Positions 1 through 64,000 of a stretch of 64,000 bases of DNA are shown in pieces. Positions within the stretch are counted from its first letter, which is position 1. Each line of letters opens with the position of its first letter. Source of the stretch: Cyanobacterium stanieri LEGE 03274 (GTDB lineage Bacteria; Cyanobacteriota; Cyanobacteriia; Cyanobacteriales; Cyanobacteriaceae); NCBI RefSeq assembly GCF_015207825.1, contig NZ_JADEWC010000001.1, positions 124,001 to 188,000 on the forward strand, written 5' to 3'. The position numbers were made by a program, and so were the translations under genes. The notes below the pieces were generated by a model. The model did not search any database. It saw only the letters and a program-made list of their open reading frames with translations, and was not told the DNA's origin.

Positions 1-1352
1 TTAGTAACGATCGCACTGGCTTTTTTCATAATCGGTTCCCAGTCGGGATCGGTTTTATTGGTGACTAAAACTTCTCCCTCCTTAAACTGCCCAATTTCAT
101 GGACATCGAGGATAACACGGGCTAAACCTTGCCCAATCATTTCCCCTACTGCCCTTCCCCTGACCAAGACCTTACCATCGCCCAGGAGTTTATAATCTTT
201 AAGTACATTACCCGACTTACGGGATTGTACCGTTTCTGGACGGGCTTGGACAATGAATAATTCTCCCGTTTGTCCATCCTTTGCCCATTCAATATCCATG
301 GGGGTAAGTTGTCCCCGTTTTTCGCTGTAATGATCTTCAATGATACAAGCCCATTTTGCCAGGAGCAAGGCTTCTTCATCACTGATGGCATATTGTTGGC
401 GTTTGGCTTCGGATACAGGGACATTTTTGACCTTTTTGCCACCCCCTAAGTCATATACCATCTTGATTTCCTTGGAACCAAGGCGTTTACTGAGGATGGG
501 TTTAAAACCTTGTTTGAGGGTGGGTTTAAAAACGAAAAATTCATCGGGGTTAACGGCACCCTGTACCACGTTTTCTCCTAAACCATAGGCGGCGGTAACA
601 AAGGCAGCATCTTTGAAACCTGTTTCGGTGTCGATGCTAAACATTACTCCAGAGGAAGCCAAATCGGAGCGTACCATTTTCTGTACCCCTACCGATAACG
701 CCACCTCAAAGTGGTCAAACTTGTTCATGGTGCGATAAGAAATCGCCCTGTCGGTGAAAATGGAGGCGAAACATTTATGGCAAGATTCTAATACGTCTTT
801 TACCCCATGGACATTAAGATAGGTTTCCTGTTGCCCTGCGAAACTCGCATCGGGTAAGTCTTCTGCGGTGGCAGACGATCGCACCGCTACATCAGTATCA
901 TAGACGCAATCGCGCAATCTCATCTGTTCTTCTTCGGTTTTTTCGCACAAAGTAGGATCTGCTCCATATCTTTGGCATAATTTGAAGTAAGCATGGGCGA
1001 TCGCCAATTCCAACTCTTTCGGAAAAGGAGTATTTAAAACCAAAGCCCTCGCCTGTTTACCCACCGACTGCAAACTAACAAGATTATCAACATCCAAATC
1101 CGCAAAGATTTTCCGTAACCCAGACTCAATCCCCGCATTTTCAATAAAATAACGGTAAGCATAGGCCGTTGTAGCGAAGCCCGTCGGCACATTTACCCCC
1201 TTAGCCGTCAACTGTTGGATCATTTCCCCCAAGGAGGCATTTTTTCCGCCCACCATGGGGACATCTTCGATGCCAACTTCCTCAAACCACAAGACAAATT
1301 TATTTTTGTGATTAATGTCTGCGTTAATTTTTTCTGGAGCTGTGTTCACCAT
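1..1352 (-). CDS. ppsA: Phosphoenolpyruvate synthase, N-terminal part (runs off the left edge)
   Basis: Makes phosphoenolpyruvate from pyruvate, ATP and water in the cytoplasm (gluconeogenic direction). The minus-strand frame opens with ATG at 1352 (MVNTAPEKINADINHKN) and stays open to the window edge, giving about 450 residues. The N-terminal PEP/pyruvate-binding ATP-grasp domain is recognisable: VGGKNASLGEM near residue 40, DVAVRSSATAEDLPDASFAG in the middle, then GLGENVVQGAVNPDEF and FIVQARPETVQS. The window ends at KKASAIVT, just before the phosphohistidine swivel domain (TxxGGxxCHxAI), so that catalytic histidine lies outside. The family is usually about 800 residues, so roughly the last 350 are missing. 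Identification is secure. Small open frames inside it on both strands are shadows. Confidence 0.95.
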   Translation of the reverse strand, partial: MVNTAPEKINADINHKNKFVLWFEEVGIEDVPMVGGKNASLGEMIQQLTAKGVNVPTGFATTAYAYRYFIENAGIESGLRKIFADLDVDNLVSLQSVGKQARALVLNTPFPKELELAIAHAYFKLCQRYGADPTLCEKTEEEQMRLRDCVYDTDVAVRSSATAEDLPDASFAGQQETYLNVHGVKDVLESCHKCFASIFTDRAISYRTMNKFDHFEVALSVGVQKMVRSDLASSGVMFSIDTETGFKDAAFVTAAYGLGENVVQGAVNPDEFFVFKPTLKQGFKPILSKRLGSKEIKMVYDLGGGKKVKNVPVSEAKRQQYAISDEEALLLAKWACIIEDHYSEKRGQLTPMDIEWAKDGQTGELFIVQARPETVQSRKSGNVLKDYKLLGDGKVLVRGRAVGEMIGQGLARVILDVHEIGQFKEGEVLVTNKTDPDWEPIMKKASAIVT

Positions 1353-1827
1353 AATAGCTAATCTCCTTAATTATTTTACTTACTTCCAATGGGTGGAGAC
1401 TAAGCAACATTTTTTTTACAAAAAATAGTTATTTGGCTAATATTTTCAACATAAATAAACATAAATTTCATTAAAATAAATTAATTACTTTTTGATGCTT
1501 TATTTTTATGTTTTGCTTAAACCCTTGTCGAAATATTTTAAGAAAAAACTATGCTAGGTAAAGATTTACAGTCTCTTACTCTTTGGAAGATCGGATAAAT
1601 AGTTAGTTATTTATTTAAGTTCCTATTTTTATTAAAGCAAATAAAATCTACTTATAATCTACCTTGATAAAAAACTTAATAAACTTTATCTTTATTTATC
1701 TATAATTTAAGTAAAAATACGATAATTATCAATAAATATATATGTTTAAGACTCTTAATCAAATCGAGAAAAAAATAACCAAAAAACCTTAGTTAGATTT
1801 ATCCGATGAAAAATTATTCCCCATGAC
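1353..1827. other. AT-rich intergenic region upstream of ppsA
   Basis: About 475 bases with no convincing open frame or RNA gene. It is strongly AT-rich and should hold the ppsA promoter and 5' leader. A GGAG-like ribosome binding site (taaGGAGatt, minus strand) lies a few bases before the ppsA ATG. No riboswitch or strong inverted repeat was seen. Confidence 0.5.
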
Positions 1828-1858
1828 AAAAAAACCTAGCCATCAAAAGATAGCTAGG
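1828..1858 (-). terminator. Rho-independent terminator after hemF
   Basis: On the minus strand a 10-bp stem with one mismatch (arms 1849-1858 and 1835-1844, loop of four) is followed directly by seven T residues (the A run at 1828-1834 on the plus strand). It lies about 50 bases beyond the hemF stop codon and faces the right way to end its transcript. Confidence 0.8.
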
Positions 1859-1906
1859 AAAGAGGAAAAGTAGTGTATGTAACAAAGAGATAGATTGCGA
1901 AAAAGA

Positions 1907-2932
1907 CTAGAGCTTAAAGTTTGCCCAATCTTGAGGTTGTAGGAAAAAGTCGGTTAATTGTGCCTCACGACTATTCTTTTCTGGTTGATAGCCGTATTCC
2001 CAACGGGTAAGAGGAGGTAAAGACATTAATATCGACTCCGTACGTCCATTGGTTTGTAAGCCAAAAATAGTCCCACGGTCATAAACCAAGTTAAACTCCA
2101 CATAACGCCCCCGACGATATAGCTGAAAATTACGCTCTTTTTCTCCATATTCCATGGATTTACGACGCTCCACAATGGGTAAATAGGAGGGAAGAAAAGC
2201 GTTGCCACAACTTTGCACAAAGGAAAATATATCCTCCCAGCTATGGTTCACCTTACCCACTTTCTCGCTATGTTGATGGGCTAATCCTTCATGGTTTGAA
2301 CCTCCATAGAGTCTTCCTTCACTGTTTTGATAGTCAAAGAAAATGCCTCCTACGCCTCTGGCTTCTTGACGATGTTTGAGGTAAAAATATTCGTCACACC
2401 ATTTTTTAAAGATGGGATAATATTCGGGGTAATGGCGATCGCACCCTACTTTTAAAGTTTGATGAAAATGAACCGCATCCTCCGCAAAACCATAATAGGG
2501 AGTTAAATCAGCACCACCGCCAAACCACCACACGGGGCCGGCTTCAAAATAACGATAATTTAAATGTACCGTTGGCACATAGGGATTACGAGGATGAAGC
2601 ACCATAGATGTACCTGTGGCATAGAAACCATGACCAGCGCCCTCAGGACGTTGCATAAGAATAGAAGGAGGTAAAGTATCCCCCCAAACCTCAGAGAAGT
2701 TAACCCCTCCTTGTTCAAAAACGCCCCCATTGCGAATCACTCTGGTGCGTCCTCCGCCCCCTTCTTTTCTTTCCCATTTATCTTCCTGAAAACGAGCTTT
2801 ACCGTCGATTTCTTCTAAACCTTGACAGATTTTATCCTGCAACTCCATGACAAATTGTTTGGCTCTTTCTCGGGAGTTTTTTGGTACATCTACACTGGTT
2901 TGTTTAGATGCTTGATTTAATACCGTGGTCAT
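1907..2932 (-). CDS. hemF: Oxygen-dependent coproporphyrinogen III oxidase
   Basis: Oxidatively decarboxylates coproporphyrinogen III to protoporphyrinogen IX with O2, in the haem and chlorophyll branch. At 341 residues it has the normal family length. Hallmarks are the [11 protein letters not shown] segment, [13 protein letters not shown], and the C-terminal run with [16 protein letters not shown] followed by [17 protein letters not shown]. It starts at ATG 2932 ([11 protein letters not shown]) and ends in front of a clear terminator. It is transcribed away from acsF, another O2-using enzyme of the same pathway, across a shared upstream region. Cyanobacteria often also keep an O2-independent HemN elsewhere; none is in this window. 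Confidence 0.96.
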
Positions 2933-3277
2933 ATTAGCTTTTTGTCAAAAAATAGTAGTAAGCGTTATTAATCACTATAAAGCGATGAATAAAATATGGT
3001 TAGTTTTTGTAATATAACTTTACAGTTGACAAGGTTAAGCAATCAAAATTATGGGCTGATTTTAACTAAATCAACGGCTTCAAGATTTAAAAAAAACAGG
3101 ACATTAAACATAAAGACATAGCTATTTAAGTCTTTTAAAACTCTCTTTTGCAGTTGATATTCGAAAGATAACGACGTAAAAACCATCACCCTAAGTTTAA
3201 GTAATGTAAAGAATCCATGCAAAGAAAATATAATTCATCTAAACTTGTACAAATAAATCACTATTAAGTAATTAAAT
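2933..3277. promoter_or_regulatory. Shared upstream region between divergent hemF and acsF
   Basis: 345 AT-rich bases separate the two divergent start codons, so both promoters must lie here. A TATAAT-like hexamer at 3229-3234 could be the -10 element of acsF, but no good -35 partner is seen at 16-18 bases. No conserved regulator box could be assigned by eye. That it is a divergent promoter region follows from gene order; the detail is inference. Confidence 0.45.
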
Positions 3278-4339
3278 ATGACAACAGCCGTAATTAAACC
3301 CCAAAGCAATAAAAAACAAGCTATTAAAGAAACCCTATTAACCCCAAGATTTTATACTACCGACTTTGGGGCGATCGCCTCTATGGATATATCAAGCCAA
3401 GAAGACGAACTACGAGCGATGTTAATCGAGATGAAAAACGACTATAATCGTAACCACTTCATCAGAGACGAAGACTTTGAAAAAACATGGGATCATGTGG
3501 ATGGAGAAACCCGTGCCGCCTTCATCGAATTTTTAGAAAGATCCTGCACCTCAGAATTTTCAGGCTTTATCCTTTTCAAAGAAATTTCTCGCCGTATCAA
3601 AGACAAAAACCCCCTCCTAGCCGAAATCTTCAGCCTCATGGCAAGGGATGAAGCCCGTCACGCAGGATTTTTAAACAAAGCTATGGGCGACTTTAACATC
3701 TCCCTCGACCTAGGCTACCTCACCAAACATCGAGTTTATACCTTCTTCAAACCCGAATGGATTATTTACGCCGTTTATCTCTCCGAAAAAATTGGCTACT
3801 GGCGTTATATCCTCATGTATCGTCATCTTGAAAAAAATCCCCACTACCAATTTTATCCCCTCTTCAAAAAATTTGAACATTGGTGTCAAGACGAAAGCCG
3901 TCACGGTGACATATTTAACGCCCTTCTCCGTTCCCAAAAATCCATGTGGCAAGGATGGAAAGCCAAACTGTGGGCAAAATTCTTTCTCCTCTCCGTCTTC
4001 GCCACCCATACCCTCACAGTCCACGAAAGAGAAGACTTTTATCAATCCGTGGGTTTAGATGCCAAAGAATATGATCGCCAAGTAATCATCAAAACCAATC
4101 AAACCGCAGCCAAAGCATTCCCCGTCATCCTCGATACCGATAACCCCACCTTTTTTCCCAGACTTGAAAAATGCAACGAACATAACATTAAACTACAAAA
4201 AATCGAGGCATCAAAACAACCCCAACCCATTAAATTTCTGCGTAAAATACCCATCATGATGGCAATCTTTTGGAATCTACTCTGTTTATATCTACTAAAA
4301 TCCCAAGACGCCGAAGAATTAAGAACCACTATTTATTAA
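3278..4339 (+). CDS. acsF: Mg-protoporphyrin IX monomethyl ester (oxidative) cyclase, AcsF/ChlA family
   Basis: Builds the isocyclic ring E of protochlorophyllide from Mg-protoporphyrin monomethyl ester using O2 and a di-iron centre. Length is 353 residues, typical for the family. Both iron-binding motifs are present: E93 with DEARH at 124-128, and E200 with DESRH at 205-209. Start is ATG 3278 (MTTAVIKPQ). Cyanobacteria often have two copies, an aerobic one and a low-oxygen one. The C-terminal third here (LLSVFATHTLTVHER) differs from the MYLND-type sequence I remember for the aerobic and plant enzymes, so this may be the second copy, but I cannot settle that. The neighbour hemF is divergent. 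Confidence 0.92.
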   Translation: MTTAVIKPQSNKKQAIKETLLTPRFYTTDFGAIASMDISSQEDELRAMLIEMKNDYNRNHFIRDEDFEKTWDHVDGETRAAFIEFLERSCTSEFSGFILFKEISRRIKDKNPLLAEIFSLMARDEARHAGFLNKAMGDFNISLDLGYLTKHRVYTFFKPEWIIYAVYLSEKIGYWRYILMYRHLEKNPHYQFYPLFKKFEHWCQDESRHGDIFNALLRSQKSMWQGWKAKLWAKFFLLSVFATHTLTVHEREDFYQSVGLDAKEYDRQVIIKTNQTAAKAFPVILDTDNPTFFPRLEKCNEHNIKLQKIEASKQPQPIKFLRKIPIMMAIFWNLLCLYLLKSQDAEELRTTIY

Positions 4340-4354
4340 ACCACGTTAAATTAG

Positions 4355-4392
4355 TTCCCACTACGAACAAATACCAAAAACAGTGGTGGGAA
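4355..4392. repeat. Inverted repeat between acsF and the convergent PHP gene
   Basis: A 10-bp stem with one wobble pair (4355-4364 with 4383-4392, loop 18) sits between the convergent stop codons. There is no T-run on either side, so it is at best a weak or factor-assisted terminator for the two converging transcripts. Confidence 0.35.
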
Positions 4393-4432
4393 AAATCACT
4401 ACTCACCTGAAATGAAATAACCAAAACAAAAA

Positions 4433-5143
4433 TTAGAGCCTTACCAAAATATTATTACCATGGGTGTCAGTGCCACAAGTGCTATACAAATTATATTTTT
4501 TTGCCATAGATTCAACCACATTCATTTGTTTGGGGCTACACTGCCAAGGTTGAGGATTACCATAAGCATAATAACTCTCTACCCCATCAATACCTAGCAG
4601 ATGTGCTTCAGTGATTAACTCCTCGGCAGGACGACGATAACGGGCAGGATGGGCTAATGCTACCAAAGCTCCTGCGTTGTGGAGACAATTAATAACTTCC
4701 TGTGCTTGGGCGTCATATCCCTCGGGCTTATAGCCTCCTAAATATTTCCGAATAGCCGTAGCGTGGGGATCGAAACCATAGCCTAGTATATGCACAATGG
4801 TGCCGTTTAGCTCGGAGGTAATTTCTACCCCAGTCCAAAGATGAGGAAGGGAAATAGAAGAATTAACCTCTTTTTTTTGTTTCATCCATGATAATGCTCG
4901 ATAAAAACCATCAATGCTGTGATGATCTGTAATGGCTAAACCCTGTAAGCCTATTTGTATGGCTTGTTCAATTAATGATTCGGGGGTTAATTGTCCATCG
5001 GAACAACTGGTATGCAAGTGGAAATTATATCTAAATGGACAACTATCGGGTTGAAGGGTAGCCCATACTTGTTTTAACTTTTCAGTATTTCTGGATGCTT
5101 TGTTTTCAACCCAGAGGGGTTTTTTTTCTTTACTCAATAGCAT
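4433..5143 (-). CDS. PHP-domain metal-dependent phosphoesterase
   Basis: A stand-alone PHP-domain protein of 236 residues. Metal-binding motifs of the family are visible: FHLHTSCSDG (H42, H44, D49), AITDHHS (D73, H74, H75), a GVEIT segment, ALAHPARYRRP, and CGTDTHGNN near the C-terminus. Relatives hydrolyse small phosphate esters such as histidinol phosphate, oligoribonucleotides or 3',5'-bisphosphonucleotides; which applies here cannot be read from the sequence. It starts at ATG 5143 and converges on acsF. No signal peptide is seen, so it is expected to be cytoplasmic. Confidence 0.85.
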   Translation of the reverse strand: MLLSKEKKPLWVENKASRNTEKLKQVWATLQPDSCPFRYNFHLHTSCSDGQLTPESLIEQAIQIGLQGLAITDHHSIDGFYRALSWMKQKKEVNSSISLPHLWTGVEITSELNGTIVHILGYGFDPHATAIRKYLGGYKPEGYDAQAQEVINCLHNAGALVALAHPARYRRPAEELITEAHLLGIDGVESYYAYGNPQPWQCSPKQMNVVESMAKKYNLYSTCGTDTHGNNILVRL

Positions 5144-5357
5144 AAATTGGTTAACTATTACAGATTGTTAAGTTTAATTTAACAAATAAAACCTCCTTTT
5201 GACCGTACAAAATGAACAAATAATTAATTTTTTTTATCAGAAAAACTAATTTAAGTATTATTACTTATACTTGATGGAAGCTATTAAGAAAATTATGGGG
5301 GGTTTTTTAGGCAAGAAAATAGGCTAAAATTAGCGGTATATTTAGGACTAAATTGTT

Positions 5358-5804
5358 ATGGTTAATTTTAAAAAATATTGTGGTTTATTAACATTGGGGT
5401 TTATCTTGCCCAGTATTATCTATAAGGCTCAGGCACAACCATCACAACAGGTTTATAACCCCATTGCCATTGAACATAATCGTATGGTTCAAGATATTCT
5501 CTCACCTAGTGATATTCCCACGGGGGAAGGAGGTTTTGCGAGGGATTTTTTTATTAATTTAAAAAGAGGAGATCAAATTGTCATTGATGTTACCTCGGAA
5601 GAATTTGATACGGTGGTGGTGTTGATGAAGGAGGACGGTTCAACGGTGGGAGAAAATGATGATGCTCCTGATGGTACGACCAATTCATTGTTATTTACGA
5701 GAATTATGGATGATGGAAAATATATTATTAGGGTAAGTTCTTTTGCTCTTTCAGGAAATGGTAGTTTTAATTTGCGTGTGACAAAATTACAGGAAGAAAA
5801 TTAA
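5358..5804 (+). CDS. Secreted protein with a pre-peptidase C-terminal (PPC) beta-sandwich domain
   Basis: 148 residues. Residues 1-26 look like a Sec signal peptide (a positive KKY start, a hydrophobic LLTLGFILPSIIY core, and AQAQ as likely cleavage region). The rest resembles a PPC domain: GDQIVIDVTSEEFDTVVVL, then an ENDDAPDGTTNS calcium-site-like turn, and GKYIIRVSSFALSGNGSF before the final strand. PPC domains usually decorate secreted hydrolases; here the domain stands alone, which is common in cyanobacteria. The protein is probably periplasmic or exported. The actual function is unknown. Confidence 0.75.
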   Translation: MVNFKKYCGLLTLGFILPSIIYKAQAQPSQQVYNPIAIEHNRMVQDILSPSDIPTGEGGFARDFFINLKRGDQIVIDVTSEEFDTVVVLMKEDGSTVGENDDAPDGTTNSLLFTRIMDDGKYIIRVSSFALSGNGSFNLRVTKLQEEN

Positions 5805-5939
5805 CTTTATAGTTGAGTTAACAAATGTGTAGCTTCACTAAGTTGATTAAAGTTTTTTTGCAGAAAATGTAGCGAAAAATTTTTTTTGGTGTATATTGAG
5901 GGAAATCGAATAAGTCACATTAGGAAAAGAACAGCGATT

Positions 5940-7154
5940 ATGTCAAAGTTTTATTTTCACCGAGAAAACGTCCGAGCTTCATCACCCCATGGTTTGTCCT
6001 CTGATTCGCCGTCTTCTTCTGACAAATCGCCTTCGGTGACTTTTTCGGAAAAAAATCAATCCGTCCATCGTCCCCCTAACTCTAAGGATTCTATGAGACT
6101 TTATTTAAGGGATATTGGGCGGATTCCTCTTTTAACTAAGGATCAGGAAATTGATTTAGCTAGGAAAGTTCGCGCCTCGAAAAAGCTGATTGATTTACGG
6201 GATAAGCACAAGGATGATCAAAAAATTAAGGATTATATCAATGTGTTTGAGGTTTATGAGTCTTTGTCAAAGGATTTGTTGCGCTGTCCTAATTTTGATG
6301 AATGGTGCGCTGCTCTTGATTTCAGTTGTTTGGAGTTAGAGCAAGTTTTAGATGATGGTTTACACCGATGGGCGCAGGTGGCTGGTTTGGATGTGGAGGA
6401 GTTAGAGCATATATTGTCTGCAGGTAAGGGCGCTAAGAAGCATATGATTAATGCTAATCTGCGTTTGGTGGTTTCCATTGCTAAGAAGTATCAAAATCGT
6501 GGGTTAGATTTGTTGGATTTGATTCAGGAGGGAACTTTAGGCTTAGAAAAGGCGGTGGATAAGTTTGATTATCGTAAGGGTTATCATTTTAGTACTTATG
6601 CTTATTGGTGGATTCGTCAGGGGATGACAAGGGCGATCGCCACTCAGAGCCGTTCTATCCGTATTCCTATTCACATCACGGAAAAATTAAATTTACTGAA
6701 AAAGACTCAACGGCAATTATCACAAACCCTTGGCAGGACTCCGAAGGCGGAGGAGTTGGCGGAAAAAATGGAAATGACGACTTTTGAGTTGCGTAGTTTT
6801 CTTAGTCAGATTCCCCGTTCTATTTCCCTTGAAACGAAGGTAGGGGAAGATTACAATACGGAGTTGGTGGAATTGATTGAAACTGATTCGGCGACTCCTG
6901 AGGAAAATTTGATGTTGATTTCTATGCGTCAAGATGTTCATAGTCTTTTGAGTAGTTTAAGTGAGAGGGAAGCCCAAATATTACGCTTACGCTATGGTTT
7001 TGAGGATGGCAAAATTTATTCTCTTAGTGATACTGCGGCGATGATGCACCTTTCAAGGGAAAGGGTGAGACAAATTCAGGCTAAGGCAATTCAAAAGTTA
7101 AGACAACCTAACACCCGTCAACAGTTACATGATTATTTAGAAATTATTAGTTAA
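5940..7154 (+). CDS. sigC: Group 2 RNA polymerase sigma factor, SigC-like
   Basis: A sigma-70 family factor of 404 residues. The order of parts is: region 1.2 ([21 protein letters not shown]), a long non-conserved insert, region 2 with [32 protein letters not shown] and the -10 melting motif [17 protein letters not shown], region 3 (HITEKLNLLKKTQRQL), and region 4 with [15 protein letters not shown] chose ATG 5940 over a TTG at 5886 because it has an upstream AGGAAAAG sequence and gives the usual SigC length. Synechocystis SigC acts in stationary phase and heat acclimation; the subgroup here rests on length and layout, so it is likely but not proven. The NUDIX gene follows after four bases. 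Confidence 0.85.
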   Translation: MSKFYFHRENVRASSPHGLSSDSPSSSDKSPSVTFSEKNQSVHRPPNSKDSMRLYLRDIGRIPLLTKDQEIDLARKVRASKKLIDLRDKHKDDQKIKDYINVFEVYESLSKDLLRCPNFDEWCAALDFSCLELEQVLDDGLHRWAQVAGLDVEELEHILSAGKGAKKHMINANLRLVVSIAKKYQNRGLDLLDLIQEGTLGLEKAVDKFDYRKGYHFSTYAYWWIRQGMTRAIATQSRSIRIPIHITEKLNLLKKTQRQLSQTLGRTPKAEELAEKMEMTTFELRSFLSQIPRSISLETKVGEDYNTELVELIETDSATPEENLMLISMRQDVHSLLSSLSEREAQILRLRYGFEDGKIYSLSDTAAMMHLSRERVRQIQAKAIQKLRQPNTRQQLHDYLEIIS

Positions 7155-7157
7155 GCT

Positions 7158-7661
7158 ATGGTGCTAGATGTAGATACGGTTGTTTATAAGAATCCTGCTC
7201 CCACGGTGGATATTATTATTGAAATGGTTGACCGTAGGGCGATCGCCCCTAGTTCTGCCCCTGAATTTAAAGGTAAATCTTTAGCCCCCATTGTCTTAAT
7301 CGAACGCAAATTTGAGCCTTTGGGGTGGGCAATTCCGGGGGGATTTGTGGATTATGGGGAATCTGTGGAACAAGCGGCCATGCGCGAAGCCTTGGAGGAG
7401 GTGAGTTTGAGGGTTGATTTGTTAGAGCAATTTTATGTTTATTCCGATCCTCGCAGGGATAGCCGTAAACACACCATTAGTATTGTTTTCATTGCCCATG
7501 CGAAGGGAGAACCAAAGGCCGATGATGATGCCTTGAATTTAGGGATTTTTCCCCTTTGGGATATTCCTAAAAATCTTTGTTTTGACCACGATCGCATCTT
7601 AGCTGATTATGTTCATTATAAGTTGACGGGCGATCAACCTATGTTACAAATCAATAACTAA
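7158..7661 (+). CDS. NUDIX hydrolase
   Basis: 167 residues with a full NUDIX box, [20 protein letters not shown] continuing EVSL, which coordinates the metals for hydrolysis of a nucleoside diphosphate linked to another group X. The surrounding sequence ([45 protein letters not shown]) is typical of the ADP-ribose pyrophosphatase-like branch, but the substrate cannot be fixed by sequence. Start ATG 7158 lies four bases after the sigma factor stop, so the two genes are almost certainly co-transcribed. Confidence 0.88.
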
Positions 7662-7845
7662 GAACAATTCAACGGGAAGAAATATATTATCACCATTGCC
7701 TATTCTGGGTTTTAAGTAACATTTCATAAATAAAAAATGTTCACCTTTTGTAATATTGCTTATAATCGGTTACATAAGATAAAAATTAATAATTTTTTTA
7801 ACAAAATAATTTAAAACTCAAGATTAGCAAAAGGTTTGATATAGA

Positions 7846-8550
7846 ATGTCTCGAATATTGGTCATTGATGATGATCCAGCGATCTCCGAATTAGTAGCAA
7901 TTAACCTCGAAATGGCAGGGTATGACATATCCCAAGCCGAAGACGGTATAAAAGGTCAAGCCCTAGCCCTTCAATTGCAACCAGATCTGATTATGCTAGA
8001 TCTTATGTTACCCAAAGTAGATGGTTTTACCGTTTGTCAAAGATTAAGGAGAGATGAACGGACAGCTAATATCCCTGTACTAATGTTAACGGCGCTGGGT
8101 CAAACAAAAAACAAAGTAGAAGGTTTTAACGCGGGGGCAGATGATTATTTAACGAAACCTTTTGAGGTGGAGGAAATGTTGGCAAGGGTAAAAGCCCTAC
8201 TGCGTAGGAGCGATCGCACCCCCCAAAGTGCAAAACATACCGAAATTCTCAACTATGGGCCTTTAACCATCGTACCCGAAAGATTTGAAGTAATTTGGTT
8301 TGAGAAAACCATCAAACTAACCCATCTCGAATTTGAACTACTTCACTGTTTATTACAAAGACACGGACAAACCGTTTCCCCCAGTGATATTCTCAAAGAA
8401 GTATGGGGTTATGATCCCAATGATGACATCGAAACCATTAGGGTTCATGTGCGTCACCTGAGAACAAAACTAGAACCCGATCCCCGTCGCCCTCGTTATA
8501 TTAAAACCGTTTACGGTGCTGGATATTGCTTGGAGTTACCCTCTAATTAG
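7846..8550 (+). CDS. rpaA: OmpR-type response regulator RpaA
   Basis: Response regulator of 234 residues: receiver domain 1-120 with acidic pocket IDDD (D8-D10), phospho-acceptor D52 in IMLDLMLP, T82 and K104 (YLTKPF), then a winged-helix DNA-binding domain ending [18 protein letters not shown] and [15 protein letters not shown]. The receiver and winged-helix sequences match what I know of cyanobacterial RpaA closely, and differ from RpaB. RpaA is the master output regulator of the circadian clock, phosphorylated through SasA and dephosphorylated through CikA under KaiC control, and also affects energy transfer from phycobilisomes. No kinase gene is adjacent, as usual for RpaA. Confidence 0.9.
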
Positions 8551-8681
8551 ATGGTAAATCATCAATTGTTGTTTTAAGTGGCGGTTGATAAAATAAGACG
8601 AATAACTTTTTTGTTAGATGAAACTATATATTAGAGTATTCGTCAAAAAGCACAGTTTAATTTTTATTATTGAGAGAGATT

Positions 8682-9425
8682 ATGTTAAAAAAGAAATCTA
8701 TCATAAATACTATTCGTAATGCAAGTATCGTTGGAGCAACCGTCATTAGTTGTTGGTTGACACCCATGGGCAAATTATTGGCTTTACCCCAAGAGGCGAT
8801 CGTTGAAAAGCTAGAATCTATTCCTGTTTTTACCATTGCCGATGGAGAAGGAGCGCCCTTAGTGGCCACTGATGGTGAAAACGGTAACAGACGAGTAGCT
8901 GGGGTGTTTATCAGTAAAACTGACGCTAATAATTTTGTAGAGCAATTAAAACAAAATAATCCCGAATTAGGCTCTCAAGTGCAGGTGATTCCCGTCTCTT
9001 TAGCGGAAGTTTATGAGATGTCAGAGGCTAACGCCGATCAACCCAATGGTCTTAGATTTGCCTATGTACCTCGTCAGGCAGATGTTGAACAGGCTAGACA
9101 GTTAAATTCTGAATATTCTGGGGGTGTGCCTTTATTTGTGGCTACCGCAGGGGATGACCAAGGTTATCTTACCGTGAGACAAGGGGATCAAGAATTTATA
9201 CCTTTCTTTTTTGAGCAATCCCAAGTTAACGCATTGGTAAACAGTTTTAAACAGTCTCAACCAGATATGGCCGACTCCATTGAAATTGAAGTGGTTGTTT
9301 TAGAAGGGTTTATTTCGGCACTTCAACAGGGAGATGATGAGTTATTAGATAGGATTATTCTTTGGCCTTCCCAAGAGTCGATCCAATTTATTCAAGAAAA
9401 TTCCCCTCAATTACAAGGAGAATAA
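8682..9425 (+). CDS. Tic22-like family protein
   Basis: 247 residues beginning at ATG 8682, just after a GAGAGAG purine-rich site; a TTG four codons upstream is less likely. An N-terminal hydrophobic segment (residues 15-37, IVGATVISCWLTPMGKLLAL) looks like a signal peptide, so the mature protein should be periplasmic. Two similar halves follow (VPVFTIADGEGAPLVAT..., then VPLFVATAGDDQGYLTV...), the repeat structure of the Tic22 family. Plant Tic22 works between chloroplast envelope membranes in protein import; the cyanobacterial homologue is linked to outer-membrane biogenesis. The family assignment is firm, the role here inferred. Confidence 0.85.
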   Translation: MLKKKSIINTIRNASIVGATVISCWLTPMGKLLALPQEAIVEKLESIPVFTIADGEGAPLVATDGENGNRRVAGVFISKTDANNFVEQLKQNNPELGSQVQVIPVSLAEVYEMSEANADQPNGLRFAYVPRQADVEQARQLNSEYSGGVPLFVATAGDDQGYLTVRQGDQEFIPFFFEQSQVNALVNSFKQSQPDMADSIEIEVVVLEGFISALQQGDDELLDRIILWPSQESIQFIQENSPQLQGE

Positions 9426-9433
9426 TTGGAAGG

Positions 9434-9460
9434 TGGGAAATAGGGAATAGGCAACAGACA
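9434..9460. repeat. Heptamer tandem repeat, GGGAATA type
   Basis: Three to four imperfect 7-base units related to GGGAATA/GGCAACA just downstream of the Tic22-like gene. Same family as arrays near 25396, 28701, 41587, 44121 and 49976. It matches the pattern of cyanobacterial STRR heptanucleotide repeats. Confidence 0.7.
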
Positions 9461-9601
9461 AAAGATAATGATTGTTTATTATCAATTGTTAGACGGTGGA
9501 TAATAGTAAACCTTACAAATCGGATTTGGTATCAGATGGTGGCAATGCCCACCCTAAGTTTCTAAGATTGTCGATTTTTCCTTTCCCTATGCTCCCAAAA
9601 C

Positions 9602-10729
9602 CTAGGCTAAGTCATACCAGATTGCCTCTATTTGCTCAACGATCGCCCTTGCATGGGTAATAGTATCATAGTTAGTTAAAACAGTGATATGACCCATTTT
9701 ACGCCCTGGACGGGATTCTGTTTTTTCATACCAATGAATGAAAGCGTCTTCGATGGTACTTATTTTCTGTAATTTTTCTTCATAGGGGGGATGAGGATGA
9801 TTTAACCCCAATAGGTTAACCATGATAGCCCCTTGTTTTTGAAAACTTAAATTTCCCAGTGGTTTTCCCGTAACCGCTTGAAGTTGTAGGGCAAATTGAG
9901 AAGTGATGCAACCATTTAGGGTATAGTGTCCAGAATTATGGGTACGGGGGGCAGTTTCATTGACTAAAATTTGCCCATTTTTTCCTAAAAATAATTCGAT
10001 GCCCATGACTCCCACATAATCTAGCGCTGTCAATAGTTTATGGGCGATCCTTTTTACTTCTTCTGTTTGAGCTATGGTAACATTAGCAGGGGCGATCGTC
10101 CAACGACAAACTTGATTTTGTTGAAAGGTTTCCACCACAGGATAATTACAAACCATGCCATCCAACCCCCTAGCTACAATTACCGCCAATTCACACTCAA
10201 AGGGAATAAATTCTTCTACCAAAAAAGGTACATTACCCAATGTTTTTAACGCAGATTCCAACTCCTGAGCAGATTTAACAATCATTGTACCCTGTCCATC
10301 ATAACCATGACGACGCACCTTCAACACTAAGGGAAAACCAAAACTTTCTAAATCCTCCACCCTCTCAAAATTTTTAAACCGAGGTACAGGCAAACCAAGA
10401 CTTTTTAAAAAACATCTTTGCTCATACTTATCCAACAAAGGAGCTAAACTGTTAAGGGAAGGACGAAAACAAACCCCTTTTTCTGCTAAGGTTTGTAGAG
10501 CTTCAAGATCAACAAATTCATTTTCAAAGGTTATCACATCACATTTTTGAGCCAGTTTTTTTGTCCCCTCCATAGAATCTATGGGGGCTAATATAACGTT
10601 ATCAGCTAGACTCACGGCTGAATCATCACTACTAGGAGTTTGTACCGATAATATAATCTTTTGTGTCGGGGCTTCCTTTGCCATCATCCATGCTAATTGC
10701 CCTCCCCCGATAACACCTACTCTTGTCAT
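9602..10729 (-). CDS. purK: 5-(carboxyamino)imidazole ribonucleotide synthase
   Basis: ATP-grasp enzyme of purine synthesis that carboxylates aminoimidazole ribonucleotide with ATP and bicarbonate. 375 residues, normal length. Visible features: N-terminal GVIGGGQLAWMM, the ATP-grasp LVLKVRRHGYDGQGTMIV, FLVEEFIPFECELAVIVARG, YPVVETFQQNQVCRWTIAPA, and ILVNETAPRTHNSGHYTLNG, all standard for PurK. It starts at ATG 10729 (MTRVGVIGG) and appears to be a single-gene unit. Its partner PurE is not in this window. Confidence 0.96.
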   Translation of the reverse strand: MTRVGVIGGGQLAWMMAKEAPTQKIILSVQTPSSDDSAVSLADNVILAPIDSMEGTKKLAQKCDVITFENEFVDLEALQTLAEKGVCFRPSLNSLAPLLDKYEQRCFLKSLGLPVPRFKNFERVEDLESFGFPLVLKVRRHGYDGQGTMIVKSAQELESALKTLGNVPFLVEEFIPFECELAVIVARGLDGMVCNYPVVETFQQNQVCRWTIAPANVTIAQTEEVKRIAHKLLTALDYVGVMGIELFLGKNGQILVNETAPRTHNSGHYTLNGCITSQFALQLQAVTGKPLGNLSFQKQGAIMVNLLGLNHPHPPYEEKLQKISTIEDAFIHWYEKTESRPGRKMGHITVLTNYDTITHARAIVEQIEAIWYDLA

Positions 10730-10964
10730 CTTCTCTTTTCCTTATTTTTTCCCTCAACTATCTTAATGGATAAGTGCAAATAATTGATAATCAAAGTGAA
10801 AGTATCAGGTGTTGGGAGAATAGCAAATCCACAAACCAAAGTAATTCGTTTATTACACCCAATCCGACGTGAAAAGTATATTATCATCGCCTTGCAATAA
10901 ATTACAAGGCTAACAATTTATCGTTCAATAAAAGGTATATTTTGATTCACGGATTTGATATTAT

Positions 10965-11834
10965 TTATTGCTCTTTAATTATCCATCGCTTTTTCCATTG
11001 ACTTGTAGATTCTAAAGTTGATAAAGACTGTTCTTTTTCTCGACGTTTAATAATATTAATGTTATTATCCGTTAAGCTAGGGTCACGATAAGGAATAGCG
11101 GCCCGAGTTTGTAAATGTTCTAACTCCATTAATGATAAGGGTTGTAGTGGAATCTTATTTTTAGTGGCGAGGGTGCCGGGCGCTCGTTTACCCACAGTAT
11201 AATTCCTACCAATATTTAATCCCACCAATGTCATTGCTTTTCTCACCGCCGCCGAACAAGAATAAGTGGCTAAAATCCCATCATTTTCTAAACATTGAAC
11301 CACCAATTTTAAAAAATCTACAGTCCATAATTGAGGACATTTAGGGGGAGAAAAAGGATCAAAAAAAATTGCATCAGCTTTAATATTTTGTTCTATTATT
11401 TTTTTTATAGTTTGTCTAGCGTCACCAATAAATAATTCTATATTTAAATTATTAATATTCAACTTGTTATCATGGACAACTCTTTTTAAATAGTCTTGTG
11501 TTTTTGAGGAATAAAAGGATAAAAGATTATTAGTAATAGCTTCTTGAGGAACATTTATATCTATTTCTAAGGCAAAAATATCTAAACTTACATTACTATT
11601 GATCTTTTGATATAAATCTAATAGTGAAGCCGTGTTATATCCTAAACCATAACAAAGATCGATAACTTTAATCTTGTTTTTACTATTAAGTTTTTCCTTT
11701 ATATTACAACCTTTAATATAGGTTATTTCTGATTCTTTTTTTGCTCCATATTTACTGTGAAATGTTTCTTTAAATTGTTGAGAATAAAAAGTATGAGAAC
11801 CATCTTCAGTTAATCTTGTTTCTAAATATGCCAT
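10965..11834 (-). CDS. MnmC-like SAM-dependent methyltransferase (DUF752)
   Basis: 289 residues with the DUF752/MnmC methyltransferase fold: opening LTEDGSHTFYSQQFKETFHSKYGA, SAM-binding KVIDLCYGLGYNTASLLDL, FALEIDIN, LFIGDARQTIKKI, the catalytic-loop ADAIFFDPFSPPKCPQLW, then GILATYSCSAAVRKAM and VGKRAPGTLATK. MnmC-type domains do the last methylation of mnm5s2U34 in tRNA wobble positions. The FAD oxidase domain of enterobacterial MnmC is absent, so this is the stand-alone type. The gene is AT-rich in its central part. It starts at ATG 11834. Confidence 0.82.
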   Translation of the reverse strand: MAYLETRLTEDGSHTFYSQQFKETFHSKYGAKKESEITYIKGCNIKEKLNSKNKIKVIDLCYGLGYNTASLLDLYQKINSNVSLDIFALEIDINVPQEAITNNLLSFYSSKTQDYLKRVVHDNKLNINNLNIELFIGDARQTIKKIIEQNIKADAIFFDPFSPPKCPQLWTVDFLKLVVQCLENDGILATYSCSAAVRKAMTLVGLNIGRNYTVGKRAPGTLATKNKIPLQPLSLMELEHLQTRAAIPYRDPSLTDNNINIIKRREKEQSLSTLESTSQWKKRWIIKEQ

Positions 11835-11982
11835 GAAAAATAATTTTAATAAAAGACAATTAATAAAAAAATAAATAATTATGTGTGTAATACTAAATCT
11901 GATTTTAAAAATGTATTATCACTCACTAGGGTTAAGGTATATATTGATGGATGGATTTAGTTAGTATCAAACATTAATATAT

Positions 11983-13149
11983 CTACTTAAATTCTATTTT
12001 CATAATTGATAAATCGTCAGAAAAATAGTCACTATCATTATGAGATTTTGCTTGAGCTAAAATTTTATCTAAGTCTGATTCTTTTTCCAGAATCGCACTA
12101 AAATTATCTATGCCCCACATCTGTTTATCTTTGCCGATTATTTCATAAATTCCGTCACTAAAAATATATAAAGTGGAAGGGGATTCAATCTCATAACTAC
12201 TATTGTCGTAATTAACATTGGGAAACATTCCAATGGGTAGTCCAGGGGTTTTGAGTTTTAAAACTTGAAATTTATCTGAGTTGTCTTGATAAACATAAAT
12301 AGCGGGGGGATGTCCTGCACTAGAGAAGGTTAATTTATTACTATTGATATTATATATACCATACCAAATAGTTAAATATTTATCATTTTTATTACTCATT
12401 TGAAAGAAGTTATTCAGGCTAAATAAAACCTGATTAGGTTCTTTATAATTCACTTTTCCAAGATTACCATAACGTAATAAATTAAAAGTAGAAATAGAAG
12501 GAAGTGCGGCCCCTAAACCATGACCAGAAACATCTAATAAATAAAAAACTATATTTTCTTCATCTAAAAAAAAGTAATCAAAAATATCTCCTCCTAGTTG
12601 ACGAGAAGGAATAAAACGAAAATCGATATTAATTTTTTCATGGCGTAAAGATTCGGGTAAGACGACACTAACATAATCGGCGGCTTCTGATAATTCTGTT
12701 TCTAGTTGATGCTTTTGTTTTTCTAGTAGTTTTTTCTGTTGTTCTAAAAGTTGTTTTTGCTTTTGTAAATCTTGACTAAGTTGATGTAGTCTTAATCCTG
12801 CCCTAACTCTGGCTTTTAATTCTTGTAAGTCAATGGGCTTACAAATAAAGTCGTCGGCCCCTGCATCTAATCCTTGCACTCTATCATCAACGGATATTTT
12901 AGAGGTAATGAGAATAAAAAAGGTGGTAGCAAGGGCGGGATTTTGTTTTACTTGCCAACATACATCCAAACCTCCCATACGGGGCATTAACCAATCGGAT
13001 ATGATTAGGGCTGGTTTAATTTTTTCGGCTAATTCTAAACCTGTGATGCCATCGGAGGCGATACTGACTTCATAGCCACTTTTTTTGAGGGTTCTAGTGA
13101 GGAGAATTTGAATTGTTCGATCATCGTCTATGATGAGAATGTGCGCCAT
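11983..13149 (-). CDS. Response regulator with PP2C-type (RsbU/SpoIIE-like) phosphatase output
   Basis: 388 residues. Receiver domain 1-120 with D8-D10 acidic pocket, phospho-acceptor D52 (LIISDWLMPRMGG) and K in FICKPIDL. A Gln/Leu/Lys-rich coiled coil (about 122-155, repeated KQKQLLEQQKKLLEKQ) links to a PP2C-SIG domain: FRFIPSRQLGGDIFDYF, YLLDVSGHGLGAALPS, TFSSAGHPPAIY and LYIFSDGIYE. Such proteins dephosphorylate anti-sigma antagonist proteins in partner-switching pathways when the receiver is phosphorylated. No anti-sigma or antagonist gene is adjacent, so its partner lies elsewhere. Confidence 0.9.
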   Translation of the reverse strand: MAHILIIDDDRTIQILLTRTLKKSGYEVSIASDGITGLELAEKIKPALIISDWLMPRMGGLDVCWQVKQNPALATTFFILITSKISVDDRVQGLDAGADDFICKPIDLQELKARVRAGLRLHQLSQDLQKQKQLLEQQKKLLEKQKHQLETELSEAADYVSVVLPESLRHEKINIDFRFIPSRQLGGDIFDYFFLDEENIVFYLLDVSGHGLGAALPSISTFNLLRYGNLGKVNYKEPNQVLFSLNNFFQMSNKNDKYLTIWYGIYNINSNKLTFSSAGHPPAIYVYQDNSDKFQVLKLKTPGLPIGMFPNVNYDNSSYEIESPSTLYIFSDGIYEIIGKDKQMWGIDNFSAILEKESDLDKILAQAKSHNDSDYFSDDLSIMKIEFK

Positions 13150-13318
13150 TGTGGGATGTTTTACATGATTTTGGTGTAATCTTGATCCTTAGTTATTGAG
13201 TCTAAAAACCAAATTTTATGCTGGATAATCAATAGGATAACTAATTGTTGCTTATTCGGGGTAGTTTGTATGGTGGTTTATAAATTTTTATGAATTTTGG
13301 TTGATTTAATTTTTTTTT

Positions 13319-15013
13319 ATGAAAAATTATAAGTTATATTTATCGTTTATCGGTATTTTTTTGTTATCGGCTGGTGTTATTGTTAGTTTTTTGTCGGAAA
13401 CCGCTTCTCTAGTTGGTTTTATTGTTTTGGGCTTGGGTGTTTTGGTTTTGGGATTTGTGGTGATTTCTTATCTTTATCAAAATAAAGGTTTTTGGGCAAT
13501 GCGCTCGACGGAGGCAACCACTAATGCTTTAGTTTCTACGGGTTCGGTTATTCTGATTTTAGGGGTAATTAATTATTTGGGGATTAATTATTCTTGGCGG
13601 GTAGATTTGACGGAAAATCAAATTTTTACTCTTTCTCCTGAGTCTCGGGAATTGGTGAGTAATTTGGATGAGCCTTTGAGAGTATATGTTTTTGATAGTC
13701 CTGCGAATCCTAACGATCGCACCTTACTGGAAGATTATCAACGTAATAATAACTTATTTGAATATGAATTTGTCGATCCTCAGATTAGATTTAGTTTAGC
13801 CCAAGAATTTGGAGTTCAGAGAAAAGGTGATGTATATATAGAAAAGGGAAATCAAAGACAGTTGGTGCAGACGGTTTCCCCTAATAGTCGTCTCACGGAA
13901 ACAGCGCTTACCAATGCAATCGCCACTATCCAACGCACAGAACAACCGATAGTATATATATTACAGGGTCATGGTGAACCTACCCTTGAGGAGGGTGAAA
14001 ATAGCTTCTCTCAAGCCATAACTAATCTAACCGATAGGGGTTATGTGGTACAAGGATTAAATCTCACCACCACTCCCCTAGTGCCTCCTAACGCTGATGT
14101 TTTAATTATGGGTAGTGGTACAAGAGAACTACTAGAAGGAGAAGTAAGGGCGATCGAAAAATTCGTCAATAACGGTGGCAGTCTATTAGTGATGTATGAT
14201 GCCCAAAGCCCCGTCAGTTTAAACCCCCTTTTTGTGGAATGGGGAATCGTGCTTCATGATGGCTTAATCGTAGATGGCTCAGGCACTGGAGACGTATTTG
14301 GTTTAGGCCCATCTGTCACCTTTGTTGTCGATTATGGCAATCATCCCATAACCAGTAACTTTGATAACGGAATAAGTATTTTTCCATTCGCTCGGGCAAT
14401 TTTAACCACCCAAGAAGAAAATATTACCCCCAACCCTCTTTTATTAACCAATCCTCAGACATGGGCAGAAAATGACTTAACCCAAGATACCATTGAATTT
14501 AACCCACAAGAAGATCTTCCAGGCCCTTTAAACGTAGGTGTTGCCCTAGTTAGAGAAAATCCCGACGCTCAAACTGAGTCCAACACACAAACCCCCGAAA
14601 ATACTCCACCAGCAACCTCAGAATCAGAAAATGAGACTTCCCAAGAAGAAGACTTATCCCAAGGAGATTTACCCCAACCACCTCCCATAAACGAACCAAA
14701 TCCCGTACCCATTCAAGAAAATAATATCCCCGAATTACCCCCAGAAACAAGAATGGTAGTTATCGGTAACTCAACCTTTGCCACCAATGGTTGGTTTTCC
14801 CAACAACTTAACAGCGATATTTGGCTCAATTCCATTGCTTGGTTATCTGGTGCGGATGAATCGGAATTATCTATTAGTCCTAAATTACCAAATAATCGCC
14901 GTCTCAATATTGAAAATATTCACGTTACCTTAATCAGTTGGTTAGCCCTATTTATCATCCCTGCCTTGGGTTTTGGGGCGAGTATCTTGATTTGGTGGAG
15001 GAGGAGTAAATAA
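13319..15013 (+). CDS. GldG-like ABC-associated membrane protein (DUF4350/Gldg family)
   Basis: 564 residues. Three hydrophobic segments near the N-terminus (about 6-25, 30-52, 72-92), a large external domain beginning with the family motif SWRVDLTENQIFTLSPES, then VYILQGHGEPTLEEGENSFS, a low-complexity Glu/Pro/Gln/Thr-rich stretch at about 415-470, and a closing membrane helix WLALFIIPALGFGASILIWW with a basic tail. This is the GldG-type partner of ABC-2 exporters. In many cyanobacteria the ATPase, permease and GldG genes are together; here the likely ATPase (17228-18208) is on the other strand and no permease is present. Confidence 0.82.
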   Translation: MKNYKLYLSFIGIFLLSAGVIVSFLSETASLVGFIVLGLGVLVLGFVVISYLYQNKGFWAMRSTEATTNALVSTGSVILILGVINYLGINYSWRVDLTENQIFTLSPESRELVSNLDEPLRVYVFDSPANPNDRTLLEDYQRNNNLFEYEFVDPQIRFSLAQEFGVQRKGDVYIEKGNQRQLVQTVSPNSRLTETALTNAIATIQRTEQPIVYILQGHGEPTLEEGENSFSQAITNLTDRGYVVQGLNLTTTPLVPPNADVLIMGSGTRELLEGEVRAIEKFVNNGGSLLVMYDAQSPVSLNPLFVEWGIVLHDGLIVDGSGTGDVFGLGPSVTFVVDYGNHPITSNFDNGISIFPFARAILTTQEENITPNPLLLTNPQTWAENDLTQDTIEFNPQEDLPGPLNVGVALVRENPDAQTESNTQTPENTPPATSESENETSQEEDLSQGDLPQPPPINEPNPVPIQENNIPELPPETRMVVIGNSTFATNGWFSQQLNSDIWLNSIAWLSGADESELSISPKLPNNRRLNIENIHVTLISWLALFIIPALGFGASILIWWRRSK

Positions 15014-15024
15014 ACTTATTTCGG

Positions 15025-15075
15025 AATAAACCCACAACCATTAAGCAATAGTGCTATTAGTGGGTTTATTTTTGT
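15025..15075 (+). terminator. Terminator of the GldG-like gene
   Basis: Perfect 10-bp inverted repeat AATAAACCCA (15025-15034) with TGGGTTTATT (15061-15070), followed by a T-run. The 26-base loop contains the stop codon and last codons of the convergent gene at 15041, so the right arm lies inside that coding sequence. Confidence 0.7.
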
Positions 15076-15523
15076 CCAAAAGCATCTTTAAATTTTCCTG
15101 AATAGCCTGTTGTAACTTATCGCAATAAATCTCTTTACTTTGCTGATAATCTTGGGGAGTATCAAGGAAAATAATACTATCAACTTCCCTTAAGGTAAAC
15201 ATTTGAAATAAAATCTCACTAATGTTGATTTCCTGAGCCACTATTTCTAACTTATCAATTTTACTATCGGCAAACTGTACAGCATCTTCTACCGTAGGAA
15301 AAGCGTAAACAACTTTTTTTTCTATTTCTGGTTGATTTTGTTTTCCTAATACCGTAAGGACTAAATTATTTTCTAGGGTTTGTCTGAGGTAGTATTTTTG
15401 ATGGCTTAATTGTTGAGCATATACTTTTAAAACTGGTACAACACCATATTGCATAATGGGCGCTGGTACACCAAATTTTGGGGCTTGATTGATTAAGTTG
15501 TCAAATTGTTGGTCTAAGTTCAT
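15041..15523 (-). CDS. Conserved hypothetical protein
   Basis: 160 residues from ATG 15523 (MNLDQQFDNLINQAPKFGVP); the frame extends 18 codons further upstream but that part looks non-coding. No known domain recognised. The sequence is soluble, with a mixed alpha/beta character: GVVPVLKVYAQQL, VLTVLGKQNQPEIEKKVVYAFPTVEDAVQFAD, and an acidic/basic C-terminal helix. No membrane segment or signal peptide. It converges on the GldG-like gene, sharing its terminator hairpin. The function is unknown. Confidence 0.6.
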   Translation of the reverse strand: MNLDQQFDNLINQAPKFGVPAPIMQYGVVPVLKVYAQQLSHQKYYLRQTLENNLVLTVLGKQNQPEIEKKVVYAFPTVEDAVQFADSKIDKLEIVAQEINISEILFQMFTLREVDSIIFLDTPQDYQQSKEIYCDKLQQAIQENLKMLLDKNKPTNSTIA

Positions 15524-15688
15524 TATTTTGATTGGTTTTTCTTTCCCATTTTTATTATACTGACATCCTCTGATCAATCAACACAGCGCACCTTAATTGA
15601 TTTACTGTGAAGAATTTGATTAATTTTTTATAATGGAAAAAATTTTCTGAGATGTCCCATAATCTACTATTAATAAATAGTTACAAAA

Positions 15689-15754
15689 ATGCGAGGAGAA
15701 ATTGAATTTAGATCGGATAAGTTAGCGGTTTTAATTGATGCGGATAATACTAGC
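15689..15754 (+). pseudogene. 5' fragment of a NYN-domain (LabA/DUF88-like) gene, cut by an IS element
   Basis: The frame from ATG 15689 encodes MRGEIEFRSDKLAVLIDADNTS (split here as MRGEIEFRSDK and LAVLIDADNTS), the first beta-strand and catalytic aspartates of NYN-family nucleases. It then runs into the IS terminal sequence and stops at 15773-15775. Beyond the far IS end (17185 on) only about 40 bases remain before the ABC gene, and they do not restore a NYN domain of the usual 150-250 residues. So the gene was both interrupted and lost its 3' part. Confidence 0.7.
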
Positions 15755-15870
15755 GGTGACTTACTCCCACGCTGACCTTGCGGTACAGACGTGGGCTTCC
15801 AAATATCGCTATTTGGCTTTTCTGCTTCTTTGGGTGGCTCTAGCTGTAGATTTCTCTACAGCCCCGATAC
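15755..15870 (-). ncRNA. Probable omega RNA (reRNA) of TnpB
   Basis: TnpB guide RNAs come from the 3' end of tnpB and the adjacent right end of the element. Here this region has three consecutive hairpins: 15843-15862 (8-bp perfect stem, loop TTTC), 15799-15816 (7-bp perfect stem, loop TCGC) and the terminal 15766-15795 stem. Reading on the minus strand past the element end, the guide would begin with GCTAGTATTATCCGC, which is NYN-gene sequence. The role is inferred from family knowledge; the boundaries are approximate. Confidence 0.45.
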
Positions 15871-17044
15871 CATTATCCTCCACAGACTGCAACACCATTT
15901 GCCCAACGGCTATTAATCCTCTCTGCTCTATCACTAGGCTACTTGCATAGTCACGGTCGCAAGTAAAGCCACATTCAGAGCAATGATGGACTCTTTCGTT
16001 CAATGGTTTTTTCCCTGTCAGAGTACCGCAATTCGGACAAGTTTGGGACGTATAATCCTTATTAACCTTAAGGAGATATACGTCTCTTTTTTTTGCCACA
16101 TGGGCTAGTATCTCCATGAAAGCACCAAAAGCAAAATCTAGGGAATGCTTACGCAATAACCCCTTCCCCCATGCTTTGGGGGAAATATCCTCTATAAATA
16201 TCATTTTTGCTTGGTTACATAGATGATGACTCAATTCATAATGATATTGCTTCCTTTTGCGGTGAATTTTCTCATGGAGCAAGGCTATCTTTCGAGATAC
16301 TTTTAACCAGTTTGCTGAACTCTTTTCCTTGTTTTTTAACTTACGTTGGAGCGATTTAAGCTGCCCTTGTAAGTCTAGTAAAAACCTCGGTCTACATATA
16401 GATTCATTTTTACTGGTATGTATAATTTTTTCAAAACCCAAATCTATACCTAGACTAGAATAACTCAAATCAGGTATGGGGTTGGGTATATCCCCCTCCG
16501 ATTGGATTGTACAAATAGCATACCAACCTGATGCTTTTTGAACCACCTGAACTTGTTTGACCACAAATCCTTCAGGGATAGGTCGATGCAAGATTATCTT
16601 TACAGAGCCAATCTTGGGGAGTTTAATCTTGTCACCAACTATGGGGCAAGTTTTAAACTGGGGGAATACCATCGAGCGTATTTTCTTCCGAAATCGTGGG
16701 TATCCTATCCCCCTTTGATGAAAGGCTCGAAAAGCCTTATCTACTTTTCCCACTACTTCTTGAAGTACCTGAGACTGAACCGCTTTTAATTCTGGGTTAG
16801 TCTTTTTTGCTTCCGTCAATTGTCGCTTTTGGTGGTAGTAGTCAGGGTATTTGGTATCCGCAGGGATAATATATTCTCTATTAAGAGAGCATCTATCTAC
16901 CCAAGACTTCCTTGACTTCATCCAGTCTTTTCTTTCCCCCAAGCAGTAATTGTAAACTTTTTTGCATACAAAAAGCCATTCCAGAAGGGTTTGTTCCTGT
17001 AGTAGCTCTGGATATATGCGGTACTCAAAGTTTAAATTTATCAC
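15809..17044 (-). CDS. tnpB: RNA-guided DNA nuclease TnpB (OrfB)
   Basis: 411 residues. N-terminal OrfB helix-turn-helix region (YRIYPELLQEQTLLEWLFVC), then a RuvC-like nuclease: D201 in SLGIDLGFEK, E285 in MIFIEDIS, and the final aspartate in CDRDYASS (363-365). The zinc ribbon has CPNCG (C336, C339) and CSECG (C355, C358). All catalytic and zinc residues are present, so the protein looks active. TnpB cuts DNA next to a short target-adjacent motif, guided by omega RNA, and helps the element persist. The typical DRDxNAA motif reads DRDYASS here, a small departure. The last residues overlap the predicted omega RNA. Confidence 0.93.
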   Translation of the reverse strand: MINLNFEYRIYPELLQEQTLLEWLFVCKKVYNYCLGERKDWMKSRKSWVDRCSLNREYIIPADTKYPDYYHQKRQLTEAKKTNPELKAVQSQVLQEVVGKVDKAFRAFHQRGIGYPRFRKKIRSMVFPQFKTCPIVGDKIKLPKIGSVKIILHRPIPEGFVVKQVQVVQKASGWYAICTIQSEGDIPNPIPDLSYSSLGIDLGFEKIIHTSKNESICRPRFLLDLQGQLKSLQRKLKNKEKSSANWLKVSRKIALLHEKIHRKRKQYHYELSHHLCNQAKMIFIEDISPKAWGKGLLRKHSLDFAFGAFMEILAHVAKKRDVYLLKVNKDYTSQTCPNCGTLTGKKPLNERVHHCSECGFTCDRDYASSLVIEQRGLIAVGQMVLQSVEDNGIGAVEKSTARATQRSRKAK

Positions 17045-17227
17045 TATTTCTAGGCACGGATGTTGTTAGCCTAGATACAGGTTAACATAACTTTCTTGAT
17101 TTGTGCAATATACCTTGGCAACGATTCATCCCACGCTGATTTTGTCCTAAGTTCTTAAAAGAAAAATACAGCGTGGGGCTTCTCGTTGAGGAGCTAATTT
17201 ATCAGTGATCAAGCAGATTTGATATAA

Positions 17228-18208
17228 CTATTGACTCGAGGTAATACCCTTTTCTTCTAGTTGACGAATAAAGTAATCTTCGAGGGAATCACGCACAAGA
17301 TTTAAGCTGACTAATTCGGCGTTAGTGGCGGCTAGATAATTGATAAATTCTTGGGGATTACCTCTCAACTCCCCTCGACAAATATGATTTTCTTGGCTAA
17401 TGTTGCTTAACCATCCTTCCATGTCCGTGATTTCACAGTTTCTGATGGTGGCGTGGTAGGTTTCTTGAGTGCCTAAAATTTCGTCCAATGAACCTATATT
17501 TAATAATTCTCCTCGGGCAAGGATGGCAATGCGATCGCAAATTTTCTCTACATCAGCCAAAACATGGGAATTAAAAAAAATGGTTTTTCCTTGCTCTTTG
17601 AGGGATAATATAATTTGTCGTACCTGATAACGCCCCATGGGATCTAATCCTGACATGGGTTCATCAAAAAAGACAATTTCAGGATCGTTAATTAGTGCCT
17701 GGGCCATTCCTACCCTTTGCATCATTCCTTTGGAATACTGTCTTAACTGTTTCTTTTGGGCGGTTTGTTTGGCTAAACCCACTAAGTCGAGCAGTTCCAA
17801 AATTCTTTTGTTTTGGTGATGTTTGGGGATTTGGAATAGGGAGGCGATAAAGTGTAAAAATTCCCATGCGGTTAAGAAGTCGTAGTAATAGGCGTTTTCG
17901 GGTAAATAACCTAATCTTTGTTTAACGCTGTTGTCGCCGAGGGGTTTTCCAAGTAATTTTGCTTTGCCTGAGGTGGGTTTGATAATGCCTAACAGGGTTT
18001 TTAGTAGGGTGGTTTTTCCTGCACCATTGGGCCCTAGTAAACCGAATGTTTCCCCTTGATAAACTTTAAGGGTACAGTTTTTGAGGGAGGGGATTTTTTT
18101 GTTGAGCCAAAAGCCTGTAAGATAAATCTTTGATAATTCGTAGGTTTCTACTACTACTGTTTTATCGGTGTTGACATCGGTGCTGGGTAAATTTATTGTG
18201 GAGGTCAT
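17228..18208 (-). CDS. ABC transporter ATP-binding protein (ABC-2/GldA-like)
   Basis: 326 residues from ATG 18208 (MTSTINLPSTDVN), preceded by a purine-rich site; an upstream ATG at 18271 would add 21 residues. Walker A GPNGAGKTT, signature YSKGMMQRVGMAQAL, Walker B IVFFDEPMSGLDP and the switch histidine in FFNSHVLAD are all present. The C-terminal 90 residues are typical of ABC-2/NatA-type exporters. It probably pairs with the GldG-like protein at 13319-15013, from which it is separated by the IS insertion, but the membrane permease is not visible in this window. Confidence 0.88.
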   Translation of the reverse strand: MTSTINLPSTDVNTDKTVVVETYELSKIYLTGFWLNKKIPSLKNCTLKVYQGETFGLLGPNGAGKTTLLKTLLGIIKPTSGKAKLLGKPLGDNSVKQRLGYLPENAYYYDFLTAWEFLHFIASLFQIPKHHQNKRILELLDLVGLAKQTAQKKQLRQYSKGMMQRVGMAQALINDPEIVFFDEPMSGLDPMGRYQVRQIILSLKEQGKTIFFNSHVLADVEKICDRIAILARGELLNIGSLDEILGTQETYHATIRNCEITDMEGWLSNISQENHICRGELRGNPQEFINYLAATNAELVSLNLVRDSLEDYFIRQLEEKGITSSQ

Positions 18209-18294
18209 TTTCTGTATGGCAGTTATCGGTTTAAGATAAGAAAATAGAAACAGAAACTTGTTGATGTTCATTATACCCCTAAAGTTCAGTTAAT

Positions 18295-19029
18295 ATGACT
18301 CAAATTCCTCAATCCCTCGAAAGTGCGATCGCACAGGCACACACTGCAACCCTAACGGCTTTAGAAAGCGGTTTTAATCGCCTACAAGTTGAATTAATCA
18401 TCCCTGAAATCGCCCTAAAAGCTCAAGAATTAGCTTTTGCCTTTGCCCAGTTGTTTAGCGAATATGGAGCAGGTTTAAAGGTGTTTTTCCCCGACACAGG
18501 CGCCGCTGCTTTGGCAAGAAGGGAATGGGGTGAGACGACTTTTGCGGTGACGGATTTGGGTAGTAGCAGAAGCCCCATTGAAAATCGTGTTAGTGATACG
18601 GACGAGTTTTATTTGGTGGTATCCCCTTCAGCTGTAGAAGTGGCACAGGTAGAAAAATTGTGTAATCTTGCGGGCGATCGCCCCGTAATCTTGATCATAC
18701 CGCAGTTAGAAGATATTTCTGTCGTGGGTATCGGTTACGCCGCTAGGCAACTCAGAGAAAGATTTTTAAGCACCCTCGAATCAAGTTACTATTATCGCCC
18801 CCTTGAAGATGCCGTCGTGATGCGGGTTTTCCCTGGTTTATGGCAAGTATGGCGAGAATTGGAAGATAATAAATTTGAACTGATTACCGAAGTACCTAAA
18901 AAACCCCTCGGGGAAGTCTTAGACAGAATTTTGATGGGGCAAAATGACGAGGAGGAAACCAATCAAAAATCTCCATCTTTGGGATTATTGGCAACTATGA
19001 AGAATTTTATCAAAGCACTAAATAACTAA
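18295..19029 (+). CDS. DUF1995 family protein (LPA3-like)
   Basis: 244 residues matching the DUF1995 family of cyanobacteria and plastids: N-terminal IPQSLESAIAQAHTATLTAL, LQVELIIPEI, a Rossmann-like core with VFFPDTGAAALARREW, YLVVSPSAVEVAQVEKLCN and PVILIIPQLED, and the C-terminal MRVFPGLWQVWREL. The plant relative LPA3 assists photosystem II assembly; whether this protein does the same is unknown. Soluble, no signal peptide. Divergent from the ABC gene with a short shared upstream region. Confidence 0.8.
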   Translation: MTQIPQSLESAIAQAHTATLTALESGFNRLQVELIIPEIALKAQELAFAFAQLFSEYGAGLKVFFPDTGAAALARREWGETTFAVTDLGSSRSPIENRVSDTDEFYLVVSPSAVEVAQVEKLCNLAGDRPVILIIPQLEDISVVGIGYAARQLRERFLSTLESSYYYRPLEDAVVMRVFPGLWQVWRELEDNKFELITEVPKKPLGEVLDRILMGQNDEEETNQKSPSLGLLATMKNFIKALNN

Positions 19030-19200
19030 TCTTTTAATGGGATAATCACTGATCATAAGCTCTCTGAAACTGTTTTACCGTGAAAACTTATGATTTTATT
19101 ATTTTACCTATGAATATTTTTTATATCAACCATATACAAAACTCTATCAAAACATATTAAACTATAAACAAAGAACTATATAAAAGTAACTAATTAAACT

Positions 19201-19545
19201 GTGTTAGAAGCATTCATTTTAATAACGATTCTGAGCGGTTTTTTTGGCACAATTTTTAAGAAAAATTTGGTCATGAAAATAATGTCCATGGATGTGATGA
19301 GTACGGGGGTAGTCGCCTATTACGTCTGGGTAGCATCACGCACGGGAATGTTTACCCCTATCTTAGCAGGGCAAGTGGATAATGAATCCATCAAATATGC
19401 CGATCCTGTACCCCAAGCGGTGATTTTAACCGCCATTGTGATTGGTTTTTCTATTCAAGCCTTAATGTTGGTGGGGGTAATGAAATTAGGCAAAAATAAT
19501 CCCACTTTAGAAAGTAATGAAGTCGAAAAAAATAACACTCCATGA
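19201..19545 (+). CDS. mrpC: Mrp-type cation/proton antiporter subunit C (NuoK-like)
   Basis: 114 residues starting at GTG 19201. Three membrane helices (about 1-20, 28-48, 75-100) and the NuoK/MnhC-like sequence FGTIFKKNLVMKIMSMDVMSTGVVAYYVW and DPVPQAVILTAIVIGFSIQALMLVGVMKL, where DPxPQALxLTAIVI is a family hallmark. It belongs to a multi-subunit Na+(K+)/H+ antiporter in the membrane. Its stop overlaps the start of mrpD by four bases (ATGA), which implies translational coupling. Confidence 0.85.
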   Translation: MLEAFILITILSGFFGTIFKKNLVMKIMSMDVMSTGVVAYYVWVASRTGMFTPILAGQVDNESIKYADPVPQAVILTAIVIGFSIQALMLVGVMKLGKNNPTLESNEVEKNNTP

Positions 19546-20993
19546 CAAATTTAACCATTATCTCTATTCTTCTTCCGTTATTTATCGGATTTTTAGTTTA
19601 TTTATTACCTAAAATAGATAAAATATTTTGTTTATTAACGGTACTATTTTCTATTTTTTATGCAAGTTATATTATAATTAATAATGTAGATTTATCTTTA
19701 CAGTTATTAGATAATTTTGGTGTACAACTATTAGTTAACAATTTAAGTGCTTATTTTATCATCACCAATGCCCTAGTAACTGGTGCAGTGATATTATATT
19801 CTTGGAAAACTAAGAAAAAAACCTTTTTTTATACCCTGTTAATTATCCTCCATGGCAGTATGAATGCTGTCTTTATTAGTGCAGATTTTCTCAGTGTTTA
19901 TGTAGCTTTAGAAGTCATTGGTATTTCAGCTTTTTTACTGGTAGTTTATCCTCGCACCGACAGGAGTATTTGGGTAGGATTACGCTATCTTTTTACTAGC
20001 AATATTGCCATGTTATTTTATTTGATCGGCGCTATATTGGTTTATAAAAGTAATCAATCTTTTGCTTTTACAGGGTTAATAAATAGTACCCCTGAGGCGA
20101 TCGCCCTTATTTTCTTAGGTTTACTTACCAAGGGGGGCATTTTCATCTCAGGGTTATGGCTACCCCTCACCCATGCCGAATCCCAAAGCCCTGTATCTGC
20201 CATTCTTTCAGGGGTGGTAGTCAAAGCGGGAATTTTTCCCCTGCTACGGTGTGCCATCATGATGAATGACTTTGATAGTCTCATCCATGCCGTAGGCATT
20301 GCCACCGCCTTTTTTGGCATCACCTACGCCCTATTTTCCCAAGACACCAAAAGAATATTGGCATCTAGTACCGTATCTCAATTAGGCTGGATTTTAGTCG
20401 CCCCAGAGGTAGGCGGATTTTATGCCCTTGCCCATGGATTAGCAAAAGCAAATCTATTTATGATTAGCGGTGTGTTACCTAGTCGTAATATTCAAGAATT
20501 ACAAAATAGGGCTATTAGCACCAGACTATGGTTAGCCTTGAGTGTTGGTAGTTTATCCATTTGCGGATTTCCTTTATTCTATGGTTTTGCCGCCAAAACC
20601 CTCGCTTTAAAAAATCTTTCATCCATCGAAGAATTATTAATGAATATTAGCGCCGTGGGTACTGCCATGATTTATGCTAAGTTCATCTTTTTACCTCGGG
20701 GGGGAATTGATAAAACTCCCTCAAATTTATGGTGGGGTTTAGCACCTTTAATAGTTGCCATTTTCGCAGGTAATTTTTTATATATTTCCGCTTATACTCC
20801 CCTCAATGTTATCAAGGGTTTGGGATTAAGTGCGATCGGTTTTCTTCTACATTTTCTCATTTTTAAAAAAGCCGTATTTACTTTATCCCGATATTTTGAA
20901 GAATTAGAGCAAATTATGGGAGTAATGATTTTAATGTTAGTTGTATTATTTTGGATGGTAGTAGCATGGTCCCCAGTATCCTTTTTCGTTTAA
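19542..20993 (+). CDS. mrpD: Mrp-type cation/proton antiporter subunit D (NuoM/N-like)
   Basis: 483 residues with about 13-14 predicted membrane helices and the proton-translocating antiporter-like (NuoL/M/N) core: LEVIGISAFLLVVYPRTD, the KGGIFISGLWLPLTHAESQSPVSAILSGVVVKAGIF block with the conserved lysines, and SSTVSQLGWILVAPEVGG with a following HGLAKANLFMISGVLPS. It is the largest proton-channel subunit seen here. It is coupled to mrpC by a 4-base overlap and to mrpE by a 28-base overlap. Confidence 0.88.
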   Translation: MTNLTIISILLPLFIGFLVYLLPKIDKIFCLLTVLFSIFYASYIIINNVDLSLQLLDNFGVQLLVNNLSAYFIITNALVTGAVILYSWKTKKKTFFYTLLIILHGSMNAVFISADFLSVYVALEVIGISAFLLVVYPRTDRSIWVGLRYLFTSNIAMLFYLIGAILVYKSNQSFAFTGLINSTPEAIALIFLGLLTKGGIFISGLWLPLTHAESQSPVSAILSGVVVKAGIFPLLRCAIMMNDFDSLIHAVGIATAFFGITYALFSQDTKRILASSTVSQLGWILVAPEVGGFYALAHGLAKANLFMISGVLPSRNIQELQNRAISTRLWLALSVGSLSICGFPLFYGFAAKTLALKNLSSIEELLMNISAVGTAMIYAKFIFLPRGGIDKTPSNLWWGLAPLIVAIFAGNFLYISAYTPLNVIKGLGLSAIGFLLHFLIFKKAVFTLSRYFEELEQIMGVMILMLVVLFWMVVAWSPVSFFV

Positions 20994-21388
20994 TACTTTG
21001 GTTTTTATTAACCGCTGATTTTGGTATTACTAATGTGATTATAGGCATATTAGTAGCTTTACTTTTACCACCCTATAACATTTTTAGTAAAGCACCATAT
21101 ACCAACACAGAAGAAAAACTTAAAGATTTATTAACTATTTTTAAACATATTATTATTGCCATTCCCCAAGCCTATAAAGAATCCATAGAAATGATTTTGA
21201 GTCCCCATCGCCATGAGGAAGTTGTTAGGGAAGCAGTACCCCCTAATCGTTCAAAACTGCTCATATTTCTTGATACCTATGTAATTACTTTTACCCCCAA
21301 AGCCGTTGTTATCAAATACAATGATAAGGGTTGGTATGATGTACATTATGTAAAAAGAAAAGCTGTGGATAGGACTATGGATAATTAG
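20966..21388 (+). CDS. mrpE: Mrp-type cation/proton antiporter subunit E
   Basis: 140 residues from ATG 20966 (MVPSILFRLILWFLLT); a TTG at 20951 would add five residues. Two N-terminal membrane helices followed by a soluble domain with the MnhE-type sequence KHIIIAIPQAYKESIEMIL and LLIFLDTYVITFTPKAVVI. In a full Mrp operon genes F, G and A/B would come next; here the operon ends and an unrelated ABC gene follows. The soluble part ends in WYDVHYVKRK, as expected for MrpE. Confidence 0.82.
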   Translation: MVPSILFRLILWFLLTADFGITNVIIGILVALLLPPYNIFSKAPYTNTEEKLKDLLTIFKHIIIAIPQAYKESIEMILSPHRHEEVVREAVPPNRSKLLIFLDTYVITFTPKAVVIKYNDKGWYDVHYVKRKAVDRTMDN

Positions 21389-21579
21389 GCTGTATGGTAG
21401 CATTGTCAATTGATAATGATTATTTTTTCATCTTCTTTGACAATTAAGAAATACCTAAACTATTGATATTTCTTTATTTAGCAGATTCTAATTAAGTTTT
21501 TTCAAAATGGCAAAATAGTTCATATGTTATCAATTTTTTGACCTAAAAAAATAGCTATTAAATAAGTTTATTATGTGTT

Positions 21580-23208
21580 ATGGGTTCATCTCTTTTGTCT
21601 ATTGAAAATTTAAAAATTGCCTATCCAAGTTCTGTTAATGACAGCGATAAAAATACAAGCTGGGCGGTAAATGATGTTTCTTTTTCAGTGGATAAGGGAG
21701 ATATTGTGGCCTTGGTGGGGGAGTCTGGTTGTGGAAAATCCACTATTGGTAAGACAATTATTGGTTTGTTACCCTGTCATACTAGGGTTGAGGGAGATAT
21801 TTTTTTTCAAGGAAAATCCATCACCTCTTATAACCCCCAAGAAATGCGCCGTTTACGAGGAGAGGGAATAGGGTTAGTTTTCCAAGATCCTATGACAAGG
21901 TTAAATCCTTTAATGACCATTGGCAACCATTGTCAAGAAACCTTGAAAGCCCATCGTTCAGATTTATCTTCCCAGGAAATACGACAGAGGGTTTTAGATA
22001 CCTTGGAGTTGGTGAAGATACCAAAAAAGCGTTTTAGTCAATATCCCCATGAGTTTAGCGGTGGTATGCGTCAACGGGTGGCGATCGCCCTTACTCTTAT
22101 ACTACAACCGAAATTGATTATTGCGGATGAACCTACTACCAGCCTTGATGTAACTATTTCTAATCAAATTTTGCAGGAGTTAACCACTCTTTGTAAACAA
22201 CAGGAAATGGGTTTAATTCTAATTTCCCATGACTTAAATATGGTAGGTAAATATGGCGATCGCATCGGGGTAATGTATCAGGGAAAAATGGTGGAAACTG
22301 GTATGGTAAAGGAAATTATGAAAAATCCTCACCATGATTATAGTAAAATATTGTTAAATTCTACTCTACATAATAAAGAAAAAAAAGAGAATATTTTAGA
22401 ATCGTTAAAAGAAAAAACAAAAACTATTTTAGAATTAAAAAATGTAGAAAAATATTATAGTTTAGAAGCTAACTTTTTAGAGCAATTATTAGGTAAAAAA
22501 ACAGAAATAATAAAGGCTGTTGATAATATAAATCTTCAATTATATGAAGGAGAAATTTTTGGTTTAGTAGGGGAGTCAGGTTGCGGGAAAAGTACCCTAT
22601 CCCGAACAATTTTACAATTAATCAAGCCCACTTCAGGACAAGTAATTTTTCAGGAACAAGATATTAGCCAATTATCTCCCCAATCCATGATCAGTTTGCG
22701 TCGAGAAATGCAAATGATTTTCCAAGATCCCCATGCTTGTCTTAACCCTCTTATAACGGTGGAAAAGGCGATCGCAGAACCTCTCATAATCCATAAATTG
22801 GCGGATAAAACAGAAATTAGGTCAAAAGTGACCCAAATGCTAGAAAAAGTAGGTCTATGCCCTCCAGAAGATTATCTGAGACGGTATCCCAAAGAACTAT
22901 CAGGGGGTCAACAACAACGAGTGGCGATCGCCCGAGCCTTAATTACTAATCCCAAATTGCTAATCTGTGATGAGCCTGTGAGTATGTTAGATGCTACCGT
23001 ACAAGACCAAGTCTTACAATTAATGTTAGATTTGAAACAAGAATTTCAACTTACCTATCTATTTATCACCCATGATTTGAGTGTGGCTCGGTATATGTGC
23101 GATCGTATTGCCGTCATGAATCAAGGGAAAATAGTTGAACAAGGCATCACCGAGGAAATTTTCATGCACCCGCAACATCCTTACACACAGAAATTATTAA
23201 CACAGTGA
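21580..23208 (+). CDS. Fused dual-ATPase oligopeptide/dipeptide ABC transporter protein (DppD-DppF type)
   Basis: 542 residues forming two tandem ABC ATPases: residues 1-265 with GESGCGKST, SGGMRQRVAIALTL and IIADEPTTSLD, and residues 285-542 with GESGCGKST, SGGQQQRVAIARAL and LLICDEPVSMLD. Both halves keep all ATP-hydrolysis motifs and the peptide-family FQDPxxxLNPL loop (FQDPMTRLNPL, FQDPHACLNPL). It resembles YejF/GsiA-type proteins that power peptide, nickel or glutathione importers. No permease or binding protein gene is next to it, so those parts must be encoded elsewhere. Confidence 0.9.
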   Translation: MGSSLLSIENLKIAYPSSVNDSDKNTSWAVNDVSFSVDKGDIVALVGESGCGKSTIGKTIIGLLPCHTRVEGDIFFQGKSITSYNPQEMRRLRGEGIGLVFQDPMTRLNPLMTIGNHCQETLKAHRSDLSSQEIRQRVLDTLELVKIPKKRFSQYPHEFSGGMRQRVAIALTLILQPKLIIADEPTTSLDVTISNQILQELTTLCKQQEMGLILISHDLNMVGKYGDRIGVMYQGKMVETGMVKEIMKNPHHDYSKILLNSTLHNKEKKENILESLKEKTKTILELKNVEKYYSLEANFLEQLLGKKTEIIKAVDNINLQLYEGEIFGLVGESGCGKSTLSRTILQLIKPTSGQVIFQEQDISQLSPQSMISLRREMQMIFQDPHACLNPLITVEKAIAEPLIIHKLADKTEIRSKVTQMLEKVGLCPPEDYLRRYPKELSGGQQQRVAIARALITNPKLLICDEPVSMLDATVQDQVLQLMLDLKQEFQLTYLFITHDLSVARYMCDRIAVMNQGKIVEQGITEEIFMHPQHPYTQKLLTQ

Positions 23209-23213
23209 AACAT

Positions 23214-23286
23214 CGGGATGACAGGATTTGAACCTGCGGCCCCTTCGTCCCGAACGAAGTGCGCTACCAAGCTGCGCCACATCCCG
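23214..23286 (-). tRNA. tRNA-Pro (anticodon CGG)
   Basis: 73 bases fold as a cloverleaf on the minus strand: acceptor CGGGATG/CATCCCG, D-arm GCGC...GCGC, anticodon stem CTTCG/CGAAG around loop TTCGGGA (anticodon CGG), T-arm GCAGG-TTCAAAT-CCTGT. The terminal CCA is not encoded. It follows the peptide ABC gene by a few bases on the opposite strand. Confidence 0.95.
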
Positions 23287-23325
23287 TTGACCATAAAATA
23301 TGATAACATTTTTGGTTATTCTTGG

Positions 23326-23718
23326 CTAGGAATCTTGGTCTTCGGGTAAAGAGGAGTAATTTTGCCATGTTTTAACTCCTGCTTTTAATCCAGCCCAAAT
23401 ACTTTTACTTTTCACTTGAACGTTATTAATCTGTTTTTTGGCTTCATTGAGATTATTATCAATTTGTTTACTAACGGAAGAAACGCTTTTAACCCCTTGT
23501 TTTACTTCCCCTGTTAATTGGGTGATTTCATGGTTTGTGGCTTTTAGGGATTCGATGGTATCAGGAAATTCTTTGTTAAGGGTGTCGAGTAGTTTTTCAG
23601 CACTACGGGCAGTATTTGTTAGTTGTTGAGCGACGGGAATAAGGGCAATTAAAACGGCAGTGAGACTAAGGGCAACGAGGGCAAAGGATAATCCTAACCA
23701 AATGATGGGATTATTCAT
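23326..23718 (-). CDS. DUF948 membrane-anchored protein
   Basis: 130 residues: one N-terminal membrane helix (about 6-30, WLGLSFALVALSLTAVLIALIPV) followed by a long amphipathic, probably coiled-coil helix (AEKLLDTLNKEFPDTIESLK, EITQLTGEVKQGVKSVSSVS). This is the DUF948 pattern, seen in proteins related to general stress and thylakoid or envelope scaffolds. It is seven bases downstream of the YtxH-type gene and probably in the same operon. The function is unknown. Confidence 0.78.
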   Translation of the reverse strand: MNNPIIWLGLSFALVALSLTAVLIALIPVAQQLTNTARSAEKLLDTLNKEFPDTIESLKATNHEITQLTGEVKQGVKSVSSVSKQIDNNLNEAKKQINNVQVKSKSIWAGLKAGVKTWQNYSSLPEDQDS

Positions 23719-23724
23719 AGATAT

Positions 23725-24033
23725 TTATTTTTCTTCTTCTTCTTGATTAGTTTCTTCTTTACTGGCTTCTAATCCTGCGGCGATCGCAACTTTGAGCCTT
23801 GTTAAAGTATGTTCCCAATTATCAAGCGCCGATGCTGATAAACGATTACTATTAATTTTTAGGGTAGAGGATAAATCTTCTGCCATTTCTGGAAGGGCTT
23901 GGGCAGTTTTTTTTAACATCTGACGATTTTCTTTTCCGCTTCTCGGGGTGAAAAAAATAGAGGCGATCGCACCTAGACTACCCCCCAATAATAAACCACC
24001 AATAAAAGCCGTCTTATTCTTATCTTCACTCAT
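23725..24033 (-). CDS. YtxH-domain protein
   Basis: 102 residues. The N-terminal FIGGLLLGGSLGAIASIFFTPRSGKENR is the YtxH/gas-vesicle-like glycine-rich membrane helix with the TPxSGxExR signature; the remainder is a charged helix ending in an acidic EEEEK tail. YtxH proteins are small stress-associated membrane proteins of unknown mechanism. It is in an apparent two-gene unit with the DUF948 protein. Confidence 0.78.
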   Translation of the reverse strand: MSEDKNKTAFIGGLLLGGSLGAIASIFFTPRSGKENRQMLKKTAQALPEMAEDLSSTLKINSNRLSASALDNWEHTLTRLKVAIAAGLEASKEETNQEEEEK

Positions 24034-24110
24034 GGTCTAATTAATCAATAACAATAAACCTCTATTTCTTAGTTTAACTGAGATTGTAAATTGTCAAACA
24101 ATCAAACACA

Positions 24111-24138
24111 AAAAAAGGAGCAGATATTATCCACTCCT
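24111..24138 (-). terminator. Rho-independent terminator after the aldolase gene
   Basis: On the minus strand a 10-bp stem with two wobble pairs (24129-24138 with 24116-24125, loop three) is followed by a T-run (A run from 24111 on the plus strand). It lies 25 bases after the aldolase stop. Confidence 0.75.
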
Positions 24139-24162
24139 CTAAATTAGACTACAGCCTTAAAA

Positions 24163-25242
24163 CTATACAGCTACAGTTTTCTTGGTAGTCGCAGCTAACT
24201 CACCACTAGCATATTTAGCAGCAAAATCATCTAAGCTAACTTGCTTAATTTTACTTGCATTACCAGCAGTCCAGAACTGCTCATAACGATCTAAACATAC
24301 TTGCTTCATGTACTTCATAGAAGGTTTCAAGAAGTGACGAGGATCGAAGTTAGAAGGATCTTTTGCCGCCGCCTCACGGATAGCCGCAGTAATAGCTAAA
24401 CGGTTGTCAGTGTCAATATTTACCTTACGAACACCACTCTTAATACCTTTTTGGATTTCCTCTACGGGTACACCATAGGTTTCAGGGATTTGACCACCAT
24501 ATTCGTTGATCATATCTAACCACTCTTGGGGTACAGAAGAAGAACCGTGCATTACTAAGTGGGTGTTAGGTAATTTGGCGTGAATTTCTTCGATACGGCT
24601 GATAGCGAGGATTTCACCAGTGGGCTTACGGGTAAATTTGTAAGCACCGTGGCTAGTACCGATGGCAACGGCTAAAGCGTCAACCTGGGTGCGCTCTACG
24701 AACTCCACTGCTTCATCGGGATCGGTTAATAATTGGGAATGGTCTAATTTTCCTTCAAAACCGTGACCGTCTTCGGCTTCACCCATACCGGTTTCCAGAG
24801 AGCCTAAACAACCCAATTCACCCTCAACACTAGCACCAACAGAGTGAGCTACTTTAACAACTTCTGCGGTTACGTTGACGTTATATTCAAAACTAGCAGG
24901 GGTTTTAGCATCTTCTTGTAAAGAACCATCCATCATAACGCTAGTAAAACCGTTACGGATAGCAGAATAACAAGTTGCAGGGCTATTACCATGATCTTGG
25001 TGCATAGCCACAGGGATATGAGGATAGGTTTCGGTAGCCGCTAAGATGAGGTGACGAAGGAAGTTTTCTCCAGCATATTTACGAGCGCCACGGGAAGCCT
25101 GTAGAATAACAGGACTATCAGCTTCATTGGCTGCGTCCATGATAGAAAGAATTTGTTCGAGGTTATTTACGTTAAACGCAGGGATGCCATAACCATTTTC
25201 TGCTGCATGGTCAAGCAGAAGTCTCATAGGAACTAAAGCCAT
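24163..25242 (-). CDS. fbaA: Class II fructose-1,6-bisphosphate aldolase
   Basis: Zinc-dependent aldolase for the Calvin cycle (also sedoheptulose bisphosphate) and glycolysis. 359 residues, length typical for the Calvin-cycle subtype. Markers: N-terminal [25 protein letters not shown] (written here in parts: [30 protein letters not shown]), zinc ligands in [19 protein letters not shown] with E in [19 protein letters not shown] and [10 protein letters not shown], and [11 protein letters not shown]. Start ATG 25242 with GAGG just upstream. A clear terminator follows. Confidence 0.96.
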
Positions 25243-25395
25243 AAATTGCCTCCGTTAAATTTTTTTTATAGTAATTTAAGATTTTCTATGTTAAGGATCT
25301 TAACTCATTATGGTTTGATCTTCAGATATTTTTCAGATTTTTGTCTTAATCTGCTCGAAAAAACTGATCATAATCAAAATAATCTCAGGAAGACG

Positions 25396-25420
25396 GAACG
25401 GGGAATAGGGAATAAGCAAT
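25396..25420. repeat. Heptamer tandem repeat, GGGAATA type
   Basis: Units GGAACG/GGGAATA/GGGAATA/AGCAATA, the same 7-base family as near 9434 and 44121, upstream of the aldolase gene. Confidence 0.7.
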
Positions 25421-25482
25421 AAAATAGTTGTCAATTCTTTACAAGACCATAAATTTTATCCCGAACTCAGATTAACCATTAA

Positions 25483-25815
25483 CTAGCTTTCTTGTTTGGT
25501 GGCGAAGCTCCAAATTTTCCAAGCCCCTAAACAAAGGGTACAATTACCAATAACAGTAGTAAGAGCTTGGATGGTAACGAGCCATTCTAAACGGGGTAAA
25601 TTATCATAAAAATGCCAAGTACAAGCACACATGGCGCTAACAAGGGCGGGTAACATTCCCCATGCTAACCAACGCCAACTATCTTCCCCTGTTACTTCTG
25701 CGTAACGCCAGATAAACCAAATGGCGGCTATCCATTCGATGACGCTAGAAACATGGACTATCCAAGTGGGAATTGATAATGCGTGCATGATTTCTGTTTC
25801 AAAATAACTACTCAT
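25483..25815 (-). CDS. DUF2499 (Ycf49-like) membrane protein
   Basis: 110 residues matching Ycf49/DUF2499 of cyanobacteria and red algal plastids. It has about three membrane helices: HALSIPTWIVHVSSVIEWIAAIWFIW, WLAWGMLPALVSAMCACTWHFY and WLVTIQALTTVIGNCTLCLGAWKIW (each quoted in full only for its recognisable order). The family is plastid-conserved but of unknown function, probably thylakoid or plasma membrane. It follows the acyltransferase gene after 12 bases and is likely co-transcribed with it. Confidence 0.8.
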   Translation of the reverse strand: MSSYFETEIMHALSIPTWIVHVSSVIEWIAAIWFIWRYAEVTGEDSWRWLAWGMLPALVSAMCACTWHFYDNLPRLEWLVTIQALTTVIGNCTLCLGAWKIWSFATKQES

Positions 25816-25827
25816 TGCTGATTATGT

Positions 25828-26448
25828 TTATCTTAGCTCTTGTTTTACTTTTTCCCCATCTCTTTTAATAATGTAGGCGGGAATTCCCACCACTACGCAG
25901 TTAGGGGGTACATTTTTGGTGACTACGGCATTGGCGCCGATTACTACGTTATCACCGATTTCGATGTTGCCGATCACTTTTGCCCCTGCGGTAATTCTGA
26001 CGTTATTACCAATTTTTGGTCTGCCTGTTTTGTCTTTGTAGCCGATGGTTACTTGTTGATTTATCCAGCAATTTTCGCCCATGTCTGCCATAATGATGGT
26101 ACTGAAACCGTGCTGAATGAATAAGCCTCCACCGATATTACAGGATTCATCAAGGAAGAAATAACCACAGGGACGATAAATTATTTTCAGAATTTGGCTG
26201 ATGATTTTGGCTGTTAGGTTTCCTTTTTTTAGGCGAAAGTAGTATAAGTTTCGATATTCGGGAGCGTTTTTTAAGAGTGTAATTAGTTGAATTATTAGAT
26301 TTTTTGATTGTATAGATAGATACTCAACCCATTTTTGATTATCTTGTTTTATTAGCTCTTTTTCTGTGGTAAAATAATAAGGAATTAGGAGGGGGAAAAA
26401 AATAATTATTTCAATATAAAACCATAGTTTTTTAAGAGTTTTTTTCAT
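25828..26448 (-). CDS. Serine acetyltransferase-like hexapeptide-repeat acyltransferase
   Basis: 206 residues. After an N-terminal hydrophobic segment (WFYIEIIIFFPLLIPYYF) comes a left-handed beta-helix domain with hexapeptide repeats: DESCNIGGGLFIQHGFSTII, DMGENCWINQQVTIGYKD, GRPKIGNNVRITAGAKVIGN and IGDNVVIGANAVVTKNVPP, ending CVVVGIPAYIIKRD. These are CysE-like serine acetyltransferase features, but the N-terminal helical domain is short and membrane-like, so a sugar or polysaccharide O-acetyltransferase is also possible. The substrate is not decided by sequence. Confidence 0.75.
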   Translation of the reverse strand: MKKTLKKLWFYIEIIIFFPLLIPYYFTTEKELIKQDNQKWVEYLSIQSKNLIIQLITLLKNAPEYRNLYYFRLKKGNLTAKIISQILKIIYRPCGYFFLDESCNIGGGLFIQHGFSTIIMADMGENCWINQQVTIGYKDKTGRPKIGNNVRITAGAKVIGNIEIGDNVVIGANAVVTKNVPPNCVVVGIPAYIIKRDGEKVKQELR

Positions 26449-26483
26449 CTATTTCAAGATTAACAGCAATGTAAAATAATTTG

Positions 26484-26525
26484 AACTAAATTCCCTGACC
26501 CCCTTATTAAAGGGGGAGTTTAGTT
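26484..26525. repeat. Nested inverted repeat between pgi and the acyltransferase
   Basis: Inner stem CCCCCTT/AAGGGGG (26499-26505 with 26510-26516) nested in outer arms AACTAAA/TTTAGTT (26484-26490 with 26519-26525). The G/C-run hairpin resembles the structures at 33049-33068 and 42493-42512. It lies just after the pgi stop and has no T-run. Confidence 0.6.
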
Positions 26526-26541
26526 AATAACTAATGTTACT

Positions 26542-28161
26542 TTAGGAATGATATTGGACGATTAATTGACTAGGTGAGGTGCGTCCTGCGGAGCATATCC
26601 TTTCGGGATCGCCCTTAATATTTATACCTCTATTATTAGCCTCTAAATGGCGTAAAATTTTATAAATAGCTTCTATTTCTTGAGGATCAACTTGATTAGC
26701 AATATCCGCAATTGTCAGAGAATTATTTGAGCTTTTAACTACTTCTAAAACCCTCTTTTGTAAATCTAAAATAGAAGCAGCTGCCTTTTTACCAGCCTCA
26801 ACCCCGGGTTGGTGGTAAGCATTAATATTAATTAAATAAGCATAGATACTAACAGCCCTTTCATAGAGTGCAATTAAAGCACCAATCATTTTTGGCGTAA
26901 CCTCATTAATAGTAACCGTAATGGAGTCCCTACCGTTGTCATAGAGAGCTTTTCTCGTACCCTGTAACAGCCCCGAAAGGTAATCACCACTGGTGATGTT
27001 TGGCTCTAACTCCAAGGAATTTCCAGCCCTATCTTTTAATACCTCAATAAAAGTAACAAAGAAATTGGCAACCCCTTCCCTCAACTGTTGCACATAGGCG
27101 TGTTGATCCGTTGAACCTTTGTTACCATATACAGCAATACCCTGATAAACTTTGTTTCCGTCCAAGTCTTCTTCTTTACCCAAAGACTCCATCACCAACT
27201 GTTGTAGATAACGGCTAAACAATAATAAACTATCTTTGTAGGGTAAAATTACCATGTCTTTTTCCCCCTTACCATTCCCTGCATAATACCAACCAAGGGC
27301 AAGAAGGGCGGCAGGATTTTTTTTCACATCGGGGATACGGGTAGCCATATCCATTTCCTTTGCCCCATCTAACATTCCTTGAATATCGATGCCTTCTAGG
27401 GCGGCAGGTAACAATCCCACGGCGGATAATTCTGAGGTGCGCCCCCCTACCCAATCAAACATGGCAAAACATTCTAGCCATTTTTCTTCCTGAACAATTT
27501 TATATAATTTACTGCTATCATCGGGCATGGTGATGGCTACGGCATAATCGGCAAAGTTTAAGCCTTTATCTGTATAGGCTTTTTTGGCTTCCAACATCCC
27601 GTTACGGGTTTCGGGAGTGCCTCCTGATTTACTGATTACTAATACTAGGGTAGTTTTTAGTTTATCTCCAATTTGGGCTAAGGTGCGATCGATTCCTGCG
27701 GGATCTGTGTTATCAATAAAGTGAATCTTTAAAGGAGGATGGGTTGTGGTGAGGGCAGAAGAAACAAATTGAGGGCCTAAAGCTGAGCCTCCAATACCAA
27801 TTGACAATAAATCGGTAAACTTTTCCCCATCAGGGGTGGTTATATTACCTGAATGAATATCCGTGGCAAATGCTTTTATTTTCGTCAAACTATCATTTAT
27901 TTCTTTTTTTATCTCCTGATTAGGGGCTATATCTACATTGCGTAACCAATAATGCCCCACCATTCTTTTTTCATCAGGATTAGCAATGGCGCCTTGCTCT
28001 AATTTTGCTACCGCCTCAAAAGCATCAACAAATTTTGGTTGTAAATTGTTGTAAAAATCATCATCAAAACCCATGCGACTTATATCAACATAAAGCCCTA
28101 AACCTTCGTGATAATAAAGCCAGTCTTGATAACGTTGCCACAATTGTAAATTATCCATCAT
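26542..28161 (-). CDS. pgi: Glucose-6-phosphate isomerase
   Basis: Interconverts glucose 6-phosphate and fructose 6-phosphate in the cytoplasm. 539 residues, close to the cyanobacterial norm (about 530). Sugar isomerase segments are clear: [55 protein letters not shown], and [18 protein letters not shown] with the catalytic histidine. Start ATG 28161, or the next ATG three bases in. It is followed by a hairpin repeat but no clear terminator. Confidence 0.96.
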
Positions 28162-28368
28162 CTTTTATTTAATCTGATTCTGTTCTTATTATGATCGACA
28201 ATCAACAGAAAACAACCTTGTTTTTAGTAAAATCAGTCAAGATTACTTTCTTTTAGTGATCGTTAATCTTTAATTAATTTATGCTAAAAGTATCAAATTA
28301 ACAGCATTTTTAATTTTTAACCTAACTCCTAAAACTCACCTTGATTCAAGTAATTTTGGTGATATACT

Positions 28369-28524
28369 CTAATTAAACTTAGCTTTTGCCCGTTGATAAA
28401 CTTCCACTGTAATAGTTACTTCTCCATTTTCTTGGGCAAACTTTTCAATCTTCTTTCTGGCGGCAGGGCGTACAAAAAAAGGTATTTCTTTCAATTTTGC
28501 TTCTGCTTCTGAAGTCCATTCCAT
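28369..28524 (-). CDS. Small PCP_red-domain (protochlorophyllide reductase C-terminal-like) protein
   Basis: A 51-residue frame, ATG 28524 to TAG at 28369: MEWTSEAEAKLKEIPFFVRP, AARKKIEKFAQENGEVTITV, EVYQRAKAKFN. The WTxEAExxLKxIPxFVRxxAR pattern is that of the PCP_red family (C-terminal region of the light-independent protochlorophyllide reductase ChlB subunit), found in cyanobacteria also as very small separate proteins. Probably soluble; function unknown, a link to pigment synthesis is inference. It is missed by length filters of 60 residues. Confidence 0.85.
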   Translation of the reverse strand: MEWTSEAEAKLKEIPFFVRPAARKKIEKFAQENGEVTITVEVYQRAKAKFN

Positions 28525-29233
28525 AAATTTTTTTGATTACTGATTATTTTGTAAGGCAATTGTACCTTGAAAAATATGGTAATTGAAAGTTACCATTGTT
28601 ACTTTTTTCTTTTAAAGCGGTGATGATTAAGCTGATTTCTATGCAAAACACAGAATAATTTGGCGTTGGTGAATTAAGATATAATTTTTAGTTTTGTTTG
28701 GCAATGGGGAATGGGCAATAGTAATAATAGTATAGTTTTAATACTATACACTTACTGTAATTTAATAATGTTTCATGCTCAAAATCAGCAATGCCAATAA
28801 TTTTAAGGTGTTAGCTATTGGGGTGTTTCTCATGTTGAACATTATTTTTTGTTTGGGAGGAGAATCAATAATGGTGAGAAATAATATTTTGACATTTTAA
28901 TTGTTAAGGTAATTCAATTATAGTTCACGCCACGATCCTTGCAATGGGATGATTAAAAAAATTTCTTTTTATTTACTCTATAATTTTTATTTTCTTATCA
29001 GTAGTAAATTATTTAGGTAAATGATAGGCTAGATTGTTTTTATTTCAATGATAAAGATTATTTTTTATAACTTGATGTATTACATTATGATTACGCTTAC
29101 ATCATACTTTGTAACATCAAATCAAGGATATTTTACAATATAAATACTTTTTTTCATAATGTATTTGTTATTACACCCATTTTATATAAATATGTTCTAA
29201 CATGTTCATAAATCTTAAGAAAATATTAAAAAT
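28525..29233. other. Long AT-rich intergenic region
   Basis: 709 bases without a convincing gene. It contains a heptamer repeat (28701-28720: GGCAATG, GGGAATG, GGCAATA) and next to it a 7-bp perfect hairpin GTATAGT/ACTATAC (28730-28749). The part from about 28960 on is extremely AT-rich and probably holds the promoter of the pentapeptide-repeat gene. No RNA gene could be recognised. Confidence 0.5.
28701..28749. repeat. Heptamer repeat with adjoining hairpin
   Basis: Three 7-base units of the GGCAATG/GGGAATG type directly followed by a perfect 7-bp inverted repeat GTATAGT-TTTAAT-ACTATAC at 28730-28749. No gene is adjacent within 175 bases. Confidence 0.6.
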
Positions 29234-30118
29234 ATGATTGACTTCCTAAGTTTTCTGGCTTCTAATAGTGTTTTGGAGTGGAATCAATGGAGAAAAGAAA
29301 ATCCTGATGTGATTCCAAATTTGAGTGGAGTTGATTTAACAAAAAGAGATTTAAAGAATATCAATCTTAGTTGGGCAATATTATCTGATACAAATTTGGC
29401 GGGAGTTAATTTAAATCAAGCTAATTGTAGTAATGCTAATTTTGAGGGGGCTAATTTAAGTGAAGCTATTATCCGCAAAAGTAATTTTAGCAAAGCAAAT
29501 ATGACTAATGTAACTTTAGTCAAAAGCAATATTAAGGACACAGATTTTAGTAATGCAAACTTAAAGAATGCAGACTTAACGAAAGCTAAATTAATCGAAT
29601 GTTATTTCATTAAAAGCCATTTAAAACTAGCTACTTTCACAGAAGCTAATTTGAGTAACTCCTATTTCACCCAAGGAAATTTAGAAGATGCAGATTTGAT
29701 GGGTTGCAATTTAAATAACGTTGATTTGAGTAATGTCAATGCGTCGGGGGCAAATTTTACAAAAGCTGATTTGACGGGAATAACTATCGAGGAGTGGATA
29801 ATCAGCAAAGCAACAAAACTTGATCAAGTTTATTGTAAGTATTTTTATGATGAATTACGGCAGAAGATAGGCAATGATACCTCTAAATTAATTAATTTTG
29901 AGATTTTAATGAATGAAAGCAATAAGAGTAATATAAGTAACTTAGATAATAGAGTTTCTGGCTATGATGATACTCCTGCACTATTAAACAGAAATATATC
30001 TTACATCAACAAAAAAGCTGATGAGGTGGATTTTAAACAAAAATATCTAAATTCTTCCATTAAAAGATTACAAAATAGATGGAAAAATTCTCGTGATTCA
30101 TTCGTTGTCAATGAATAG
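29234..30118 (+). CDS. Pentapeptide-repeat protein
   Basis: 294 residues. Residues about 30-190 consist of A(N/D)LxX repeats: DLTKRDLKNINLSWAILSDT, NLAGVNLNQANCSNANFEGA, NLKNADLTKAKL, NLEDADLMGCNLNNVDLSNV, NFTKADLTGI. These fold into a right-handed quadrilateral beta-helix. The C-terminal 100 residues are charged, non-repetitive and unrecognised. No signal peptide, so probably cytoplasmic. Pentapeptide-repeat proteins are numerous in cyanobacteria and mostly of unknown function. Start ATG 29234. Confidence 0.85.
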   Translation: MIDFLSFLASNSVLEWNQWRKENPDVIPNLSGVDLTKRDLKNINLSWAILSDTNLAGVNLNQANCSNANFEGANLSEAIIRKSNFSKANMTNVTLVKSNIKDTDFSNANLKNADLTKAKLIECYFIKSHLKLATFTEANLSNSYFTQGNLEDADLMGCNLNNVDLSNVNASGANFTKADLTGITIEEWIISKATKLDQVYCKYFYDELRQKIGNDTSKLINFEILMNESNKSNISNLDNRVSGYDDTPALLNRNISYINKKADEVDFKQKYLNSSIKRLQNRWKNSRDSFVVNE

Positions 30119-30285
30119 ACTAAAAGGGTTTGTTATTATTTGACTAACGTTGTGGAAAAAAAATGATTAGTCTTTGGTTTGGGGTGTTAGGTATCCAATT
30201 TTAAATAAAAAAAATCGTTATTTTCTTTTGTAAAAATAATAAAGATAAAGGCTAATTAAACTCACTATATAAGTAGTGCATCCGT

Positions 30286-31593
30286 TTAATCGTTAATATC
30301 AATTAATCTATTTTCTAAGTCATTTAACACTCGAATGCGGAAAGCAATTAAACTAATAACTACTCCCAAAAAAGAAAATAAACTATATTGTAAAGCCATA
30401 CCACTTCCCTCACCAGCACCAAAAATAAAGTTAAAAATTGAGCCACTATTAAAATACTTCTCGAAAACATTATCCGCTAAAAATCCCGAAATTAATAAAC
30501 CCACAGGAGACATTATCTGAGCTATAAAATAACGGGATGCAAATACCCTTCCTTGAATAGAAGGCTCAACCTTAGAAAGCCAAATTGATTGATTACAACT
30601 ACCAACCAAAGGAGCAAAAAAAGACATTAAAAAAGCTGATACCATCCAGAAAGAAGGAATTTGAAATATACCAATTAAAATACTGTTAAATTCTGTCAAA
30701 AAATTACCTAATAACAATCCTTTTACTCGATTTCTAAATCCTCTCCACAGAGTTAAACTGATTCCCCCCACTACTCCACCCATGCCCATAGCCCCTTGAA
30801 TCATAGCTAATATAGTTCCTGAGTTGTTAGTTCGAGCTAAAATCATAGCAGGAAATATACCCCAAGCAATGTTACTGACGAAATTAGTGATTAATAGGAA
30901 AATAAGTAAAGCTAGTAAACTAGAATTGTTGAAAATATAGCGAAAACCAAAAGTTAATTTATCTCTTAAGTTTTCCTGACAATTAAAGTTGTGAGTTGGT
31001 TGGGGTATCTTAACAATGATAACTGTGAAAATAGCAATAAAAAAGGTTAATAAATCAATAATTAAAATGCTACTTAACCCCTGTTGATAATAAAAAAAGG
31101 TTGCTAAAAAAGGGGCTAATATTTCTCCTGCAGAATAGGTTAAATAATCTTCCATTACTGTGGCTCTAGCATAATCTTTTTTTGGTACAATCATCGCCAT
31201 GGATGTGGAAAAAGCTAAGTCTTGAAAGTAGCTAAATAATCCGTTAACTGCGCCTGTACAATATAAATGCCAAATTTGTAAATTATCAGTGAGTAATAAG
31301 GTTAAAATTGCCATGGTGGAAATTCCTGCAACGGTATCCCCCAACATCATCAAATATTTACGGTTAAAACTATCTACGATTACCCCTGCAAATAAAGAAG
31401 CGATAATCCTTGGTGCTTGTACAAAGAAGATAATTAGTGCTAAAGGGGTAGCTTTTTCGGTGGCTTCCCATGCCCATAGGGTGATGGCAAAATTGGTCAT
31501 TTGTGTGCCAATGGTTGAGAGGGTAATGCCTACCCATAATGTTAAAAATGTGTTGAGATTTTTAGGTTTATTTACTAGTTTTTTTTTCAGCAT
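30286..31593 (-). CDS. MFS exporter, EntS-like (siderophore or drug efflux)
   Basis: 435 residues with about 12 membrane helices. The N-terminal half (LWVGITLSTIGTQMTNFAITLW, RIIASLFAGVIVDSFNRKYLMMLGDT) is typical of MFS_3/EntS-like exporters of siderophores and macrolides. It is the last gene of the minus-strand iron cluster and its start overlaps the DUF1636 gene by 26 bases, so it is translated with it. A role in siderophore export is inferred from this context. No siderophore synthesis genes are in the window. Confidence 0.83.
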   Translation of the reverse strand: MLKKKLVNKPKNLNTFLTLWVGITLSTIGTQMTNFAITLWAWEATEKATPLALIIFFVQAPRIIASLFAGVIVDSFNRKYLMMLGDTVAGISTMAILTLLLTDNLQIWHLYCTGAVNGLFSYFQDLAFSTSMAMIVPKKDYARATVMEDYLTYSAGEILAPFLATFFYYQQGLSSILIIDLLTFFIAIFTVIIVKIPQPTHNFNCQENLRDKLTFGFRYIFNNSSLLALLIFLLITNFVSNIAWGIFPAMILARTNNSGTILAMIQGAMGMGGVVGGISLTLWRGFRNRVKGLLLGNFLTEFNSILIGIFQIPSFWMVSAFLMSFFAPLVGSCNQSIWLSKVEPSIQGRVFASRYFIAQIMSPVGLLISGFLADNVFEKYFNSGSIFNFIFGAGEGSGMALQYSLFSFLGVVISLIAFRIRVLNDLENRLIDIND

Positions 31594-31963
31594 AGGTATC
31601 TACTGCGGGTACTCTGACGAGAAGTTTTTCTTTTAAAATTTCGGGTACTTTTGCGGGTAAGATATAGCCGTTTTCGCTTTCTGTATATAGTTCTCCAAAT
31701 TCTAATAAGGCTTGATAATATTCTTCTTGCAATGGGGGAATATTGACAAAATGATAGGTATATTTGTTATTAGCTAAAAATGATACTGCACAGGGTTGGT
31801 TACACGTCCATAAACAGCCACTTTTTATAATTTCTATGGATGATTGTTCTGCTTCTTTGATGAGGTTTTCATAAAGATAATATCCCCCTGTTTTCCCTTC
31901 TATTTTTTCTATTTCAGGGGATATTTGGCAGGATTTACAGATAAATAATTTTTCTTTTTTCAT
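31568..31963 (-). CDS. DUF1636 metal-binding protein (ferredoxin-like)
   Basis: 131 residues with conserved cysteines in the DUF1636 pattern: ICKSCQISPE near the N-terminus, GCLWTCNQPCAVSFL in the middle, followed by YHFVNIPP. Such proteins resemble thioredoxin-fold [2Fe-2S] ferredoxins and are often next to siderophore uptake genes in cyanobacteria. It may handle iron release or reduction after uptake; that is inference. It is eight bases downstream of the substrate-binding protein gene and overlaps the MFS gene. Confidence 0.8.
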   Translation of the reverse strand: MKKEKLFICKSCQISPEIEKIEGKTGGYYLYENLIKEAEQSSIEIIKSGCLWTCNQPCAVSFLANNKYTYHFVNIPPLQEEYYQALLEFGELYTESENGYILPAKVPEILKEKLLVRVPAVDTYAEKKTSK

Positions 31964-31970
31964 AATAATT

Positions 31971-32945
31971 TTAGTTAGTTTCTTCGGGTATTAAATACTT
32001 AAATAAATCGTCTAAAACTAGGTTAGCGGCGATCGCCCCTGAACCAATCCAATAACTAGGCACTTGATAAACTCGACCATTTTTCACGGCTTTGAGATTT
32101 TGCCAGAGGGGATCTTGCTGTAACTCGTCTAATTTCTCTTGTAATTCGGCATTGATTTCGGGGTCATTTTCTCCAGTCCAAATAAAAATGACATCCCCAT
32201 CGGCTTGGCTTAATGCTTCCTTGCTAATGCTCCTTTGAATGGGATTTCCTGCTATTTTTTGGGCTTCTTCTGCCCCAATATCCTGACTTTCGGGGCGTTG
32301 TAATCCTGCATCGGCGATGATGGTGCCGGGAAAGGAATCCCGTAGATAAAGGTTGATATTGTCGGGGTAAATCCTGACAATAGATATTTCGGTATCCTGG
32401 AGGCGATCGCCCATTTTTTCTTTAAAATCTGCTATTCTTCGGTCATATTCTGCCATTACTTGTTCCCCCACCTCTTTTTTGCCGATTACCTCGCTAAACT
32501 CTTTAAATACAGCTTTCCATTGACCGCTGTGGGCAAAATTAATTAGCACTGTAGGGGCAATTTGAGATAATTGGGGATAGATAGTGGCTTGATAGTCCGT
32601 ACCCACAATTAAATCAGGTTGTAATTCTAAAATCCTCTCTAAATTAGGCTCTCCCGAAAGCCCTATGTCTGTAACCTCCGTCAATTGTTCCTCTAAATGG
32701 ACTGTTAAACCCGAAAAAGGAACTCCCATGGGCTTAATTCCAAGGGCGATCGCATTTTCTGCCGTCACAAAATCAACAGATACCAAACTTTCCCAGTTTT
32801 CAGGAATACAAGTAATCCCCTCAGAATGTTCCACTTGCTGACAATTATTCTTAGAAAAAGACTCTAAATTATTATCAATATTTTGATTTTGACAACCTAA
32901 AAAGAAGAAACTTACAATTATTAAAAAGATATATTTTTTAGTCAT
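31971..32945 (-). CDS. Iron-siderophore ABC transporter substrate-binding lipoprotein (FecB-like)
   Basis: 324 residues. The N-terminus is a lipoprotein signal: MTKKYIFLIIVSFFFLGCQ, with C18 as the lipid-attachment site. The rest is a class III periplasmic binding protein: VVSVDFVTAENAIALGIKP-type opening (LVSVDFVTAENAIALGI), ERILELQPDLIVGTDYQA, IADAGLQRPE, VIFIWTGENDPE and VPSYWIGSGAIAANLVLDDL near the end. It should receive ferric siderophore from the TonB receptor and deliver it to the FecCD permeases. A 190-base gap separates it from the receptor gene. Confidence 0.9.
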   Translation of the reverse strand: MTKKYIFLIIVSFFFLGCQNQNIDNNLESFSKNNCQQVEHSEGITCIPENWESLVSVDFVTAENAIALGIKPMGVPFSGLTVHLEEQLTEVTDIGLSGEPNLERILELQPDLIVGTDYQATIYPQLSQIAPTVLINFAHSGQWKAVFKEFSEVIGKKEVGEQVMAEYDRRIADFKEKMGDRLQDTEISIVRIYPDNINLYLRDSFPGTIIADAGLQRPESQDIGAEEAQKIAGNPIQRSISKEALSQADGDVIFIWTGENDPEINAELQEKLDELQQDPLWQNLKAVKNGRVYQVPSYWIGSGAIAANLVLDDLFKYLIPEETN

Positions 32946-33048
32946 AAATTATTCATAAAATGAACAAATGTTATAAAAGATATTTTGGACAAAAGCTAAT
33001 TATTTCTTTATATAAGTGGAAGTAAATAATTACTATTAAAGTCCCCTC

Positions 33049-33068
33049 TCTCCCCTTTTAAGGGGAGA
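33049..33068. repeat. Perfect short hairpin between binding protein and receptor genes
   Basis: TCTCCCCTT (33049-33057) and AAGGGGAGA (33060-33068), a perfect 9-bp stem with a 2-base loop, at the end of the TonB receptor gene region. It resembles the G/C-run hairpins at 26499 and 42493; no T-run follows on the minus strand. Confidence 0.55.
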
Positions 33069-33136
33069 TATAGAAGACAAAGGAGTAGAGATTTAGGGGC
33101 AAAGCTGAGAAGTAATCATTTCAGTACGAATACAAA

Positions 33137-35641
33137 TTAAAAACGCCAAGAAAACTTACCCGAAACAGTAAAAGGAGCCCCTGGACGAGCAGAGAAAAAC
33201 TCCCCTGATTCAAAATAATTAGTATCAAATAAATTTTCGATATTAACTTGAGCATCCCAATTATCTCGCTTATAAAACAAAGCTAAATCCGTGCGAAAAT
33301 AACTAGGTAAAATATAAGTATTGTCTAAAGTGCCTTGCCTTTCCCCCACATAAAATAAGCCCAAACCGAAACCTAACCCTTGATAATTTCCTTCTTGGAC
33401 TTCATAAGTAGTCCATAAACTAAATTGATTAGAAGGGGCATTATCCAAAATATTACCTTCAAATCCGCTATTATCTCGATTGACAAAAGCATCTAAATGG
33501 CTAAATCCACCGATAACATTCCAGCCTGGTAAAACTTCCCCATTAACGAATACCTCAAAACCTCTGCTAGTTTGTTCCCCTGTTTGGATGCTTAATAAAG
33601 GATTGGTGGGGTCATCGGTACTGATGTTCTGTTTTTTAATGTCAAAAAATGCCGCCGTCACACTCAATCTATCTAGTAAATCAGCCTTAACACCTACCTC
33701 CCATTGTTGCCCAGTTTCAGGTTCAAAACTCGAGCCATCACCGTTACGACTAGCCCCAAAGCTAGGACGAAATGAACTGGTATAGGATGTATATAGGGAA
33801 ACATTCGGAATGGGTTTATAAACTAAACCAAAACGAGGGGAAATTTTGCTATCTGTTTGCTCAAATTCATCACGAGAATCACCCACAAAACCTGCTGTAC
33901 GGAATTGATAAGCATGATCATAACGTAATCCACCTAGGAAAATTAGGTTATTACTAAATTTAATTTGATCTTGTATATATACTGCAAAACGATTAACAAA
34001 ATCATCTCTAAAAAATTCATTTTCAATGTCATAGGGCACTCTAGTATAAACAGGATTAAAAATATTAATGCTAGGATAAGGATCGCTAAATTGAAACCCG
34101 GGGCGCTCGGATAAATGTTGATATTCAACCCCTAATAAAAGTTGGTGTTCAATATTTCCTGTGTTGAATTTACTTTCTAATTTAGCATCAGTAAATAAGC
34201 GATTATAATTCCCATCTGCTGCATAGGCTAGTCGGGGTAACTCCCCTGTTTGTTCATCGGGAAAATCATCAAAAAATGGGATATATCTTAGGGGTGTATA
34301 ATTGAGATATTGTAAATTATGCCGTGGGGCTAAATTATCATTAAATTGATGTTCAAAGTTATAACCGATAGTGAATTGTTGCTGACTAAATTCGGCAAAA
34401 TCTTCCCCTAAAAAACGATTTCTTGGTAAATCAATAATACCGTTTTCTGATACAGGTATTCCTTCATCATTGGTTTCACTAATATCAAAATATTGGGCAT
34501 AAATATTCAGAGAAGTTTGAGGACTTATATCCCATGTAATAGTAGGGGAAATAAAGATACTTCTTCCTTCTACAAAATCACGAAAACTGCCATAGTTTCT
34601 ATAGGCTAAATTAAAGCGATATTTAACGGTTTTATCTTCATTTAAAGGGCCACTTAAATCGATCGCACCTTTATAATTATCAAAACTGCCAACGGTGGCA
34701 GAAATTTCCGCAAAGGGATTTTCTAATGGTTGTTTTGGGGTTAAATTAACAATGCCCCCGGGTTCGGCCGCACCATATAATATGGAAGCAGGACCTTTTA
34801 AAACATCTACACTAGCCAAATCATCGGTTTGCAAAGGTGCAAGAGAAAAATAGGGAATACCATTACGATATAAATTTTCGTTGGTTCTAAATCCTCTGAT
34901 GGTAAAACCAGGGCCAAATCCACTGGTACCCCTACCCCCTGCCGAAACTACCCCTGGGATTGTCTCTAGGGCATCGCCTAATTCTTGTACGTTGCGATCG
35001 TCAATAACCCTTTCTGGTATAACTTGGATAGACTGAGGCACATCAATTAATGGGGTTTGTGTACCCGTGCCAGTGGTGGAATTGGGGGTAAAATAGCTCT
35101 CTGGTTGGGCTTCTTGGGTGGAAAATACTTCTATGTCAGGACTATTATTTTGAGCCATGAAAGTGGGGTTTTCGGTGGCGATGTTGATGGTTAAATCATT
35201 GGCGATGGAAGCGATGTTAACCTCTGGGGTTTGATTTTTACCAATGATGATAATCCTTAATCCGCCTTCGTCGGTGGAAAAGGCTTTTGTTTCTTGGATG
35301 GTTTCATGGGGATTGATTTGGATAAATTCTTGATCTTGGGATATTTTTAGATTATTAAAGTCAATAAAGATAGTATTTATATCACTAATTATTTGAGGTT
35401 GTGATATTTGATCCACAATATCATCAAGGGTAATAACAATCTTCTCGGAATTATTAACTACATTTAATGTGGTAATGGTTGATGATTGACTGGTTTTTGC
35501 TAATGGTTCGGCAATGGTTGATGATTGCTGAATTTTAGATTCCCCATTGCTGATTATTTCTTGAGCTATGGCTGACTGTGTATAGGTAAGGGCGATCGCA
35601 CTTATTACCCCCGAAGCCAAACAATAAGATCTCATTTTCAT
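33137..35641 (-). CDS. TonB-dependent siderophore receptor with N-terminal AMIN domain
   Basis: 834 residues. I chose ATG 35641 over a GTG at 35656 because AAGGAG lies at the right distance before it. A signal peptide (SYCLASGVISAIALTYTQSA) is followed by an AMIN domain (about 45-145), a plug domain (VPQSIQVIPERVIDDRNVQ, GFTIRGFRTNENLYRNGIP, SVDVLKGPASILYGAAEPGG) and a 22-strand outer-membrane barrel ending in FTVSGKFSWRF with aromatic last residue. Closest to FhuA/FecA-like siderophore receptors. AMIN domains may anchor the protein to peptidoglycan; the combination is known from cyanobacteria. tonB and exbBD are not in the window. Confidence 0.93.
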   Translation of the reverse strand: MKMRSYCLASGVISAIALTYTQSAIAQEIISNGESKIQQSSTIAEPLAKTSQSSTITTLNVVNNSEKIVITLDDIVDQISQPQIISDINTIFIDFNNLKISQDQEFIQINPHETIQETKAFSTDEGGLRIIIIGKNQTPEVNIASIANDLTINIATENPTFMAQNNSPDIEVFSTQEAQPESYFTPNSTTGTGTQTPLIDVPQSIQVIPERVIDDRNVQELGDALETIPGVVSAGGRGTSGFGPGFTIRGFRTNENLYRNGIPYFSLAPLQTDDLASVDVLKGPASILYGAAEPGGIVNLTPKQPLENPFAEISATVGSFDNYKGAIDLSGPLNEDKTVKYRFNLAYRNYGSFRDFVEGRSIFISPTITWDISPQTSLNIYAQYFDISETNDEGIPVSENGIIDLPRNRFLGEDFAEFSQQQFTIGYNFEHQFNDNLAPRHNLQYLNYTPLRYIPFFDDFPDEQTGELPRLAYAADGNYNRLFTDAKLESKFNTGNIEHQLLLGVEYQHLSERPGFQFSDPYPSINIFNPVYTRVPYDIENEFFRDDFVNRFAVYIQDQIKFSNNLIFLGGLRYDHAYQFRTAGFVGDSRDEFEQTDSKISPRFGLVYKPIPNVSLYTSYTSSFRPSFGASRNGDGSSFEPETGQQWEVGVKADLLDRLSVTAAFFDIKKQNISTDDPTNPLLSIQTGEQTSRGFEVFVNGEVLPGWNVIGGFSHLDAFVNRDNSGFEGNILDNAPSNQFSLWTTYEVQEGNYQGLGFGLGLFYVGERQGTLDNTYILPSYFRTDLALFYKRDNWDAQVNIENLFDTNYFESGEFFSARPGAPFTVSGKFSWRF

Positions 35642-35710
35642 CTTTATCTCCTTCACACTTATTGCATATATTTATCAGTTAAATTAACAGTGTAAGGAAT
35701 TTGGATTTTT

Positions 35711-35741
35711 TTTTCTTATCCAAAATGAAATTTTCTTATCC
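35711..35741 (-). promoter_or_regulatory. Two direct repeats 20 bp apart upstream of the TonB receptor
   Basis: The 11-mer TTTTCTTATCC (plus strand) occurs at 35711-35721 and again at 35731-35741, identical and exactly 20 bases apart, that is on one face of the helix over two turns. It is about 70-100 bases upstream of the receptor start. AraC-family dimers or paired HTH domains bind such direct repeats, and the AraC/PchR-type gene is the adjacent upstream gene. Operator function is inference. Confidence 0.5.
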
Positions 35742-35853
35742 TAAACGGATTTTTTTTCAAATTCATTAAATCAATGTGAAGATAGTCTTTGTTCATGAAG
35801 ACGACAAACTTTATTTTCGTTTGCGTACCTTTGTATTAAATATCAAGTATGGA

Positions 35854-36855
35854 TTAAAATAAAATACGATCGCCCTTAGGACTAATACCAAAATATTTTT
35901 TAAAGGCTTTAGAAAAGGAAGGTAAACTAGAGTAACCGCACAAATAGGCAATATCAGTTACTTTTAGATTATTTTGCCTTAATAAATGTTGAGCATATTC
36001 CATTCTTTGTTGATGTAAATAACCAAAAACAGTAGTTCCAAATAGTTGTTTAAACCCAGATTTTAATTTAAATTCATTTAAACATATTTTATGGGATAAT
36101 TCTTGAAGACTAGGGGGATTTTGGAGGTTTTTATTAATTATTTCTTTTGCATAATTAAGAGCTTCAATGTCTTTTTTTTTCAAAGATAAATTAACATCAG
36201 CATCAATATTATTAGTATTTTCTGCCAACCATAAAGAAACTAATTCGAGAGCTTTACTTTCTAAATAAAAATTACGGGTACATCCTTGATAGGGACATTT
36301 GATAATTTGAGAAAGGGCATGATTCATCGCCATAGTATTATTTCCCTGACGATAACAAGGAAGCATTTTTTTGCCCTCTACTAAATGTTTTAACTCCATG
36401 GGTAAGGTATCTAAACAATCTTCACTCATTGCCCGTAAAGTATCGACTTCAATACCTACCCTTAGTTTTAAGATGCGATCGCACTTAGTCCAATATTCCG
36501 TCTCCTGACGAGAATCCCAAAACTCAATATAATTTTTTCCTGCGGTTTCCCAAACATAATCCGTCACCCCATGATGAATAGTTTTCACATTACCAGATAC
36601 CACAAAATTAATAACAATATTGTCTAAATAATTTTGCTCTTTATATTCAGAATAAAAAACTACATTTTCATACATTTGAGAATCAGAAATTTCCAAAAAT
36701 AAACCATGACATAAAGGAATATATTTCTCCAAAGATTCCCCTAATAAACCCTTTTCCTGCCAAATTTCTTCAGTTTTACCCACAGAATTAACCACGGATA
36801 TACATTCCTGTTGCCAATAATTATGCCAATTTGAAGCCGAAAGTGCGATCGCCAT
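35854..36855 (-). CDS. AraC/PchR-type transcriptional regulator
   Basis: 333 residues with a C-terminal AraC HTH domain (about 235-333): PSLQELSHKICLNEFKLKSG and FKQLFGTTVFGYLHQQRMEY, then AQHLLRQNNLKVTDIAYLCGYSSLPSFSKAF. The GFKxxFGxTVFGYLxxxRM version is typical of the PchR branch, which senses ferric siderophore and activates uptake genes. The N-terminal half is the presumed ligand sensor. It sits between the ATPase gene (17 bases) and the receptor gene, on the same strand. It probably controls the receptor and perhaps the whole cluster. Confidence 0.88.
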   Translation of the reverse strand: MAIALSASNWHNYWQQECISVVNSVGKTEEIWQEKGLLGESLEKYIPLCHGLFLEISDSQMYENVVFYSEYKEQNYLDNIVINFVVSGNVKTIHHGVTDYVWETAGKNYIEFWDSRQETEYWTKCDRILKLRVGIEVDTLRAMSEDCLDTLPMELKHLVEGKKMLPCYRQGNNTMAMNHALSQIIKCPYQGCTRNFYLESKALELVSLWLAENTNNIDADVNLSLKKKDIEALNYAKEIINKNLQNPPSLQELSHKICLNEFKLKSGFKQLFGTTVFGYLHQQRMEYAQHLLRQNNLKVTDIAYLCGYSSLPSFSKAFKKYFGISPKGDRILF

Positions 36856-36872
36856 TTAATCCTCCCAAAAAA

Positions 36873-37676
36873 TTAAGACAATTGAGAAAAAGAAAACTTT
36901 TTACTAATAGGAATACATAAAGGAGTATTACTCACAGGATCAGCTATAATCTGAGCAGACAAACCAAAAACCTCCCAAATATTCTCAGTAGTCATCACCT
37001 CCTCAGGCTTCCCCTGCACATAGATATAACCCTCCTTCATCGCCACCAAATAATCGGCATAACGGGCAGCTTGATTCAACTCATGCAACACTATTACGAT
37101 GGTGCGCCCCAAGCGATGATTTAACTCCGTCAATAAGTCCAAAACCTCGATTTGATGGGCTAAATCAAGAAACGTAGTTGGCTCATCTAATAGCAAAATT
37201 TCCGTATTTTGAGCCAACGTCATAGCAATCCACGCCCTTTGTCTTTGCCCCCCCGACAGGGAATCCAACTCCCGATGGGCAAATTCTGCCATAGCAGTAA
37301 TTTCCAAGGCTTCATTAACTAATTTTTCGTCTTCCATACTCCATTGTTGCCACCATTTTTGATGGGGATAACGCCCTTGGGCTACCAAATCTTTAACCGT
37401 TAAACCCTCGGGGGCGCTAGGATTTTGGGGTAAAATACCCATGGTTTTGGCAACGGTTTTACTAGGTAATTTCTGAATGGCTTTACCATCTAAATAAACC
37501 ATACCCCCAGAGGGGTGAAGAATACGCCCCAAACCTTTGAGCAGGGTTGACTTTCCGCAACCATTTGCCCCGATGAGAATAGTTATTTTTCCCGCAGGAA
37601 TTTCTAGGGTTAAGTTATTAATGATTGTCGTATTTTGATAACCAAGGCTAATTTCTCTGGCGGATAATTGTTTCAT
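36873..37676 (-). CDS. Iron-siderophore ABC transporter ATP-binding protein (FecE/FepC-like)
   Basis: 267 residues. Walker [10 protein letters not shown], signature [16 protein letters not shown], Walker [17 protein letters not shown], and switch histidine [13 protein letters not shown]. These are the exact features of the FecE/FepC/FhuC ATPases for iron chelate import. It lies in the same transcription direction as the two permeases, with 118 bases between it and the nearer permease. Confidence 0.93.
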
Positions 37677-37794
37677 TGCATTTAAGATTTTTTGAACTTA
37701 ATTTTTTTATCAGAAATAAAATGTGAGTTATGTAAACTGTAGGTAATTTGTTTTACTTAAAAAAACTTGATTTTTTTTCCAAAATATCCCCCTA

Positions 37795-38832
37795 TCATCG
37801 AGACTTAGTCAATAAAAAAAGGAAATACGGCGCCCCAATAATAGCGGTAACGATGCCACAGGGTAACTCTGTGGGGCTGAATAACCACCTTCCCATCACA
37901 TCTGCACCAACCACCAACAAACCCCCCATTAAACCTGTAACGGGAATTAAACCCTGATGGGTGTTACCTACCAAAAAACGAGCCATATGGGGGGCAACTA
38001 AACCCACAAAGCCGATAGTACCTGCGATCGCCACACTAGCACTAGATAAAGCCACACTGGTGATTAAAAGCATTAACTGCACTTTACCAAGGGGTAAACC
38101 TAACCCAATACTCAGATTTTCTCCTAAATTAAGACTATTTAATTCTTTGCTCATAATCCAAGCTATGATCATAAAAATCATAATCCAAGGCAACAAAATC
38201 AAAACTTGGGCGTTGGTTTTGCCATAAACACTCCCTGTTAACCACACCAAGGCTTGAGAAACACTGTTAATATTGCCGAAGGTAACGATAATATTAGTAA
38301 TAGCGAAAACCATAAAGTTAAAACCAATACCCACTAACACTAAACGGATTACAGAGTTTTCCCCCTGCCACGCCACCAAATAAATTGCCCCTGCCACCAA
38401 TAAACCCCCCACAAAAGCCGATATGGGCAATAGGGCGATGGGTAAGTTAGGGAAAATCACGATGAATAAAACAGCGGTTAACCCTGCCCCTGCGTTGATG
38501 CCGATGATACTGGGATCTGCTAAGGGATTACGGGTGATTGTTTGCATAATACAACCTGCGATCGCCAAGCCCACTCCCACCAAAAGGGCAACAAGGGTAC
38601 GAGGTAAACGGAGGGTATTGATAATAAATTGAGCGTCTGAGTTAGTATCCAATCGAAGGAGAGTTTTAACTACTTCAAGGGGTGCAATATAATATTCTCC
38701 CTGAACAAGACTAATAATAATTACTAGCAATAAACTGAGAGTTAAAATTAATAGTACTTTTGGTAATCGCCCATCTAACCAAAAAGAAACAGGGGGTTTT
38801 TGAAAGCGAATAATTAACCAAGGATTTTTCAT
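37795..38832 (-). CDS. Iron-siderophore ABC transporter permease, FecCD family
   Basis: 345 residues, about nine to ten membrane helices. BtuC/FecCD signatures: TLRLPRTLVALLVGVGLAIAG, MQTITRNPLADPSIIGINAGA, GTIGFVGLVAPHMARFLVG and LPCGIVTAIIGAPYFLFLL. It pairs with the permease at 38840-39859, seven bases away, to form a heterodimeric channel. Start ATG 38832. Confidence 0.93.
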   Translation of the reverse strand: MKNPWLIIRFQKPPVSFWLDGRLPKVLLILTLSLLLVIIISLVQGEYYIAPLEVVKTLLRLDTNSDAQFIINTLRLPRTLVALLVGVGLAIAGCIMQTITRNPLADPSIIGINAGAGLTAVLFIVIFPNLPIALLPISAFVGGLLVAGAIYLVAWQGENSVIRLVLVGIGFNFMVFAITNIIVTFGNINSVSQALVWLTGSVYGKTNAQVLILLPWIMIFMIIAWIMSKELNSLNLGENLSIGLGLPLGKVQLMLLITSVALSSASVAIAGTIGFVGLVAPHMARFLVGNTHQGLIPVTGLMGGLLVVGADVMGRWLFSPTELPCGIVTAIIGAPYFLFLLTKSR

Positions 38833-38839
38833 GGATGGT

Positions 38840-39859
38840 TTAACGGGTAATGGTTTTCCAGCGAATGAGATAAATAAAAAAAGGAGCGCCTAAAATGGGC
38901 AAAATTAAACCCACGGGTACTTCTTGGGGTTGAATAATCAACCTAGCGATGATGTCTGCGTTGAGCAGTAAAATAGCCCCACCCACCAAGGAAAAAGGCA
39001 ATATCCAGCGATAGTCATTACCCACCAGCAGACGCACCCCATGGGGCATAATCAAGCCAATGAAGCCCACAGGTCCTGCAATGGCAACACTTGCCCCCGC
39101 CAAAAGAATTACTGCTACCATGGCTAAGAGTTTAATAAGCAGGGTATTTTGGCCCAAACCTTTGGCGGTTTCTTCCCCTAAACTAAGGATAGAAATTTGT
39201 CTTGATAATGCTAGGGCGAGGATAAAACCGACGATAAAATAAGGTAGTATCTGCGTAACTAATTGTATATCTCTACCGGCGATCGCCCCTGCTAACCAAA
39301 AACGAATTTCTTCTAAGGTGCGCTGGTTAATAATCAAAATGCCACTGGTGAGGGAAGAAGTAAAAACAGTAATGGCAGCCCCTGCTAATGTGAGACTCAA
39401 GGGGGATAAACCCTGCTTACTCCGTGAAGCAAAAAAGTAAACTGCGATCGCACTTATTCCCGCTCCCAAAAAAGCAAACAAAGCAAAAGTCGTCAGATTA
39501 CCATCCCTAAAAAATAAACTTGCACTAACTACCGCCAAAGCCGCACCACTATTGATGCCCAAGATACCGGGATCGGCCAAAGGATTACGAGTAATACCCT
39601 GCATCAAACAACCTGCCATGGCTAAAGCACCCCCCACCATCACCGCAACTATCGCTCTCGGCAGTCTTAGGGTGCGGATAATTAAATGTTCTGTGGAGTT
39701 ATCAAAATTATAAAAAGCATCATATAAATCAGCCAAGGAAATATCAGCTACCCCCAAAATTAGACTCCCAAAGAAGCTCAATCCCAACACCAGTAAAGCA
39801 ATGGTGAAAGGAATGATCAAAGAAAAGGACGTTTTTTTGCTCCTTTGTTTAGTTCGCAT
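38840..39859 (-). CDS. Iron-siderophore ABC transporter permease, FecCD family
   Basis: 339 residues. Features as for its partner: TLRLPRAIVAVMVGGALAMAG, MQGITRNPLADPGILGINSGA, GPVGFIGLIMPHGVRLLVG and VPVGLILPILGAPFFIYLI. It is the first gene of the eight-gene iron cluster on the minus strand. Its upstream region (39860-40168) should carry the main promoter. The short internal plus-strand frames within both permeases are shadows. Confidence 0.93.
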   Translation of the reverse strand: MRTKQRSKKTSFSLIIPFTIALLVLGLSFFGSLILGVADISLADLYDAFYNFDNSTEHLIIRTLRLPRAIVAVMVGGALAMAGCLMQGITRNPLADPGILGINSGAALAVVSASLFFRDGNLTTFALFAFLGAGISAIAVYFFASRSKQGLSPLSLTLAGAAITVFTSSLTSGILIINQRTLEEIRFWLAGAIAGRDIQLVTQILPYFIVGFILALALSRQISILSLGEETAKGLGQNTLLIKLLAMVAVILLAGASVAIAGPVGFIGLIMPHGVRLLVGNDYRWILPFSLVGGAILLLNADIIARLIIQPQEVPVGLILPILGAPFFIYLIRWKTITR

Positions 39860-40168
39860 CTTTTATGAATAAAACAACTGTAATTATTGCTAATATATAG
39901 CATTTAGTATCTCCGTACAAGACGTATCATAATAATAGCCAATGTCATCAATAACATTTTTGATCACTGATTTTGAGGGGAAATAGAGAATCGGGAATTA
40001 TTGAACCTATTATATTTGAATAGTTTTCGTTATTGTTATATTCAATTAGAGGTTGTGTCGGATGATTTTTAACCCATTGATACATACAAAAAAACTATTT
40101 TAGGGTTAAAATGTGATCAATTTTTCATTATCTATGGTGAATGATTCATTTTAACGATAGGTTATCCA
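39860..40168. other. Divergent upstream region of the iron cluster
   Basis: 309 AT-rich bases between the first permease gene and the divergent gene at 40169. It should hold promoters for both. A loosely palindromic stretch at about 39888-39908 (ATTGCTAATATATAGCATTT) could be a regulator site but does not match a Fur box well. No gene seen. Confidence 0.4.
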
Positions 40169-40990
40169 GTGCAATATTTTAATCAATCAGCTTTAAAGGG
40201 TGCGTTATGGGGTGCTTTAGGGGGTAATTATTTTTCTTCTTATCCCCATTCTCAACTATTTCTTAATGATGATTTTCAGAACATTTCAGATGGTTTAAAT
40301 ATATTATTTTTAAGTCTCAAAAATATTAGTAATAATGATATTTTTTCTGTTAATGATTGGTTATATAGTTTAGAGAGCCATGGTGTTTATTTTATCGATT
40401 TAAATTTAGAAAAAAGGGCGATCGCCCTTATACCCTTAATTTTATATTGCTACGAAAATCCACTAAAATTAGCAACCTATTTACAAGAAATAAAAGAAAA
40501 ACTATTGATAGATAATCTAAGGGAAGAAAGTATTTTTGATCTGATGGAAATATTTCGGTTAGTCTTAACAAAAAAAGACCATTTAAATTGGCAAACACTA
40601 ATAAACAGTGATAGGAAACAATTAACTACACTATGTTCCATAACATATACAAACAATAATATTAAAGCAGTAGAAAAACAAATCAAGGAATTATATAACC
40701 CCCAAGAAATTTTCATCTATCAAGCAATTTATAGTTTTATTAGCTTACCCAATTATGTAGAAATATCACTTTTAAGAAGTACCTGTTTTGAACATCAAAA
40801 ACAACTTACTGCCATTGTTACAGGCTTACTATTAGGTTTAAATAATGGTTACCATTCCTTGCCACTGTCTTGGCGAAAATATTTACAATTAATCCCCCTA
40901 ATCAGAGAAAAAAATATCGACCAACTAAGTCAAAATTTTGTCGATAAATGGCAAGGTAAATATATCAAAAATCCCCTACTCCAAACCTAG
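40169..40990 (+). CDS. ADP-ribosylglycohydrolase-like protein, catalytic residues degenerate
   Basis: 273 residues from GTG 40169 (MQYFNQSALKGALWGALGGN). The beginning and end resemble the ADP-ribosylglycohydrolase fold: GALWGALGGNYF matches the usual GxxxGxAxGDALG helix, and TAIVTGLLLGLNNGYHSLPLSW matches the closing GxLxGAxxGxxxLPxxW motif. The metal-binding acidic residues normally found after the first motif and near the end are not evident (GGN replaces GDA). It may have lost catalysis or changed function; such proteins are known in cyanobacteria without assigned role. The assignment is tentative. Confidence 0.6.
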   Translation: MQYFNQSALKGALWGALGGNYFSSYPHSQLFLNDDFQNISDGLNILFLSLKNISNNDIFSVNDWLYSLESHGVYFIDLNLEKRAIALIPLILYCYENPLKLATYLQEIKEKLLIDNLREESIFDLMEIFRLVLTKKDHLNWQTLINSDRKQLTTLCSITYTNNNIKAVEKQIKELYNPQEIFIYQAIYSFISLPNYVEISLLRSTCFEHQKQLTAIVTGLLLGLNNGYHSLPLSWRKYLQLIPLIREKNIDQLSQNFVDKWQGKYIKNPLLQT

Positions 40991-41029
40991 AGAGGGGAAT
41001 ATTATTATGATAATTTTGAATCCTATTGA

Positions 41030-41464
41030 TTAAACATCATAGGGATTTTTACCAGAAAACTTGAGGGTAACAGGCTCAGGATTTCTGCCGATATTTCTAT
41101 CTTTTTTACCGTGGAATTCACGCCCTTCATTAACTTTTTCAGGGAATACACCATCAGCAGGATGAAGATATTGTACTTCACCATTAGGATATACACGGTA
41201 AATTTTATAATCTTCCATTTTAGGCTTAAATTTGGTGCGTAATTGAGTACCTAAAGCCAAACATTGCTCTTTACGAGCAAAGTAAAAGAGGTTTTCCCCT
41301 TCATTCATAATGGCAGCGCCACCAGTGGGCATTTCAAATACTTGCTCTTTACTACTAGTCCAAGTAATGGCGTATTTTTCTTCCCTGTCAGCTGCAGAGA
41401 GTAAACCGCCAGTGCTTCCGCCAAATTTAGGCATTTGACCTGTTAATTGGATTGTTTCGCTCAT
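41030..41464 (-). CDS. psaD: Photosystem I reaction centre subunit II (PsaD)
   Basis: Stromal-side subunit that docks ferredoxin and stabilises PsaC. 144 residues, slightly longer than the usual 139-142. Signature sequence is unmistakable: [80 protein letters not shown] and [20 protein letters not shown]. Single gene, start ATG 41464. An HLR1-like element lies about 100 bases upstream. Confidence 0.97.
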
Positions 41465-41562
41465 AGAGATATTGCTTTTATAGAAATCAGATTTACTATC
41501 TAGGCAATGCTATCACTGACTTAGCCCCTATTTACTATGTCTGTTATGAACTGTAACAGTTT

Positions 41563-41579
41563 GTTACCTTTTGTTATTT
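41563..41579 (+). promoter_or_regulatory. HLR1-like RpaB site upstream of psaD
   Basis: GTTACC (41563-41568) and GTTATT (41573-41578) are repeated with a 10-base period, near the HLR1 consensus (G/T)TTACA-N4-(G/T)TTACA bound by RpaB in front of photosystem I genes. Two or three mismatches make it a weak match. psaD being a known RpaB target in other cyanobacteria is the main support. Confidence 0.3.
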
Positions 41580-41586
41580 AAAAGCT

Positions 41587-41610
41587 AGGGAACGGGGAAT
41601 AGGGAAAACA
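41587..41610. repeat. Heptamer tandem repeat, GGGAATA type
   Basis: Units GGGAACG/GGGAATA/GGGAAAA, three 7-base steps, between psaD and hisH, just after the hisH stop codon. Confidence 0.65.
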
Positions 41611-41618
41611 ATTAATAA

Positions 41619-42248
41619 TTAATTTTTTTTATTCTCGATTAAGTTAACGAAGTTGGAGAGGATTTTTAGGCCGTAATCGGAGGATTTTTCGGGGTGAAAT
41701 TGCACTGCCATGAGGTTTTTATGGGCGATCGCACTTGTAACCTTTTGACTACCATGGGTAACTTCCCCTGCAATTACGCTTTTATCCGTAGGATCGACAT
41801 AAAATGAATGAACAAAATAAAGATAGGGTTCAGGGGGTAGCCCAGCCCACAGAGGATGCACTGCTTGAGTTTTTGTCATGGTATTCCATCCCATGTGAGG
41901 AATGGTTAAATCTGGTTCAGATTGAAAACGACGGACCTTACCCTTTATTACCCCTAAACCTTGCTCCTTACCTTCCTCTGAAGACTCAAAAAGGATTTGT
42001 AAACCTAAACAAATACCTAAAAATGGTGTTCCAGAGGCGATCGCGCCTTTGAGGGGTTCAATTAAATTACGTTCCTTTAAATGTTCCATGGCAGGATCAA
42101 ATGAACCAACCCCAGGTAACACAATGGCTTTAGCTTGGGCGATTACCTCCGCAGAATCAGTAATTTCGGGAATTGCTCCCGCCTTTTCCAAACCCTTGCA
42201 CACCGAGTGCAAGTTACCCATATCATAGTCAATTACAGCAATTTTCAT
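41619..42248 (-). CDS. hisH: Imidazole glycerol phosphate synthase, glutaminase subunit
   Basis: Glutaminase half of the HisHF enzyme of histidine synthesis; it supplies ammonia to HisF. 209 residues. Class I glutamine amidotransferase triad visible: nucleophile C in FLGICLGLQILFE, and H and E in VQFHPEKSSDYG. Other landmarks: IDYDMGNLHSV and VLPGVGSFDPAM. Start ATG 42248. HisF is not in the window, as usual for scattered cyanobacterial his genes. Confidence 0.95.
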   Translation of the reverse strand: MKIAVIDYDMGNLHSVCKGLEKAGAIPEITDSAEVIAQAKAIVLPGVGSFDPAMEHLKERNLIEPLKGAIASGTPFLGICLGLQILFESSEEGKEQGLGVIKGKVRRFQSEPDLTIPHMGWNTMTKTQAVHPLWAGLPPEPYLYFVHSFYVDPTDKSVIAGEVTHGSQKVTSAIAHKNLMAVQFHPEKSSDYGLKILSNFVNLIENKKN

Positions 42249-42385
42249 GGTTTTAGAGAAAAATGGTTTTTTCTTTCAGAATATTTCATAATAAATCCGC
42301 TCACCAGAGTCAACTAATAAAATTAATTAACAAAGATATTAAAACAATTAACTTTAGTTCAATTTATTGAACGAACTACCGTTAG

Positions 42386-42512
42386 CCGTGTAATTCATTA
42401 CACGGTGGGCAACAGTATCATGAGATTTGTTGAGAAATCGGGCTAGAAGCCCGAACTACGAAAGCCTGAACTACATTAAAAACCTATTTCTTCCCCCCGA
42501 ATTCGCGGGGGG
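42386..42512. repeat. Cluster of three palindromic hairpins (REP-like)
   Basis: Between hisH and purB: CCGTGTAAT/ATTACACGG (42386-42405, perfect 9-bp stem, 2-base loop), TCGGGCT/AGCCCGA (42438-42454, perfect 7-bp stem, 3-base loop) and CCCCCC/GGGGGG (42493-42512). The word GAACTAC recurs three times among them. The last hairpin could act as a weak terminator of purB (minus strand) but has no adjacent T-run. The arrangement resembles a repetitive extragenic element. Confidence 0.6.
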
Positions 42513-42524
42513 CTAGGGGGGATC

Positions 42525-43820
42525 TTAAATACCTAGTCTTTCATAAACCTGATCAAGATTTTTGAGGTGCTGATTAGGATCAAAACAAGTCTTTAATTCA
42601 TCTGCGGATAAATGCTTTTTAATGTCTGGACTAGCTTCGATTAACTTACGGAAATTACCATCTTGGGTATTCCATGCTTGGTGAGCGCACCCTTGCACCA
42701 CACGATAAGCATCTTCTCTACTCATGCCTTTTTCCACCAAAGCCAGTAAAACTTTTTGGCTGAAAATTACCCCACCATATACATTCATATTACGGAGCAT
42801 ATTTTCAGGATAAACTAACAAGTTTTGTACTAAATTAGTGGTTTCCTTGAGCATAAAATGGATCAAAATACAAGTATCAGGTAGGATAACCCTTTCCACA
42901 GAACTATGGGAAATATCTCTTTCATGCCAAAGGGCTACGTTTTCAAGGGCGGCCACCGCATGACCACGAATAATTCTTGCCATACCCGTAATACGCTCAC
43001 TACGGATAGGGTTACGTTTGTGAGGCATAGCAGATGAGCCTTTTTGTCCTTTAGAGAAATATTCTTCTACTTCTAAAACATCGGTGCGTTGTAGGTTACG
43101 AATTTCTACAGCAAATCTTTCTAAAGAAGCACCCACAAGGGCAATTTGTTGGACAAATTCGGCGTGTCTATCCCTCGATATTACCTGAGTTGATGCGGTG
43201 TCAGGTTGTAGTCCTAAAAGGTTACAGGCGATCGCCTCTACCCGAGGTTCAATGTTTGCATAGGTACCCACAGCCCCAGAAATTTGACCTACTGCTACAT
43301 CTTGACGCAGTTTAACTAAACGGTCACGGTTACGGCGCATTTCTGCCAACCATCCCGCCAACTTAAAACCAAAGGTAATGGGTTCAGCATGGATACCATG
43401 GGAACGTCCTACCATTACAGTATAACGGTGTTTTTGTGCCTGATAACGAATTGCTTGGATTGTTTCCTCCACTGCCTCTAAAATGAGATCCAGACTTGCA
43501 ACCATCTGCAAAGCTAAAGCAGTATCTAGCATATCAGAGCTAGTCATGCCCAAATGGATATAACGCCCTACATCGCCCACATATTCGTTAACATTGGTCA
43601 AAAAAGCGATCACATCGTGGCGCACTTCCGCTTCAATTTCCAAAACCCTGTTAACGTCAAAGGCAGCTTTTGCCTTGATTTCTTCCACGGCTTCTTTGGG
43701 AATATTACCTAACTCCGCTTGAGCTTCACACACGGCAATTTCCACCTGCAACCATGTTTTTAGTCGATAGTTATCAGTCCAAATTTCGCCCATTTCGGGC
43801 AATGTATAGCGTTCAATCAC
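42525..43820 (-). CDS. purB: Adenylosuccinate lyase
   Basis: Cleaves SAICAR to AICAR and adenylosuccinate to AMP in purine synthesis. 431 residues, normal length. The fumarase/lyase signature is present (GSSAMPHKRNPIRSE), with GRSHGIHAEPITFGFKLAGW, LGMTSSDMLDTAL and SHSSVERVILPD. Start ATG 43820 (MIERYTLPEMG). Single gene, upstream region short. Confidence 0.96.
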   Translation of the reverse strand: MIERYTLPEMGEIWTDNYRLKTWLQVEIAVCEAQAELGNIPKEAVEEIKAKAAFDVNRVLEIEAEVRHDVIAFLTNVNEYVGDVGRYIHLGMTSSDMLDTALALQMVASLDLILEAVEETIQAIRYQAQKHRYTVMVGRSHGIHAEPITFGFKLAGWLAEMRRNRDRLVKLRQDVAVGQISGAVGTYANIEPRVEAIACNLLGLQPDTASTQVISRDRHAEFVQQIALVGASLERFAVEIRNLQRTDVLEVEEYFSKGQKGSSAMPHKRNPIRSERITGMARIIRGHAVAALENVALWHERDISHSSVERVILPDTCILIHFMLKETTNLVQNLLVYPENMLRNMNVYGGVIFSQKVLLALVEKGMSREDAYRVVQGCAHQAWNTQDGNFRKLIEASPDIKKHLSADELKTCFDPNQHLKNLDQVYERLGI

Positions 43821-43864
43821 TGCAATTCTATGTTTCTTTGCAAATACGACTGTTACATTTTACC

Positions 43865-44116
43865 TTACTTTGGACAAGGGAAGAATAATTGAGAATTGAT
43901 AATGGATAATGGATAATTATCAGGTTTTCTTGTCTCATAGTTATGATGACGTAATCCTTGCCCTATATAGGCTTTAATTAAAGACTGATACCCTGAAAAT
44001 CCCAATAAAGGAGCTATGGTTTTTAATTCTTCTACCACATCTTCGGGGATACGAAGAGTAACACTTTCCATGGGGCGATCTTTTTTAAGTCTCTGTTTCA
44101 AAGTCTCAATTTTCAT
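43865..44116 (-). CDS. Ribbon-helix-helix (CopG-like) protein with a repeat-encoded C-terminus
   Basis: 83 residues. The central SVTLRIPEDVVEELKTIAPLLG followed by FSGYQSLIKAYIGQGLR is the CopG/RHH DNA-binding fold, like small antitoxins or regulators. The last 17-20 residues (KPDNYPLSIINSQLFFP) come from a GATAATG heptamer repeat, so the stop codon is probably not the ancestral one. No toxin-like gene is next to it on either side. It may be an orphan antitoxin or a relic. The start ATG 44116 follows closely on another repeat. Confidence 0.6.
   Translation of the reverse strand: MKIETLKQRLKKDRPMESVTLRIPEDVVEELKTIAPLLGFSGYQSLIKAYIGQGLRHHNYETRKPDNYPLSIINSQLFFPCPK
43888..43920. repeat. Heptamer tandem repeat, GATAATG type, inside a 3' coding end
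   Basis: Three to four units GATAATG/GATAATG/GATAATT. The array encodes the C-terminal residues of the ribbon-helix-helix protein (minus strand). Confidence 0.75.
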
Positions 44117-44120
44117 TGTA

Positions 44121-44153
44121 GGAGGGAATAGGGAATGGGCAACGGGGAATAGT
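44121..44153. repeat. Heptamer tandem repeat, GGGAATA type
   Basis: Four clean 7-base units: GGGAATA, GGGAATG, GGCAACG, GGGAATA, just upstream of the ribbon-helix-helix gene start. Confidence 0.78.
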
Positions 44154-44212
44154 AATCATATCTTGAGTATCTTTAAATATGATTTTATCAGCTACTCAAT
44201 TAGTTTTATATT

Positions 44213-44264
44213 GACATTATCCATTATCAATTATCCATTATCAATTATCCACTATCAATTATCT
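44213..44264. repeat. Heptamer tandem repeat array, CATTATC/AATTATC type
   Basis: Seven 7-base units alternating CCATTAT and CAATTAT (one CCACTAT), the longest array in the window. Its right end provides the last codons and stop of pyrD (minus strand: GTAGATAATTGA). Confidence 0.8.
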
Positions 44265-45385
44265 ACGCCAATCGCCTCACTAATATTACTCAATCCTTTC
44301 TGTTGTAATCTAGTTTGTAACCCTGTCAAAATATCCTTCACTGCCCAAGGCCCTTCATATACCCAACCGCTATAAAATTGTAATAAAGTAGCCCCTGCGG
44401 TGATTTTTTCCCACGCATCTTGGGCGTTAAAAATTCCACCCACCCCAATAATGGGTAATTCTCCTTTGGTTTGTTGATAGATAAAACGAATTACTTCGGT
44501 GGAGCGTTGTTTGAGGGGTAAACCACTGATGCCCCCTGCTTCATCTACCAATAAATTGCCTGTTTCTTTGAGGATTTTTGTTTGTAGTTGCTCTTTTTTG
44601 ATGGTGGTATTGGTGGCAACAATACCCGATAAGTTATAGTTCCTAGATAGGTCTAAAATGCCTTTTATATCGTCCCAACTCAGGTCGGGGGCAATTTTGA
44701 TTAAAATGGGTTTTTCCCCTTGATTTGCTTCTTGGAGGGTTCTTAAAATGGGTTCTAGTTGTTCCCCTCCCTGGAGCGATCGCAACCCAGGAGTATTGGG
44801 AGAACTAACATTAATGACGAAATAGTCGGCATAGGGGCGTAATGCTTCAAAACTGCCTAAATAATCTTGATGGGCTCCTTCTAGGGGGGTTATCTTCGAT
44901 TTACATAAATTTATGCCCACAGGAATTGTTCTCGGGCTTCTTTGCCATGTTTCTTTTAGTCTAAGGGCGATCGCCTCTGCTCCCTCATTATTCGCCCCCA
45001 TCCTATTCAAAATCGCCTTATCTCCCTCAATGCGAAACATCCTCGGTAAAGGATTACCCCCTTGTCCATGGAGTGTTACCGCCCCCAACTCCGCAAAACT
45101 AAAGCCAAAACTAGACCAAATTCCAGCGCCCACCCCATTTTTATCAAAACCAGGTGCTAAACCCATGGGATGAGCGAAATTCATCCCCCATAACGATTGT
45201 TTGAGGCTAGGTGCATCCATACAAAAAGACTTTTCTAGCTCTTGAATCGTCCACTTTCCCCAAGACTTATGCCGATTATGGTCAATTTTTTCTAAAATTC
45301 TTAAACTTTGCAAATGTGATTTTTCAGGATTACCCTTCAAAGCCGCAAAAAAAAGGGGATAAGCAGGACGCAAAACATTAAGCAT
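44255..45385 (-). CDS. pyrD: Dihydroorotate dehydrogenase (quinone), class 2
   Basis: Oxidises dihydroorotate to orotate in pyrimidine synthesis, passing electrons to quinone. 376 residues, with the N-terminal membrane-associating extension ([20 protein letters not shown]) of class 2 enzymes. Core motifs: [82 protein letters not shown] and [20 protein letters not shown]. The final DN and stop codon fall in a heptamer repeat array. Start ATG 45385. Confidence 0.95.
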
Positions 45386-45892
45386 AATTAAAGTCTTTTA
45401 AAAAACAATCTAGTAGCATACTAATTTTTACCTATTTTACCTTGATTTTTACCCCTCTCGGAACCCTAAAAATACCCCAGAAAGAAAAATGAGAGACTAC
45501 ACCTCAAAAAGTAACTTTTTCTCAGAAAACTCTTTGATATAGCCCCATATCAATATTTTTTACCAAAAATAAAGCCATATCCATCAATATCTTAGTTAAA
45601 TACATAACCATAAGATAATATATTTTTTACTAAAAAAAGAGCATTTTTTACTTGATCCCCTTTATTTTTTCTTAAACTCTTAAAAAAAACAAATGTTTTT
45701 AAATATACATTTTTTTGTCAATTTTGTAAATGTATCTTTGTATTAAGCAATAGTTAAGACAATATAAAAAATAAATAGTTCTAAATATAGTTGATTCCCT
45801 CATTCCCTCTAGGTTATACCCAAAAAACCCTTGATCCCAGATAGTTAATAATATAAAGAAGAAGGTTTTAATAAAAAAATATAGAAAAGAAA
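45386..45892. other. Intergenic region, nothing recognised
   Basis: 507 bases between the divergently transcribed pyrD and the Cys-rich gene, AT-rich, with poly-A/T tracts. A short self-complementary AAAAAGTAACTTTTT lies near 45507. No RNA gene or open frame was supported. Promoters for both neighbours are expected. Confidence 0.4.
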
Positions 45893-46189
45893 ATGATACC
45901 CAACAACAGTAAATGTGCTTCTGCCTGTCGATACTGTCGATTTTATCACCCAGAAGGAAGGCGAGGCGGAATGTGTGAACAATTAAATGTGTCAGTACAA
46001 GGGGCTTGGAAGTCTTGTAGTTTAGCCGTTTTAGCCTTTGGAGAATCTTGGGAAACCATGCCCGAAGTAGTTTTATTGGAAAAATCTTTTTCCCTCGGGT
46101 GTGCCACTCCCAATGTGGAAGTTAATAACCCAAAAGTTACTCAATATTTGCCAGAAGATATGTCCCAGAAAATAGAAGCCACTTTATAA
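45893..46189 (+). CDS. Small cysteine-rich protein, conserved hypothetical
   Basis: 98 residues from ATG 45893. Cysteines cluster at the N-terminus: C8, C12, C15, C28 and C42 (SKCASACRYCRFYHPEGRRG, MCEQLNVSVQ, KSCSLAVLAF), with a further C near residue 70 (SLGCATPN). The CxxxCxxC with a later CxxL pattern suggests a metal site (iron-sulfur or zinc), but no family is recognised. No signal peptide. It is transcribed alone. Confidence 0.65.
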   Translation: MIPNNSKCASACRYCRFYHPEGRRGGMCEQLNVSVQGAWKSCSLAVLAFGESWETMPEVVLLEKSFSLGCATPNVEVNNPKVTQYLPEDMSQKIEATL

Positions 46190-46344
46190 TTAATCAAGAA
46201 TTTATTTTTAGCTGATTTCTATATATTTCTAGCGACATTAATAGCAACAAAAAAGTAAGAATAATTAAAACATTTTCACCCAATTAATTAATAATTTATT
46301 ATCGCCTTTGGGGAAACAAATTACACACCTTTCGTTTCGTAACC

Positions 46345-46449
46345 CTAATCATTCATCTTGTTTACCCCACTAAATAGCATTATCAAACCACCCACTACAA
46401 TTAATAAGGCTATTATTCCCAACAGGGCATCTAATTTACTGGTATCCAT
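46345..46449 (-). CDS. Putative 34-residue single-helix membrane protein
   Basis: A frame from ATG 46449 to TAG at 46345: MDTSKLDALLGIIALLIVVG, GLIMLFSGVNKMND. It has one membrane helix (residues 9-27) and polar ends, like small photosystem or NDH subunits, but does not match any that I know. It starts 12 bases beyond the stop of the upstream minus-strand gene (46462), so operon placement supports it. No clear ribosome binding site. The function is unknown. Confidence 0.5.
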   Translation of the reverse strand: MDTSKLDALLGIIALLIVVGGLIMLFSGVNKMND

Positions 46450-46461
46450 TTTTTATAAGTT

Positions 46462-47109
46462 TTAAGGCATTAATAAGTTTGCACCACCCCTGCGAGGTAA
46501 TATTGGGGAAGTATTATTGTTATCGGAAGAATTATTTTCTGCGGGATTTGAGTCGTCAGATGATTCTTCAGATTCTGGGGTAGTAGGTTGATAAATACTC
46601 ACTAAAACATCTACTAATTGATTTCTTTGCTTCCTTGAAAGACTTCTAATTAACCTGACATCTTCTGTGAAAGGATTTTCAGTTAGGGTGCTAAAACCAG
46701 GATACCTTTCTTCTCTCATGGTTTCGTTGTAACCTAAATAATCTGCAAGGGTTAATTTCCAATCGAGGCGAAAAATAACGGGGCGAGATTTTATATATTC
46801 ATGGTAACGGATAAGACGACTTATCAAGGTATGTTCAGGAATTATCTGTCCACTGTTAACAGAAGTATATTGATTATTTTTGGGTATTTCTGGAATTTTT
46901 TCATATACTTGTAAAGCTATAGTTTCTGGGCTAATTCTTTGGGCATATACAGGGTTATTCCATGATAGATTTTCTATGCCTTGTAAGGTTAAACCCTGTC
47001 CATGAAAAAAATATACCATCAAAAAGGTTGTAAGTGCGATCGCACCATAAACCAATTTTGGTAAAAAAAGTCCAGAAAAACAAGAAAACCTTTTGAAAAA
47101 CCTAATCAT
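46462..47109 (-). CDS. Membrane-anchored hypothetical protein downstream of rpoZ
   Basis: 215 residues from ATG 47109 ([13 protein letters not shown]), overlapping the rpoZ stop by eight bases, which favours this start over one at 47151. One N-terminal membrane helix or signal anchor ([20 protein letters not shown]), then a soluble domain with [53 protein letters not shown], and a low-complexity Ser/Asn/Asp-rich tail ([20 protein letters not shown]). Translational coupling to rpoZ is likely. The function is unknown; similar proteins are known from other cyanobacteria as far as I can judge. Confidence 0.65.
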
Positions 47110-47326
47110 CACTAATAATTTCAGGTTGGGTAAGCTCATCAGACATCTCAATAATAGCCCGTAAAACAGGCTTCATAATTTCTTCAACATTTTCAAAATC
47201 TTCAAAACGTCTTTGTTTCGCCCTTTTTGCCACTTGCACAGTAATTTTGTAACGATTAGAAGCCGCCTCCATTAACTCATCACTACGAAACATAATTTGT
47301 CCTGAGTCAAAATTGTTTTTTAACAT
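47102..47326 (-). CDS. rpoZ: DNA-directed RNA polymerase omega subunit
   Basis: 74 residues matching cyanobacterial Rpo[61 protein letters not shown]. The (F/Y)RSDELxEAASNRYxITVQVAxRAK block is the family hallmark. Omega helps assemble beta-prime into core polymerase and, in cyanobacteria, helps recruit the primary sigma factor. The gene overlaps the next one on the same strand. Confidence 0.93.
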
Positions 47327-47439
47327 TATCTGCTCTTATAGTTTACTAAAAAAGGTGCAAACCAATATTCTATCAATTTTTGGTTCATCACACCATTAAC
47401 CATCCTAAAAAATGTTGGAGAGTATAAAACCTTAAAAAT

Positions 47440-47475
47440 AAAAAAAGCCCGTTACATACCAATGATGATAACGGG
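47440..47475 (-). terminator. Rho-independent terminator of psbI
   Basis: Minus-strand stem CCCGTTA/TAACGGG (47469-47475 with 47448-47454) followed by C and seven T residues (A-run 47441-47446 and beyond on the plus strand). It is about 30 bases past the psbI stop. Confidence 0.8.
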
Positions 47476-47507
47476 AAAATTAGGTCTATTCGTGTAATAT
47501 AGTTATA

Positions 47508-47624
47508 TTATTCCGCATCTTTGCGTCCAGGATTACGTGCAGGATCTCCAGAAAGGAAACCGAAAATAAACATTAAAATGAAAGAAGCAACCACTATATT
47601 GACAACAATTTTTAAAGTTAACAT
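47508..47624 (-). CDS. psbI: Photosystem II reaction centre protein I
   Basis: 38-residue frame from ATG 47624 to TAA at 47508: [20 protein letters not shown] then [18 protein letters not shown]. This is the standard PsbI sequence (MLTLKIxVYxVVxxF... FGFLSxDPxRNPGR). PsbI is a one-helix subunit near D1 that stabilises photosystem II dimers and the early D1 assembly module. It is a single-gene unit with its own terminator. Too short for the usual length filters. Confidence 0.97.
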
Positions 47625-47662
47625 TTAATTTTCTCCAAGTTATTTATAATCATCATTATATT

Positions 47663-48415
47663 TTACACCCCTTTCAGATTTTCTTGAACTCCGAACCAAT
47701 ATCCTTTTCCATAGATAGTATGAATAAGAGGTTTTTCCCCTCCACTTTCAATCTTTCGACGCAATAATCTAATCACCGCCGCCACCACATTACTACTAGG
47801 CGCTTGTGCCTCAGACCATAAATGATGATATATTTGTTCTTGAGTAACTAACTGATTAGAATTTAGTAAAAAAAATTCCAATAACCTAATCTCCTTATCA
47901 GAAAGTTTAAGTAATCTTCCCTGACGATAAGCAACCTGACTACTAACATCCAACTCTAAATCATCCATTTTCAATATCTTTTTCTCCTCCTCCCCAGCAT
48001 AATCAACCCTTTGACTACCCCTCCTCAACAAAGCCCTTACCCTAGCCAGTAATTCTCTCAACTCAAACGGTTTTATCAAATAATCATCCGCCCCCGCATC
48101 CAATCCCTTCACCCTATCATCTAAAGTATCCTTCGCCGTTAAAAATAATACAGGAGTGTCAATCTCCGTCTTAGGTAATCTTTTATCATCAGCACAATTT
48201 TTTAAACCCCGTAAACATTCACAAATACTCAAACCCGTTTTATAGGGTAACATCCAATCAAGAATTAAAAGATCAAAACAATTTTCTACCGTCAAATCCC
48301 ATCCTTGTTTACCATCATAAGCAACATCAACCTTATAACCCTCCTTTTCTAAAACATGGGCAAGACTATCTGCCAACTGCTTCTCATCTTCTACCAATAA
48401 TATTTTGATTGACAT
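47663..48415 (-). CDS. OmpR-type response regulator
   Basis: 250 residues. Receiver domain with D10-E11 pocket, phospho-acceptor D53 (LLILDWMLPYKTG), T and K in LFLTAKDTLDDRV and YLIKPFELREL, then a winged-helix domain with VSQVAYRQGRLLKLSDKEIR-type and SSNVVAAVIRLLRRKIESGG and IHTIYGKGYWFGV. Unusual is an insert of about 14 residues (NCADDKRLPKTEID) between alpha-3 and beta-4 of the receiver. It belongs to the RppA/CopR-like group by general look, but the exact orthologue is not assigned. No histidine kinase gene is adjacent. Confidence 0.85.
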   Translation of the reverse strand: MSIKILLVEDEKQLADSLAHVLEKEGYKVDVAYDGKQGWDLTVENCFDLLILDWMLPYKTGLSICECLRGLKNCADDKRLPKTEIDTPVLFLTAKDTLDDRVKGLDAGADDYLIKPFELRELLARVRALLRRGSQRVDYAGEEEKKILKMDDLELDVSSQVAYRQGRLLKLSDKEIRLLEFFLLNSNQLVTQEQIYHHLWSEAQAPSSNVVAAVIRLLRRKIESGGEKPLIHTIYGKGYWFGVQENLKGV

Positions 48416-48677
48416 AAAAAACTTTTACCACCTACTAATAAGAATTACCAATATTAACCATTAATTTAGCAGTGTTAGAAATTATGAAATTATAACTCTA
48501 CTTAAAAAAAATCATTCACAACACCATCATTAATTACAACAAAGATTAACTAATTTTCGAGTTTAAAATATTTCCGAAGGTTTTAGATATTAAAGCATCA
48601 ATAGAGACAAGATTAACAAACCATGATATTCTTTATAATACCAATAAAAATCAATCAAAATCCCAGTAAAACTAATT

Positions 48678-49253
48678 ATGTCTCCTTCCCAATTTGGGCA
48701 ATATGACGACAAAGAAATTGTCATCATTAATGATGAGCAAGGAAAGTTTCTTGAATGTTATGTTGAAAACGAAATTAATTATCAAGGTAACAAGTATCTG
48801 TTACTAATGCCCGTTGATAACACCATTGTTATCTTAACTGATGATGTGGTTGATGAGGATGATCCTGATTATACCGAAACTGTCATTGTCGAGGATGATG
48901 ATGAAATCGATGCTATTTTTGATGATGCTAAAGCTGTGTTAGGGGAATTGAATTTATCCCTCAAACGCTCCGGTATTAGTCTTACCGCCAGTGGAGATTT
49001 ACCCCCAGAAGAAGATGATAACATCATTCGTTTAGAATTAGATGATGAGGAAGAAGGGTTAGAGGTGGAGGAATTACAGTTTTTAGCTAGTTTTTATAGC
49101 TTAGAACAAAAATATGATATTTGTACTCCCCTTGCCCCCATTCTTTTGATTGGTGAGCAAACATCTTCTGGAAAGGTAAGTTTATTCAATCCTGATAAGG
49201 CGGAGTTACAAGCTATTGTCGGAGAATTACTTTTAGATTTTAATGATGACTAA
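48678..49253 (+). CDS. DUF3727/DUF1292 protein
   Basis: 191 residues, strongly acidic (stretches DEDDPDYTETVIVEDDDE, DDEEEGLEVEEL). The N-terminal VIINDEQGKFLECYVENEINYQ and GNKYLLLMPVDNTIVIL is a DUF1292-like small beta domain; the C-terminal FLASFYSLEQKYDICTPLAP with LLIGEQTSSGKVSLFNPDK is DUF3727. The combination is found in cyanobacteria and plastids, function unknown. A strong terminator follows. Confidence 0.8.
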   Translation: MSPSQFGQYDDKEIVIINDEQGKFLECYVENEINYQGNKYLLLMPVDNTIVILTDDVVDEDDPDYTETVIVEDDDEIDAIFDDAKAVLGELNLSLKRSGISLTASGDLPPEEDDNIIRLELDDEEEGLEVEELQFLASFYSLEQKYDICTPLAPILLIGEQTSSGKVSLFNPDKAELQAIVGELLLDFNDD

Positions 49254-49299
49254 ACATCATTTATTATTGCTTTTTAACTATTTTTTTAAAGATGATTAT

Positions 49300-49325
49300 A
49301 GGTGGGATTTTCCCACCTTTTTTTC
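49300..49325 (+). terminator. Rho-independent terminator after the DUF3727 gene
   Basis: Perfect 7-bp stem AGGTGGG/CCCACCT (49300-49306 with 49312-49318), loop ATTTT, directly followed by a run of T. Confidence 0.88.
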
Positions 49326-49366
49326 TACATATAGAGTATTTTTATTGATTTTATTTGTATCAAAAT

Positions 49367-49894
49367 TTATGCTTTATTTTCGACTTTTATTTTTTTAATT
49401 TCTGAATAAAAAGAAGTTTCAATTACTTGATTTTTACTTTTGATAACGGTGTTTCTTAAACGTAGATTATCATTGGCAAACCAAATTCTTTCTTCGATGG
49501 AGTGAGTATCTTCTTTAATTGTAAAGGTTAAAGAGTCATCTTCGGCTATGGTGAAATTACCTTCTAATAATTTTTGATTAGGTAATAGACGCCAAATTTT
49601 ACCATTTTTTAAGTCATCTTTTTGATAGTTAATAATCATGGTACTGTTACCGCTTTTTTTTGGTTTTCCCCAGTCGGGAGAGTTATCCCATTCTGAGGTA
49701 ATTATGGTCATGTTATCTTCTGTTTTAAGATTATTTTCTTGACAAATAACTTTTGCTTGGTTGCTATCTTTGTCTAATAAGTTAATGTCTAAGTTGGCTT
49801 TACTATTATCGACGGCTTCTTTATTTATGTTGTAGGTGGTGCGCTGAGAAAACCAACTTCCTGCAGTTTTCTCTATAAAGGTATTTATATCCAT
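49367..49894 (-). CDS. Phycobiliprotein chromophore lyase, CpcS/CpcU-like
   Basis: 175 residues from ATG 49894 (MDINTFIEKTAGSWFSQRTT); an upstream ATG at 49960 would add 22 residues and lacks support. The start KTAGSWFSQRTTYNIN, the SEWDNSPDWGKPKKSGNSTM segment, and EERIWFANDNLRLRNTVI followed by ETSFYSEIKKI match the CpcS/CpcU/CpeS fold (lipocalin-like). Such lyases attach phycocyanobilin to Cys-82/84 of phycocyanin and allophycocyanin subunits. It is more diverged and Lys/Asn-rich than typical members, so whether it acts alone or as the CpcU partner is unclear. Confidence 0.8.
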   Translation of the reverse strand: MDINTFIEKTAGSWFSQRTTYNINKEAVDNSKANLDINLLDKDSNQAKVICQENNLKTEDNMTIITSEWDNSPDWGKPKKSGNSTMIINYQKDDLKNGKIWRLLPNQKLLEGNFTIAEDDSLTFTIKEDTHSIEERIWFANDNLRLRNTVIKSKNQVIETSFYSEIKKIKVENKA

Positions 49895-49975
49895 TAATCT
49901 TATATTAAATTGCTTTATTAATCGATCGCCCTTAATCGTAAATATGGTCAAAGGCAACATTAATTATATCATTTA

Positions 49976-50005
49976 AGGGAACAGGGAACGGGGAACAGAC
50001 AATGG
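49976..50005. repeat. Heptamer tandem repeat, GGGAACA type
   Basis: Four units GGGAACA/GGGAACG/GGGAACA/GACAATG, upstream of the bilin lyase gene. Confidence 0.7.
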
Positions 50006-50109
50006 TTATAATATTTGAACTCAGAATTTCTATCTAGTATCATTCAATTATGTTTCATACCATGATTAAGTAATACCAAGTTGAAATGAGAGAATAAAAA
50101 AAGAATAAT

Positions 50110-50141
50110 TGTTCATTGTCCATTGTCCATTGTCCATTGTT
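50110..50141. repeat. Heptamer tandem repeat, ATTGTCC type, at the ribD 3' end
   Basis: Five 7-base units: ATTGTTC, three ATTGTCC, then ATTGTTT. On the minus strand they encode the last residues and the stop codon of ribD. Confidence 0.8.
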
Positions 50142-51219
50142 TAATATATCCTTCGATCAAAAAATCATCATCAAATCTTTGTAAACTAACATTATGTAAC
50201 TTTAAAGCATCTTGCATCGCATTAATATCTAAATCTCCCACAGGATTAAAACCCCCTTGCCCACCGATTATTTTTGGGGCGATAAACCCTAATACCTTTT
50301 GTATCATACCAGAGGCGATCGCCCTTGCCCCCAAATTACCACCACATTCCCAGAAAACAGAATTAAAACCACGCTCATATAAACTATCCATCACCACCGT
50401 AGGAGAAAGATTTTCATACTCCAAAACCTCCACCCCCCGAGATAACAAATAAGTCTTAAGAGGAGAATCAACATCTTGAAGGAGAGTAAAAACCACCGTA
50501 GGCGCCATGGTAGTATCCCACAAATGACAATCCATAGGTAAATCAAAACCCTTGGACATTACCACCCGCAAAGGATTATGGCTACTCATCCCATGGGTAG
50601 TTAAACGGGGATTATCTTTTCTTACCGTATTTCCCCCCACTACCACCGCATCACACCCAGAACGCAAAAAATGAACATAATCCCGTGACTTTTGCCCCGT
50701 AATCCACTTACTATCGCCCGTTGCCGTCGCAATCTTACCATCAACCGTCATCGCATACTTTAAAATACCAAAAGGGCGTTTATAAATAACACGATGAATA
50801 AAAGCCTCATTCAACTGCCGACAGGCTTCCTCCTCCACCCCCACCTTAACATCTATTCCAGCGGCCACCAGACGCTTAATACCACCACCCGCAACCCTTT
50901 CATCAGGATCCACCATTCCCACCACAACTTGACTAATTCCTGCCTTAATAATCGCCTCCGTACAAGGGGGAGTTTTACCATGATGATTACAGGGCTCAAG
51001 GTTGACATAAATTGTCGCCCCCCTAGCCTCCTCTCCAGCCTGCTTTAGGGCAAAAACTTCAGCATGGGGTAATCCCGCCCGAGGATGGAAGCCCCTGCCC
51101 ACAATTTGACCATTTTTAACCACCACTGCACCCACCAACGGATTAGGGGAGGTTCTTCCCAGTGCTTTTTTGGCTAACTCTAAGCACTCTGAGATCATTT
51201 TTTGGTCAAACTGATTCAT
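50113..51219 (-). CDS. ribD: Bifunctional riboflavin deaminase-reductase
   Basis: Second and third steps of riboflavin synthesis: pyrimidine deamination, then ribosyl reduction. 368 residues. Deaminase domain 1-145 with zinc site LPHAEVFAL and LEPCNHHGKTPPCTEAI; reductase domain 150-360 with RPFGILKYAMTVDGKIATAT, DSKWITGQKSRDYVHFLRSG and AVVVGGNTVRKDNPRLTT. The normal end is EGYIKQ or similar; the final WTMDNGQ is encoded by a heptamer repeat. Start ATG 51219. Confidence 0.94.
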   Translation of the reverse strand: MNQFDQKMISECLELAKKALGRTSPNPLVGAVVVKNGQIVGRGFHPRAGLPHAEVFALKQAGEEARGATIYVNLEPCNHHGKTPPCTEAIIKAGISQVVVGMVDPDERVAGGGIKRLVAAGIDVKVGVEEEACRQLNEAFIHRVIYKRPFGILKYAMTVDGKIATATGDSKWITGQKSRDYVHFLRSGCDAVVVGGNTVRKDNPRLTTHGMSSHNPLRVVMSKGFDLPMDCHLWDTTMAPTVVFTLLQDVDSPLKTYLLSRGVEVLEYENLSPTVVMDSLYERGFNSVFWECGGNLGARAIASGMIQKVLGFIAPKIIGGQGGFNPVGDLDINAMQDALKLHNVSLQRFDDDFLIEGYIKQWTMDNGQ

Positions 51220-51405
51220 AGCTCCATGGTTGAAAATCAGAAAAAAACTTGTAACCCTTATGAAACATAAGTTGTAGGTAATTTTAAAAAAAAGTTTTAC
51301 AAAACTTTCCCTTATGCCTTATGATTGATTAGTGGTCAACTTTACTATTATGCCGTAACTAATCCAAGAAAGACAAGGTTAGTAATAGTAAAAGGCGAGT
51401 TTGTT

Positions 51406-51483
51406 ATGCGAAAAACTCAAAAAAATGACCGAGATTTACGCACTATTATGTATAATTTTAATTCCCTAGATCTTATTAACTAA
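51406..51483 (+). CDS. Possible short upstream ORF before the SigD-like gene
   Basis: ATG 51406 to TAA 51481-51483, 25 codons: MRKTQKNDRDLRTIMYNF then NSLDLIN. It lies in the 288-base gap between ribD and the sigma gene and ends 24 bases before the sigma start codon. It could be a leader ORF, or chance; no family is recognised and no codon evidence was computed. Weak support. Confidence 0.2.
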   Translation: MRKTQKNDRDLRTIMYNFNSLDLIN

Positions 51484-51507
51484 TCTAGTATAGATAATTA
51501 TTGTCTT

Positions 51508-52464
51508 ATGCAACCTTTACCCAAGAATATTGATACAATCCGTGTTTATTTGAAAGAAATTGGTCGAATTCCTCTATTAACCCAAGAGGAAGAGATTATT
51601 TATGCTAAACATATTCAAGAGCTAGTTTCCCTCGAAAAAAAGAAAGAAACCCTTGCTAAAAAACTCGATCAAGAACCCACTTTGGAAGAATGGGCAAAGG
51701 CTGCCAAAATTTCCGAAAAAAATTTACAAATTAAAATCACCCAGGGTGAAAAAGCCAAGCGTCGCATGGTAGAAGCAAATCTGCGTTTAGTCGTATCCAT
51801 CGCCAAAAAATATCTCAAACGCAATTTAGATCTTCTTGATCTTATCCAAGAAGGTACTATCGGCATGCAGCGGGGCGTAGAAAAATTTGACCCCACCAAA
51901 GGTTATCGTTTCTCTACCTATGCTTATTGGTGGATTCGTCAAGCTATTACAAGGGCGATCGCCGAGAAAAGCCGAGCTATTCGCTTACCTTTACATATTA
52001 CCGAAAAATTAAATAAAATTCGTCAAACCCAAAGAAAACTATCCGAAGAAAAAGGTCGCCCTGCCACCATTGCAGAACTAGCCGAAGCCTTAGAATTAAG
52101 CACCGAACAAGTTAGAGAATACCTTGGTAAAGCCCGTCAACCCCTCTCCCTAGATCTTAAAGTAGGAGACAACAACGACACCGAATTAGGAGAACTATTA
52201 GAAGACAAAGGACAATCCCCAGAAGACTTCACCGACTATTCTTGTTTACAATTCGACCTCAAGAAAATGATGTCCGAATTAACCCAGCAACAGCAAGACG
52301 TAATTAGATTACGTTACGGCTTAGAAGACGGAAAACCCCTCACCCTCTCCAAAATTGGTGACATTCTCAGCATCTCCCGCGAAAGAGTCAGACAAATCGA
52401 AAGAGAAGCTCTCACTAAACTAAGAAAGCGCAAAGAAGTAATCCAAGAATATATTGCCAGTTAA
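51508..52464 (+). CDS. sigD: Group 2 RNA polymerase sigma factor, SigD-like
   Basis: 318 residues, the length of Synechocystis SigD as I remember it. Region 1.2 [20 protein letters not shown], region 2 with [39 protein letters not shown] and [20 protein letters not shown], region 3 and region 4 ([40 protein letters not shown]). Much closer to the SigB/SigD/SigE layout than the SigC-like one at 5940. Group 2 factors direct stress, light and nutrient responses. The exact subgroup is inferred. A strong terminator follows. Confidence 0.85.
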
Positions 52465-52478
52465 TTAAATTATTTTTG

Positions 52479-52501
52479 ACCTCCTAACAGGAGGTTTTTT
52501 T
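52479..52501 (+). terminator. Rho-independent terminator after the SigD-like gene
   Basis: Perfect 7-bp stem ACCTCCT/AGGAGGT (52479-52485 with 52489-52495), loop AAC, followed by a T-run. Confidence 0.9.
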
Positions 52502-52676
52502 GTATCAGACACAACAGCTAACTTGACTATCTCTACACAATTCAAGCAACAACTTTATATTAAGAACATTGAAAGTAAAAAAACATAAACAAAATCTTTA
52601 AAAATTTAATTTATATCTATAAATAAAGCCACTATAATAACTACTAATAGGAAATAATTTTTTAAATATAAATAAT

Positions 52677-53588
52677 ATGAAAGGAATATATATAATAGCT
52701 AATGATAAAGTTTTAGATAACTGTATTACCTTACTAAATAGTATTAGATTATATGACAAAGACGTTCCAATTACTTTAATTCCCTATGATGATAATTATC
52801 ATCAAGTATTTAATATATTATCTAAAAAATATAAGGTTACTTTATATCCTGATTTGGACTTTATTGATAAATTATCTAATAATTTACATAGCATTTTTGG
52901 AGAGAATTTTTTTGCCCGTCCTAATCAATTTAGAAAACAAGCCTGTTGGTTTGGTGAATATGATGAATTTCTATATATTGACACTGACATTATTGTTTTT
53001 GATAAAATTATTCAATGCTTAGATTATCTTCAAGACTATGATTTTATTGCTTGTGATTACCAAGGCAAAAAAGGAATTCAAAATGTTTTTAGTCAACAAG
53101 TAATTGACAACAATATTTTTACATCTGAACAACTAAAAGATATCTTCAATTGTGGTTTTTGGGGTTCTAAAAAGAAGATTATCTCCGAAGAAACTTTATA
53201 TAAAATTTTTAAAGAATGTTCTCAAAATTTGCAATATTTTGACTTCACCCAAAAAACATCCGACCAACCCATTATTAACTATTTGATATTAACCCAAGTA
53301 AAGAAAAGATTAAACTTAACACAAATTACCGATGATGAACCAGGTAACTGGGCTGGTTCAAAGCATTTCATCGAAAAAGATCATAAACTCTATGACAACG
53401 GTAAGCCATTACGCTATTTACACTGGGCGGGAGTTCCCTTGCACCCTGGGGGGAATTATTATGAGTTATGGCAACATTATCGCTATCTAGGAGAAGAAAA
53501 ACCTCTCCCCATGGCAACTAACACAATCCATAAAAAAAATTATTGGCAAACCCTAAAAAATAAAGCTAGAAAACTATTCAGTAAATAA
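52677..53588 (+). CDS. GT-A-like nucleotide-sugar transferase family protein
   Basis: 303 residues. The start (MKGIYIIANDKVLDNCITLL NSIRLYD) and FGEYDEFLYIDTDIIVFDKI contain a DxD metal-binding motif as in GT-A glycosyltransferases (family GT8-like). Further features: DYDFIACDYQGKKG, FNCGFWGSKKKIISEETLYK, and LRYLHWAGVPLHPGGNYYEL, which resembles the closing donor-site region. Very AT-rich (Asn/Lys/Ile-rich) compared with its neighbours, which could reflect transfer. Substrate unknown; a glycan-related role is inferred. Confidence 0.7.
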   Translation: MKGIYIIANDKVLDNCITLLNSIRLYDKDVPITLIPYDDNYHQVFNILSKKYKVTLYPDLDFIDKLSNNLHSIFGENFFARPNQFRKQACWFGEYDEFLYIDTDIIVFDKIIQCLDYLQDYDFIACDYQGKKGIQNVFSQQVIDNNIFTSEQLKDIFNCGFWGSKKKIISEETLYKIFKECSQNLQYFDFTQKTSDQPIINYLILTQVKKRLNLTQITDDEPGNWAGSKHFIEKDHKLYDNGKPLRYLHWAGVPLHPGGNYYELWQHYRYLGEEKPLPMATNTIHKKNYWQTLKNKARKLFSK

Positions 53589-53602
53589 CCTAACACCCGT
53601 TT

Positions 53603-55534
53603 TTATTTTGCTTCAGGACGTTCAAATTGAGAAGCCGCAGGAAAGGGTAACACTGGTTCATTTTCCAATGCCATATTCATAAACTGTCGCCACACAGGAG
53701 CGGCAGTGCCACCCCCTGTTACCCCTCTTCCTAAGGTTTGATTAAAGTCATCATTGCCAATCCATACCGCCACTGACAACTGAGGTACATAACCCACAAA
53801 CCAAACATCACGCTCTCCGCTGGTAGTTCCCGTCTTACCCGCCGCAGGCCTACCTATATTGGCAGCAGGGGCAGTTCCCCCTGGACGCAATACATTTTGT
53901 AACACTGTTGTTAATGATGCAGTTGACCATTCATCTAAGACTAATTTAGGTTTAGGAGTATTATCGATAATGGTATTACCATCACTATCTGTCACTTGTA
54001 AAATCATAGTAGTCTCCGATTGCCAACCATTACTGGCAAAAGTAGCATAGGCACTCGCCATTTCCATCGGTGTTATACCAATAGGGCCTAGAGGAAGAGA
54101 TATAACAGGTTGTAAAGGACTTTCAATGCCTAAGGTACGAGTAACATCAATAACACTATCAAGACCTATTTCCTGACCTACCACCACTGCAGGAATATTA
54201 AGAGATACTGTCAAGGCGTGGTTAATACTCACATCGCCTCCCCCCATGTCACCGCCATAGTTTTGGGGACGATAAATTCCCGAACCATCCCGATAACCAC
54301 GGGAATAGTTAGCTACACTACTGGCAGGACTATATTTTCCTGTGGCAAAAGCGGTATAGAATACGAAGGGTTTGAAAGCCGAACCGGGTTGACGACGAGA
54401 ATCTAATACTCGGTTAAATTGACTGGTTTCATAATCGATGCCTCCCACCACAGCTTTTACAAAATGGGTACGAGGATCGATCGCCACTAGCGCCATTTGA
54501 TCCGCCCTAACTCCCGAACGACGCAAATTTTGATGGGCATTTCTAACCAACTCCTCCGCCCGAATTTGCATATTATAATCAAGGGTAGTTTGCACATTTA
54601 AACCCCCCTTAATCAACATATCACTACCAAATCGATTAATAACTTCTTCCCTCACCGCATCAGTAACAAAAGGAAGTCGGCTTCTTTGCCATGCTTGGGG
54701 TTTGCCCACCCCTAAAGGCTCAACCTTAGCCGCTTCGGCTTCTTCTTGGGTAATCCAACCTAAATCAGCCATGCGATTAAGAACTAATGCTTGTCTTCTC
54801 TTGGCAATTTCATAATTAATAAAAGGACTAAAAGCCTCCGGGGCTTGGATAATTCCCGCCATCATCGCTGACTCAGCCAAATTTAAATCTGAAGCGGGTT
54901 TATTAAAATAACTTTTAGCCGCAGTTTGTACCCCATAATTATTATGACCCCAATAGATATTATTGAGATACATATCAAGGATTTCATCCTTTGTAAAAAC
55001 CTGTTCAATGCGCAACGCTAAAATGGCTTCGGCCAACTTCCGAGTATAGCTCCTTTGATGGGATAGGAACATATTTTTGGCCAATTGCATGGTTAAAGTT
55101 GATGCTCCTTCTACCACCCCTCCACTCTGATAGTTAACCACGATCGCCCTTGCCACACTAGTGGGATTAATACCATCATGATAATAAAAATTACTATCCT
55201 CAAAAGCAAGAACAGCTCGTTTTAACTCAGGGGAAATCTCATCTAACTCCACCGTTTGTCGATGCTCCTCAGAATGAAAACTAGCCAACAATACCCCTTT
55301 AATATCATATACATAACTGGTTTGAGCGGGAACATGACTCCGTAAAACCCTCACATCGGGAAGATTACGAAAACTGATCGCCAATCCTGCTAAACCTCCT
55401 GCCACCACAGAAGTTGTCAACAAAGTTAAACCAAGGAAAGTTCCCCCTGCAACTTTGGTAACACCTAATACAAAATTTCCCACTTGATTAGGTTTTGGCG
55501 GTTGAGTTTTTAACTTAAAAGTAGTAGATGACAC
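53603..55534 (-). CDS. Class A penicillin-binding protein (transglycosylase/transpeptidase)
   Basis: 643 residues. One N-terminal membrane anchor (NFVLGVTKVAGGTFLGLTLLTTSVVAGGLAG, given by order), then a GT51 glycosyltransferase with AVLAFEDSNFYYHDGINPTS, GASTLTMQLAKNMFLSHQR and RKLAEAILALRIEQVFTKDE, then a transpeptidase with the SxxK motif RQPGSAFKPFVFYTAFATG, SLN in ALTVSLNIPAVVVGQ and AAGKTGTTSGERDVWFVGY. It polymerises and cross-links peptidoglycan on the periplasmic face. Equivalent to PBP1a-type enzymes; the exact number among cyanobacterial PBPs is unsettled. Start ATG 55534. Confidence 0.95.
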   Translation of the reverse strand: MSSTTFKLKTQPPKPNQVGNFVLGVTKVAGGTFLGLTLLTTSVVAGGLAGLAISFRNLPDVRVLRSHVPAQTSYVYDIKGVLLASFHSEEHRQTVELDEISPELKRAVLAFEDSNFYYHDGINPTSVARAIVVNYQSGGVVEGASTLTMQLAKNMFLSHQRSYTRKLAEAILALRIEQVFTKDEILDMYLNNIYWGHNNYGVQTAAKSYFNKPASDLNLAESAMMAGIIQAPEAFSPFINYEIAKRRQALVLNRMADLGWITQEEAEAAKVEPLGVGKPQAWQRSRLPFVTDAVREEVINRFGSDMLIKGGLNVQTTLDYNMQIRAEELVRNAHQNLRRSGVRADQMALVAIDPRTHFVKAVVGGIDYETSQFNRVLDSRRQPGSAFKPFVFYTAFATGKYSPASSVANYSRGYRDGSGIYRPQNYGGDMGGGDVSINHALTVSLNIPAVVVGQEIGLDSVIDVTRTLGIESPLQPVISLPLGPIGITPMEMASAYATFASNGWQSETTMILQVTDSDGNTIIDNTPKPKLVLDEWSTASLTTVLQNVLRPGGTAPAANIGRPAAGKTGTTSGERDVWFVGYVPQLSVAVWIGNDDFNQTLGRGVTGGGTAAPVWRQFMNMALENEPVLPFPAASQFERPEAK

Positions 55535-55728
55535 TGTGATTTATTTAGTAAGTATAGGACAGGTTTTCAATAGGGAAGGGTACGCAATAGCCATCAATAA
55601 CTATTGTCTATAAATAACATCAAAAATAACTGCGCATGATTCTAACACAAACACCCTATAATGTATCAAGATATGACTTGACATTTAATTACCCTTATTT
55701 TAAAGCAAAATTTAGTTTAACTTAACTC

Positions 55729-56091
55729 ATGTTTGTTCTTAACGGTTACGAATACTTTCTCGGATTTTTACTTGTTAGTAGTTTAGTACCCATTCTAGCC
55801 CTAACTGCTTCAAAATTACTTAGACCTAGAACGGGAGGCCCTGAAAGACGCACCACCTACGAATCAGGGATGGAACCTGTGGGCGGAGCTTGGATTCAAT
55901 TCAACATCCGTTATTATATGTTTGCCTTAGTGTTTGTGGTCTTTGATGTAGAAACAGTTTTCCTCTATCCTTGGGCTGTCGCTTTTAATACCCTCGGATT
56001 ACTCGCTTTTGTGGAAGCCCTTATTTTTATAGCTATTCTTGTGGTTGCCCTTGTCTATGCTTGGCGTAAAGGTGCTTTAGAATGGTCTTAA
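55729..56091 (+). CDS. ndhC: NAD(P)H-quinone oxidoreductase (NDH-1) subunit 3
   Basis: 120 residues with three membrane helices and the NuoA-like motif [40 protein letters not shown] (quoted in two parts), where [11 protein letters not shown] is the hallmark. First gene of the ndhC-K-J cluster that forms part of the thylakoid NDH-1 complex (respiration, cyclic electron flow, CO2 uptake). The next gene follows after a short gap with a heptamer repeat. Confidence 0.97.
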
Positions 56092-56093
56092 AT

Positions 56094-56130
56094 CAATTGA
56101 CAATTAACAGTGGACAATTGACAGTTAAAA
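56094..56130. repeat. Heptamer tandem repeat, CAATTGA type, between ndhC and ndhK
   Basis: Five 7-base units: CAATTGA, CAATTAA, CAGTGGA, CAATTGA, CAGTTAA. It sits inside the ndhC-ndhK operon gap. Confidence 0.75.
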
Positions 56131-56170
56131 TTGAGAGAGAAGCAAAGACAGCTATTAAATTAAAATTATT

Positions 56171-56911
56171 ATGAACAATTCAACCCCTGATTTAGCCACT
56201 TTGGAACAAAATGCCAAAGATAAAATCCTCAATCCCATTGCCAGAAGTCAGGTAACTCAAGATTTATCAGAAAATGTTATCTTAACCACCGTTGATGATT
56301 TGCACAACTGGGCAAGATTATCTAGTCTATGGCCTATGCTTTATGGTACGGCCTGTTGCTTCATTGAATTTGCAGCGCTTATCGGTTCTCGATTCGACTT
56401 CGATAGATTTGGTTTAGTACCCCGTTCTAGCCCTCGTCAAGCGGATTTGATCATCACTGCAGGTACCATTACCATGAAGATGGCTCCTGCTTTGGTTCGG
56501 TTATATGAAGAAATGCCTGAGCCTAAATATGTCATTGCCATGGGCGCTTGTACCATTACTGGGGGAATGTTCAGCAGTGATTCTACTACCGCCGTGCGGG
56601 GAGTTGATAAATTAATCCCTGTGGATGTTTATATTCCTGGTTGCCCTCCTCGCCCTGAGGCAATTTTTGATGCCATCATCAAGTTAAGGAAGAAAGTGGC
56701 CAATGAATCTATCCAAGAAAGGGGTACAGTACAAAAACAAACTAACCGCTACTATAGTACAACCCATAACCTCAAGATAGTTGATCCTATTTTAGACGGG
56801 AAATATCTTCGTAATGATTCTTTGAAAAATCCCCCTGCAGAGTTGGCGGCAGCCATGGGTATGCCTGTTAATCCTGCATTAGAAACCAATAAAGAAAAAG
56901 AGGAGGCTTAA
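56171..56911 (+). CDS. ndhK: NAD(P)H-quinone oxidoreductase (NDH-1) subunit K
   Basis: 246 residues, NuoB-like, holds iron-sulfur cluster N2. Cluster ligands: the CC pair in [21 protein letters not shown] in [21 protein letters not shown] in [20 protein letters not shown]. Start ATG 56171; the usual family N-terminus is preserved. It lies between ndhC and ndhJ, four bases before the latter, in one operon. Confidence 0.97.
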
Positions 56912-56915
56912 AATA

Positions 56916-57446
56916 GTGACTGAAGAAAATCAAGAAAATGTAGAAACCACTGAAGCAACTGAAATTGTTGAGGCAGGAGAAACTTCTAAGTGGTTAACGG
57001 AAAATGGTTTTGATCACCAATCTTTGGAAAAAGATCATTCTGGTATTGAGTTAATACAGGTTGAGCCTGAGTATTTATTGCCTATTTGTACGGCTTTGTA
57101 TGCCTATGGTTTTAATTATCTTCAGTGCCAGGGGGCTTATGATTTGGGCCCGGGTAAGGAGTTGGTGAGTTTTTATCATCTAATTAGGGTTGGTGATAAT
57201 GCTGATACTCCCCAAGAGGTGAGAATTAAGGTTTTCTTGAATCGTGAAGAGCCCAAAGTTCCTTCGGTATATTGGATTTGGAAGGCGGCTGATTGGCAGG
57301 AGCGCGAAAGTTATGATATGTATGGCATTATTTATGAGGGTCATCCTAATCTTAAGCGTATTTTGATGAATGAAGATTGGGTGGGTTGGCCTTTACGCAA
57401 AGATTATATTTCTCCTGATTTTTATGAGCTTCAGGATGCTTATTAA
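56916..57446 (+). CDS. ndhJ: NAD(P)H-quinone oxidoreductase (NDH-1) subunit J
   Basis: 176 residues from GTG 56916. NuoC-like hydrophilic arm subunit; the family motif is seen as [20 protein letters not shown] and [20 protein letters not shown], then [20 protein letters not shown]. An acidic, non-conserved N-terminal extension ([17 protein letters not shown]) precedes the domain. Completes the C-K-J cluster; other ndh genes are not in this window. Confidence 0.96.
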
Positions 57447-57586
57447 TTAATATTTTTGTTTATATTTTGGGTGATCTTTTTGCGTTTTTTGTAGGACGCA
57501 GGGCGATCGCCCTTTTTTTGTGCTTTGACACTCTTTTTTCTATGGTTCTATAATAATGAATAAAATAAATTATTCTTAGTCAAAAT

Positions 57587-58147
57587 ATGATTGCTACTCA
57601 ACCATTGACTGATAAATTATCCTCGGAACAATATCTAAAAGACGAGCAAAAAAGTTTAGTAAAACGAGAATACATTAATGGGGAAGTATATGAAATGGCA
57701 GGTGCAAGTTCAAATCATGTAACCATTGCAGGAAATATCTTTTTTTTATTAAAAAGTCATTTAAGAAGAAGCAATTGTCGAGTTTATATTTCGGATATGA
57801 AAGTTAAAATTGATCACTTGAATGTGTTTTATTATCCTGATGTGATTGTTACCTGCAGTGAAGAAGATAAGAGCTTAAATTATTACAAAAAACAACCACA
57901 AATTATTATTGAAGTTTTATCAGATAGTACAGAATCTTTTGATCGAGGAGATAAATTTGCTGATTATCGTTCCATTGAAACTTTACAAGAATATTTACTT
58001 ATTTCCCAAACAAAAAAAAGATTAGATTTATTTACGAAAAAAGATAATAATGCTTGGGAATTGACTTCTTTTTCCGAAGGAGAAAACTTCAGATTAAATA
58101 GCATTAATTTTACCTGTGAAGTAACTGATATTTACGAAGATATATAA
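57587..58147 (+). CDS. Uma2 family (DUF820) putative endonuclease
   Basis: 186 residues with the Uma2/DUF820 fold: YINGEVYEMAGASSNHVTIA, YISDMKVKIDHLNVFYYPDV, QIIIEVLSDSTESFDRGDKF and ADYRSIETLQEYLLIS, the PD-(D/E)xK-like nuclease residues being D in YYPDV, E in IIIEVLS and K in GDKF. The family is greatly expanded in cyanobacteria, role mostly unknown. Start ATG 57587. No partner gene. Confidence 0.85.
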   Translation: MIATQPLTDKLSSEQYLKDEQKSLVKREYINGEVYEMAGASSNHVTIAGNIFFLLKSHLRRSNCRVYISDMKVKIDHLNVFYYPDVIVTCSEEDKSLNYYKKQPQIIIEVLSDSTESFDRGDKFADYRSIETLQEYLLISQTKKRLDLFTKKDNNAWELTSFSEGENFRLNSINFTCEVTDIYEDI

Positions 58148-58283
58148 AATTATTCATGTTTTTTTCAATGTTTTATACTGTAATTTATTCCTTTTTAGAC
58201 ATTGATCAACAAAATTTAATAATTAATAACCTAGAAATATTGTACAGTAAAGGGTTGAGACGATTTTAAAAATCATATTATCT

Positions 58284-60257
58284 ATGTCACAACCTACAAT
58301 AGAATCAATTTTAAAAGAAAAAAGAACTTTTAAACCCTCCCCAGAGTTTGCGAGTAAAGCACATATCCGCAGTTGGGAAAAATATCAGGAATTATATCAA
58401 AAAGCCTCGGAAAACCCCTCAGAGTTTTGGGGCGAGTTGGCAGAATCAGAACTAGAATGGTTTGAAAAATGGGATCAGGTATTGGATTGGAGTAATCCTC
58501 CTTTTGCGAAATGGTTTGTTAATGGCAAAATCAATATTTCCCATAACTGTTTAGATCGTCATCTCACCACTTGGAGACGCAATAAAGCCGCCATTATCTG
58601 GGAAGGTGAGCCTGGGGATAGTCGTACCCTTACCTATGCTCAGTTACATCGTGAGGTGTGCCAAATGGCTAATGTGATTAAGCAATTGGGGGTTAAAAAA
58701 GGCGATCGGGTAGCCATTTATATGCCTATGATTCCTGAAAGTGCGATCGCCATGTTAGCCTGTGCCAGAATTGGGGCCGTCCATAGCGTCGTGTTTGGCG
58801 GATTTAGTGCCGAAGCTCTGCGGGATAGACTCAACGCAGCCGAGGCAAAATTAGTCATTACCGCCGACGGTGGTTTCCGCAAAGATAAAACCATCGCCCT
58901 CAAACCACAGGTTGATTTAGCCCTCGAAGACAATAAAGCCCCTACCGTAGATAACGTTTTAGTGGTAGAACGCACCAAAGAAAAAGTCCATATGGAAGCA
59001 GGGCGCGATCATTGGTGGCATGACTTACAGGCAGGGGTTAGCGCCCATTGTCCCGCCGAGCCCATGGACAGTGAGGATATGTTATTTGTTCTCTATACCA
59101 GTGGTAGTACGGGTAAACCCAAAGGGGTAGTCCACACCACGGGGGGATATAACCTTTATGCTCACATTACCAGCAAATGGATTTTTGACCTCAAGGATGA
59201 TGATGTTTACTGGTGTACCGCTGATGTGGGCTGGATTACAGGACATAGTTATATCGTTTATGGGCCTTTATCCAATGGTGCTACTACGGTAATGTATGAG
59301 GGAGTGCCACGACCTTCTAATTTAGGTTGTTTCTGGGATGTGGTGGAAAAATATGGGGTAAATATCTTTTATACTGCTCCCACGGCCATCCGTGCTTTTA
59401 TTAAAATGGGAGAACATCACCCCAATGCACGGGATTTATCTTCTCTTCGTCTTTTGGGTACAGTAGGCGAACCCATCAACCCTGAAGCCTGGATGTGGTA
59501 TCACAAGGTAATCGGTAAGGAAAAATGTCCTATTGTGGATACTTGGTGGCAAACGGAAACGGGAGGGGTGATGATTACGGCGCTACCTGGGGCAACTCCC
59601 ACTAAACCTGGTTCGGCTACCCATCCTTTTCCTGGTATTATGGCGGATGTGGTGGATTTGGATGGTAATCCCGTGGCGGATAATCAGGGGGGTTATTTGG
59701 TGGTGAAACATCCTTGGCCTGGAATGATGAGGACGGTATATGGTGATCCTGATCGCTTCCGCAATACCTATTGGGAGCATATTGCCCCTAAAGACGGAAA
59801 TTACCTCTATTTTGCTGGAGATGGGGCGAGAAGGGATGAGGATGGCTATTTTTGGGTAATGGGTCGTGTGGATGATGTGATTAATGTTTCGGGTCATCGT
59901 CTTGGTACTATGGAAGTAGAATCTGCCCTTGTTTCTCATCCTGCGGTGGCTGAAGCTGCGGTGGTTGGTAAGCCTGATGAGGTGAAGGGTGAGGATATAT
60001 GCGCTTTTGTTACCCTTGAGGGGGGTTTTGAACCCCATGACGATTTGGCTAATCAGCTTAAAGCCCATGTGGTACAGGAAATCGGTGCGATCGCCCGTCC
60101 TGCTGAAATCAGATTTACTGATGGGATGCCCAAAACCAGATCAGGTAAAATTATGCGTCGTCTGTTGCGCAGTCTTGCTTCTGGACAAGAAATTGCTGGG
60201 GATACCTCTACTTTAGAAGATCGTAGCGTCTTAGATAAACTAAGAGAGGGCGCATAA
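58284..60257 (+). CDS. acs: Acetyl-coenzyme A synthetase
   Basis: Activates acetate to acetyl-CoA with ATP. 657 residues, normal length. AMP-forming motifs: P-loop [74 protein letters not shown] (quoted in two parts), and the acetylation-site region [14 protein letters not shown] near the C-terminus. Start ATG 58284. Single gene. Acetate assimilation is ordinary in cyanobacteria. Confidence 0.96.
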
Positions 60258-60347
60258 CAAAAATATTAGGGGGTTTAGGTGTTAGGTTTTAAACGCAATA
60301 AATATAAGAGCTAAAAATACAATTTCGTAACATCAGTTAATAATAAA

Positions 60348-62306
60348 TTGGCACAATTCAAATTTATTGATTTATTTGCAGGGATAGGAGGATTTCATCT
60401 AGCCTTCCACGCCTTGGGGGGAAAATGTGTTTTTGCATCCGAAATTGACATTCATGCCCGAAAAACCTATCAACATAACTTCTATTCCCTGAATCCAGAA
60501 TTATTTGAGCACGGAATGTTTAATGATGATATTAGAACAATATCTCCAGATGAAATTCCTGATTTTGACATATTGTGTGCAGGATTTCCTTGCCAACCAT
60601 TTAGCCAAGCAGGATATAAAAGAGGATTTAATGATAATCATAAATCAGAACGAGGAAATCTTTTTTTTAATATAGTTGATATTTTAGAAATTAAAAAACC
60701 AAAAGCATTTTTTTTAGAAAATGTTAGAGGTTTAATAAGTCATGATAAAGGTAAAACATTTAAAATTATTAGACAAATTTTAGAAGAAGAATTAAACTAT
60801 AGTTTTTATTATCAAATAGTTAAAGCATCGGATTATGGATTACCACAATTAAGACCTAGAACTTTTATTATTGGTTTTAGAGATGAAGGATTTTTAAAAG
60901 GATTTAATTTCCCCCCAACTAAACCATTAAAATTCAATATGTCAGATGTTTGGGGCGGAAAATGTTCAAGGGAAATTGGTTTTACTTTAAGGGTAGGAGG
61001 ACGAGGTTCTAATATTAATGATAGAAGAAATTGGGACTCTTATTTAGTTGATGGCCAAATAAAACAGTTGATGCCTGAGCAAGGGAAAAAAATGCAAGGA
61101 TTTCCTGATAGTTTTGAATTTCCTGTATCAAAAAAAGAAGCTATGAAACAGCTAGGAAATAGTGTAGCGGTTGATGCTATTAGGGAATGCGGTAAAAGTT
61201 TATTAGATCACTTAAAGGTTATTGCATTACAAAATTTATATATGAAAAAAACAAAAAATAAGGGAGAATGGACTGAAATATATTCCTTTTTTAAAATTAT
61301 TAATGATAAACAAATTAACTTATCAGATAAAGATTTAAATGATACGCAAAACTACTTTTCTGTCTCTAAAGTATCTACCCTAAATCTAGATCAAGATATA
61401 ATATTGACTGATACTGATTCAGTTTTTATAGAGAATAAAATAACGAAGGAAAAGAGACAAGTTAATATAAAAGAACTTATTAATAAAGATATTTTACAAA
61501 ATTTAAGTCATCAGATTCAACAGAATAAAGGTACATTTGAAATTGATGATATGATAGCAATACAAAATAAGTTAGGAATCTCTATTATTAAAGGAGGTAC
61601 AAGCAATCAAAAAGCCGATATTGTTTTGGATATAAGGAAAAAAAACTTTTATAAAATTAATGAAGGATTTGGTATTAAGTCTTATTTAGGCAATAAACCA
61701 ACGTTATTAAATGCTTCTGGAAATACTAATTTTATTTTTAAGGTTAACAATTTATCAACTGAATCTTTAGATAGCATTAATGATATTAATAGCCTCAAAT
61801 CTCGTATTAGTAAAATAATTGAACTGGGTGGTAATTTTTGTTTTCATCGAGTGGAAAAAGAAACCATGGCTTACAATCTTAAAATAATTGATTCAATGAT
61901 GCCTGAAATTATAGCTCAAATGTTATTAGAATTTTTTGTAGGAAGAAATAATATGTTATCTAAAAATTTAGCATCTATTTATCATAAAAAATTATGTGAA
62001 AATATAAGTGATGATTTACCAGTTTTAGCAATCAAAGTAAAAAGATTTTTAGTGGGAATTTTATTAGGCTTTTTTGCTGGGACAAAATGGGATGGTAAAT
62101 ATTTGTCGAATGGTACAATAATAGTGAAAGAAGATGGAGAACAAGTAGCTTTTCATATCATTGATCTTCATTCTTTAGAAGATTATTTATTTCAAAACAT
62201 TGTTTTTGATACTCCTTCTACTACGAGACATCGCTATGGTAAATTGTTTTTAGAAAATGATGGTAATTTATATTTTAAATTAAATTTACAACTAAGATTT
62301 CGCTAG
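60348..62306 (+). CDS. Fused DNA cytosine-5 methyltransferase and HpaII-family restriction endonuclease
   Basis: 652 residues from TTG 60348 (no ATG nearby). Residues 1-295 form a C5 methyltransferase: motif I DLFAGIGGFHLAF (8-20), motif IV with catalytic C82 in GFPCQPFSQAG, motif VI FFLENVRGL (E124), motif VIII QLRPRTFIIG (167-176), motif X GNSVAVDAI (270-278). Between VIII and X the short specificity region GGRGSNINDRRNWDSYLVDG resembles CCGG enzymes. Residues 303-650 resemble the HpaII restriction enzyme family: KGEWTEIYSFFKIIND (305-320), KADIVLDIR (422-430), FGIKSYLGNKPTLLNASGNT (441-460) and FLVGILLGFFAGTKWDGKY. Both halves seem complete in one frame, so this may be a one-protein restriction-modification system. 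Specificity for CCGG is inferred. Confidence 0.85.
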   Translation: MAQFKFIDLFAGIGGFHLAFHALGGKCVFASEIDIHARKTYQHNFYSLNPELFEHGMFNDDIRTISPDEIPDFDILCAGFPCQPFSQAGYKRGFNDNHKSERGNLFFNIVDILEIKKPKAFFLENVRGLISHDKGKTFKIIRQILEEELNYSFYYQIVKASDYGLPQLRPRTFIIGFRDEGFLKGFNFPPTKPLKFNMSDVWGGKCSREIGFTLRVGGRGSNINDRRNWDSYLVDGQIKQLMPEQGKKMQGFPDSFEFPVSKKEAMKQLGNSVAVDAIRECGKSLLDHLKVIALQNLYMKKTKNKGEWTEIYSFFKIINDKQINLSDKDLNDTQNYFSVSKVSTLNLDQDIILTDTDSVFIENKITKEKRQVNIKELINKDILQNLSHQIQQNKGTFEIDDMIAIQNKLGISIIKGGTSNQKADIVLDIRKKNFYKINEGFGIKSYLGNKPTLLNASGNTNFIFKVNNLSTESLDSINDINSLKSRISKIIELGGNFCFHRVEKETMAYNLKIIDSMMPEIIAQMLLEFFVGRNNMLSKNLASIYHKKLCENISDDLPVLAIKVKRFLVGILLGFFAGTKWDGKYLSNGTIIVKEDGEQVAFHIIDLHSLEDYLFQNIVFDTPSTTRHRYGKLFLENDGNLYFKLNLQLRFR

Positions 62307-62395
62307 TTTATTTAATAAATATTAAAGAGATAAAATTTTATGATAAAATCATGTTATCCTCATAGGATTTAGCTATAGTAAAATAATAATATGCT

Positions 62396-62908
62396 ATGAA
62401 TCGTAAAACATTTTTTGGTTTAAGTATAGGTGCGATTTTAAAAGTAAGTTTTGCTCCCACTTTTTTAATGGCATTAATCAAACCCGAACAAAAATCAGCG
62501 GGTAATAGTAATAACCAACAAAAAATTACTCTTTCTGATAACCAATGGCAAGAAAAATTAACCCCTGCCCAATACCATATACTAAGGGAAGAAGGTACAG
62601 AAAGACCTTTTTCTAGTGAGTTAAATGATGAAAAACGCAAAGGCACTTTTGTTTGTGCTGGATGTGAATTACCCTTGTTTAAATCCAGTATGAAGTATGA
62701 TAGCGGTACAGGTTGGCCTAGTTTTTATGATACGATCGCCCTTAACATAGAAACAAAAAAAGACTTTAAACTAATCATACCTCGTACCGAGTACCACTGC
62801 CGAAGATGTGGAGGCCATCAAGGTCATGTCTTCAATGATGGACCTGCACCCACAGGCAAACGTTACTGTAACAACGGTTTAGCCCTTAAATTTATACCTG
62901 AAACCTGA
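62396..62908 (+). CDS. msrB: Exported peptide-methionine (R)-S-oxide reductase
   Basis: 170 residues. An N-terminal hydrophobic segment (MNRKTFFGLSIGAILKVSFA) acts as signal or anchor. The catalytic domain has zinc cysteines CAGC (C87, C90) and CRRC (C135, C138), GWPSFYD, HVFNDGPAPTGKRYC with the catalytic C158 in RYCNN, and ends GLALKFIPET. It reduces methionine-R-sulfoxide. It stands just before msrA, which also carries a signal peptide, so both probably repair periplasmic proteins. Confidence 0.93.
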   Translation: MNRKTFFGLSIGAILKVSFAPTFLMALIKPEQKSAGNSNNQQKITLSDNQWQEKLTPAQYHILREEGTERPFSSELNDEKRKGTFVCAGCELPLFKSSMKYDSGTGWPSFYDTIALNIETKKDFKLIIPRTEYHCRRCGGHQGHVFNDGPAPTGKRYCNNGLALKFIPET

Positions 62909-62915
62909 TTTTTTG

Positions 62916-63497
62916 ATGAAAAAGCTATTATTAATTATTCTTCTATTCTGGCTCACCCTAGCCCCCGTAGCACAAGCCGAAAATATTACCAAAGCAACTT
63001 TTGCCGGAGGATGTTTTTGGTGTATGGAAGAACCCTTTGACCAATTAGACGGAGTTATTTCCACTACCTCAGGTTACACTGGAGGGAGAGTTGCTAACCC
63101 CACTTACAAACAAGTTAGTGCGGGAAATACTGGACACGCTGAGTCAGTACAGATAGAATATGACTCAGATAAAGTTAGTTATGACCAACTATTGGACATA
63201 TTTTGGCACAATGTCGATCCTACCGTCCAGAATAGGCAATTTTGCGATGTAGGAAATCAATATCGTACTGCGGTATTTTATCATAACCAACAACAAAAGA
63301 GCCTTGCCGAGACTTCTAAGGATAAGGTTGCCCAAGAATTAAATAGCAATATCTACACCGAGATTAACCCAGCCACAGAGTTTTATCCCGCTGAAGACTA
63401 TCATCAAAATTATTACCAGACTAATACTCTACTTTATAAATTTTATCGTAGTCGGTGTGGGCGCGATCGCCGCTTAGCCGAAGTTTGGGGCAAATAA
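62916..63497 (+). CDS. msrA: Exported peptide methionine (S)-S-oxide reductase
   Basis: 193 residues from ATG 62916. The N-terminus MKKLLLIILLFWLTLAPVAQ AENI is a good Sec signal peptide with AQA cleavage. The mature domain has the catalytic GGCFWCMEEPF (C33, with a second Cys at 36), TSGYTGGRVANPTYKQVSAG, HAESVQIEYD, DIFWHNVDPTVQNRQFCDVG NQYRTAVFY (in parts) and EDYHQNYY. It reduces methionine-S-sulfoxide. The start is only seven bases after msrB's stop, so they form an operon. Confidence 0.94.
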   Translation: MKKLLLIILLFWLTLAPVAQAENITKATFAGGCFWCMEEPFDQLDGVISTTSGYTGGRVANPTYKQVSAGNTGHAESVQIEYDSDKVSYDQLLDIFWHNVDPTVQNRQFCDVGNQYRTAVFYHNQQQKSLAETSKDKVAQELNSNIYTEINPATEFYPAEDYHQNYYQTNTLLYKFYRSRCGRDRRLAEVWGK

Positions 63498-63664
63498 TTT
63501 TTTTCACATTCCAAGGGTTGATACAAAATATTCCTCAACTCTAAACCAATATTACAAATTTCTAATAAATACCACTGAGAAAAGACTTTTTCAATGTAGG
63601 ATGAGGGAATACCGAACCTAAATATTAAGAAATGTAAAGTAAAATTAAAGGAGGAAGTCAATCA

Positions 63665-64000
63665 TTGTTTAACAATATGAATATTTGTTTTGAGGCAACG
63701 GAGAAAGTTAAATTAAAAGTAGAACAAAAATCCCCCCCCATTCAACATTATCTAAGACAACCACAACGACTTGTAAAAGCCATTGCCGATGAGAAGTTGA
63801 TGACTCCTTTGCCCGATGATTGCTATAAATTAAGAATGCACCCTCTTAATTTTTTAGACATCTACCATTTTCAGCCCATCGTAGTCTTAAAAGTCTGGGC
63901 AGGGGCTTCTGGTTGTGTTTATCTTAATTCTGAATCCTGTGAAATAAAGGGTATAGAATATATTAACCGTCGTTTTTCTCTTTATCTCAAAGGAAAATTA
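63665..64000 (+). CDS. DUF1997 family protein, N-terminal part (runs off the right edge)
   Basis: 112 codons are visible. I prefer TTG 63665 because a strong AAGGAGG (63648-63654) lies ten bases upstream; ATG 63677 is the alternative. The visible protein reads MNICFEATEKVKLKVEQKSP, IQHYLRQPQRLVKAIADEKL, PDDCYKLRMHPLNFLDIYHF QPIVVLKVWAG (in parts), which matches DUF1997 of cyanobacteria and plastids. Function unknown. The C-terminal part lies outside the window. Confidence 0.75.
   Translation, partial: MFNNMNICFEATEKVKLKVEQKSPPIQHYLRQPQRLVKAIADEKLMTPLPDDCYKLRMHPLNFLDIYHFQPIVVLKVWAGASGCVYLNSESCEIKGIEYINRRFSLYLKGKL

Follow-up and report, generated by a model that had tools for sequence, protein, structure and literature searches.

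Establishment of a Type IIP restriction-modification (RM) system in a new host is usually explained by the methyltransferase (M) being made before the nuclease (R). Among the methyltransferases of such systems, that of Eco29kI is of the C5 type. In the engineered enzyme RM.Eco29kI, a cytosine methyltransferase and a Type IIP nuclease are joined in one functional chain; this chain is man-made, has the order R then M and carries a GIY-YIG nuclease, and its authors predicted that natural derivatives could exist (PMC3039593). Type IIC is defined in PMC4081073 by nuclease and methyltransferase activities in one protein. Most Type IIC/IIG enzymes described in that source have an N-terminal PD-D/ExK nuclease and a gamma-class methyltransferase on the same polypeptide and cut away from their site. 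Natural fusions of RM components also include C-protein/REase chains such as NsoJ138I, in which a regulator, and not a methyltransferase, is fused to the nuclease (PMC3850674). In the HpaII-type systems of a katablepharid and of Algibacter, described in PMC8099122, the HpaII-family nuclease adjoins a cytosine methyltransferase encoded by a second gene, and methylation of CCGG is reported for both M proteins. In searches of open full-text articles, we found no natural chain of a C5 methyltransferase and an HpaII or Type IIP nuclease. The single-chain RM systems found there were Type IIC/IIG, adenine-type or engineered.

We analyzed a gene in a stretch of 64,000 nucleotides from Cyanobacterium stanieri LEGE 03274, hereafter the window. 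The gene forms one frame without an internal stop, as the preliminary description had stated, and the genome search located it at G000:C1. From the TTG start back to the nearest upstream in-frame stop, the frame contains no ATG. Pfam places a C5-cytosine methyltransferase domain first on the chain, followed by a full-length HpaII-family endonuclease, and PADLOC agrees, listing a type II methyltransferase and a type II restriction enzyme. This is the only match to the RE_HpaII profile in the genome. In a model of the full-length chain (pLDDT 82.8, pTM 0.61), the last M helix reaches residue 298 and directly abuts R. The domain architecture is that of Type IIC, an assignment read from the domains, and differs from the Type IIG layout of an N-terminal PD-D/ExK nuclease followed by a gamma-class methyltransferase: here the methyltransferase is of the C5 class and N-terminal, and the nuclease is HpaII-type and C-terminal. 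Compared with the katablepharid and Algibacter systems, the window gene gives one chain where those have two genes, and its M, which belongs to the short-target-domain clade described below, may also differ from theirs. We consider it likely, with a probability of roughly 0.75, that the gene is a complete RM system on one polypeptide, in which M most likely methylates CCGG and R cuts unmethylated CCGG.

Features of the fused gene and its surroundings (positions in the window)
Feature	Position	Strand	Basis
Single-chain RM gene, 652 aa, TTG start, TAG stop	60348..62306	+	frame reading, genome search
N-terminal C5-cytosine methyltransferase domain, residues 1-288; catalytic C82 at 60591-60593	60348..61211	+	Pfam PF00145, alignments; domain end by eye
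Run of eight T inside the GNLFF codons of M	60661..60668	+	sequence reading
Short target-recognition region of M, about residues 182-235	60891..61052	+	alignment by eye, M tree
Variable linker, residues 289-298; end of predicted helix 275-298	61212..61241	+	alignment, full-length model
Internal ATG (Met299), where separate R genes start	61242..61244	+	comparison with separate R genes
C-terminal HpaII-family endonuclease domain, residues 299-652; putative catalytic D424 (61617-61619) and K444 (61677-61679)	61242..62303	+	Pfam PF09561, alignment, model, fold comparison
Segment of about 2.08 kb that sister genome G056 lacks between acs and msrB	60289..62370		genome comparison

The M half matched the Pfam DNA_methylase profile at 1.7e-73 in two stretches (the best covering residues 4-181). 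Five stretches are invariant across four aligned fusions: DLFAGIGG (8-15), PCQ with C82, ENV (124-126), QLRPR (167-171) and GNSVA (270-274), which we take to be the named C5-methyltransferase motifs. With the profile match and the PCQ, ENV and QxRxR motifs, M belongs to PF00145, and the motifs proposed earlier for the N-terminal part, C82 included, are indeed present. By eye, its target region is roughly 45 residues shorter than that of long-domain M proteins such as L029 and L127. In a tree of 37 M rows (M.HpaII itself was absent), the window M falls in a 17-row clade of short-target-domain enzymes (support 100/100, branch 1.92) set apart from the majority of M proteins encoded in separate HpaII systems; it does not group with the long-target-domain M proteins that are usual beside separate HpaII nucleases. 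The preliminary description held that both halves resemble HpaII-type enzymes, which is true of R and not of M. In this tree the fused rows of the 17-row clade may form one group or several. The clade also holds L132, in which an HpaII-family R gene lies a few bases from a short-domain M gene without being fused to it, and the M proteins of L018 and G259, with no HpaII-family R seen beside either; the type of M/R pairing is therefore not tied to fusion.

Two of these M genes have settings of their own. On the viral-collection contig L018, the M gene (3992-4891) is 62% identical to the window M half and has no HpaII-family gene seen beside it; it is possibly an anti-restriction gene. In L118 (3448-5398, genome G259), a 335-aa frame that matched no family above the cut-off precedes a short-domain M of the window's M clade, and may encode a nuclease. 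Neither this neighbor nor the two neighbors of L019 gave a Pfam family above the cut-off or a convincing PADLOC match, so that no specificity can be borrowed from them. A plasmid search with the target-domain region alone returned no match at 1e-3.

The R half matched RE_HpaII over the whole profile (2.8e-98, 330 bits against a cut-off of 25; residues 304-651, profile positions 1-359 of 359). The profile search that had been proposed as a check on the C-terminal half was thus positive, and the outcome named as refuting, the lack of any endonuclease match, was not seen. D424 and K444, singled out earlier as site residues, are kept in 32 of 32 aligned R domains and also in a separate 10-row alignment, and are probably catalytic. 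The two are 20 residues apart, the same spacing as between the active-site residues of MspI, an enzyme that cuts CCGG. A model of the R domain from a 14-row input (pLDDT 85.1, pTM 0.81) was compared by VIA-align with 997 Foldseek chains. MspI ranked first (Z 6.2, 179 residues, 5.4 A), and HinP1I second (Z 5.6 and 4.9), the following row scoring 3.0 and all rows lying below Z 8. Foldseek alone gave nothing at E <= 0.001 with this model, and sequence searches of solved structures found no relative, either with the single sequence (E <= 10) or with the 10-row profile (E <= 1). The modelled R domain perhaps has the MspI/HinP1I fold, and the leading ranks of these two enzymes, at modest Z, lend some weak backing to the PD-(D/E)xK fold anticipated for it. 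MspI and HinP1I differ from the window protein in being separate proteins. In PMC4081073, MspI is counted among the PD-D/ExK enzymes and HinP1I is described as monomeric, with reference to a paper whose title claims similarity of HinP1I to monomeric MspI.

We next consider how widely the fused design occurs. RE_HpaII matches were found in 9 of 386 genomes of a phylum sample (3 of the 9 being fused frames), in 4 of 15 genomes of a family sample (3 of 4 fused) and in 21 of 388 genomes of an order sample, where 11 of the 21 were intact M-R fusions. Ten intact genes, the window's included, share the same design, form one clade and come from three genera of two families (G000, G056, G388, G070, G561, G564, G531, G414, G524 and G484). 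G588 has an intact fusion of another type. Seven copies are damaged or remnants (G493, G557, G538, G545, G502, G571 and G109), and three genomes have separate M and R genes (G590, G559 and G312, with R broken in G312). In a small-genome cyanobacterial family, 6 of 117 genomes had a match, none of them fused and two being fragments. Another fused frame lies on the viral-collection contig L121, with a frameshifted near-copy in L122. Since nine intact homologues of the same clade are present in other genomes, the window fusion is not an assembly accident, and the frameshift or assembly error named at the outset as the refuting outcome was not seen. That a sequencing or assembly artefact joined two genes is accordingly extremely improbable for the window; it could apply to the fused L127, which is known from a single contig and lacks one base of the short M/R overlap of the separate L126.

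The damaged copies bear on whether the R half is active. It might be inactive, the gene acting as a solitary methyltransferase, and in several relatives a broken R does stand beside an open M: through an insertion in L010, an in-frame deletion in L147, and in L148/L151. We regard this as quite unlikely for the window gene, where R is full length; none of the 10 intact clade members has lost D424 or K444. In addition, selection on R is implied by the R halves of G000 and G070, which have diverged to 54% identity while both stay open and full length. The clade member L010 comes from a Zetaproteobacteria MAG and has its R interrupted by a reverse-strand frame. Note that the same interrupted R gene occurs on two contigs of MAG NORP148, L010 and L011, with different left ends, and one of these contigs may be misassembled.

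In L145 and L146 (G493 and G557), the R frame is whole and the M frame changes at or just after the GNLFF codons, a site whose window counterpart is the run of eight T; the G493 contig ends inside M. The cause may be slippage (phase variation), decay or an assembly error. An active R should not allow such a state, so these two copies count against an active R unless the shift in M is an assembly error or R is silent. The remnant L150 (G571) joins the opening codons of M in frame to the final codons of R and reads as the trace of an internal deletion in a former fusion.

Since M belongs to the separate short-target-domain clade, CCGG cannot be read from it. The specificity had originally been deduced from the resemblance of both halves to HpaII-type enzymes; the M part of that argument falls away and the R part stands, with its RE_HpaII match. 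The case for CCGG as the probable site is made by the R family, by CCGG depletion and weakly by the fold, not by M. CCGG is the most depleted of the 16 palindromic 4-mers in the window, with 15 occurrences where 97.9 are expected. In a set of 15 genomes, CCGG stood at 0.20, 0.23, 0.29 and 0.11 of expectation in four carriers and at 0.38-0.89 in the 11 others, and among 136 strand-merged 4-mers only CCGG placed the four carriers below all 11, a separation that is weaker than it looks given the relatedness of the genomes. For all CCGG counts, between 43 and 144 kb of each genome was sampled, and for G559 two stretches overlapping by about 3.4 kb were both counted.

In a wider set of nine carriers against 13 genomes that lack the gene or retain only a remnant (G538, G559 and G312 left out), CCGG was again the best separator (0.889), followed by ACTG (0.863), with mean differences of -2.14 log2 for CCGG and -0.12 log2 for ACTG. 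The CCGG value drops to 0.889 because three genomes of genus g19 without an intact gene are as low as carriers: G462 (0.10), G473 (0.07) and G502 with its remnant (0.21). The gene or a remnant is found in 11 of 13 genomes of g19, and its earlier presence in those lacking it is likely. G538, with M open and R shortened, had CCGG at 0.04 of expectation. G588, with its separate type of fusion, had 0.07, and three relatives whose M and R genes are separate, one of them with a broken R, had 0.66-0.76. Fused carriers ranged from 0.02 to 0.29 (n=9) and separate carriers had 0.24, 0.25, 0.47, 0.66 and 0.76 (n=5); because these ranges overlap, the stronger depletion with fusion is only a trend. The lowest tally in the sampled host genomes was 1 site in 80 kb. 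Another CCGG system may be present in carriers; a search for MspI-family matches gave 0 of 10 genomes, but the search control failed too. The deamination products CTGG and TCGG gave no clear reading of which cytosine is methylated, as both share 3-mers with the depleted CCGG.

Might the target be a sequence related to CCGG? The short-target-domain M clade is split off by its long branch (1.92), HpaII nucleases pair with more than one type of M, including a distant M on a long branch of the M tree in a Lactococcus plasmid, and GGCC and CGCG are also depleted in this genome family. We nevertheless judge a related target unlikely: in the four carriers examined for this, CCGG is depleted whichever base precedes it on the 5' side, CCGG is the best carrier separator, and GGCC and CGCG do not separate carriers. 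As an observation in its own right, GGCC stood at 0.04-0.25 and CGCG at 0.13-0.40 of expectation in G000, G056, G388, G387, G119, G109, G187 and G145, fusion or not, which points to other restriction systems or to history.

The fusion appears to have arisen more than once. A tree built from 32 R domains requires at least three changes of the fused state, and three are forced by its starred branches. The window lies in a fused R clade of 13 rows (support 100/99), whereas the fused G588 adjoins the separate G590 and G559 (100/100), and the fused L127 adjoins the separate L126 (100/100). The simplest reading of this tree suggests three separate fusions, one of them resting on the single contig L127, which could be a sequencing error for that reason. 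With a root inside the fused clade, the count would instead be one split and two fusions. In a separate observation, at L013 (1848-4062) on a Lactococcus petauri plasmid, the HpaII-family nuclease gene overlaps by 8 bases an M gene of a further, distant type; the HpaII nuclease family therefore changes M partners.

We compared the site of the window gene with that of its sister copies. In G056, acs and msrB, the window gene's two neighbors, are 342 bases apart with no RM gene between them, and the fusion of G056 is at another place in its genome. The G000 gene resembles the G056 and G388 copies at the DNA level from 5 bases and 1 base, respectively, ahead of the TTG to 3 bases past the stop; the loci compared had 591 bases before and 1494 after the gene. 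Given these limits, what the sister copies have in common is the reading frame; their flanks, and with them any promoter, are not shared. By consensus scan, the 148 bases that precede the gene lack a promoter-like site on the + strand, and nothing resembling a terminator was found anywhere in the scanned interval, 60200-62500.

The junction suggests a second start in the frame. Separate R genes mostly start with a Met a few residues before NKGEW. Among the 12 members of the window's subclade (a 12-row M clade), 10 have a Met at -5 from NKGEW, and the other two have the ATG one codon (L136) or two codons (L012) further upstream; the codons preceding it are variable. At the beginning of the fused frame, the first ATG, GTG or TTG is TTG or GTG in 11 of the 12 members and ATG in L139. 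The kept ATG at the R start, combined with the TTG or GTG at the fusion start, makes a free R product possible. One frame could then yield two products, the M-R fusion from the TTG and free R from the internal ATG, an operon-like output from a fused frame. This is a tentative reading, to which we give somewhat less than even odds. An ATG at the R start is also present in the fusions of G588, L121 and L127 (preceded by AAGGAGG, kept in L127), and the fused relatives L145, L146 and L148, which have no junction ATG, have a TTG after AAGGAG instead. However, free R exceeding M should be harmful, a clear Shine-Dalgarno sequence is absent by eye in most subclade members, and structural constraints may explain why the junction Met is kept. 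Low RNA structure at the internal ATG was rejected as proof of a start: synonymous recodings gave a mean z of 0.51 over 11 genes, the low structure being mostly accounted for by the amino acids.

We propose that a single transcript, perhaps read through from the upstream gene, would give the M-R chain, the N-terminal half methylating CCGG and the C-terminal half cutting it when unmethylated. On entry into a new host, the order of synthesis may give protection, the ribosome completing M before R. The weak start codon would keep output of the chain low, a host short of CCGG sites would pay less for incomplete methylation, and the internal ATG may yield some free nuclease. According to PMC12707154, Type IIC chains may be methylating monomers before becoming dimeric nucleases; if R is an MspI-like monomer, this monomer-to-dimer brake would be missing. 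That both activities are compatible with one chain is seen in the engineered RM.Eco29kI, for which PMC3039593 reports 80% methylation, threefold lower cutting than by the separate enzymes and 100-fold weaker phage restriction. A bolder, rather doubtful extension is that the gene is a recurrent naked one-gene selfish RM element. Its mobile unit would be the frame alone, with no promoter or regulator of its own, producing a weakly started M-R chain plus free nuclease from the internal ATG; self-cutting would have driven the near-loss of CCGG from the host, and chain order and site loss would replace transcriptional timing.

In conclusion, the window gene is a predicted, Type IIC-like single-chain system whose combination of parts is new within the literature searched. 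A compact CCGG enzyme with coupled activities may result. Fusion would be a repeated evolutionary step, in line with the prediction made from the engineered enzyme in PMC3039593. With both activities on one chain, establishment needs a solution other than methyltransferase-first timing, and a natural one-chain system that has apparently arisen more than once offers material to test such solutions.
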